The position numbers and the translations under genes were made by a program. The notes under the pieces are model-generated. The model did not search any database, was not told where the DNA came from, and saw only the letters and a program-made list of their open reading frames with translations. Of a stretch of 34,945 bases of DNA, positions 1 to 34,945 are shown piece after piece. This DNA is from Labilibaculum filiforme (GTDB lineage Bacteria; Bacteroidota; Bacteroidia; Bacteroidales; Marinifilaceae), in the NCBI RefSeq assembly GCF_002843315.1, contig NZ_MVDD01000029.1:1-34945 (forward strand). The letters run 5' to 3'. Each line of letters begins with the position of its first letter. The stretch's first letter is position 1.

Positions 1-100
1 TTGATAGATATCATAACAGAGATCATCAAGGCATCGATAGGAAGAAGCCGTTTATAATCTATAATATGGCAGCTTAAATTCAACTTAGAAAACAGAAATC

Positions 101-682
101 TTGGTCCAACAAAACGAGGGTACTATACTTCTTTATCCAGCAAGTTTTAACGACAAATTTGAAACATCGGGTTCCGATAGTAATATTTTGGGCATGGTTG
201 GAACTGGATATATGGAGGGAAAAATGATTTTGTCAAAGCCTGCGCTTTTGCATGGTTTTATGAATGAATCCGATAAGAAAAATACTGCTATTCATGAGTT
301 TGTGCATTTAATAGATAAAATGGATGGAGTTGTAGATGGTCTTCCTGCCATACTATTAGAAAAGCAATATGCCATTCCTTGGATAGATTTAATTAATAAG
401 AAGATTGAGGAGATTTATGCAGAAACATCTGATATTAATCCATATGGAGGAACTAATAAAGCAGAATTCTTTTCCGTTGCAAGTGAATATTTTTTCGAAA
501 GACCAAAATTATTTGCCAGAACTCATCCCGAATTATACAAACTAATGAGTGAGGTATTTAATCAAAACATACAGGTTCGTAATATGAAAAAAATGAATCA
601 AAAGCTTGGCAGAAATAGTCCTTGTCCTTGTGGTAGTGGATTGAAATTTAAGCGATGTTGTGGCCGGGTTCATTACAATTAG
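101..682 (+). pseudogene. M90 (MtfA-like) zinc peptidase with SEC-C tail, 5'-truncated
   Basis: The visible product resembles the MtfA/M90 family of cytosolic zinc metallopeptidases. The HEFVH motif (HExxH, residues about 65-69), the downstream [17 protein letters not shown] segment and the E-x-F-F pattern fit that family. The last 20 residues form a SEC-C zinc motif ([16 protein letters not shown]), a common C-terminal appendage. Full-length members are around 250-270 residues with HExxH near residue 150. Here it lies near residue 65, so roughly 80 N-terminal residues are missing. The only in-frame start is a TTG at 101, and an in-frame TAG lies just upstream at 86-88. Frame 1 of bases 4-36 reads IDIITEIIKAS, faintly like the family's IDxxDRxLVAS stretch, which would fit decay by frameshifts. 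It may be a pseudogene or a shortened but working protein; the window edge prevents deciding. Confidence 0.6.
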
Positions 683-758
683 CAAGCTTCGGTTTAAAAT
701 AGATAAAAGAGATGGCCGAAAATCTAAAGAGTAGGCGAAATCAATTTAAAGCATACCA

Positions 759-1436
759 GTGAAATTAAAATTAATCCTCTTACTTGTACTCTTTACTGCA
801 AAGTATGGAGTTTTTGCACAAGAATATAACATATCACTATTTCAGACAAATAAAGCCATAACTTTAACAAATGAAGGTATCGAAAATTTAAAATCGGATA
901 GGTGGGATAAGGCGTTTAATTTATATGTTGAGGCTATTGCTGCAGATGTAACCTATCGAAATTCTTATTTGCAACTTTACACACTTGCCATGGCTGATTC
1001 CTCGCGAATAGATACAGTTATTTCCATATTGCAGGAATCGAAAAAAATAGTTCAACAAGACGATGAAATTTGCTATTATCTAGGAGAGATGTATAAGTCG
1101 AAAGGAGAAGAGAACAGAGCGATGGCCGAGTTTAGTATGGCGATAGCTTTTAGTAAAATGAATGGGGAGGACTTTCGTTTGGTGCCTCGTTACTATTTTA
1201 ATCGAGCTAATATTTGCTTAGGTAAAAATAGGATTAGTACAGCCGTTCTGGATTATACTTACGCACTTAATTTAAAACCCGATTATGGACTTGCTTTTGC
1301 AAATCGTGGAATTTGTTTCTTTAAAATGGGAGAAATTGAAGCCGCTTGTAAGGATTGGAAACAGGCAGTAAAGCTTGGTGTTAGTCAGTCGGAAGAGTAC
1401 ATCGATAAAAATTGTCACAAAGAAGTTGCTCAATAA
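759..1436 (+). CDS. Exported TPR-repeat protein
   Basis: This 225-residue protein starts with GTG and carries a clear Sec signal peptide (residues 1-20, cleavage after VFA before Q). The mature part holds tetratricopeptide-type helical hairpins at about residues 37-70, 100-135 and 140-205. The best unit ends with YALNLKPDYGLAFANRGICFFKMGEIEAACKDW split over two helices, a typical TPR with the A-N-R-G core. TPR proteins are protein-interaction scaffolds and no enzymatic motif is present. It should sit in the periplasm. The gap to the gene before it is 76 bp and to mutS2 97 bp, with a separate promoter for mutS2, so co-transcription with mutS2 is not required. The partner is unknown. Confidence 0.75.
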   Translation: MKLKLILLLVLFTAKYGVFAQEYNISLFQTNKAITLTNEGIENLKSDRWDKAFNLYVEAIAADVTYRNSYLQLYTLAMADSSRIDTVISILQESKKIVQQDDEICYYLGEMYKSKGEENRAMAEFSMAIAFSKMNGEDFRLVPRYYFNRANICLGKNRISTAVLDYTYALNLKPDYGLAFANRGICFFKMGEIEAACKDWKQAVKLGVSQSEEYIDKNCHKEVAQ

Positions 1437-1471
1437 AAGTAGGGAATAGCATAAGCGTGTTGTTCCTTTCT

Positions 1472-1501
1472 TTTGTGCATCCAAGTCTTTTATTAATTTT
1501 G
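1472..1501 (+). promoter_or_regulatory. Bacteroidota-type promoter of mutS2
   Basis: TTTG at 1472-1475 and TAATTTTG at 1494-1501 match the Bacteroidota -33 (TTTG) and -7 (TAnnTTTG) elements with an 18-base spacer. The -7 box ends 32 bases before the GTG start of mutS2. The assignment is by pattern only. Confidence 0.5.
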
Positions 1502-1533
1502 CAGAAGAATTAATTAAGATTGTAGAATAGCAC

Positions 1534-4041
1534 GTGATATATCCTGAAAATTTTGAAACAAAAATACGGTTCGATAAGGTAAGAGAACTGGTTAAAAAAC
1601 AATGTTTAAGTTCCTTGGGACGCGATTTAGTGGATGCCATCGAGTTTTCCAGTTCGTTTAATATGGTAACTCGTTTGGTGAATGAAACCAATGAGTTTAA
1701 AACTATTTGTTTAGAGGAAGATAGTTTTCCTTTAGGATATTTTATTGATGTTCGCCAAAGTCTCGAAAAAGCAAGAATCGAAGGAACTTATATGGAATTA
1801 GAGGAGCTTTACAATCTAAAAAGATCCCTAGAATCTATTGCTGCTATCCTTCGCTTTTTTCAGGGAACAGAAGAAAAGGAATATCCATACCTGAAAAAAC
1901 TGACCGGAAATGTGAAAATGTATCCCTTCATTTTCGATCGGATCAATGCAATTATTACAAAAAATGGAAGAATAAAAGACAATGCATCACCTGCTTTGCA
2001 ACAAATTAGAAGCAGTCTGATTCAAAAACAATCCACCATTTCGAAGCGAATGCAAGCGTTGTTACGCAATGCTCAAAAAGAGGGGTGGGTCGATCAGGAT
2101 ATTGCTCTTTCTATTCGCGATGGAAGAGTTGTAATTCCGATTCCATCGGCTTATAAGCGAAAAATTAATGGAATTGTTCACGATGAATCGGCAACCGGTA
2201 AAACTAGTTATATCGAACCATCGGAAATTGTTGAAACAAACAATGAAATTCGAGAGTTGGAATATGCCGAACGTCGCGAAATAATTAAAATACTACAGGA
2301 TTTTACAGCTCAACTTCGTCCCTATATAGGCGATTTATTTAAGGCTTTTGATTTCTTGGCAAAAATGGATTTTATTCATGCGAAGGCGATGTTTGCCATT
2401 CAAGTAAAAGCATTATTGCCAAAAATGGTAAAAACACCAACAGCACTTTGGGAGAAAGCCGTTCATCCACTGCTCTACCTCACTCTTCAGAAAGAAGGCC
2501 GAAAAGCGGTTCCTTTAAGTATCGAAATTAGCGACGAGCAAAGAATGGTACTAATTTCGGGGCCAAATGCAGGAGGTAAATCCGTTTGTTTGCAGTCCTT
2601 GGGGCTGATGCAATACATGTTTCAGTGCGGGTTATTAGTTTCTATGAGCGAGGAATCTAAAATTGGAATTTTCGATAACATTTTCATGGATATGGGTGAC
2701 GAGCAGTCTATAGAGAATGATTTGAGTACCTACAGTTCTCATTTGATGAACATGAAGCATTTTCTTCGTCATTCGAATACCGATACCATGATTTTAATTG
2801 ATGAATTTGGTTCTGGAACCGAGCCCGCATTGGGTGGTGCTATTGCCGAATCCATTCTAGATAAACTGAATCGCAAAAAGGTGCGAGGGGTTATAACTAC
2901 TCACTATTCTGGTTTAAAGCACTTTGCATCCGAAGCAGAAGGGATCGAAAACGGAGCGATGTTATACGATTCGCATCTGATGCAGCCATTGTTTCAATTG
3001 TTGGTAGGAAAACCAGGTTCCTCTTTTGCATTCGAAATTGCACGAAAAATAGGTCTGCCCGAAGAAATTTTAAAAGATGCCACTGAAAAGATTGGTGAAG
3101 ATCACATTAATTTCGATAAACACTTACGTGATATTGTTCGCGATAAGCGCTACTGGGAAAGTAAACGCGATAATATCCGCAAAAGCGATAAAAGACTAAA
3201 TCAACTTGTAGAACAGTACGATAAAGAGCTGAAAGAAGCCAGTAAGCTTCGGAAAGAGATTATTGAAAAAGCCAAAGAAGAGGCGGCGCAACTATTAAAT
3301 AGTGCAAATAAATCTATCGAGAAAACCATTCGCGAGATTAAGGAGAATAAGGCAGAAAAAGAGCGGACTCGTGAAATTCGAAAAGAATTTGAGCGCGTTA
3401 AAGTTCAGTTGACAGAAGGAGAGTTAAAAGAAGAGGAGAGAATTAATAAAAAGATTCAGAAGCTAAAAGAACGCGAAAATAAAGCTGGTAAGAAGACTAG
3501 CTCAAATGTCGAAGCCAAAGAGTCAACTACCTCAAAACAAGTAGCTAAGTCTAAAGTTCAATTTAATCCAGATGTTATTGAAAAGAGTGACTTGGTGAAG
3601 CTCGATAATCAATCGTCAGTAGGAGAGGTGATTGAGATAAATAGCAAAACAGCAGTGGTAGCTTTTGGTAGTATTCTTACTTCGGTGAAAGTAAATCGCT
3701 TAACGAAAGTAAGTCGGTCTCAGGTTAAAAAGGAGGAGAAGACTTATAACAAAACCTCTTCTTTAATTCAGGAAAAAATATCGAAACGGAAACTTAGCTT
3801 TAAAGCCGATTTGGATGTGCGTGGAATGCGTGGCGAAGAGGCGCTTCAAGTAGTTGTGGATCATGTGGATGAGATTATCATGCTGGATGTACATGAGTTT
3901 CGCATTCTACACGGAACGGGTAGTGGAATACTTCGTCAGCTTATTCGCGAATACCTGCAAACGGTAGATTTGGTGGAACACTTTCGGGATGAAAAAATAC
4001 AGATGGGAGGCGCAGGAATTACCGTGGTTACCATGGAATAA
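1534..4041 (+). CDS. mutS2: MutS2 family ATPase/endonuclease
   Basis: This is a MutS2 homologue, 835 residues, starting with GTG. MutS2 lacks the mismatch-recognition domain of MutS. It acts on branched DNA or on collided ribosomes rather than in mismatch repair. Visible parts: the MutS core/lever region (residues about 1-320); the ABC-type ATPase with Walker A GPNAGGKS at 343-350 and Walker B ILIDEFGSGTEP with D423/E424; a long charged coiled coil (about 520-690); and a C-terminal Smr nuclease domain beginning LDVRGMR near residue 760 with HGTG from H793. The Smr signature reads LDVRG instead of the commoner LDLRG, a conservative change. A bidirectional hairpin follows the stop and separates it from the convergent neighbour. 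Confidence 0.95.
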   Translation: MIYPENFETKIRFDKVRELVKKQCLSSLGRDLVDAIEFSSSFNMVTRLVNETNEFKTICLEEDSFPLGYFIDVRQSLEKARIEGTYMELEELYNLKRSLESIAAILRFFQGTEEKEYPYLKKLTGNVKMYPFIFDRINAIITKNGRIKDNASPALQQIRSSLIQKQSTISKRMQALLRNAQKEGWVDQDIALSIRDGRVVIPIPSAYKRKINGIVHDESATGKTSYIEPSEIVETNNEIRELEYAERREIIKILQDFTAQLRPYIGDLFKAFDFLAKMDFIHAKAMFAIQVKALLPKMVKTPTALWEKAVHPLLYLTLQKEGRKAVPLSIEISDEQRMVLISGPNAGGKSVCLQSLGLMQYMFQCGLLVSMSEESKIGIFDNIFMDMGDEQSIENDLSTYSSHLMNMKHFLRHSNTDTMILIDEFGSGTEPALGGAIAESILDKLNRKKVRGVITTHYSGLKHFASEAEGIENGAMLYDSHLMQPLFQLLVGKPGSSFAFEIARKIGLPEEILKDATEKIGEDHINFDKHLRDIVRDKRYWESKRDNIRKSDKRLNQLVEQYDKELKEASKLRKEIIEKAKEEAAQLLNSANKSIEKTIREIKENKAEKERTREIRKEFERVKVQLTEGELKEEERINKKIQKLKERENKAGKKTSSNVEAKESTTSKQVAKSKVQFNPDVIEKSDLVKLDNQSSVGEVIEINSKTAVVAFGSILTSVKVNRLTKVSRSQVKKEEKTYNKTSSLIQEKISKRKLSFKADLDVRGMRGEEALQVVVDHVDEIIMLDVHEFRILHGTGSGILRQLIREYLQTVDLVEHFRDEKIQMGGAGITVVTME

Positions 4042-4063
4042 CTTGGCGTAGTCTTTGCATAAA

Positions 4064-4090
4064 AAATGCCATCTCAGAAGGATGGCATTT
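4064..4090. terminator. Bidirectional terminator hairpin between mutS2 and Gate protein
   Basis: AAATGCCATC at 4064-4073 and GATGGCATTT at 4081-4090 form a perfect 10-bp stem with a 7-base loop. A-rich sequence on the left and T/A-rich on the right allow use in both directions between the two convergent genes. Confidence 0.8.
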
Positions 4091-4112
4091 AAAATATAGG
4101 TGCGAAATATAT

Positions 4113-5291
4113 TTATAGAAACATACTTAAAAGAACATAGAGGTAATGGGCAAATGTACCCGCTATAATTCCTCCGGTTGTGTGCGAAAGTAAGGCTTTT
4201 GAGGTTAATTCACGAAAGTTGAGTGTGTCAAGCATGGCTGTGTGAGTACTTAAATATCCACTCCAGCACATTCCCATTGCTGTAAATACTGCAATCACAT
4301 TTCCATCAATAATTCCTTTCGCAATAAATGCTTTTACCAAGGACATTGCAGCTCCTACAGCTCCTAAAGAGGTAACCGGAAATGCAATCAATTCAGGATG
4401 TTTGAATCCAAACAATCCTTCGAATACCCACCAAATATGCCCGGCTAGTTCAGGTAGTAATGGCACGCCTTCGTAGGCAATTCCCTGATAGCCCAAAGTC
4501 ACATCTTTAGGACCAAAAGTCAGCATCATTACCATGGTCGAAATAATAAGTACACCAGGAATAATAGCTAAACCCAAATCAACTCCCGATTTACCTCCAT
4601 CTAAAATAGAGTTAAGGAAGCGCAGAAATACACTACCTTCCGATTTAAAGCTGATTTTTTCAGTTGCGCCTTTAATATGGGAGTCATTTCGTACCGGAAT
4701 GTGTCCTTTAATTAATCGTTGCATCATTCTTGTGGAAACTATTGCACCAACTAAAGCTCCTAAAAGACCAATTAATGCTGGTATAAATAGGTTTTCTTCA
4801 CTTCCAGGTATTCTTAAAGTGGACATGAAAGTAATTACAATTAATCCCATACCAAAAGCGGTCCCAAAATTGGTTAAAGAAACTAATTGATAGCTTTTAA
4901 AGTACTTACTGAAATTTTTATCATTTGCCAGACTAATAATAGCAGGATTATCGGATAAAAAAGTTAAAACTCCGGCTAATGCTGCAACTCCTGGTAGATT
5001 AAAAAGTGGTTTCATTAAAGGAGCAAGAATTTTCTCGAGTAAACGAACAACACCAAATTCAATTAGTAATTTACCAAGAGCTCCGGAAAGTACCGTTATT
5101 CCCATAATGTAAAATACGGTGTTCATTAGTAAGTCCCAAGCAGTATTCATAATGGTATTTAGCATATTTGCAACACCCATTTGGTGACCAACATATCCGA
5201 AAATTCCAAAAAAGGTAACTAGAAACATTACAGCTTCGTACCTTCGTTTCTTAAGGAAATCGGTCTCCTTAATCGACTTAATCGCGTTCAT
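4113..5291 (-). CDS. Gate-domain (nucleoside-recognition-like) membrane protein
   Basis: A 392-residue multi-pass membrane protein with about eight or nine hydrophobic segments. The sequence has the hallmarks of the Gate/nucleoside-recognition superfamily (SpmA, SpmB, YjiH and relatives): a small-residue-rich helix followed by a polar re-entrant-looking stretch FLSDNPAIISLANDKNFSKY, and a second half with VTSLGAVGAAMSLVKAFI and the GYLSTHTAMLDTL stretch. I recall close matches catalogued as CD0519/CD1768-family membrane proteins. The function is not established; transport of a small polar solute is the usual guess. It stands alone on the minus strand, convergent with mutS2 and divergent from recQ, and has its own promoter-like -7 box. 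A second, different Gate protein lies at 21317-22549. Confidence 0.7.
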   Translation of the reverse strand: MNAIKSIKETDFLKKRRYEAVMFLVTFFGIFGYVGHQMGVANMLNTIMNTAWDLLMNTVFYIMGITVLSGALGKLLIEFGVVRLLEKILAPLMKPLFNLPGVAALAGVLTFLSDNPAIISLANDKNFSKYFKSYQLVSLTNFGTAFGMGLIVITFMSTLRIPGSEENLFIPALIGLLGALVGAIVSTRMMQRLIKGHIPVRNDSHIKGATEKISFKSEGSVFLRFLNSILDGGKSGVDLGLAIIPGVLIISTMVMMLTFGPKDVTLGYQGIAYEGVPLLPELAGHIWWVFEGLFGFKHPELIAFPVTSLGAVGAAMSLVKAFIAKGIIDGNVIAVFTAMGMCWSGYLSTHTAMLDTLNFRELTSKALLSHTTGGIIAGTFAHYLYVLLSMFL

Positions 5292-5328
5292 AATTATTAC
5301 TTAAGTGTTTGTTGTTTGTGTTTAGCGA

Positions 5329-5336
5329 CAAAAGTA
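5329..5336 (-). promoter_or_regulatory. -7 box of the Gate-protein gene
   Basis: Read on the minus strand, 5336 to 5329 is TACTTTTG, matching TAnnTTTG, 38 bases upstream of the ATG at 5291. No convincing -33 TTG was found at the right distance. Confidence 0.4.
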
Positions 5337-5480
5337 ATTTTTTGGCTTTTTAAAGGGCTTATTTTTTGCATGATCTTTATCAGGTTTACGATTTAATTAA
5401 TATGTTTTAAAAACACGTGAGATATCTTCTTCTTATCGGGATAATTGATGAATTGGAAGCCATTGTGTTGATAAAATCAT

Positions 5481-5511
5481 TTTTTAGCTATGCACAATTG
5501 TAGTAGCTTTG
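5481..5511 (+). promoter_or_regulatory. Possible recQ promoter
   Basis: TAGCTTTG at 5504-5511 matches TAnnTTTG. A T-run at 5481-5486 stands at about the correct distance for a weak -33 element. The box ends 22 bases before the recQ ATG. Confidence 0.4.
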
Positions 5512-5533
5512 TTGTCCCTTTTAAATTTGATAC

Positions 5534-7648
5534 ATGACCACAGCTAAACGAGCATTAAAAAAATATTTTGGATACGACCACTTTCGCCCCTTGCAGGAAC
5601 AGGTGATTCAATCTGTACTTCAAGGCGAAGATGCCTTAGTAATTATGCCTACAGGTGGTGGTAAGTCTATCTGCTATCAAATTCCGGCATTAATAATGGA
5701 AGGGATTACTGTGGTCGTTTCTCCGCTAATTGCTCTAATGAAAGATCAAGTAGAGGGATTGCATGCTAATGGAGTGGACGCAGCATTTCTGAATAGTTCG
5801 CAATCTTCTCAACAGCAGGCATCGGTTATGGAGCGAATCACCGAAGGAAGTGTTAAGTTGCTGTATGTGTCTCCCGAAAAATTGCTTAGTCACGATTTTT
5901 ATTACCTGTTATTACAGCTTAAGGTGAATTTATTTGCAATTGATGAGGCACATTGTATTTCTGTTTGGGGACATGATTTTAGACCGGAATACGCCAAAAT
6001 GGCTTATCTAAAAAAGCAGTTTCCGCACGTTCCAGTAATTGCTTTAACCGCTACTGCCGATAATTTAACCCAAAAGGATATCGTTAACCAACTTGGTCTT
6101 ACAAATCCTAAAAAGTTTAATTCGTCATTCGATCGGCCTAATTTAAGTTTAAATGTGGCGCCCGGCAAAGATAAATTCAAAACCATACTCGCATTTTTGC
6201 GTCAGCGACCACATCAATCAGGAATTATTTATTGTTTAAGTAGAAAAGCGACCGAAGGTTTGTCCGAAAAGCTAAAAAATGCTGGCGTAAATGCTTCCTA
6301 CTACCATGCTGGTTTATCCGCCGAAGAACGGGCACGCCGGCAGGAGGATTTTATTAATGATGAAGTTCCTATAATTTGCGCTACCATTGCTTTTGGAATG
6401 GGAATTGACAAGTCGAATGTGCGTTGGGTAATTCATTACAATTTGCCACGTAATATTGAGTCCTACTATCAGGAAATTGGTCGTGCGGGGCGCGATGGAT
6501 TAAAGGCCGACACCCTATTGTTTTACAGCTTTTCGGATGTAATCGTACATCGTAAATTTATCGAGGAATCAGCACAAAAAGAGGTTTCGAATGCTAAGTT
6601 GGAACGAATTCAACAATTTTGTGATGCTCAAATTTGTCGGCGAAAAATTTTGCTAAATTACTTCGGAGAGCATTTGGAGGAGGATTGTAATAATTGCGAT
6701 GTGTGTAAAAATCCACCACGTGTATTCGATGGAACAATTATCGCTCAAAAAGCTTTTTCAGCAATTGTTCGTTTAAAAGAAAGGGTGCCCGCAGGAATTT
6801 TAATCGATGTTATTCGTGGGTCGTCACGTCAAGAAATTTTGAGTAAGGGATATCAGAAAATAAAAACTTATGGTGCTGGTAAAGATATAGCACATCAGGA
6901 TTGGCAACAATACATGTTACAATTATTGAACTTAGGCTTTATTTCGGTCGCTTATGATGATGGGAATGCTTTAAGATTAACGCCACAAGGGCGCGAAGTG
7001 TTGTTTGGAGAACGACTTGTAAATTTGGTTCATTTGGCTTCTATGAAATCTGTTCCCGAAGTGAAACCAATAGTAAAAACTAGTAAACAGGAAGCTCGGG
7101 AAGGATTATTCGAAGCCTTAAGAAAATTAAGATTACAGATTTCTCGGGAAGAGAATATTCCTCCATACTTAGTATTTTCCGATGCTAGTTTGCAGGAAAT
7201 GGCTCAGGAAGAACCTACTAGTGAATTTGAAATGAAATTGATATCTGGCGTAGGTGTTCGGAAGTATCAATTGTACGGAGATTTATTTATAAACGAAATT
7301 GTTGAGTTTGGGCAGAAAAAGAATTACGAAGCCAAAAAGAGTGGTGAATCTTTTTATCAGACTTATGAATATTATAAGCAAGGGTTTTCAGTCGAAGAAA
7401 TTGCGAGTATCCGTAAAATAAATCCGGTAACCATATACTCACATCTGGCTTCGCTGTATGAAAAAGGTGCTGATATCGACTTGTCGGAATACCTAAATCC
7501 TTCAGAGTTAGAACGAATTGAAGATGCTTATCGATCTTTAAATGAGACGAATAAAGTGAAGGATCTGTATCTGTTTATGAACGAAGAAATCGAGTATTAT
7601 AAGATCCGATTAGGGATTTCCTATCTAAAAGTACTTTCGTCCAGCTAA
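5534..7648 (+). CDS. recQ: ATP-dependent DNA helicase RecQ
   Basis: A RecQ-family 3'-5' helicase for recombination and fork repair. The order is complete: Walker A TGGGKS at residues 40-45; DEAH box D137-H140 followed by the RecQ-specific aromatic loop CISVWGHDFRPEY; motif VI GRAGRDG at 316-322; a RecQ zinc site formed by C368 (CRR), C385, C388 and C391 in CNNCDVC; then the winged-helix RQC domain (about 400-510) and an HRDC-like region (about 520-605). The protein is 704 residues against 609 in E. coli. The extra C-terminal part (about 615-700) looks like a helix-turn-helix domain (GFSVEEIASIRKINPVTIYS), a frequent extension in Bacteroidota RecQ. The start ATG lies just after a -7 box. Confidence 0.95.
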   Translation: MTTAKRALKKYFGYDHFRPLQEQVIQSVLQGEDALVIMPTGGGKSICYQIPALIMEGITVVVSPLIALMKDQVEGLHANGVDAAFLNSSQSSQQQASVMERITEGSVKLLYVSPEKLLSHDFYYLLLQLKVNLFAIDEAHCISVWGHDFRPEYAKMAYLKKQFPHVPVIALTATADNLTQKDIVNQLGLTNPKKFNSSFDRPNLSLNVAPGKDKFKTILAFLRQRPHQSGIIYCLSRKATEGLSEKLKNAGVNASYYHAGLSAEERARRQEDFINDEVPIICATIAFGMGIDKSNVRWVIHYNLPRNIESYYQEIGRAGRDGLKADTLLFYSFSDVIVHRKFIEESAQKEVSNAKLERIQQFCDAQICRRKILLNYFGEHLEEDCNNCDVCKNPPRVFDGTIIAQKAFSAIVRLKERVPAGILIDVIRGSSRQEILSKGYQKIKTYGAGKDIAHQDWQQYMLQLLNLGFISVAYDDGNALRLTPQGREVLFGERLVNLVHLASMKSVPEVKPIVKTSKQEAREGLFEALRKLRLQISREENIPPYLVFSDASLQEMAQEEPTSEFEMKLISGVGVRKYQLYGDLFINEIVEFGQKKNYEAKKSGESFYQTYEYYKQGFSVEEIASIRKINPVTIYSHLASLYEKGADIDLSEYLNPSELERIEDAYRSLNETNKVKDLYLFMNEEIEYYKIRLGISYLKVLSSS

Positions 7649-7805
7649 TTGTAGTGTTAATCGTATATATTTCCATCGTATCGAAAAATTTTCGCATGTT
7701 GTATTTATTTTTGTTAAATTAGTTTAGGTTTTTCGTAAACCTTCTTACTATTGTATTAGGAATTTAAATGTTTCTAAATCTTACACCTTTAAATAATTTA
7801 CTAAC

Positions 7806-9920
7806 ATGAAATTTAAACTATTGTACCACATTACTGTACTATTTACGGTAGTGTCATGCGCTCCAAAAGCGACGACACCCGAGCCCCCAGTTGCAGAAAA
7901 AATTGCCAAAGAACTTACCGTTCATGGCGATACAAGAATCGATAATTACTATTGGATGAATCAGAGAGAAGATTCTACCGTAATTAATTATTTGAATGCG
8001 GAAAACAGCTATACGGATGCTATGATGAAGCATACGGAAGAGTTTCAAACAAAGCTGTTTGATGAAATGATTGCTCGTATCAAAAAAACAGACGAATCGG
8101 TTCCTGCTAAAATGAATGGTTTTTACTATTACAGCAGAACAGAGGGAGATGCAGAGTATCCTTTGTATTGCAGAAAAGAAGGAAATTTAGAAGCAAATGA
8201 GCAAATAATGCTTAATGTTCCAGAAATGGCAAAAGGCTTTAGTTATTTTAGTATTGGAGACTTTTCGGTTAGCGAGAGTAACGAAATTCTAGCTTATTCG
8301 GAAGATACTTTAAGTCGCAGAAGGTACACCATTAAATTTAAAAGCTTGGTAGATGATAAAGTTTTTGAAGATAAAATTGAAAATACAACTGGAGGCATTA
8401 CTTGGGCTAATGACAATAAAACAGTTTTTTACACGGTAAAGCATCCCGAAACGTTGTTGCCTTATAAAGTGTTTAAACATGTTTTGGGTACAGCCGTAGA
8501 AAAAGACGAGCTGGTTTACGAAGAAAAAGACAATACGTTCTATACCTCTTGTTACAAGACAAAATCCAATAAATATATTGTAGTAGGTTCCACTAGTACA
8601 CTTTCGGCAGAATACAGATTTATTGATGCAAGTAAGCCAAATAGTGAATTAAACATTTTCCAGGTTCGTGAAAAAGATTTGGAGTATAGCATTGACCATT
8701 TTAAAGGAGATTTTTACATCAGAACCAATTATCAGGCAAAAAATTTCCGTTTAATGAAAACTCCGGTAGCCAATACTGCAAAAGAGAACTGGACAGAGGT
8801 GATTCCAAATCGAGAGGATGTGTATTTAAGTAATTTTGAAATTTTCGAAAATTATTTGGTAATAGAGGAAAGAAAGAATGGTTTAAATCAGTTGCGTATT
8901 AGACGATGGGCCGATAATGAAGAGCATTATCTTGATTTTGGAGAAGAGGCTTATGATGCATGGGTATCAACAAATCCAGAATTTGAAACAGATGTACTTC
9001 GTTATGGTTATACGTCCTTAACAACTCCTTCGTCAACAATTGATTATGATATGGGGACAAAGGTAAAAACAGTAATGAAACAGCAGGAAGTTCTTGGTGA
9101 TTTCGATAAGTCAAACTACGAATCGAAACGCATTTGGGCAACTGCTGAAGATGGAACTAAAGTGCCTATTTCATTGGTTTATCGTAAAGATAAATTAAAA
9201 AAAGGAACAAATCCACTATGGTTGTCGGCTTATGGTTCTTACGGCAGTAATTCCGATGTTTATTTTAGTTCGGTTCGATTGAGCTTATTGGATAGAGGTT
9301 TTGTTGTTGCTACAGCACATGTACGAGGCGGACAGGAAATGGGACGTTACTGGTATGAAGATGGAAAACTTTTAAAAAAGAAAAATACTTTTAGCGATTT
9401 TAATTCTTGTGCCGAATACATGGTGGCCGAAGGATATGCGGCCAAAGATAAAGTGTTTGCGTGGGGTGGAAGCGCCGGAGGATTGTTGATGGGTGCAATT
9501 AGTAATATGCGTCCAGATCTTTATAAAGGCATAATTGCTGCAGTTCCTTTTGTGGATGTAGTTACAACCATGTTAGACGAATCTATTCCTTTAACCACTG
9601 GGGAGTTCGATGAGTGGGGAAATCCTAAGAATAAAGAATATTACGACTACATGCTTTCCTATTCTCCATACGACAATGTGGAGGCAAAAGATTATCCGGC
9701 AATGTTGGTTACAACCGGATTGCATGACTCACAAGTACAATATTGGGAGCCTGCAAAATGGGTTGCGAAATTACGCGATATGAAAACAGACAATAATCCA
9801 TTACTGATTAAAATTAATATGGATTTTGGGCACGGTGGTGCATCAGGGCGTTTCGAACGCTATCATGAAGTAGCATTAGAGTATGTCTTTGTTCTTGATT
9901 TGGCGGGAATTACTAAATAA
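7806..9920 (+). CDS. S9A prolyl oligopeptidase / oligopeptidase B-like lipoprotein
   Basis: A serine peptidase of the prolyl oligopeptidase family (S9A, oligopeptidase B-like), which cleaves short peptides. The N-terminus is a lipoprotein signal with lipobox VVSC, so the lipidated cysteine would be C18; after export the enzyme should be membrane-anchored on the periplasmic or outer face. The N-terminal beta-propeller spans about 75-430. The alpha/beta hydrolase domain carries S556 in GGSAGG, D641 in GLHDSQVQYWEP and H676 in GHGGASGR, a complete triad. At 704 residues it has the family's usual length. A strong terminator follows at 9937-9966, and the preceding 157 bp hold only a weak -7 match (7706-7713). 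Substrate preference (basic residue or proline) cannot be read from the sequence. Confidence 0.92.
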   Translation: MKFKLLYHITVLFTVVSCAPKATTPEPPVAEKIAKELTVHGDTRIDNYYWMNQREDSTVINYLNAENSYTDAMMKHTEEFQTKLFDEMIARIKKTDESVPAKMNGFYYYSRTEGDAEYPLYCRKEGNLEANEQIMLNVPEMAKGFSYFSIGDFSVSESNEILAYSEDTLSRRRYTIKFKSLVDDKVFEDKIENTTGGITWANDNKTVFYTVKHPETLLPYKVFKHVLGTAVEKDELVYEEKDNTFYTSCYKTKSNKYIVVGSTSTLSAEYRFIDASKPNSELNIFQVREKDLEYSIDHFKGDFYIRTNYQAKNFRLMKTPVANTAKENWTEVIPNREDVYLSNFEIFENYLVIEERKNGLNQLRIRRWADNEEHYLDFGEEAYDAWVSTNPEFETDVLRYGYTSLTTPSSTIDYDMGTKVKTVMKQQEVLGDFDKSNYESKRIWATAEDGTKVPISLVYRKDKLKKGTNPLWLSAYGSYGSNSDVYFSSVRLSLLDRGFVVATAHVRGGQEMGRYWYEDGKLLKKKNTFSDFNSCAEYMVAEGYAAKDKVFAWGGSAGGLLMGAISNMRPDLYKGIIAAVPFVDVVTTMLDESIPLTTGEFDEWGNPKNKEYYDYMLSYSPYDNVEAKDYPAMLVTTGLHDSQVQYWEPAKWVAKLRDMKTDNNPLLIKINMDFGHGGASGRFERYHEVALEYVFVLDLAGITK

Positions 9921-9936
9921 ATAGACATATATATAT

Positions 9937-9966
9937 AAAAAGCACTCCATGTGGGGTGCTTTTTTT
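9937..9966 (+). terminator. Rho-independent terminator after the S9A peptidase
   Basis: AGCACTCC (9941-9948) pairs with GGGGTGCT (9953-9960) around an ATGT loop, with one G-T pair. The flanking A-run and T-run extend the stem and provide the T-tract. The stem ends only 30 bases before the next gene. Confidence 0.85.
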
Positions 9967-9996
9967 ATATATTTAAATCGATATTTAACTGAATAA

Positions 9997-10770
9997 ATGC
10001 TGATGATAAAGACTCTAATAGTTGATGATGAATTAAAAAGCCAATCAACTCTAAATAAGTTGTTAGAGATGTATTGCCCAGCCGTTGAAGTTATTGGTTT
10101 TGCTAATAATGTGGAGTCAGGAATAGAGGCAATCAATAAGTTAAAACCAGATTTGGTCTTTTTGGATATATCAATGCCAGATGGAGATGGATTTGAAGTT
10201 TTGGAGCGAGTTACCAATCGTAATTTTGAAGTGGTTTTTACTACTGCATTTAACGATTATGCAATTAAGGCTTTTCAGTTTGCTGCTTTACATTATTTAT
10301 TAAAGCCTATTAATTATATTGAACTACAAGCTGCTGTCGACCGTTATCAGCAGAATCATCAGGATATAGATTTAAATGAGAAGATAAAGATCTTGTGTGA
10401 TAGTTTAAGTAATCATCATCAAAAAATAATTCTGCCAACCTCAAATGGCCTTCGAATTGTAGAATTAAGTCAAGTGATTCGTTGCGAAGCGGATGGAAGT
10501 TATACCAACTTTTATTTGAACGATAATACAGTACTGATGGTTTCTAAGGTGCTATCTAATTTTGAAGATATATTGCCTGCAGAAATATTTTGTAGAGTTC
10601 ATAGCAAGCATTTGGTTAATTTAAATTACGTGAGTCAGTATATAAAAGGACGAGGCGGACGAATTATCTTAAGCTCAGGAAAAGAAGTCGAAGTTTCGGA
10701 AAGTAAGAAAAAAGATTTTTTAAAAAGACTCAAATATCTTGCTCATTCACTAAATAATGCGAAAAAATAA
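9997..10770 (+). CDS. LytTR-family response regulator
   Basis: A two-domain response regulator. The receiver (residues about 4-120) has the acidic pair D10/D11 in IVDDE, phospho-acceptor D57 in FLDISMPDGDG, a threonine in VVFTTA and the conserved lysine in LLKP. The LytTR DNA-binding domain (about 143-250) begins IILPTSNGLRIVE and contains RVHSKHLVNLNYV. No histidine kinase is adjacent, so it is an orphan regulator in this window. It is closely similar to the regulator at 13585-14376 (shared RCEAD, FCRVHSKHL, YIKGRGG or YVKGRGG, and EVSE.KKKDF), which indicates duplication. Between them lie a lipoprotein and a beta-barrel gene whose upstream region has repeats with LytTR-type spacing; these are the likely targets. 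The second ATG (MIKT) is an alternative start. Confidence 0.9.
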   Translation: MLMIKTLIVDDELKSQSTLNKLLEMYCPAVEVIGFANNVESGIEAINKLKPDLVFLDISMPDGDGFEVLERVTNRNFEVVFTTAFNDYAIKAFQFAALHYLLKPINYIELQAAVDRYQQNHQDIDLNEKIKILCDSLSNHHQKIILPTSNGLRIVELSQVIRCEADGSYTNFYLNDNTVLMVSKVLSNFEDILPAEIFCRVHSKHLVNLNYVSQYIKGRGGRIILSSGKEVEVSESKKKDFLKRLKYLAHSLNNAKK

Positions 10771-10799
10771 CACGTTTTATATTTAGTGATCTAACTATA

Positions 10800-10826
10800 G
10801 GAAGCTTTAAAGGCTTCCTTTTTTTT
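10800..10826 (+). terminator. Rho-independent terminator after the first LytTR gene
   Basis: GGAAGC (10800-10805) pairs with GCTTCC (10813-10818) around TTTAAAG, followed by a run of eight or more T. It isolates the regulator from the downstream lipoprotein operon. Confidence 0.85.
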
Positions 10827-10987
10827 ATGGAGTAAAATATTACAAAATAGTTACATAAAGTTATATAATGCCCATTTTTACTGGTCTAGCGAGGCATAAT
10901 AAGTTAATACATAATTATATTAGATGCTGATTTAATGTAAATTTTTCATTCTTAATAGAAGGTGGTGTTTGTGTCTTTATTCCTCAA

Positions 10988-11040
10988 TTTAACGCACTTG
11001 TATATTCTCCTGACGTAATTATTGGAATTTTCAACGCATT
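10988..11040 (+). promoter_or_regulatory. Three direct repeats with 21-bp period, candidate LytTR operator
   Basis: Three copies of a short motif, TTTAACGCACT, CCTGACGTAAT and TTCAACGCATT, start at 10988, 11009 and 11030. The shared ACG falls at 10992, 11013 and 11034, exactly 21 bp apart. On the opposite strand the outer two read TGCGTTAAA and TGCGTTGAA, close to the LytTR half-site pattern [TA][AC][CA]GTTN[AG][TG]. LytTR regulators usually bind direct repeats about two helical turns apart. The last repeat ends 14 bases upstream of the promoter's -33 TTG. The LytTR gene ends about 220 bp upstream. Binding is inferred. Confidence 0.55.
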
Positions 11041-11053
11041 TACATAATTTGTC

Positions 11054-11084
11054 TTGCTACTTTCATAATCATGTTTTACTTTTG
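11054..11084 (+). promoter_or_regulatory. Promoter of the lipoprotein/beta-barrel operon
   Basis: TTG at 11054-11056 and TACTTTTG at 11077-11084, separated by 20 bases, fit the Bacteroidota -33/-7 consensus well. The 81-base stretch to the ATG at 11166 would be the leader. It includes another TTAACGTA at 11131-11138. Confidence 0.65.
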
Positions 11085-11165
11085 CGATGAACAAAATAAA
11101 TATGGGTTGCTGGTTCAACCTGTTTCGTTCTTAACGTAAATTTTTAATGTAAAACCGAAAGTATT

Positions 11166-12584
11166 ATGAAGTTAAGATTTTTATCTCTAGGCTTATTAGC
11201 CTTAAGTTTTGTTGCTTGTGAGACTTATGAAGAGTCTGATTCTGTTGAGGCAATGCGTGTAGCAAGAACAGAGTATATTAAAGCTGAAACAGCTTACCAG
11301 AATGCACAAGTGGCATATAAAGAGGCAGAAACAGCAGGGAAATTAGTAGCGAATGCAGTTGCTGAGGCTCAAGGGTCAACTGCGATTGCAACGGCTCAAC
11401 TTGCATTAGATAAAGCAATAGCAGAACTTGCATCAACTAAAGCTATTCTTGAAGCTAACATCGCTAGTCAAAAACAAAATCTATTAAATTTAAAAGATGG
11501 TATGTTGACATCTGCTTATGGTGATTACACAACCGCTTATAATGATTGGAATACTACATCAGATGATTTATTGACAGCACAAAATGATTTAGTTAGTGCA
11601 AATTTCACATTGGCAAGTGCTGGTATGGCTAGTGTAAATTTTAAAGCTACAGAGACTGTGGCTAAAAATTTAGTTGTTACTACTCAAACTGCTGAATTGG
11701 CTGAATTGAATTCTCAATTAGCTGCTTATGAAGCATTGCAAGCTTCTAATGACTGGACTTCTGTTGAAGGACAAGTAGTTGCTAAGGAATTAGAAAAAGC
11801 AGAATTGAATGCAGAGATTGCTAATCTTTCTGCAAGTATCGCTCGTGCGGTAACAAAAAAAGATGTTGCATATGCTGCATTAGAACAATGGAATACAGAT
11901 TACGATCTTAGTGCTCCAATTGATGCTGATAAAGGAATCATTGAGATGGCTGCTGCATTTAATGCTCATAGAGATGTTTTGGTAAATGATACAATTGCTC
12001 CATCTTCACAATTAGATGCTGCAAAAACAATTTTAGATGCTTCAGATGCAACTGACGGTGGTTATAATGTTCTTAAAGAGAATTATAACAATGCATTAGC
12101 TAACTATAACGAGGCAATTGCTAAGCTTAATGCTTATAATTTTACAGTGGCAAATGCGCAATTAAGTTCTTTGAATGCTGTTTATGTTTCTAGTGTAACT
12201 AGTATTAAACCATTAAGCGATCAGCAAGCAGTACTTGGTGCTAAATTAGGCGTATTATCAGCTGATATCATTAAACTTAAAGCATTACAATTTGTTATTG
12301 ATACAGATGTTACAGAAGGAACAGTAGATGTATCAGACAAATTGGCTGACATGATCACATCAACTAAAGAGGATATTGTTGATGTAGAAGATGCTATTGC
12401 TAAAGCTAAGGATGTACTTGCAAAATTAGAGGCAGGTAATTATACTCAGGCTGAATCTGTTAGAGATGCAGAACTTGCTATTTCAATATTGAATACTAAA
12501 ATTGCTAAGCTTACTGCAGAACTTGAAGTTGCTAAAACAAAATTAGACACAGCAGAAGCTGCATACAAAGCATTACTAAATTAG
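11166..12584 (+). CDS. Alanine-rich coiled-coil lipoprotein
   Basis: A 472-residue lipoprotein: signal residues 1-18 with lipobox FVAC, then C19 followed by ETYEESDS. The mature part is almost wholly alpha-helical and rich in Ala, Leu, Lys, Asp and Asn. Its long heptad-like coiled coils (about 30-115, 165-245, 285-345, 370-470) are broken by a less helical region around 250-285 (DYDLSAPIDADKG). No catalytic motif is visible. It should be attached to the outer or inner membrane by lipid with a rod-like periplasmic or surface body. It lies between a predicted LytTR operator and promoter and a beta-barrel gene 68 bp downstream, suggesting a structural or adaptor partnership with that barrel. I do not recognise a named family. 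Codons are strongly biased to GCT, GCA and TTA. Confidence 0.75.
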   Translation: MKLRFLSLGLLALSFVACETYEESDSVEAMRVARTEYIKAETAYQNAQVAYKEAETAGKLVANAVAEAQGSTAIATAQLALDKAIAELASTKAILEANIASQKQNLLNLKDGMLTSAYGDYTTAYNDWNTTSDDLLTAQNDLVSANFTLASAGMASVNFKATETVAKNLVVTTQTAELAELNSQLAAYEALQASNDWTSVEGQVVAKELEKAELNAEIANLSASIARAVTKKDVAYAALEQWNTDYDLSAPIDADKGIIEMAAAFNAHRDVLVNDTIAPSSQLDAAKTILDASDATDGGYNVLKENYNNALANYNEAIAKLNAYNFTVANAQLSSLNAVYVSSVTSIKPLSDQQAVLGAKLGVLSADIIKLKALQFVIDTDVTEGTVDVSDKLADMITSTKEDIVDVEDAIAKAKDVLAKLEAGNYTQAESVRDAELAISILNTKIAKLTAELEVAKTKLDTAEAAYKALLN

Positions 12585-12596
12585 AAGTGAAAATAC

Positions 12597-12623
12597 AGAG
12601 TCTCTTCTATGTGAGGAGACTCT
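12597..12623 (+). promoter_or_regulatory. Intercistronic stem-loop
   Basis: AGAGTCTC (12597-12604) and GAGACTCT (12616-12623) are a perfect 8-bp inverted repeat with an 11-base loop, lying between the lipoprotein stop and the beta-barrel start. No T-run follows, so it is more likely an mRNA-processing or stability element, or partial attenuator, than a full terminator. Confidence 0.5.
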
Positions 12624-12652
12624 TATGAAATCAAATTCAAAAACAAAGAGTT

Positions 12653-13513
12653 ATGTGTAGAAAAATTATTTCTTTGATTTCCCTATCACTTGTATTGTGT
12701 ACTGCTGTATATGCTCAAGGTAAAATGGAATTGTTGCCAAAAAAAGGCAGTTTCACCGTTGCTTTGGTATTGGGTGATAATGATGTTACTGACATTAATC
12801 CAGCTGTATTACCTAATTATTCTATTTATGATAGTTATGGTGCAACTTATGTTGAAAGATTAGGTGCTGATGATAATTTCTCAGTAAAAGAACCAGCTTC
12901 ATTAACGAATATGGCAGGAATTTCCTTAAATTATTTCTTAAGTGACAAGATTTCTTTAAACCTTTTTGGTTCATATGGTTACAAAACTAGCCCCGGAGAA
13001 GAGGCTTATACCGGAGTAGCGCCATTAAAGGATTCTGATAACATGAATATCGAGGGATCTGGAATTCCAGCAATTCAAGGAAGTCCAGAAACAGAAAATC
13101 ATAAGCTTTATCTGTCGGCAGGTGCTGATTATCATTTCAAATTTGACCAGGATGTGAGAGCATTAAAGAATACTGATTTTTATTTAGGAGGTCGCTTTAA
13201 TTTTATGTACGAGCGTCTAGAGAAAACTCAGATTTCTTGGTTAATATCAAAAGATGGAGATTTAAGTCTTAATTCTGGAGCAGAAGGCACAGCAACCGCA
13301 GAAGCTATTGGTTTTGGTGGATCATTGGTAGGTGGAGTGGATTACTATTTTACTCAGTCCTTATTTATTGGATTGGAAGTGAATGTATTTAATTTCATGT
13401 ATCAACATACCGAAATCGTTCAAATGCCAGGTGTTCAAGGAGCAGATCAAACAACAACTTTTATGAATGCAATGTCTTATCCAAGACTTAAAATAGGATT
13501 TAAGATATTTTAG
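12653..13513 (+). CDS. Outer-membrane beta-barrel protein
   Basis: A 286-residue exported protein with a signal peptide (residues about 1-21, cleavage after VYA before Q). The mature chain alternates polar and hydrophobic residues in amphipathic strands (for example GSFTVALVLG, ISLNLFGSYGY, KLYLSAGADYHF, DFYLGGRFNFMYERL, LFIGLEVNVFNFMY) and ends YPRLKIGFKIF, with a terminal Phe typical of BAM substrates. This fits an eight- to ten-strand outer-membrane barrel of the porin/OmpW-like type. No TonB or plug domain is present, and the cargo or role is unknown. It follows the coiled-coil lipoprotein in the same direction after an intercistronic hairpin and ends at a terminator, so the two form a two-gene operon. 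Confidence 0.8.
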   Translation: MCRKIISLISLSLVLCTAVYAQGKMELLPKKGSFTVALVLGDNDVTDINPAVLPNYSIYDSYGATYVERLGADDNFSVKEPASLTNMAGISLNYFLSDKISLNLFGSYGYKTSPGEEAYTGVAPLKDSDNMNIEGSGIPAIQGSPETENHKLYLSAGADYHFKFDQDVRALKNTDFYLGGRFNFMYERLEKTQISWLISKDGDLSLNSGAEGTATAEAIGFGGSLVGGVDYYFTQSLFIGLEVNVFNFMYQHTEIVQMPGVQGADQTTTFMNAMSYPRLKIGFKIF

Positions 13514-13544
13514 TGGTAGTAGTGAATTACTAAATTATTTAACC

Positions 13545-13584
13545 TTCCCGGTCTTACTCTGTGAGATCGGGAAAATTTTGTTTT
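13545..13584 (+). terminator. Rho-independent terminator after the beta-barrel gene
   Basis: TTCCCGGTCT (13545-13554) pairs with AGATCGGGAA (13564-13573) over 10 bp (one G-T), followed by AATTTTGTTTT. It ends at the ATG of the next gene, so transcripts of the second LytTR gene would come from read-through or from a start very close to the ATG. Confidence 0.85.
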
Positions 13585-14376
13585 ATGGATACGAAAAATA
13601 CAATTTCAGCAATTATTGTTGATGGCAAAACAAAAAATATTAATATCATTAGAAAGCTGCTGTCGGTTCATTGCTTAGATGTTGATGTTATTGGTACTAG
13701 TTCATCGGCAAGCGATATGATGAATCTAATTCGCTTGCAAAGTCCAGACGTAATGTTTCTGGATTCGGATTTAGTTTCAGATGAATTTTTGAAGTTTATT
13801 GGAAGTGAAAAATGCACAACCGAACTTGTTTTTATGGTTGAGAGTAAGGATTTTGCAATTAAAGCTTTCGAATATTCGGCCTTATATTGTATCCAAAAAC
13901 CATTTTGTAGTAGCGAGTTTATAGAGTCAATCAATAGATTAAAGCAAAAAAAAACATTTTATTCTTTTAAAAGATTAGAGAGTATTTACAGAGAAAAAAA
14001 AGGAAGCGATGGCCGGATAATGTTGCCTGACCTTCTCGGTTTTCGATTGGTAAATGTAAGTCAAATAGTGCGTTGTGAAGCAGATACTTGTTACACAAAC
14101 GTATACTTAGACGATGGAGAAAAAATAGTATCTTCAAAACCACTCTGGGGGTTTGTGGAAGTTTTACCATTGCACTTATTTTGCAGAGTGCATAGTAAAC
14201 ACCTTATCAATCTAAACTATCTTCAGCAATATGTGAAAGGAAGAGGTGGCATCGTCATCTTGCTTGATGGAACTACTGTTGAGGTTTCGGAAAGAAAGAA
14301 AAAGGATTTTATAGAACAATTAGCCTTTTTCGGATATTCATTTCTTGAATGCCATCAAAGAACTAACGGTTATTAA
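13585..14376 (+). CDS. LytTR regulator with degenerate receiver domain
   Basis: A paralogue of the LytTR regulator at 9997-10770. I place the start at ATG 13585 (MDTKNT). The GTG at 13561 lies inside the terminator hairpin. The C-terminal LytTR domain (residues about 147-255) is well kept and shares RCEAD, FCRVHSKHL, GRGG and the EVSE.KKKDF segment with its paralogue. The N-terminal receiver is eroded: the acidic pair is reduced to D13 followed by G14 (VDGK instead of VDDE); the phospho-acceptor D60 survives in FLDSD, but the usual MPxxDG loop is replaced by LVSDEF; and the switch Thr region reads FMVES. The KP lysine remains. It may work without phosphorylation or as a partner or antagonist of the intact regulator. 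The next gene is a STAND NTPase 158 bp downstream. Confidence 0.85.
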   Translation: MDTKNTISAIIVDGKTKNINIIRKLLSVHCLDVDVIGTSSSASDMMNLIRLQSPDVMFLDSDLVSDEFLKFIGSEKCTTELVFMVESKDFAIKAFEYSALYCIQKPFCSSEFIESINRLKQKKTFYSFKRLESIYREKKGSDGRIMLPDLLGFRLVNVSQIVRCEADTCYTNVYLDDGEKIVSSKPLWGFVEVLPLHLFCRVHSKHLINLNYLQQYVKGRGGIVILLDGTTVEVSERKKKDFIEQLAFFGYSFLECHQRTNGY

Positions 14377-14466
14377 TTGGCATTTTTTCAGATTTCCGAT
14401 CACGCTATTATAAGCCGAAACAACGTAGATATAAATTTATCATGCCTGAAGATAAATTGTGGATTG

Positions 14467-14511
14467 TACCGATGATACTTCTTACTTACTTTCATCGGGT
14501 ATTTGATTAAA
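14467..14511 (+). other. Hairpin between the second LytTR gene and the STAND gene
   Basis: CCGATGA (14469-14475) and TCATCGG (14502-14508) form a 7-bp stem with a 26-base loop, 26 bases before the STAND gene ATG. It is not followed by a strong T-run. A weak terminator, a leader structure or an operator are all possible. Confidence 0.3.
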
Positions 14512-14534
14512 ATCACCACTACACTACTACGACA

Positions 14535-17087
14535 ATGATTGAAAGGCTAAAATCGGAAGTTTTAAAAAAATTTGGTTCACAGCTAATGTATACAAAAGCT
14601 TGTAAGATTTTAGCTGATGAAATTTGTAAGGAGACGGACTATCGAATAAGTCCTACTACGATTCGTCGAATCTTTGGTTTTTTAAAAAGCAACGCCAAGC
14701 CGGCAAAATTTACTTTAAACACATTAGCGATTTACATTGGTTATGATTCCTGGGACAATTTTTCCTGTCTACAGAAAGATGTTACAAAAACTCCAAGTAA
14801 ACAGAAGCAAAAGTGGAGCGATTTATACGAAAAATCTCTCGCTTTAAGTAAGGAAACTTTTAATTTAATTGCCGGGCAGTCTGGTATTCCTTTTCATTCG
14901 GTTGTCAGTCGCTCGCATGCCGAGGAAAGAATTAGTAGCTTTTTGAAGTCCTCGAAAATGGCGACTGGTTTTGTTGCCCCCGGAGGTTTTGGTAAATCAA
15001 GCATGTTAGCAAAATGGTTCGAGAAAAACTGGATTAAAAAGCAATCTGATGATGTTATTTTTTATCTGAATGCTTCTTTCATGTTAAATTTTTTGAATAA
15101 TGATTTCCGCTTAGATCATTGGTTGGAGAGTCAGTTAGATTTTACTGAGAAGGATACCTTAAAATATTTTCTTGATACTCCGGAAGCTTGCGAAGCACGT
15201 ATTATTTTTGTTATTGATGCTCTGGATGAAATAACTTACGACAATATTAAATTAGAGCGACTTTTTCTTCAGTTAAAACAATTTATATCGAATTATAAGG
15301 AATCAAATCAAGTTAAATTAATAATAACTTCCCGTTGCTCTACTTGGGAGAAGTTTGCTTTACCTTTTGTAATAAAAGGGAATGCGATACAAAATAGTTG
15401 GTTCGAATTGGGTTTAAAGATAGATGCTCAGGACCATCAGAATTTATTTCCTTTAACCGATGACGAAATTCAATATGTAATTGATCGTACAATAAATAAT
15501 GATTTCTCCTCCAAATTTTCAGTTAATGAGCTTTCCTCTAGTCAGAAGGAAATGGTTTCTAATCCTTTCTTTTTGGAATTGTTTATAAAACTGTACAGTC
15601 CCGATAAGCAATATGCCTATTATGAAGGGCCAGAACTTTTAAATGAATTTTTACGAAATAAAATATTTTATTCTCGGTTTTCTGAGGAGAAAATGGATAT
15701 TCTATATGGGATTTTGAAATTAATCGAGCATGGGAAAAAAGGGATTGCGGCTAAAAAAATGGAATTGCGCGATGCATACCCTATTCATCTTAAAACCGGC
15801 GGAAATTATTTTCATGCCTACGAAGAATTAATTTCTTATGGCTTATTAAGTGAATTTATTACCATAAACGAACACAATAGCTATTGTAAGTACGTTAAAA
15901 TTACCAACGAGAAATTATTAGAGACCTTAATTGGGACGCATCTAATTCAAAAAAATGGGGTAGTTGATTTTCAGTTGATAAAGAGAGTAGAAGAGGATTA
16001 TACTGGTTTTGAGATGAAAAACCGGCTAATTAGCTTTTTGTATTCAAGTGCTTTTTATAGTGGAAATCATTTAGAGCTAAAAAACTTTTTTGAATTGAAT
16101 GATGAAACACTTTCCAATAAGGAGGTGATCAATTCAATACTTAATTCTTTTATTGATTTAGATGCTCAGAAAATAGAATTAATGGAGCATTTTGTGACTC
16201 AGGAAAGAGCTGAAAAGTTTCTATTTGGTAATTTTCCTGATATCTATAATCTGAGTAAAGGGAATAAAGTTATTCTAGAAATATTTGCCCGAAAAGGGAA
16301 ATCTAAAAGTGTACGAGTAAAATCATTATCAGTACTTTTATTGAGTTCTGTTTTCACATTGAATATAGAGGATGCTCAGAAATATTATGAGTATTTAAAT
16401 AAAGAGGAAATAGATTCGTCATGTACAGGTTTTGATATTTCTATTCGACTTGCCAGTCGGTTGATTTACAACTATTTCGTTTGTGAAGAATCCAATGAAA
16501 TAGAAATATTGAAAATGTTTTATTATCGGGAGATGGCTTATAACCAGATGCGTGACGATCAGGGAGCGCTAAATGGTGAGTTTGAGTTGATTCTTGGTAT
16601 GGTATTAATTTATATGAAATCTTTTCATAAGCTTATTCAATTAATTGATGATGTAGAGCATTTGTATAAAAAACCGAAGGCAAAAAAGTCTAATTTAAAT
16701 TACAGCATTTTGCAATGTTATAAACTATCGGCACAACATAGTTTGGGAATGGAGTTAGATGCTTCTCAAATTGACTTTTTACGATCCTGCGAAAGCGATA
16801 TTGTAGCTTCAAAAAATTATTTTCTACAGATATATTACCACTCATTTCTTATTTCTGTGCAATTTGCAGAGGGAAATAGACCCGAGGTCGAGAGGCATTT
16901 TAATTTGGCATTAAAAATTTGTGAAGATGCTAATTACGGATTGTGCTCTGCTGGAATTCTGAAAAAAATGGCTAAATATTATAATGAATGGGGCGAGAAA
17001 ACGAAAGAAAGTATTTGTTTGTTCGAAGAAAAAGAAATTTTAAAGGATGTAAATACAGTATTCGATATGGAAACTCTTTTTGTTTAA
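14535..17087 (+). CDS. STAND/NACHT-like NTPase with N-terminal helical (HTH-like) domain and TPR-like C-terminus
   Basis: An 850-residue P-loop protein of STAND type. N-terminal residues about 5-80 form a compact helical domain (KACKILADEICKETDYRIS, TTIRRIFGF, a TLAIYIGYDSWDNF ending) that I associate with Bacteroidota STAND proteins and which may bind DNA. The NTPase core has Walker A APGGFGKSS with K154, Walker B IIFVIDALDE (D228, D231, E232) and a sensor-like IITSR at 263-267. The region after about 430 is helical with TPR-like pairs at 620-840, suited to ligand or protein sensing. STAND proteins are switch ATPases used in transcription control (MalT type) and in phage defence. No toxic effector domain is visible here. 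It follows two orphan LytTR regulators and precedes the giant repeat protein, with a terminator after it. A regulatory role is the simplest reading, but defence is not excluded. Confidence 0.7.
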   Translation: MIERLKSEVLKKFGSQLMYTKACKILADEICKETDYRISPTTIRRIFGFLKSNAKPAKFTLNTLAIYIGYDSWDNFSCLQKDVTKTPSKQKQKWSDLYEKSLALSKETFNLIAGQSGIPFHSVVSRSHAEERISSFLKSSKMATGFVAPGGFGKSSMLAKWFEKNWIKKQSDDVIFYLNASFMLNFLNNDFRLDHWLESQLDFTEKDTLKYFLDTPEACEARIIFVIDALDEITYDNIKLERLFLQLKQFISNYKESNQVKLIITSRCSTWEKFALPFVIKGNAIQNSWFELGLKIDAQDHQNLFPLTDDEIQYVIDRTINNDFSSKFSVNELSSSQKEMVSNPFFLELFIKLYSPDKQYAYYEGPELLNEFLRNKIFYSRFSEEKMDILYGILKLIEHGKKGIAAKKMELRDAYPIHLKTGGNYFHAYEELISYGLLSEFITINEHNSYCKYVKITNEKLLETLIGTHLIQKNGVVDFQLIKRVEEDYTGFEMKNRLISFLYSSAFYSGNHLELKNFFELNDETLSNKEVINSILNSFIDLDAQKIELMEHFVTQERAEKFLFGNFPDIYNLSKGNKVILEIFARKGKSKSVRVKSLSVLLLSSVFTLNIEDAQKYYEYLNKEEIDSSCTGFDISIRLASRLIYNYFVCEESNEIEILKMFYYREMAYNQMRDDQGALNGEFELILGMVLIYMKSFHKLIQLIDDVEHLYKKPKAKKSNLNYSILQCYKLSAQHSLGMELDASQIDFLRSCESDIVASKNYFLQIYYHSFLISVQFAEGNRPEVERHFNLALKICEDANYGLCSAGILKKMAKYYNEWGEKTKESICLFEEKEILKDVNTVFDMETLFV

Positions 17088-17106
17088 TACTTTAAATAAG
17101 ATAAAT

Positions 17107-17146
17107 AATAAAGCTATTTGCTCCTGCAAATAGCTTTATTTTGTTT
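17107..17146 (+). terminator. Strong terminator after the STAND gene
   Basis: AATAAAGCTATTTG (17107-17120) and CAAATAGCTTTATT (17127-17140) form a perfect 14-bp stem with a 6-base loop, followed by TTGTTT. It makes the 1334-residue repeat gene a separate transcription unit. Confidence 0.85.
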
Positions 17147-17271
17147 AGAATCCTGAGTTTTCATTTCAAAATTTTAACTTTACCGTTATTGTAATCGATT
17201 TTATTAAGTTTTAAAAGAGGTGGCTGATAGTACATTCTCTTTTTTGTGGTAAAATAAAAGCATCTTTTAAT

Positions 17272-20200
17272 ATGAACAATTTGTCATGCTCTCTTAGGAT
17301 CAGAATAATAGTTTTATTCTTTTTTCTTCTAATGTGCTCTCCGGATATTGCATCGGCTCAAAACAAATATTCTGTTTTCGGAAAAGTAAAAATTGAAAAT
17401 GGAAGTATCGATAATACTCGAATTACCATTTTGAAAAATGCGGAGAAAATGGAATCGAAAATTGTTGACGATAGCGGAAAGTTTGAGTATACCTTGGATT
17501 TTGGGAATGAGTATATTTTTGAATTTTCAAAAGAGGGATTTGTCACTAAGAAAGTTAGTGTATCTACTTTTGTTCCCTTGGAAATTCTTAGTAGAGACAA
17601 TCAGTTTCCTCCCTTTAAGTTTATGGTTTCGCTTTTTCCAGCATACGAAGGTTTGGATCTTTCGGTATTTGATCAGCCCATGGGGATGATCATGTACGAT
17701 AAAGAATTGGATGATTTTGATTACGACCGCGATTACGACTCACAAATTAGAGATGCTATTAAAAAGGCGGAAGAGGAAGCTAGAAAAAGAGCGGAAGAGT
17801 TAGAAGCACAAAGATTAGCAAAAGAACGAGCTTATAAAGCAGCAATACAACGTGGAGATATCAATTTCAATGCTCAAAAATACGACCTGTCCAAAGCTGG
17901 ATATATCGAGGCTTTAGGTATTATGCCAGATGAGGTTTATCCAAAAACCCAATTACAAAAAATTGATGAGCTGATTGGAGAGGAGTTGGCTAAAGAACAG
18001 GAAAAAGCTCGCCTTGAAGCAGAAAGAAAAGCCTTGGAAGAAAAGTACCTGGCCTTACTAACCCAAGCCGATACACAATTTGAGTCTAAGGATTATCAAC
18101 TTTCTAAAACAAGCTATACTAGCGCTTTAGAAGTAAAGCCAAATGAAGCATATCCTAAAAATCAAATCCAGAAAATTAGTGATTTGTTAGCGGAGCAAGC
18201 ACAATTAGCTGCCGATAAAAAGGCAGTTGATGAGAAATATGCAACTACAATTGCGTTGGCCGATTCTCAGTTTAGTGCCGGTGATTATCAGACTTCCAAA
18301 GTGAGCTATAGCGAAGCTTTGAGTTTAAAGGCAAGTGAAGTTTATCCAAAATCACAAATTCAGAAGATTGATGAAATTTTAGCGAAACAAAAAGCAGAAG
18401 CAGAGGACGCTGCTCGATTACTTGCTAACAAGAAAGTTTTGGACGAAAAATACGCAGCCATTATAAATTTGGCGGATTCTCAGTTTGAATCGGGCGATTA
18501 TCAATCAGCGAAAACTTCCTACTCGGACGCTTTAAGCTTAAAAGCAGAGGAGGCTTACCCAAAATCTCAAATTCAAAAAATTGATGAAGTTTTGGCAGCT
18601 CAACAAGCAGAAGCCGCCGAAGCAGCTCGATTGCTTGCAGAAAAGAAAGCTTTGGAGGAAAAATATGCATCTATAATTGCCTTGGCGGATTCTCAATTTA
18701 CTGCCGCCGACTATCAGACTTCTAAAAGCACTTATTCGGATGCATTGAGTGTAAAACCCAAGGAAGCTTATCCGAAATCTCAAATTCAGAAAATTGATGG
18801 AATATTGGCGACTCAATTAGCTCAAGCTGATGAGGAAGCTCGTTTACTTGCAGAGAAGAAAGCTTTGGAGGATAAGTACCTAGCTACAATTACTCTGGCT
18901 GATTCTCAGTTTAGTACTGCAGATTACCAGACTTCTAAAAATACTTATTTGGATGCGTTGAATTTAAAACAAAATGAAGCTTATCCGAAATCTCAAATCC
19001 AAAAAATAGAGGATCTGCTGGCCAAACAATTGGCTGACGCGGATGAAGCATCAAGATTGGCTTCTCAAAAGAAAGCTTTAGAAGAAAAGTATGTGGCAAT
19101 TATTAATTTGGCGGATTCTCAGTTTTCTGCTGGCGACTATCAATCTTCTATAACAACTTATTCCGATGCTTTAAGTTTAAAAGCAGAGGAGACTTATCCA
19201 AAATCTCAAATTCAAAAGATTAATGAGATTTTGAATGCACAACAAGCGGAAGCGAATGAGGAGGCTCGATTACTTGCGGAAAAGAAAGTCCTAGAGGAAA
19301 AATATAATTCCATTATTAAACTTGCTGATTCTCAATATTCATTGGGCGAGTATCAGTCTGCTAAAACAGGTTATTCCAATGCTTTAGGTTTGAAGGCCGA
19401 GGAAGTGTATCCAAAAACGCAAATTCAAAAAATTGACGCATTGTTGGCGGATAAGCAAGCAGAAGCTGAAAATGCAAAACGTTTGTTAGCAGAGAAAAAA
19501 GCTTTGGACGAAAAATACGATTCTGTAATTAAACTGGCAGATGCTCAATTTTCTGAGGAAGAATATCAATCGGCTAAAAATAGTTATAACGAAGCTCTAA
19601 GTATAAAAGCTGACGAAGCGTATCCAAAAAATCAAATTCAAAAGATCGATGATTTATTAGTAATTCAAATGGCAGAGGCTGACGAGGCCGCTCGATTGGC
19701 ATCGCAGAAAAAAGCCTTGAACGATAAATATGCCTCTATAATTGCTTTGGCTGATTCTCAATTTTCTAGTAGTGATTACCAGTCGTCTCGAACAAGTTAT
19801 AGTGATGCTTTAGAATTAAAAGGCAAAGAGAATTATCCAAAGGCACAGATAAAAAAGATTGATGATATTTTGTTGGAACAAAAGCGTTTGGCCGAAGAGG
19901 AGGCAAGATTAGCAATGGAACAACAAGAACTAGATGAGAAATACAATTCATTAATTATTTTAGCCGATTCTCAATTTTCTTCGGAATCATATGAGTCATC
20001 GAAAAAGAATTATACGATGGCTTTGGAGATGAGAAGTAAGGAAAGCTATCCAAAAACACAAATCGAGAAAATTGACGAAATTGTAAATCGCTTAAAAGCT
20101 AAGTCGGAGGAGGAAGCTAGAATTGCTGAAGCGCTTCGAGTAAAAGAAAGAGATTATAATAATGCCATTGCTCTTGCCGATAAGTATTATGAGGGAAAAA

Positions 20201-21276
20201 GATGGCAGTCGGCAATCGACGAGTACGAAAAAGCACAAGCGGTGAAACCACAGGAAGTGTATCCTCCGAATAGGATTGCTGAAATTCAATTGATTTTGAA
20301 AGACTTAGAGAAATTAGAAGAAGAGAAATCAAGCTTGCAATATCAATACAAGGCTTTATTGGAAGAAGGCGATCAGTTATATAATAAAAAGGAGTATACC
20401 GCTGCAATTGGAAAGTATCAAGGAGCATTAAATTTAAAACCAAAAGAATCATATCCTAAAAATCAGCTTAAGAGAATTGAAGTTGAATTGGAGCAACAGG
20501 CGCGGGAAGCAGAAAAATTAAGAGAGTTGAATCGGTTGTACGGAGAAGAGATTGCTCAGGGGGATAAATTCCTAAAAGAGGAGCAATTCAGTGTTGCACG
20601 TCATCATTTTAATACGGCTTTAAGCATGAAGCCGGGCGAAGAATATCCCCAACAAAAATTGGAAGAGATTGAAAAATTGGTAGAAGCCTTAAAATTAGCA
20701 GATGAGGAGTCGATATCTGGTAATTCAACTAATTTTGAGAAGAAATTGTCTATTGCCAGGGAGCGCGAATATGCTGCTATCATAGCTAAAGGAGATGATT
20801 CTTTTAAAGCCTCGCATTATACGGTGGCGAAAGTGATGTACGAAAGAGCTCTTGAATATTTTGAAAGAGATTATCCTAAGAAAAAATTAAAGGAAATTGA
20901 CAAGATTATTCAAGAAGAGAAGGATTCGGAACTTACCGAAGAATATAGAAAGTTAATAGCCCGAGGGGATGAAGAGTTAACAAAGAAAAATTATTCGGTT
21001 GCTAAATTCTATTATCAGAAAGCAAAAACGATTGATTCTTCCGAAAAGTATGCAGCTAATCAATTGGATAAGATCGAGGATATTATTGATTCGAAGAAGG
21101 ATCAGAAATTGGAAGCAGAATATAAAAAAGTAATAGAGAAGGCCGATGAAGCATTCGATAAAGAAAATTATTCGGTTGCCCGATTCTATTATAAAAAAGC
21201 TAATAGTCTAAAGTCAGAGGAGTCATATCCAGTAGAAAGATTGAAATTGATAGAAGATAATCAAACTAAGAAATAG
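17272..21276 (+). CDS. Giant exported protein with 17 tandem TPR-like repeats
   Basis: A 1334-residue exported protein. Residues 1-29 are a signal peptide (cleavage after ASA before Q). Residues about 32-95 form a beta-sandwich resembling a carboxypeptidase-regulatory domain (YSVFGKVKIENGSIDNTRI, YIFEFSKEGFVTKKV). An acidic linker and coiled coil follow. From residue 186 to the end there are 17 helical repeats of a TPR-like fold, each with a core such as ALADSQFSAGDYQTSK then YSDALSLK then EAYPKSQIQKIDEIL. Repeats 3-11 are each exactly 71 residues (316-954) and nearly identical; repeats 12-17 are shorter (about 55-80) and more divergent. It should be a long periplasmic solenoid or rod. No enzyme motif or OmpA-like domain is seen. 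I cannot assign a function. Confidence 0.8.
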   Translation: MNNLSCSLRIRIIVLFFFLLMCSPDIASAQNKYSVFGKVKIENGSIDNTRITILKNAEKMESKIVDDSGKFEYTLDFGNEYIFEFSKEGFVTKKVSVSTFVPLEILSRDNQFPPFKFMVSLFPAYEGLDLSVFDQPMGMIMYDKELDDFDYDRDYDSQIRDAIKKAEEEARKRAEELEAQRLAKERAYKAAIQRGDINFNAQKYDLSKAGYIEALGIMPDEVYPKTQLQKIDELIGEELAKEQEKARLEAERKALEEKYLALLTQADTQFESKDYQLSKTSYTSALEVKPNEAYPKNQIQKISDLLAEQAQLAADKKAVDEKYATTIALADSQFSAGDYQTSKVSYSEALSLKASEVYPKSQIQKIDEILAKQKAEAEDAARLLANKKVLDEKYAAIINLADSQFESGDYQSAKTSYSDALSLKAEEAYPKSQIQKIDEVLAAQQAEAAEAARLLAEKKALEEKYASIIALADSQFTAADYQTSKSTYSDALSVKPKEAYPKSQIQKIDGILATQLAQADEEARLLAEKKALEDKYLATITLADSQFSTADYQTSKNTYLDALNLKQNEAYPKSQIQKIEDLLAKQLADADEASRLASQKKALEEKYVAIINLADSQFSAGDYQSSITTYSDALSLKAEETYPKSQIQKINEILNAQQAEANEEARLLAEKKVLEEKYNSIIKLADSQYSLGEYQSAKTGYSNALGLKAEEVYPKTQIQKIDALLADKQAEAENAKRLLAEKKALDEKYDSVIKLADAQFSEEEYQSAKNSYNEALSIKADEAYPKNQIQKIDDLLVIQMAEADEAARLASQKKALNDKYASIIALADSQFSSSDYQSSRTSYSDALELKGKENYPKAQIKKIDDILLEQKRLAEEEARLAMEQQELDEKYNSLIILADSQFSSESYESSKKNYTMALEMRSKESYPKTQIEKIDEIVNRLKAKSEEEARIAEALRVKERDYNNAIALADKYYEGKRWQSAIDEYEKAQAVKPQEVYPPNRIAEIQLILKDLEKLEEEKSSLQYQYKALLEEGDQLYNKKEYTAAIGKYQGALNLKPKESYPKNQLKRIEVELEQQAREAEKLRELNRLYGEEIAQGDKFLKEEQFSVARHHFNTALSMKPGEEYPQQKLEEIEKLVEALKLADEESISGNSTNFEKKLSIAREREYAAIIAKGDDSFKASHYTVAKVMYERALEYFERDYPKKKLKEIDKIIQEEKDSELTEEYRKLIARGDEELTKKNYSVAKFYYQKAKTIDSSEKYAANQLDKIEDIIDSKKDQKLEAEYKKVIEKADEAFDKENYSVARFYYKKANSLKSEESYPVERLKLIEDNQTKK
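18217..20133 (+). repeat. Nine 213-bp in-frame tandem repeats inside the giant TPR-like gene
   Basis: Codons 316-954 make up nine consecutive units of exactly 213 bp (1917 bp in all). Each starts with a KKALEEKY-like segment and contains LADSQF, YPKSQIQKI and a coiled linker such as AEEAARLLAE. DNA is conserved as well as protein (for example GATTCTCAGTTT recurs), so recent unit duplication or gene conversion is likely. Unit starts are 18217, 18430, 18643, 18856, 19069, 19282, 19495, 19708 and 19921. Confidence 0.9.
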
Positions 21277-21316
21277 TGTTTGTAACACCATTCTAAATGC
21301 ATTAAATACAAGTTTT

Positions 21317-22549
21317 ATGGCCCTAAATTACCTTTGGATTTTCTTTTTTGTGCTTGCTTTCGTAGTTGGATTAATTAAGTTGATTGTTTTTGGCGATATG
21401 GAGGTTTTTCCAAATATGGTGAATTCCACTTTCGAAATGGCAAAAACGGGTTTTGATATTTCTTTGGGTTTAACGGGGGTGTTAACCCTGTGGCTAGGAA
21501 TTATGAAGATTGGCGAGAATGGAGGAATTGTAAAGGTTTTTTCCCGATTAATTGGACCTTTCTTCAATAAGTTATTTCCTGAAATTCCTAAGGGGCACGC
21601 TGCGCATGGTTCCATAATGATGAATTTGGCGGCAAATATGCTTGGTTTGGATAATGCAGCTACGCCATTAGGATTAAAGGCGATGAAGGAGATGCAGTCG
21701 GTGAATCCATCGGAGGATACTGCGTCTAATGCACAAATCATGTTTTTGGTGCTGAATACTTCAGGCTTAACGATTATTCCCATATCCATTATGGTGTACC
21801 GAGCGCAATTGGGAGCTGTGAATCCATCCGATATTTTTATCCCAATTTTATTGGCAACCTACTTTTCAACCATAGCAGGTTTAGTAAGTGTTGCTATTGT
21901 TCAGAAAATTAATCTTTTCGATAAGGTAGTGCTGGCCTATTTAGGCGGACTAACGGCTTTTATTGTTGCATTAATTGCCTATTTTTCGAGCTTAGAGAAG
22001 GATCAAATTACTCAAATTTCGACCGTAGTTAGTAATGTGTTTTTGTTTTCCATCATCATTACATTTATTCTTATGGCAGCACGAAAAAAAGTGAATGTTT
22101 ACGAGAGTTTTATTGATGGTGCAAAAGAAGGTTTTTCCATAGCGATTAAAATTATTCCCTATTTGGTTGCTATTTTGGTTGCAATTGGAGTATTTAGAGC
22201 CTCGGGAACAATGGATTTGGTAATTGAAGGAGCACGACGGTTTTGTTTTTTTATAGGAGTTAATTCCGATTTTGTGGAAGCCTTGCCTACTGCATTAATG
22301 AAACCTTTGAGCGGTAGTGGTGCACGAGGCATGATGGTGGATGCGATGCAAACACATGGAGCAGATAGTTTTGTTGGGAAATTAGCTTCTACCTTGCAAG
22401 GAGCAACAGATACAACTTTTTATATTATCGCAGTATATTTTGGAGCAGTAGGAATTAAGAATACCAGATATGCAGTCACCTGTGGTTTAATTGCTGATTT
22501 TGCAGGAATTATTGCTGCAATTGCAATTGCTTATCTATTTTTTCATTAA
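21317..22549 (+). CDS. Fused SpmA-SpmB-type Gate membrane protein
   Basis: A 410-residue membrane protein combining two Gate domains. The first half (about 1-205) has the SpmA-like signature NMLGLDNAATPLGLKAMKEM. The second half (about 215-410) has the SpmB-like PTALMKPLSGSGARGMM and TLQGATDTTFYIIAVYFGAVG. In Bacillus and Clostridium SpmA and SpmB are separate proteins needed for spore-core dehydration. Bacteroidota do not sporulate and commonly carry the fused form, whose substrate is unknown; nucleoside or other solute transport is a family-level guess. It lies 40 bp after the giant repeat gene, close enough for co-transcription. About ten hydrophobic helices are visible. No residue appears lost. 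Confidence 0.88.
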   Translation: MALNYLWIFFFVLAFVVGLIKLIVFGDMEVFPNMVNSTFEMAKTGFDISLGLTGVLTLWLGIMKIGENGGIVKVFSRLIGPFFNKLFPEIPKGHAAHGSIMMNLAANMLGLDNAATPLGLKAMKEMQSVNPSEDTASNAQIMFLVLNTSGLTIIPISIMVYRAQLGAVNPSDIFIPILLATYFSTIAGLVSVAIVQKINLFDKVVLAYLGGLTAFIVALIAYFSSLEKDQITQISTVVSNVFLFSIIITFILMAARKKVNVYESFIDGAKEGFSIAIKIIPYLVAILVAIGVFRASGTMDLVIEGARRFCFFIGVNSDFVEALPTALMKPLSGSGARGMMVDAMQTHGADSFVGKLASTLQGATDTTFYIIAVYFGAVGIKNTRYAVTCGLIADFAGIIAAIAIAYLFFH

Positions 22550-22594
22550 TCCATTTTAAATGTAGTACTGATCGAAATACGATGGAAAAAGCAT

Positions 22595-22620
22595 TACTTT
22601 TGAGGTTTAAATAAGGAGGG
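22595..22620 (+). promoter_or_regulatory. -7 box and strong Shine-Dalgarno of the S4 protein gene
   Basis: TACTTTTG at 22595-22602 matches TAnnTTTG. AAGGAGGG at 22613-22620 is a near-perfect Shine-Dalgarno 4 bases before the ATG at 22625. Strong Shine-Dalgarno sequences are uncommon in Bacteroidota and absent from the neighbouring genes here, which supports this start. Confidence 0.55.
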
Positions 22621-22624
22621 ATAT

Positions 22625-22831
22625 ATGATTAAATTTAAAATTGAAACCGAATATATCGAGTTAATAAAGCTGATAAAAGCAACTCATATAAGCGAAAGTG
22701 GTGCTCAGGCTAAAATTTTTGTGGAAGACGGAATTGTATTTCGAAATGGAGAAATGGAATTGCGAAAAAGAGCAAAAATTCGTCCGGGCGATAAAATAGA
22801 AATCTTCGATGAAGTAATTATAGTAGAATAA
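22625..22831 (+). CDS. Small S4-domain RNA-binding protein (YaaA/YbcJ type)
   Basis: A 68-residue protein that is little more than one S4 RNA-binding domain. The core ELIKLIKATHISESGAQAKIFVEDG, with V-FRNGE--L-KRAKIRPGDKI, matches the single-domain S4 proteins of the YaaA/YbcJ group. These bind structured RNA and are often linked to ribosome function; the exact role is uncertain. It has its own -7 box and an unusually strong Shine-Dalgarno. A T-tailed hairpin at 22859-22896 follows. It is not obviously in an operon with the SpmA/B fusion 75 bp upstream. Confidence 0.85.
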   Translation: MIKFKIETEYIELIKLIKATHISESGAQAKIFVEDGIVFRNGEMELRKRAKIRPGDKIEIFDEVIIVE

Positions 22832-22858
22832 GTAAATTCTATTATATAATACAAAGCA

Positions 22859-22897
22859 AAAATCAGCAAGTAGATGAATTCTAAATGCTGATTTTTT
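22859..22897 (+). terminator. Terminator after the S4 protein gene
   Basis: AAATCAGCA (ending 22868) pairs with TGCTGATTT (starting 22886) over 9 bp with a 17-base loop and a run of T after the stem. It lies between the S4 gene and the convergent SRPBCC gene. Confidence 0.7.
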
Positions 22898-23058
22898 TAT
22901 GTTGTAATTTTAGTGGTCGACTTCGAATTAATAGATCTTTAACTATTCATAATGCCATAATTGTTAACGCGATAAGTCTAACCAGTTTTTTAGAGTAAGG
23001 CTTTGTAAACTATGCGTATTGTAAATTGGTCAATATTTCGAATCTAAAAATCTATTGT

Positions 23059-23448
23059 CTAATAAAACTCCAAAAAGCTTTTCAGCGATCCTAAATAGTA
23101 CTCCTTCCAACCTTCAATAATTTCATCGTAAGCTTCATCGGGAATATTAGTATGAGTAAGCTCCACCCTTGATTTTGAACCAGCTTTTTTTATCAATAAG
23201 CTTACAATCGACGGAGTTTCAGTCTCTCCAAAGAACCACTCCTGAACAATTTTATAATCTTTTACAATTTCCAGGTTAACGCCCGTAATATCTCCTTCCC
23301 AAAGGGAGAAAATAGTGCCGGGGTTTTCGTCCATTACTGCAGGGTATCCAGTCCAAAGTTCAATTTGAAAAGAATTGGTTAGGGCATTGTATACTTCTTC
23401 CTGCGAGGACGTTATTTCTAGGCTAAATGTGAATTCTTTCATTATCAT
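23059..23448 (-). CDS. SRPBCC / AHSA1-like domain protein
   Basis: A small protein of the SRPBCC (START-like, AHSA1/Aha1 C-terminal) superfamily. Its pattern is a first strand MKEFTFSLEITSS, a helix EEVYNALTNSFQIELWTG, then SLWEGDITGVNLEIV, KIVQEWFFGE and RVELTHTNIPDE, ending with a long helix EIIEGWKEYYLGSLKSFLEF. Such domains bind hydrophobic ligands or assist chaperones; the ligand is unknown. The open frame extends to 23466, but a -7-like box (TAATTTTG, minus strand 23471-23464) would put transcription start near or after that codon. I therefore favour the ATG at 23448 or 23442. It is alone on the minus strand, divergent from the E2 gene. Confidence 0.75.
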   Translation of the reverse strand: MIMKEFTFSLEITSSQEEVYNALTNSFQIELWTGYPAVMDENPGTIFSLWEGDITGVNLEIVKDYKIVQEWFFGETETPSIVSLLIKKAGSKSRVELTHTNIPDEAYDEIIEGWKEYYLGSLKSFLEFY

Positions 23449-23463
23449 GTTATTTTTCTCGCT

Positions 23464-23471
23464 CAAAATTA
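23464..23471 (-). promoter_or_regulatory. -7 box of the SRPBCC gene
   Basis: On the minus strand 23471-23464 reads TAATTTTG, a TAnnTTTG match, 16-22 bases from the favoured start codons. No good -33 element is seen. Confidence 0.35.
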
Positions 23472-23607
23472 ACCTGAATAATAAGAAAGTGGTAACTTTT
23501 AGAAAATAATTTTAAGCTTATCGAAGAAATCTATACCCTAATAAACAATTGTAATGTGGAGATTGCAATTATTTTAAGCTTAATCAATCTAAATAAGAAT
23601 AATTTTC

Positions 23608-23615
23608 TATATTTG
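23608..23615 (+). promoter_or_regulatory. -7 box of the E2-E1 operon
   Basis: TATATTTG at 23608-23615 matches TAnnTTTG exactly, 46 bases before the E2 ATG. The -33 region is AT-rich without a clear TTG. Confidence 0.45.
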
Positions 23616-23661
23616 TATCGAAACATTTAAATATGATTATAAATATTAAAATATAAGTTAT

Positions 23662-24963
23662 ATGTCTAGCTTTGAAATCATAATGCCTAAGTTGGGCGAG
23701 AGCGTACAGGAAGCTACTATCACGAAAATGTTCGTGAAGTTGAATGATCAGGTGGAAGAGGATGATATGCTTTTTGAAATAGCAACGGATAAAGTTGATT
23801 CCGAAATACCTTGTCCGGTAGACGGAAAGGTGGTTGAAATCCGATTTAAAGAAAATGATGTAGTTCCCGTTGGCGAGGTGGTTGCAATTATTGCTTTGGG
23901 GGATGCTGACGATGTGGAAGCACCAGTTGAAGCAAGTGAAAGCACTGCCGAACCAGAAACAGCTCAAGCGTCTGTTGGAAGTGGAAGTACTTCTGATATT
24001 CAATCTACTTCAGGTCGATTTTATTCTCCGCTAGTGAAAAGCATTGCGAAAAGTGAAAATATTACTGTTCAAGAACTGGAAACAATCGCTGGTAATGGTA
24101 CGGAGGGAAGAGTCCAAAAACAAGATGTTTTGGATTACTTGTCTAAACGAAACGGAGCAAACGTTTCAACACCCGAGGTGAAAACAGTTGCAGCACCAGT
24201 TGCAGCGCCTGCTCCAGTTGCCGAGAAACCAAAAGTTTCCATGTCTATCGGTGCTCAGGATCAGATTGTGGAAATGGATCGCATGAGACGAATTATTGCC
24301 GATCACATGGTGATGTCGAAACAAACATCTCCTCACGTAACCGCAATGGTAGAAGCCGATGTTACCGATATGGTAAATTGGAGAAATAAAGTGAAAGATG
24401 CTTTCCAGAAACGAGAAGGAACAAAAATCACCTTTATGCCTCTTATTATCGAAGCCGTTTCGAAGGCTTTACGTGAATTTCCGGGTGTAAATGCCTCTGT
24501 AGATGGATACAATGTTATTTTACGAAAAAATATCAATGTAGGTGTTGCAGTTGCTCTTCCAAGTGGAAATTTAATTGTTCCCGTGATAAAGAATGCCGAT
24601 CAGAAAAATTTAATTGGTTTAGCAAATGATATGAATCGTTTGGCGACCGATGCACGAAATAATAAATTGGGTCCCGATGATATTTCGGGAGGTACGTTTA
24701 CGATTTCCAATTTCGGATCTTTTAAAAATGTAATGGGAACTCCAATTATTAATCAACCACAAGTTGCAATATTGGCTGTTGGAACCATCGAAAAGAAACC
24801 AGCAGTAATCGAAACTCCAGCAGGAGATGCAATTGTAGTTCGCCAGAAAATGTTCCTTTCTCTTTCTTACGACCACCGTGTTGTGGATGGAGCCTTGGGA
24901 GGTGCATTCTTAAGACGAATTGCTGATTATTTGGAAGATTTTGAGATTAACAGAGCATTTTAA
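23662..24963 (+). CDS. 2-oxo acid dehydrogenase E2 (dihydrolipoamide acyltransferase)
   Basis: The acyltransferase core of a 2-oxo acid dehydrogenase complex, 433 residues. The order is one lipoyl domain (1-80) with lipoylated K44 in EIATDKVDSE; an acidic and alanine-rich linker; a peripheral-subunit-binding domain (about 121-160, SPLVKSIAKSENITV to GRVQKQDVLDYL); a second linker rich in Pro and Ala (about 175-195); and the catalytic domain (about 205-433) with H405 and D409 in DHRVVDG. The next gene, 3 bp downstream, is a fused E1, so the two are translationally close and form an operon. A branched-chain oxo acid is the likeliest substrate for this E1 type. No E3 (lipoamide dehydrogenase) gene is in the window. 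Confidence 0.93.
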   Translation: MSSFEIIMPKLGESVQEATITKMFVKLNDQVEEDDMLFEIATDKVDSEIPCPVDGKVVEIRFKENDVVPVGEVVAIIALGDADDVEAPVEASESTAEPETAQASVGSGSTSDIQSTSGRFYSPLVKSIAKSENITVQELETIAGNGTEGRVQKQDVLDYLSKRNGANVSTPEVKTVAAPVAAPAPVAEKPKVSMSIGAQDQIVEMDRMRRIIADHMVMSKQTSPHVTAMVEADVTDMVNWRNKVKDAFQKREGTKITFMPLIIEAVSKALREFPGVNASVDGYNVILRKNINVGVAVALPSGNLIVPVIKNADQKNLIGLANDMNRLATDARNNKLGPDDISGGTFTISNFGSFKNVMGTPIINQPQVAILAVGTIEKKPAVIETPAGDAIVVRQKMFLSLSYDHRVVDGALGGAFLRRIADYLEDFEINRAF

Positions 24964-24966
24964 ATC

Positions 24967-27060
24967 ATGGAAATATTGGAAATTACCTCGGTAGATAGTA
25001 CAAACAAAACTAATAAGATGACTGAAAGTAAAAAGTTTAGCATTAAAAATACATCAAAAGAATTGCTTAGTCGTTGGTTTCATATGATGACTTTAGGAAG
25101 AGCACTGGATGAGAAAGCACCGAATTACCTGAAGCAGGCAATCGGATGGTCTTACCATGCCCCATATGCAGGTCACGATGGCATTCAATTGGCAATAGGA
25201 CAAGTATTCGATCGCAAAACCGATCATTTATTTCCTTACTACAGGGATATGCTTACCTCTATTTCGGCAGGATTAACTGCTGAAGAGATTATTTTTAACG
25301 GAATTTCGAAAGATACAGATGTAGCTGGTGGCGGTCGTCACATGTCGAACCATTTTGCAAAGCCAGAATGGAACGTTCATAATGTATCATCCTGTACAGG
25401 AAATCATACTTTACATGCGGTAGGCTTAGGTCGAGCAGTAAAAAAATACGATGGCAAAGGAGTCGTTTTTAGTTCTCAAGGAGAATCGTCGGTATCCGAA
25501 GGATATGTGTACGAGGCTATAAATGGAGCTACCAATGAGCAACTTCCAGTTGTATTTGTTTTTCAGGATAATGGATATGGAATTTCGGTTCCCAAGAAAG
25601 ATCAAACAGCGAATAGAAAGGTTGCAGATAATTTTAGGGGAATGAAGTACCTAAAAATTATTCATTGCAATGGAAAAGATGTTTTCGATTCGATGAATGC
25701 CATGACAGAGGCAAAACAAATTGCTTTGGAGACTTCAACTCCGGTAATTGTTCAGGCTAACTGTGTGCGTATGGGCGCGCATTCGAATTCCGATAAACAC
25801 GAATTATATCGCGATAACGCTGAATTAAATTACGTTACAGAATACGATCCGTTAGCGAAATTTCGCCGATTATTGGTTCGTTACAAGCGTTTTACCGAAG
25901 AGGAATTAGTTGCTATTGAAGCGGATGTAAAATTGGAAGTTAAAAAAGCACATAAAGCTGGTTTAGCAGCTCCAAATCCAACTCCCGAATCCATTCATGA
26001 GTTTGTGATTCCAGAACCATATGTTTCCGAGAAATACCCAGAAGGATTACACAATTTTACCGGCAACAACAAAAAGTTGATTGAAGGATTGAATGAAACA
26101 CTAAAAGCAGAATTTCGTCTAAATCCAGATACATTTATTTGGGGACAGGATATTGCCAATAAAGATAAAGGTGGAATTTTCAATGTTTCCAAAGGAATGC
26201 AGAAAGAGTTTGGTAAGGAAAGAGTATTTAATGCTCCTATTGCCGAAGATTACATTATGGGAACTGCAAATGGAATGAGCCGTTACAACGATAAAATTAG
26301 AATTGTAGTAGAAGGTGCCGAATTTGCTGATTATTTTTGGCCAGCTATGGAGCAGTTTGTTGAAACTACTCACGAATATTGGAGAACTAAAGGACAATAC
26401 TCGCCAAATATTACTGTACGTTTAGCGTCTGGTGGATATATTGGAGGAGGCTTGTATCACTCGCAAAATATCGAAGGCGCTTTATCAACCTTTCCAGGAG
26501 TTCGCATTGTTTATCCATCGTATGCCGATGATGCTGCAGGTTTGTTGCGTACCAGTATTCGATCGAAAGGAATGACAGTGTTTATGGAGCCAAAGGCTTT
26601 GTACAACGATCCGAAAGCTTCGGCAGCAGTACCCGACGATTTCGAAGTTCCGTTTGGAAAAGCAAGAGTACGAAGAGAAGGTGCCGATTTAACGATCGTA
26701 ACTTATGGAAACACAACCCATATGTGTGTTGAGGTAGCTGATAAGATAGCCGAAGAGACTGGAAAGCAGGTGGAAGTGATTGATCTTCGCTCACTGGTGC
26801 CGATGGATACAGAAACAATTCTTAAATCGGTAGCAAAAACCAATAAGGTATTGGTTGTTCACGAAGATAAAGTGTTTTCGGGCTTTGGAGCTGAAATTTC
26901 GGCAAGCATTACCGAAAAAGCATTTAAAGACTTGGATGCTCCGGTAAAGCGTGTTGGTTCGGAACATACGCCGGTTGGTTTTAATCGTATTTTAGAAAAA
27001 GCGGTGCTTCCCAATAACGATAAAATTTACGCAGCAGCTAAAGAGTTAATCGAGTATTAA
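24967..27060 (+). CDS. Fused E1 alpha-beta of a branched-chain-type 2-oxo acid dehydrogenase
   Basis: A 697-residue single-chain E1 that joins alpha and beta subunits usually encoded separately. The alpha half (about 40-340) holds the thiamin diphosphate motif, here GESSVSEGYVYEAING from G172 to N202-G in QDNGYGIS. The usual GDG reads GES, a variant of the first motif residues. The beta half (about 360-697) includes GQDIANKDKGGIFNV, PIAEDYIMGTANG and EPKALYN. The reaction is decarboxylation of a 2-oxo acid and reductive acylation of the E2 lipoyl group. The N-terminal 17 residues before MTESKK are poorly family-like, so the second ATG (25018) is a possible start. The stop is followed by an imperfect palindromic repeat and then flavodoxin. 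Confidence 0.9.
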   Translation: MEILEITSVDSTNKTNKMTESKKFSIKNTSKELLSRWFHMMTLGRALDEKAPNYLKQAIGWSYHAPYAGHDGIQLAIGQVFDRKTDHLFPYYRDMLTSISAGLTAEEIIFNGISKDTDVAGGGRHMSNHFAKPEWNVHNVSSCTGNHTLHAVGLGRAVKKYDGKGVVFSSQGESSVSEGYVYEAINGATNEQLPVVFVFQDNGYGISVPKKDQTANRKVADNFRGMKYLKIIHCNGKDVFDSMNAMTEAKQIALETSTPVIVQANCVRMGAHSNSDKHELYRDNAELNYVTEYDPLAKFRRLLVRYKRFTEEELVAIEADVKLEVKKAHKAGLAAPNPTPESIHEFVIPEPYVSEKYPEGLHNFTGNNKKLIEGLNETLKAEFRLNPDTFIWGQDIANKDKGGIFNVSKGMQKEFGKERVFNAPIAEDYIMGTANGMSRYNDKIRIVVEGAEFADYFWPAMEQFVETTHEYWRTKGQYSPNITVRLASGGYIGGGLYHSQNIEGALSTFPGVRIVYPSYADDAAGLLRTSIRSKGMTVFMEPKALYNDPKASAAVPDDFEVPFGKARVRREGADLTIVTYGNTTHMCVEVADKIAEETGKQVEVIDLRSLVPMDTETILKSVAKTNKVLVVHEDKVFSGFGAEISASITEKAFKDLDAPVKRVGSEHTPVGFNRILEKAVLPNNDKIYAAAKELIEY

Positions 27061-27064
27061 TATC

Positions 27065-27150
27065 AGATTAGGAGATATAAGCTATGAGATTAGAGGCATT
27101 TAAAAAGGACTCAGTTTTTTCTCATATCTCAATTCTCACATCTCAAATCT
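27065..27150. repeat. Imperfect palindromic intergenic element
   Basis: The left arm 27065-27094 (AGATTAGGAGATATAAGC...) and the right arm 27120-27150 (...CACATCTCAAATCT) are imperfect reverse complements built from GAGATAT/ATATCTC and AGATT/AATCT words, around a 25-base centre. It fills the gap between the E1 and flavodoxin genes. It looks like a short dispersed palindromic repeat rather than a terminator. Confidence 0.55.
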
Positions 27151-27159
27151 AAAGATAAA

Positions 27160-27669
27160 ATGAAAAAAATAGGTTTATTCTATAGTTTTAATACCAACAA
27201 AACAGCAAAAAATGCTGAGAAAATTAAGAAAGCTTTTGCTTCATCGGCCGAAATAGAAAGTGTAAATGTTGAGGAAGTGGACGAGGAAAATTTTCTTGCC
27301 TATGATAATCTGATTTTAGGAGTGCCTACATGGTTCGACGGAGAACTACCTAACTATTGGGATGAGTTTATGCCAGCCATTGAGGATTTAAAACTAAAAG
27401 GCAAAACAGTTGCTTTATTTGGTTTAGGCGATCAGGTCGGATATCCCGAGAATTTTGTTGATGCAATTGGTCTTTTGGCTATTGCACTGGAAGAACGAGG
27501 CGCAAAAATAATCGGATTAACATCGCCCGAAGGCTATAAGTACGAGCAATCGCGTGCCTTGCGTGATGGTAAATTCTTAGGTTTGGCTTTGGATATCGAA
27601 AATCAGGCTGGTTTATCGAACGAAAGAATTGAAGCTTGGGTTGAACAATTAAAAAAAGAGTTTAAATAG
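27160..27669 (+). CDS. fldA: Flavodoxin
   Basis: A 169-residue long-chain flavodoxin, an FMN-binding electron carrier for reductive radical and anaerobic enzymes. The phosphate-binding loop is YSFNTNKTAKNAEKI (residues 8-22), where many flavodoxins have a G-S-T-T-G-N-T pattern. Two FMN-stacking regions are seen: GVPTWFDGELPNYWDEF (about 54-70, with W58) and FGLGDQVGYPENFVDA with an aromatic tyrosine (about 87-102). The family-typical insert follows (EGYKYEQSRALRDGKFLGLALD). A flavodoxin could supply electrons to the radical SAM activase encoded about 2 kb downstream; that link is only an inference. A strong terminator follows directly. Confidence 0.93.
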   Translation: MKKIGLFYSFNTNKTAKNAEKIKKAFASSAEIESVNVEEVDEENFLAYDNLILGVPTWFDGELPNYWDEFMPAIEDLKLKGKTVALFGLGDQVGYPENFVDAIGLLAIALEERGAKIIGLTSPEGYKYEQSRALRDGKFLGLALDIENQAGLSNERIEAWVEQLKKEFK

Positions 27670-27697
27670 AATCCTTTATTGTAATTAAATAGTTGAC

Positions 27698-27727
27698 AGG
27701 CTTCCTCGAAAGGGGAAGCCTTTTTTA
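27698..27727 (+). terminator. Rho-independent terminator after flavodoxin
   Basis: AGGCTTCC (27698-27705) pairs with GGAAGCCT (27714-27721), with an 8-base loop and a following T-run. It ends the flavodoxin transcript before the repeat array. Confidence 0.85.
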
Positions 27728-27784
27728 GGTGATTATAATTTTAATGAAAATAGAATTTAACCACGAAGACACACAAAGTAAATA

Positions 27785-29301
27785 GAGCCTGAAGGGCTCA
27801 AATAGCCATAGCCCGGGGTAACACTCCGGGTTTGTTGGAAAATGGAAATCCGTCGCAAAAGGAATGATAAGAAAAGTGTTTCTCTTTCTCGCGACGGCAT
27901 AGGTGAAATTCCGAAAGAGTTATCAACCCCCAAACACCTAAATTGGCTTATAAAAAAGAACAAAAACTATAAGTGTGAGTAGAAGTCCCCTTTAGGGGAT
28001 TTAGGGGTTTTACTTTGGAAATAATAAGAAAAGAACACAGCTTCGAAAAAAGGAAATAGAAATATTCGGGAAATAGTTAATTCTAGTCATCGCCTGATAT
28101 TTACCGCTTGCTTATAAATCAGAGCATGACGGAAGGAGAGCCTGAAGGGCTCAAATAGCCATAGCCCGGGACAACGCCCCGGGTTTGTATTCGGGAAATA
28201 GTTAATTCTAGTCATAGCCTGATATTTACCGCTTGCTTATGAATCAGAGCATGACGGAAGGAGAGCCTGAAGGGCTCAAATTTCAATAGCCCGGGGTAAC
28301 ACCCCGGGTTTGTTGTAAAATGGAAATCCGTCGCAAAAGGAATGATAAGAAAAGTGTTTCTCTTTCTCGCGACGGCATAGGTGAAATTCCGAAAGAGTTA
28401 TCAACCCCCAAACACCTAAATTGGCTTATAAAAAAGAACAAAAACTATAAGTGTGAGTAGAAGTCCCCTTTAGGGGATTTAGGGGTTTTACTTTGGAAAT
28501 AATAAGAAAAGAACACAGCTTCGAAAAAAGGAAATAGAAATATTCGGGAAATAGTTAATTCTAGTCATCGCCTGATATTTACCGCTTGCTTATAAATCAG
28601 AGCATGACGGAAGGAGAGCCTGAAGGGCTCAAATTTCAATAGCCCGGGGTAACACCCCGGGTTTGTTGGAAAATGGAAATCCGTCGCAAAAGGAATGATA
28701 AGAAAAGTGTTTCTCTTTCTCGCGACGGCATAGGTGAAATTCCGAAAGAGTTATCAACCCCCAAACACCTAAATTGGCTTATAAAAAAGAACAAAAACTA
28801 TAAGTGTGAGTAGAAGTCCCCTTTAGGGGATTTAGGGGTTTTACTTTGGAAATAATAAGAAAAGAACACAGCTTCCAAAAAAAGGAGATAGAAATATTCG
28901 GGAAATAGTTAATTCTAGTCATCCCCTGATATTTACCGCTTGCTTATGAATCAGAGCATGACGGCAGGAGAGTCTGAAGGGCTCAAATAGCCATAGCCCG
29001 GGACAACGCCCCGGGTTTGTATTCGGGAAATAGTTAATTCTAGTCATACCCTGATATTTACCGCTTGCTTATAAATCAGAGCATGACGGAAGGAGAGCCT
29101 GAAGGGCTCAAATTTTAATAGCCCGGGGTAACACCCCGGGTTTGTTGGAAAATGGAAATCCGTCGCAAAGGAAATGACAAGAAAAGAATTGCTTTTTCTC
29201 GCGACGGAATAGGTAGTTAATATTCCCAGATTACCCCAAATCTTATAAACGGACAAAAACTATAAATGTGTGAGTAGAAATTTCCTTTAGGGGATTTAGG
29301 C
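27785..29301. repeat. Tandem array of palindrome-rich repeats, two unit lengths
   Basis: Six head-to-tail units each begin with GAGCCTGAAGGGCTC (GAGTCTGAAGGGCTC in unit 5): 27785 (353 bp), 28138 (125), 28263 (353), 28616 (354), 28970 (125) and 29095 (about 207, diverged). Long units carry four dyads: GAGCC/GGCTC; CCCGGGG/CCCCGGG; CCGTCGC/GCGACGG around a 34-base loop; and CCCCTTTAGGGG. Short units jump from just after the second dyad to a shared tail containing TATTCGGGAAATAGTTAATT and GAGCATGACGG. Short minus-strand open frames inside the array follow the repeats and are not genes. No transposase is present. The element is non-coding and of unknown function, and resembles REP/BIME-type dispersed palindromes. 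Confidence 0.85.
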
Positions 29302-29633
29302 GTAAGTTGCAGTGAAACAGCTATTCATTTAATTATTTAGCTGTTCTGTTTTGTTACGTAGAACGATTTTAAATCAGGCACCTAGCTTGTTTTCATTACT
29401 GGTAGTTCAAATTAAAATCATAGATTTACATCAATAGCGAATAAATTTATGAACAGAATTATTCCCATACTACACAGGCACTCCTACAAAGGCCTATACG
29501 AATGCTGGATTTGTTGATCCACTTGCATTCCTGTAAACTGATATAAGCTGATCAGTTCTCCTATCATCTTTTCTAAAAAGAAGTTTTGAGAGTTATTCTC
29601 AAAGCTCCTATCTAACATCTAAAATTCTATCTA
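29302..29633. other. Intergenic leader before the activase gene
   Basis: No gene is seen here. Two modest hairpins are present: AACAGCTA/TAGCTGTT (29316-29323 with 29338-29345) and AACTGAT/ATCAGTT (29536-29542 with 29551-29557). No clear TAnnTTTG promoter was found before the ATG at 29634. Confidence 0.4.
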
Positions 29634-30428
29634 ATGAATGGTATCGTGTTTGATATCAAGCGATATGCTGTGCATGATGGTCCGGGAATTCGTACCACAA
29701 TATTCCTAAAAGGCTGTCCGTTGCGCTGTTGGTGGTGTCATAACCCAGAAAGTTTTTCTCAGCAAATCGAAGAATTCAGTCAATGTAATAAGTTGGCAGA
29801 AAAATCCATTGAGACGAGAGTCAAGATTGGGAAAGAATACGCTGTAAGTCAATTAATCAAAGAAATTGAGAAAGATCAATTGTTTTTTGATGAATCGGGT
29901 GGAGGAGTTACTTTTTCGGGAGGAGAACCTCTCTTGCAAATTGATTTTCTGGATGCAATGCTAAAAGAATGCCGATTGATGGATTTACATACCGTGGTAG
30001 ATACATCGGGTTTTGCACCCAAAAAGCATTTCGAACGAATTATCGATTCGGTGAATCTTTTTCTATTCGATGTAAAGCACATGGACGATGGTGAACATCA
30101 GAAATTAACAGGAGTTTCCAACAAACAGATATTGGAGAATCTGAAATATCTGATCGAGAAAGGAAAAAAACTGATGATTCGATATCCCATGATTCCCGGT
30201 TTTAATGATTCGAAAGAAAATATCCTAAAAATGATGGAATTCTTAGCAGATTGGACTTCCCAATTGGAAATTCATATTTTGCCTTATCACCGAATTGGAA
30301 GAGATAAATATGCTCGTTTCCACAAAGAAAATAGGATGCCTGATATTCCTTCTTTACAGGAAGAGGATGCACGTTGGGCAAAAGAACTTTTCGAAAAGGC
30401 TGGATTTACGGTAAATATTGGAGGATAG
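29634..30428 (+). CDS. Radical SAM glycyl-radical-enzyme activase (HypE-like)
   Basis: An activating enzyme that uses a [4Fe-4S] cluster and S-adenosylmethionine to install the glycyl radical on its partner. The CxxxCxxC motif is C28, C32, C35 in GCPLRCWWCHNPE. It is preceded by the family opening DIKRYAVHDGPGIRTTIFLKG and followed by SGGGVTFSGGEPL (GGEP 96-99). Most activases of diol-dehydratase, CutC or HypD type insert a ferredoxin-like domain with eight cysteines after this motif. Here residues 40-70 are a short spacer with a single Cys (C51), so only one cluster is expected, as in pyruvate formate-lyase activase. At 264 residues it is near the short-form length. It directly precedes the glycyl radical enzyme and is very probably its dedicated activator. 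Confidence 0.88.
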   Translation: MNGIVFDIKRYAVHDGPGIRTTIFLKGCPLRCWWCHNPESFSQQIEEFSQCNKLAEKSIETRVKIGKEYAVSQLIKEIEKDQLFFDESGGGVTFSGGEPLLQIDFLDAMLKECRLMDLHTVVDTSGFAPKKHFERIIDSVNLFLFDVKHMDDGEHQKLTGVSNKQILENLKYLIEKGKKLMIRYPMIPGFNDSKENILKMMEFLADWTSQLEIHILPYHRIGRDKYARFHKENRMPDIPSLQEEDARWAKELFEKAGFTVNIGG

Positions 30429-30488
30429 ATTCAGTTAACAGAGGGCAGTAAACAGTTATCAGTAAGCGAATTCAATTAAAAAATAAAT

Positions 30489-30592
30489 ATTTCTAAATAA
30501 TGTTCTCCCTTTTTAGGGGAGATCCCTACAGGGAGAGGGGTGAATTTGTAATTAATAATGATCAATTAATAATTATTAATTTTTTAAAGACA
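30489..30592. repeat. Palindromic repeat remnant upstream of the glycyl radical enzyme
   Basis: The sequence holds CTCCC/GGGAG dyads (around 30504-30540, a TTTTTAGGGGAGATCCC segment) followed by an AT-rich near-palindrome of AATTAATAAT and ATTATTAATT words (about 30549-30582). It resembles the CCCCTTTAGGGG part of the array upstream. It is open in the frame of the following gene, which falsely lengthens that reading frame. Confidence 0.45.
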
Positions 30593-32956
30593 ATGAACAA
30601 AAGAATAAAGCAATTACGCGACCAAAGTATAGATGCCATTAACAGCATTTCTCCGGAAAGAGCTTTGTTAATGACCGAATTTTATCAATCCGACGAAGCA
30701 CAAATGGTATCCACGCCAGTGAAAAGAGCTTTGTCGTTTAAATATGTATTTGCCAACAAGAAAATTTGTATTAACGCCAACGAATTGATTGTTGGGGAGC
30801 GCGGACCAGCACCAAAAGCTTGTCCTACTTTTCCCGAAATCTGCATCCATTCTTTGGATGATTTACAGATTTTGAACGATCGCGAAAAGGTGTCTTTTCA
30901 TGTTGATGAGGAAACCAGAACGATTTATAAGGACATTATCATTCCATTTTGGAAAGGCAAAACGAATCGCGATCGATTAATTTCCAACATGACTCCGGAA
31001 TGGTTAGATGCTTATGGAGCGGGAATATTTACCGAATTTCAGGAGCAACGTGCTCCCGGACATACTGTTTTGGGCAAGAAAATGTTCCAAAAAGGATTTT
31101 TAGATGTAAAAGAGGAAATTCAGAAAGCAATGGACCAATTGGATTTCTTCGAAGATCCTCAAGCCTACGAAAAGCAGGAAGAGTTAAAGGCCATGGCAAT
31201 TACTTGCGATGCAATTATTCTGTTTGCCAATCGGCATGCCGAAGAATTGGAACGATTGGCTAAGTTGGAAAAAGATGCAAAACGCAAAATAGAATTGGAA
31301 CAAATGGCAAGAGTTTGTCGCAAGGTTCCTGCCCATGCTCCTGAAACTTTTCACGAAGCATTGCAACATTATTGGTTCATTCATTTGGGGGTAATTACAG
31401 AATTAAATCCGTGGGATTCCTTTAATCCCGGAAGGTTAGATCAGCATTTACAGCCTTTTTACGAAAAAGAAGTGCTAAGTGAGAAGCTCTCCAAAGAGGA
31501 GATGTACGAATTGCTTCAGGCTTTTTGGGTGAAGTTCAACAATCATCCGGCACCGCCAAAAATGGGAGTTACCGCTAAGGAGAGCAACACCTATACCGAT
31601 TTTTGCCTGATTAATATGGGCGGATTGAAGGAAGATGGCTCGGATGCAGTAAACGACATGACTTATGTGCTTTTGGATGTGATTGAAGAGATGAGGCTTT
31701 TGCAACCAAGTTCTATGGTGCAGGTGAGCAAGAAAAGTCCCGACAGGTTTATAAAGCGTACGCTGAAAATAGTAAAAACAGGTTTCGGACAGCCATCCAT
31801 ATTTAATACCGATGCAATTGTTCAGGAGCTATTGCAACAAGGAAAAAGCATTGAAGATGCTCGTAACGGCGGTTGCAGTGGTTGTGTGGAAACAGGGGCT
31901 TTTGGTACCGAAAATTACTCTTTAAGTGGCTATTTTAATTTGGCCAAAATTCTCGAAATTACTCTAAATAATGGTTTCGATTCGCACACCAAAAAGCAAA
32001 TTGGTTTGCAAACGGGTAAGCTTAGTAGTTTTTCCTCTTACGAGGATGTATTTACAGCATGGCAAAAACAGGTAAACTACTTTGCGGATATAAAAATTAG
32101 AGGAAATAATGTGATTGAGCGTTTGTATGCCAATTACCTACCAGTGCCATTTCTTTCGGTTTTGGTCGAGGATTGCATTTCGAAAGGAAAAGATTACAAT
32201 GCCGGCGGAGCCCGTTACAATACCAGTTACGTGCAGGGTGTTGGATTGGGAAGTTTAGCCGATATGTTCAGTGCCATTCATTATCAGGTTTTCGATCAGA
32301 AGAAAATTTCTTTGGAGGAACTGAAATATGCAATGGATCAGGATTTTGTTGCTTACGATCAGTTACGAAGCGATTTGGTGTATAACACGCCAAAATATGG
32401 TAACGATGAGGCTTTTGCTGATGACAAAGCGATTGCGATTTTCGAAACTTTTTACCAGGCAATTAACGGCAGACCTACCGCAAAAGGAGGTGTGTTTCGA
32501 ATTAATATGTTGCCAACTACCTGCCACGTTTATTTTGGCAATGTAATGGGCGCTTCGGCCGATGGTCGTTTGGCAGGCAAACCACTTTCCGAGGGAATTT
32601 CTCCTTTTCAGGGAGCCGATACAAAAGGACCAACCGCAGTGGTAAAATCAGCATCTAAAATTGATCATTTGCGCACGGGCGGAACTCTGTTGAATCAGAA
32701 ATTTAGTCCTTCGTTTATGGCGAACGATACCGGAATTACTCAGGTAATGAATTTGGTGCGTTCCTATTTCCGCATGGACGGACATCACATTCAGTTTAAT
32801 GTGGTGAGTGTGGAAACTTTAAAAGATGCACAAAAACACCCTGAGAATTACAAAGATTTAATTGTTCGTGTAGCTGGTTACAGCGATTATTTTAATGATT
32901 TGGGAGAAGATCTGCAAAACGAAATTATTCAGAGAAATGAGCATAAAGAATTCTAA
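30593..32956 (+). CDS. hypD: Glycyl radical enzyme, probable trans-4-hydroxy-L-proline dehydratase
   Basis: A pyruvate formate-lyase-family glycyl radical enzyme, 787 residues from ATG 30593 (MNKRIKQLRD). The frame stays open to 30500, but that part is repeat DNA. Active-site GCSGCVE places the thiyl cysteine at C431 and the catalytic acid at E433. The glycyl radical site is G762 in RVAGYSDYF. From memory, C. difficile HypD uses C434, E436 and G765; all three are offset by the same three residues. The GCVETGAFGTENY segment and the N-terminal pattern also look HypD-like. HypD dehydrates trans-4-hydroxy-L-proline to 1-pyrroline-5-carboxylate, which ProC then reduces to proline; no proC is here. 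Another dehydratase of the same superfamily is the alternative. The enzyme is oxygen-sensitive and cytosolic. Confidence 0.85.
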   Translation: MNKRIKQLRDQSIDAINSISPERALLMTEFYQSDEAQMVSTPVKRALSFKYVFANKKICINANELIVGERGPAPKACPTFPEICIHSLDDLQILNDREKVSFHVDEETRTIYKDIIIPFWKGKTNRDRLISNMTPEWLDAYGAGIFTEFQEQRAPGHTVLGKKMFQKGFLDVKEEIQKAMDQLDFFEDPQAYEKQEELKAMAITCDAIILFANRHAEELERLAKLEKDAKRKIELEQMARVCRKVPAHAPETFHEALQHYWFIHLGVITELNPWDSFNPGRLDQHLQPFYEKEVLSEKLSKEEMYELLQAFWVKFNNHPAPPKMGVTAKESNTYTDFCLINMGGLKEDGSDAVNDMTYVLLDVIEEMRLLQPSSMVQVSKKSPDRFIKRTLKIVKTGFGQPSIFNTDAIVQELLQQGKSIEDARNGGCSGCVETGAFGTENYSLSGYFNLAKILEITLNNGFDSHTKKQIGLQTGKLSSFSSYEDVFTAWQKQVNYFADIKIRGNNVIERLYANYLPVPFLSVLVEDCISKGKDYNAGGARYNTSYVQGVGLGSLADMFSAIHYQVFDQKKISLEELKYAMDQDFVAYDQLRSDLVYNTPKYGNDEAFADDKAIAIFETFYQAINGRPTAKGGVFRINMLPTTCHVYFGNVMGASADGRLAGKPLSEGISPFQGADTKGPTAVVKSASKIDHLRTGGTLLNQKFSPSFMANDTGITQVMNLVRSYFRMDGHHIQFNVVSVETLKDAQKHPENYKDLIVRVAGYSDYFNDLGEDLQNEIIQRNEHKEF

Positions 32957-33057
32957 AAATAGACGCATATTTTTAATGTTTATGATGATTAACACAGATA
33001 TAACACGTATTCTCTGATTTTTTTCAATGAAAGAAGAGATTTAACAAAAAGAGTAAT

Positions 33058-33168
33058 GAGCCTGAAGGGCTCAAATAGCCCGGGGGAAGCCCCCGGGTTT
33101 GTTGTAGAATGCAAATCCATCGCAAAGGGAATGATAAGAAAAGAACGAATCTTTCTCGCGACAGAATG
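33058..33168. repeat. Solitary copy of the palindromic repeat element
   Basis: A separate copy of the element found at 27785-29301. It starts GAGCCTGAAGGGCTC (33058-33072), then CCCGGGGGAAGCCCCCGGG. It continues with the TTTGTTG and ATCGC...GCGA parts but lacks the rest of the long unit. The second hairpin has a different sequence but keeps its pairing. Confidence 0.75.
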
Positions 33169-33244
33169 CAAGTTCCCTTGAAATTGAATTGATAAAAAAT
33201 TAATAGAAAATCAATAAGTAAAGTAATTTTTCAGTCTAAATAAG

Positions 33245-33640
33245 CTTCCTTCAATGGAAAATAGTCATTTCGCCACTCGAACATTCGTCCGATGATTTGT
33301 AAAGGCCTATTTGACCGTAAAAATCATCTCTCGACAATGTGTAATGGCATTTTTGACGCTCAAATCATCTCTCGACAATGTGTAAAGGCATTTTTGGCAC
33401 TCAAATAAGCTCTCGCGGTTTGAAAATTAACTTTTTGTTGCTCGAACAGTCGCCCGATGATTTGTAAAGGCCTATTTGACCGTAAAAATGATCTCTCGAC
33501 GAAATGTAAAGCCATTTTTGGCACTCAAATCATCTCTCGACAATATGTGAAGGCATTTTTGGTTCTAGAATGACCTCTCGCGGTTTGAAAATTAACTTTT
33601 TGTTGCTCGAATAAGCTCTCGCCGAAATGTAATCCTCTAT
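33245..33640. repeat. Satellite-like tandem repeat, 41-bp unit in a 165-bp higher-order period
   Basis: Units start at 33245, 33286, 33328, 33369, 33410, 33451, 33493, 33534, 33575 and 33616 (41-42 bp each). Typical unit pieces are CTCTCGACAATGTGTAAAGG, then CATTTTTGGCACTCAAATCAT. Units four apart are more alike than neighbours: CTCGAACATT (33276) and CTCGAACAGT (33441), CTCTCGCGGTTTGAAAATTA at 33410 and at 33575, and the GATGATTTGTAAAGGCCTAT block at 33291 and 33456. This gives an exact 165-bp period. The unit length is not a multiple of three, so it is not a protein repeat. Confidence 0.85.
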
Positions 33641-33726
33641 ATTTATAGTAATACTACCCATGTAAAATAATCATCCTGATTCTTTTGATTGGATATTATT
33701 GTTTTGTAGATTCGGGGAGGAAAACT

Positions 33727-33775
33727 AAAAAGGTGCACAATACACCCCAATAAAGCATGTATTGTGCACCTTTTT
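33727..33775. other. 18-bp perfect inverted repeat (terminator-like)
   Basis: AAAAAGGTGCACAATACA (33727-33744) and TGTATTGTGCACCTTTTT (33758-33775) are perfect reverse complements around a 13-base loop. The stem starts with five A and ends with five T, so it could terminate transcription in either direction. It is also well formed as a DNA cruciform or a recombination or protein-binding site. A related dyad GTGCACC-TAT-GGTACAC (33796-33812, one mismatch) follows 20 bases later. Confidence 0.7.
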
Positions 33776-33855
33776 ACCTGATATAGCAAAAATAAGTGCA
33801 CCTATGGTACACAATTTAACAAGTTGTGGGTAATGCAAAAAGAGCATCGTACATT

Positions 33856-34242
33856 ATGACAGATATTGAACTAAATATTAATAAATACGCTCAAAATAAA
33901 CTGACCGATACCGATATAATGGATTGGTTTGACCAGCTTGATTTGTCAAGTCAAAAGGAGATTCGAGATAAGTTAATGATGTTCATGCAACAATCACATC
34001 CAACTGATGAATTGATTTCTAATGCGATTCAGACTGCACCGATTAAAGGGACATTGACACCTGTGATACTTTTCAAAACGCAGACTTTTAATATAGCGAT
34101 TAGCAAAATTGTGAACTTACCTGATTCTGAACTGAGAAAGTCATTTATAATCATGTTGAGTATTTTCAAAACGGCTGATACATATCGCAGAGAAACAGAT
34201 TGTAAAAATGGTTGTACTCATGAATGGCATAATTTAAAATAA
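33856..34242 (+). CDS. DUF5958-like small protein
   Basis: A 128-residue protein starting at ATG 33856 (MTDIELNINKYAQNK). An upstream GTG at 33826 is in frame but overlaps the GTTGTGGG end motif. The sequence MTDIELNINKYAQ, DWFDQLDLSSQKEIRDKL, QQSHPTDELISNAI, LKT-like FKTQTFNIAISKIVNLP and FKTADTYRRETDCKNGC looks like the DUF5958 family of Bacteroidota, recalled from memory. It is helical and soluble without a known active site. Its stop is immediately followed by the ATG of the next gene (no gap), so the two are translated together. The function is unknown; such genes tend to sit in variable regions or cassettes. Confidence 0.65.
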   Translation: MTDIELNINKYAQNKLTDTDIMDWFDQLDLSSQKEIRDKLMMFMQQSHPTDELISNAIQTAPIKGTLTPVILFKTQTFNIAISKIVNLPDSELRKSFIIMLSIFKTADTYRRETDCKNGCTHEWHNLK

Positions 34243-34695
34243 ATGGACAAGACATTAATAACAATTTTACTTCCAACTATTGGAGCTATAATCGGATTTT
34301 ATTTAAAAGCGACAATTGAAAAACGTAAAGAGTATTCAAGCGAAGTCACTCGAGAGAGACGTGAACTATATTTAAAGTTTGTCACATTGATGGTTGATAT
34401 TTGGAAAAATTATAAAACAAGTAAGAATCAAGGCAAGAATAATTTTACTGAGAAATTGTATGATTTCTATAAAAAGTACATTCTTTATGCATCACCAAGG
34501 GTAATTAAAGCTTTTGGTGATTTTATGCAATATACATATCATCGCGATTCTCAAGAAAATCCTAAAGAGTATTTTGGGATGATTACAAAAGTGATGTTAG
34601 AAATGAGAAAAGATTTGGGATTGAAAAACAAATCATTAGGTACAAATGGAGAATTATTGATGAGAGCCCTGATAACAGATTTTGATAATATTTAA
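34243..34695 (+). CDS. Small membrane-anchored protein of unknown function
   Basis: A 150-residue protein with one N-terminal transmembrane helix (residues about 5-23, LITILLPTIGAIIGFYLKA) and a charged helical cytoplasmic domain (ERRELYLKFVTLMVDIWKNY, ASPRVIKAFGDFMQY, MITKVMLEMRKDLG). I do not recognise a named family. Small single-helix proteins of this build occur among accessory genes of Bacteroidota. It directly abuts the DUF5958-like gene, and both lie between GTTGTGGG (33823-33830) and CCCACAAC (34706-34713). A paired function, such as a two-gene accessory or immunity module, is possible but not shown by the sequence. Confidence 0.65.
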   Translation: MDKTLITILLPTIGAIIGFYLKATIEKRKEYSSEVTRERRELYLKFVTLMVDIWKNYKTSKNQGKNNFTEKLYDFYKKYILYASPRVIKAFGDFMQYTYHRDSQENPKEYFGMITKVMLEMRKDLGLKNKSLGTNGELLMRALITDFDNI

Positions 34696-34705
34696 AATGC
34701 ACATA

Positions 34706-34945
34706 CCCACAACAATGTGTATAATTCATAAGGGTTTCAGAGGTTTTTGAGCGTTATCACCCGCATCAAATTCAGGTGGTAAACTGATAGGTTTGAAGTC
34801 CGCAATCCCTTACGAAATCATAGTGTGCCGAGAAGCAGAACATCGGCGAAACAAAGTTCTGCATGCTGTAAATAAGATGGTGGATGCATTTGTAAGCAGA
34901 CCCACCAATGTCGCATTTCAGGATGAGGCATTAAACCACCTAAAG
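34706..34945 (+). other. Cassette-end-like sequence and an unidentified open frame at the window edge
   Basis: CCCACAACAATGTGTATAAT (34706-34725) is the kind of end sequence I recall at the borders of gene cassettes in Bacteroidota. From 34751, after a TGA at 34748-34750, a frame stays open for 65 codons to the last base. It reads ALSPASNSGGKLIGLKSAIP and later IVCREAEHRRNKVLHAVNKM. It has no ATG before codon 43, only TTG/CTG/GTG-type starts. The segment is visibly richer in G and C than the genes to its left. It could be a gene start running off the window, a fragment, or non-coding. Confidence 0.3.

Follow-up and report, generated by a model that had tools for sequence, protein, structure and literature searches.

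In the accessible excerpts of the literature, LytTR regulators recognise tandem operators whose repeats are 9-11 nt long, with 11-13 nt between neighbours (PMC4847170). The operators of AgrA and YpdB, and likewise those of HdrR and BrsR, are described in the available portions of three papers as direct repeats of ~10 nt with an 11-nt spacer (PMC4847170, PMC4227749, PMC6193735). In AgrA, three residues of the FFRCHNS segment contact the DNA (PMC4227749, excerpt), and YpdB uses a high-affinity and then a low-affinity site in sequence (PMC4847170, excerpt). Operators with three repeats are also described: in the accessible part of PMC11347149, RcoM1 has three direct 8-bp repeats, evenly spaced by gaps of 12-13 bp, and CoxC requires all three repeats.

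For the Bacteroidota, the literature that we found, partly as excerpts, holds only predicted repeats of Bacteroides LytTR systems. In B. thetaiotaomicron and B. ovatus, these repeats have an 11-bp spacer and lie 11 bp from the -33 element, which is followed after 19 bp by TATCTTTG (PMC6193735, available portion). The promoter consensus of Bacteroides is given as TTTG / TAnnTTTG in the accessible part of PMC7366714.

Here we analyse a candidate LytTR operator (operator A) of Labilibaculum filiforme. The window is the whole stretch of 34,945 nucleotides that was studied, an entire contig (C29) of a 5.2-Mb genome. On the forward strand, the genes run in the order peptidase (assigned by eye), RR1, lipoprotein, OmpA_like beta-barrel, RR2, NACHT-like and a long TPR protein (17272). 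The gap of 395 bp between RR1 and the lipoprotein gene contains operator A (Table 1). As with AgrA, YpdB, HdrR and BrsR, a LytTR regulator is found together with direct repeats, here just upstream of a predicted promoter. Unlike theirs, operator A has three sites, an ACGYAnTTRY half-site and a predicted promoter of the Bacteroidota -33/-7 type.

Table 1 Features of the RR1 locus and of related sites elsewhere in the genome (window positions unless a contig is named)
Feature	Position	Strand	Sequence or remark
RR1, receiver-LytTR response regulator	9997..10770	+	proposed binder
Terminator-like hairpin	10799..10819	+	separates RR1 from operon and array
Operator A, site 1	10992..11001	+	ACGCACTTGT
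Operator A, site 2	11013..11022	+	ACGTAATTAT
Operator A, site 3	11034..11043	+	ACGCATTTAC
-33-like element	11054..11057	+	TTGC, 10 bp past operator A site 3
-7-like element	11077..11084	+	TACTTTTG, 19 bp past TTGC
Lipoprotein gene	11166..12584	+	first of proposed target operon; signal and Cys by eye; no Pfam family
Beta-barrel gene	12653..13513	+	OmpA_like (PF16961)
RR2, LytTR protein with decayed receiver	13561..14376	+	RR1 relative
Operator B	14402..14432	+	ACGCTATTAT-N11-ACGTAGATAT; upstream of NACHT-like gene
NACHT-like gene	14535..17087	+
Operator C	upstream of ORF of 49-50 codons		unlinked; three sites in own genome
Conserved 50-codon ORF behind operator C	C8:63166-63315 (L206 1501-1650)
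Operator D	C7:138025-138055 (L100)		two sites; upstream of single-receiver gene, gltX-like gene after (by eye)

Architecture of the candidate operator and probable sign of regulation

The initial annotation described three ACG-centred repeats exactly 21 bp apart in front of a strong promoter; the repeats are present, and so is a promoter-like pair. The ACG triplets lie at 10992, 11013 and 11034 (spacings of 21 and 21), each opening a ten-base unit that fits ACGYANTTRY, with spacers of 11 nt in both intervals. Copies 1 and 3 form a repeat 42 bp apart with 76% identity over 17 nt. Operator A thus has the tandem geometry of LytTR operators, with 10-nt units and 11-nt spacers, and 21 is also the spacing preferred by a model trained without the window (see below). 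Downstream, the predicted promoter TTGC-19 bp-TACTTTTG is close to the Bacteroides consensus; a promoter of the -33/-7 type lies outside the coverage of the sigma-70 promoter scan. The counterparts of the three Bacteroides distances are 11, 10 and 19.

A weaker middle site had also been suggested. This holds for the score: with a matrix built from 23 sites at 14 loci outside the genus, and chosen via a pattern read from the window, sites 1, 2 and 3 reach 9.0, 4.8 and 10.1, respectively. It does not hold for conservation, since the ACG core is kept most often at site 2 (six of seven aligned operons). According to the same annotation, the units would resemble the LytTR half-site on the reverse strand, and three unequal sites could allow binding to be graded or antagonistic.

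We regard it as quite likely, from comparative sequence evidence, that RR1, bound to the three-site operator A just upstream of the predicted TTGC-19-TACTTTTG promoter, is the activator of the lipoprotein/beta-barrel operon. One LytTR domain would occupy each site, all on the same face of the DNA and two helical turns apart. Phosphorylation of RR1, presumably by a kinase encoded elsewhere, would lead to cooperative filling of neighbouring sites; Pfam found no kinase among the six window proteins scanned. The RR1 copy nearest to the promoter, 10 bp before the -33 element, could then aid RNA polymerase, and the lipoprotein, beta-barrel and RR2 genes would be switched on. The order of high- and low-affinity sites described for YpdB in the excerpt cited above may serve as a model for the unequal sites of operator A.

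By analogy with known systems, activation is the likeliest sign. RR1 might instead repress from the array, or block the promoter in its unphosphorylated form, and the accessible part of PMC11347149 provides a precedent, with CoxC repressing from a three-repeat LytTR operator. However, the CoxC repeats overlap the -35 element whereas operator A leaves 10 bp between its last site and the -33-like element, a position typical of activators in the available portions of PMC6193735 and PMC11347149. We therefore hold repression by RR1 to be unlikely.

Conservation and linkage to RR1

The gap upstream of the lipoprotein gene was aligned with those of six related operons (seven with the window), a comparison proposed in the initial annotation. 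The sites and their 21-bp spacing are retained, and the operator reading withstands the comparison. No gap interrupts the 21-bp register in any of the seven operons. The ACG core is retained in four of seven operons at site 1 and five of seven at site 3, and TACATAAT at site 3 (11041-11048) is present in all seven. In two of the six relatives (L033 and L037), the operator A double scores below 12 with a matrix of 34 sites, which includes the operator C sites of four other genomes and whose sites were likewise chosen via the pattern.

Two further conserved segments flank the array. Upstream of it, a CATAAT...CATAA block (10895-10914) has both CATAA elements in 7/7 aligned operons, a conservation for which LytTR sites do not account. 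Directly past the -7-like box, TGAACAAAATA (11088-11098) is exact in six of the seven operons and has one change in the seventh; it is possibly a start-site or early-transcript element.

Since the seven aligned operons share descent, and close relatives are not independent of one another, the comparison was extended outside the genus. A search of 59 genomes found RR1 orthologues with 53% identity or more in 18, within a single family; four others of the 59, from other families, have matches of 41-50%. The closest named relatives of RR1 belong to Labilibaculum and other Marinifilaceae. Among the 21 named RR1 loci (L120-L140), 20 are assessable, L124 being excluded as it has no next gene. A tandem pair with at least 15 of 18 matches to ACGYANTTRY is found in all 20, a score reached by at most 2% of 200 shuffles at each locus. 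With this cut-off, all 21 sequences, counting the window, have a pair at spacing 21, against 0-5 of 21 at each of the other spacings between 12 and 33; on the reverse strand, three of 21 sequences reach it. These counts carry two dependencies that only the window-blind model avoids: the pattern derives from the window, and the cut-off was set once the scores were known.

The gene that follows RR1 varies. The NACHT-like gene, judged by protein start, is next in 14 of the 20 assessable loci, and where it directly follows RR1 the tandem sites lie between the two genes, some within ~10 bases of the RR1 stop. The array accompanies RR1 even where the NACHT-like gene is next, which favours RR1 as its main binder, and RR1 itself adjoins operator A. 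Because relatives keep the repeats next to this regulator gene, and at the same 21-bp interval, the repeats look like a real RR1 site.

A different binder could be any of the 13 other LytTR proteins encoded in the genome, or a factor of another kind such as the NACHT-like protein. The linkage to RR1 is circumstantial and the NACHT-like gene is also a common neighbour. Yet operator A precedes the lipoprotein gene, away from the NACHT-like gene, the length and spacing of its repeats match LytTR operators, and the best pairs of the 23-site matrix near the 13 other LytTR genes reach only 2.3-12.9. This alternative appears quite improbable.

RR2 as a relative of RR1

A tree was built from 25 proteins: the 15 LytTR matches found in the own genome, seven of the 18 aligned RR1 rows and three RR2 relatives. 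It groups RR2, on a long branch, with RR1 (100/99). The LytTR parts of the two proteins agree at 60 of 115 residues and their receivers at 38 of 118, and ten other LytTR proteins that were compared have 19-28 of ~100 residues in common with RR1. The recognition motif FCRVHSK, which occupies the position of the AgrA FFRCHNS segment, occurs only in RR1 and RR2 among the 15 LytTR matches of the genome. A search against solved structures gave, among the matches listed (60 of 163), three alignments that all fall within the receiver, so a mapping of the DNA contacts was not obtained.

A phosphorylatable receiver needs an acidic pair, the phospho-accepting aspartate, a threonine or serine and a lysine. 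RR2 lacks this set: in four RR2 receivers inspected by eye, the second acidic residue is lost in all and the lysine is retained in all, the phospho-Asp is replaced by serine in one and the threonine position is altered in three. Its receiver scores 29.4 bits with Pfam, below 30.2.

The initial annotation assigned the operator to one or both flanking LytTR regulators. The RR1 part of this claim is supported, with RR1 in all seven operons, and RR2 fits less well, being present in four of the seven. Judged from sequence, RR2 is probably not the main binder of operator A because it is divergent, its receiver is decayed and it is absent from three of seven operons; competition or feedback at operator A is possible. 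Could the array chiefly be the operator of RR2, through which RR2 controls its own operon? The recognition motif is identical to that of RR1 and the RR2 gene sits at the operon end, but three of seven site-bearing operons do not have RR2 and the sites accompany RR1 also where the NACHT-like gene is next, which makes an RR2 operator very improbable.

With RR1 as the main binder, a further and rather doubtful role may be considered for RR2. As a duplicate of RR1 that has kept the motif without the acidic pocket, it might occupy part of the array independently of phosphorylation and act as a brake or latch of the regulon. RR2 would then be encoded in an operon controlled by RR1, and the regulon would include the NACHT-like protein and the ~50-codon ORF.

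Repeat models and chance expectation

Matrices from a window-derived pattern are circular, and for this reason a blind model was added. It describes a two-copy repeat and was trained by expectation-maximisation. The training set left out the window and consisted of 11 of the 14 stretches that follow RR1 orthologues outside the genus, near-identical ones having been thinned; spacings of 12-33 were searched with 120 starts each. Spacing 21 is best, at 184.4, with the runner-up among the other 21 spacings at 125.4, and the unit found starts with ACGTATTC. Applied to both strands of the window (69,830 positions), the blind matrix places 11013 first (22.2), 10992 second (20.8) and 14402, the start of operator B, third (14.5), with the fourth-ranked position at 9.7. 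Its agreement with the pattern-derived matrices raises confidence in the RR1-operator reading.

The 23-site matrix finds the same three top places in the window by a narrow margin (13.5-14.9 versus 13.4 at 5141). With the 34-site matrix, the window doubles score 14.8-15.8 against 11.5 for the next position, which overlaps operator B, and maxima at six neighbouring spacings are 8.8-12.0. As background we used 59 loci that hold more remote relatives of RR1 (L141-L199, of which L152 is a Marinifilum fragment), with 1.16 million strand positions. The operator A triple reaches 22.6 versus a background maximum of 13.3. One background double reaches 18.0 and exceeds the window doubles, so a double alone is inconclusive.

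Chance expectation was estimated with 2000 dinucleotide shuffles of the region 10771-11165. Six of ten columns are identical across the three copies, a value matched by 2.55% of shuffles at spacing 21 (p 0.026) and by 41% when spacings of 12-32 were allowed (p 0.41). Taken by themselves, the repeats of the window do not reach significance once all these spacings are allowed, and single-sequence statistics were dropped as proof. The repeats are weak on their own in this test, yet they become significant because of the comparison with relatives. That they are functionless chance repeats of AT-rich DNA, as the value of 0.41 in the window alone would allow, is hardly credible, given that the outside-genus blind matrix ranks the two pairs first and second of all positions and that the 21-bp register is preserved throughout the aligned operons.

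Probable targets beyond the operon

Operators B and C suggest that the target set of RR1 is probably wider than the lipoprotein/beta-barrel operon. Going by their sequence, operator B, for the NACHT-like gene, and operator C, for the small ORF, are probably used by RR1 as well, which would place these genes in a shared regulon. Of 59 genomes, 15 carry the operator C ORF. Each of them has RR1 at the level of at least 53% identity, and the ORF is absent from all 41 genomes without such an RR1. A 21-bp pair lies upstream in 14 of the 15, the miss being the most distant. Neither Pfam nor NCBIfam has a family that matches the ORF.

As a regulon member, operator D is a weak lead. It is found in ten of 16 loci, in closer relatives only, and is missing in G005 and five more distant ones. 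With the 34-site matrix it ranks second in its own locus (13.6 versus 16.0); in the loci of four relatives that were examined it is second in three and first in one.

Genome-wide pattern searches gave no enrichment over the reversed control, either in the search for a regulon (518 versus 582) or for the two-site pattern in the own genome with at most two mismatches (18 versus 25) or at most three (178 versus 275). Sixteen own-genome matches were examined: ORFs of 110 codons or more contain 11 of them, and the rest are operators B, C and D, L098 and L105. L098 (C3:419647) and L105 (C16:73828), outside ORFs of this length, are each located directly before a gene start. An exact extra match in contig C13 was dropped, as it falls inside a TPR-like gene (by eye).

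A defence function of the NACHT-like gene was considered and set aside. PADLOC gave no match among four proteins, and the NCBIfam model EruA scores 20.2 bits against a cut-off of 1000, a weak similarity to an antiphage NACHT protein.

Relation to known operators and significance

Tandem and three-repeat LytTR operators are already known. The initial annotation presented three sites as unusual, a view that gives way to the precedents of RcoM1 and CoxC in the accessible part of PMC11347149, with which operator A shares three evenly spaced repeats. The systems differ in several respects: CoxC is a repressor with an MHYT sensor domain, whereas RR1 has a receiver domain; RcoM1 targets CO oxidation genes; and the half-sites are distinct, with TTCNNGCA / TTNNNGCN for the RcoM1/CoxC type and the units of Table 1 for operator A. 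The Bacteroides repeats, in the available portion of their source, belong to pairs of a LytTR regulator and a membrane protein, are listed as autoregulatory and read TCCGG..., in contrast to ACGYA... here. No operator for RR1 was found in the literature covered, which was partly accessible and excluded most subscription papers; the operator of RR1 looks undescribed.

These results give a LytTR response regulator of the Bacteroidota a candidate regulon and a binding motif open to testing, and they connect it with a NACHT-like neighbour and with an ORF outside the Pfam and NCBIfam families. RR1 and the receiver-decayed RR2 also form a natural pair in which to study how two LytTR proteins may share or contest one three-site operator.
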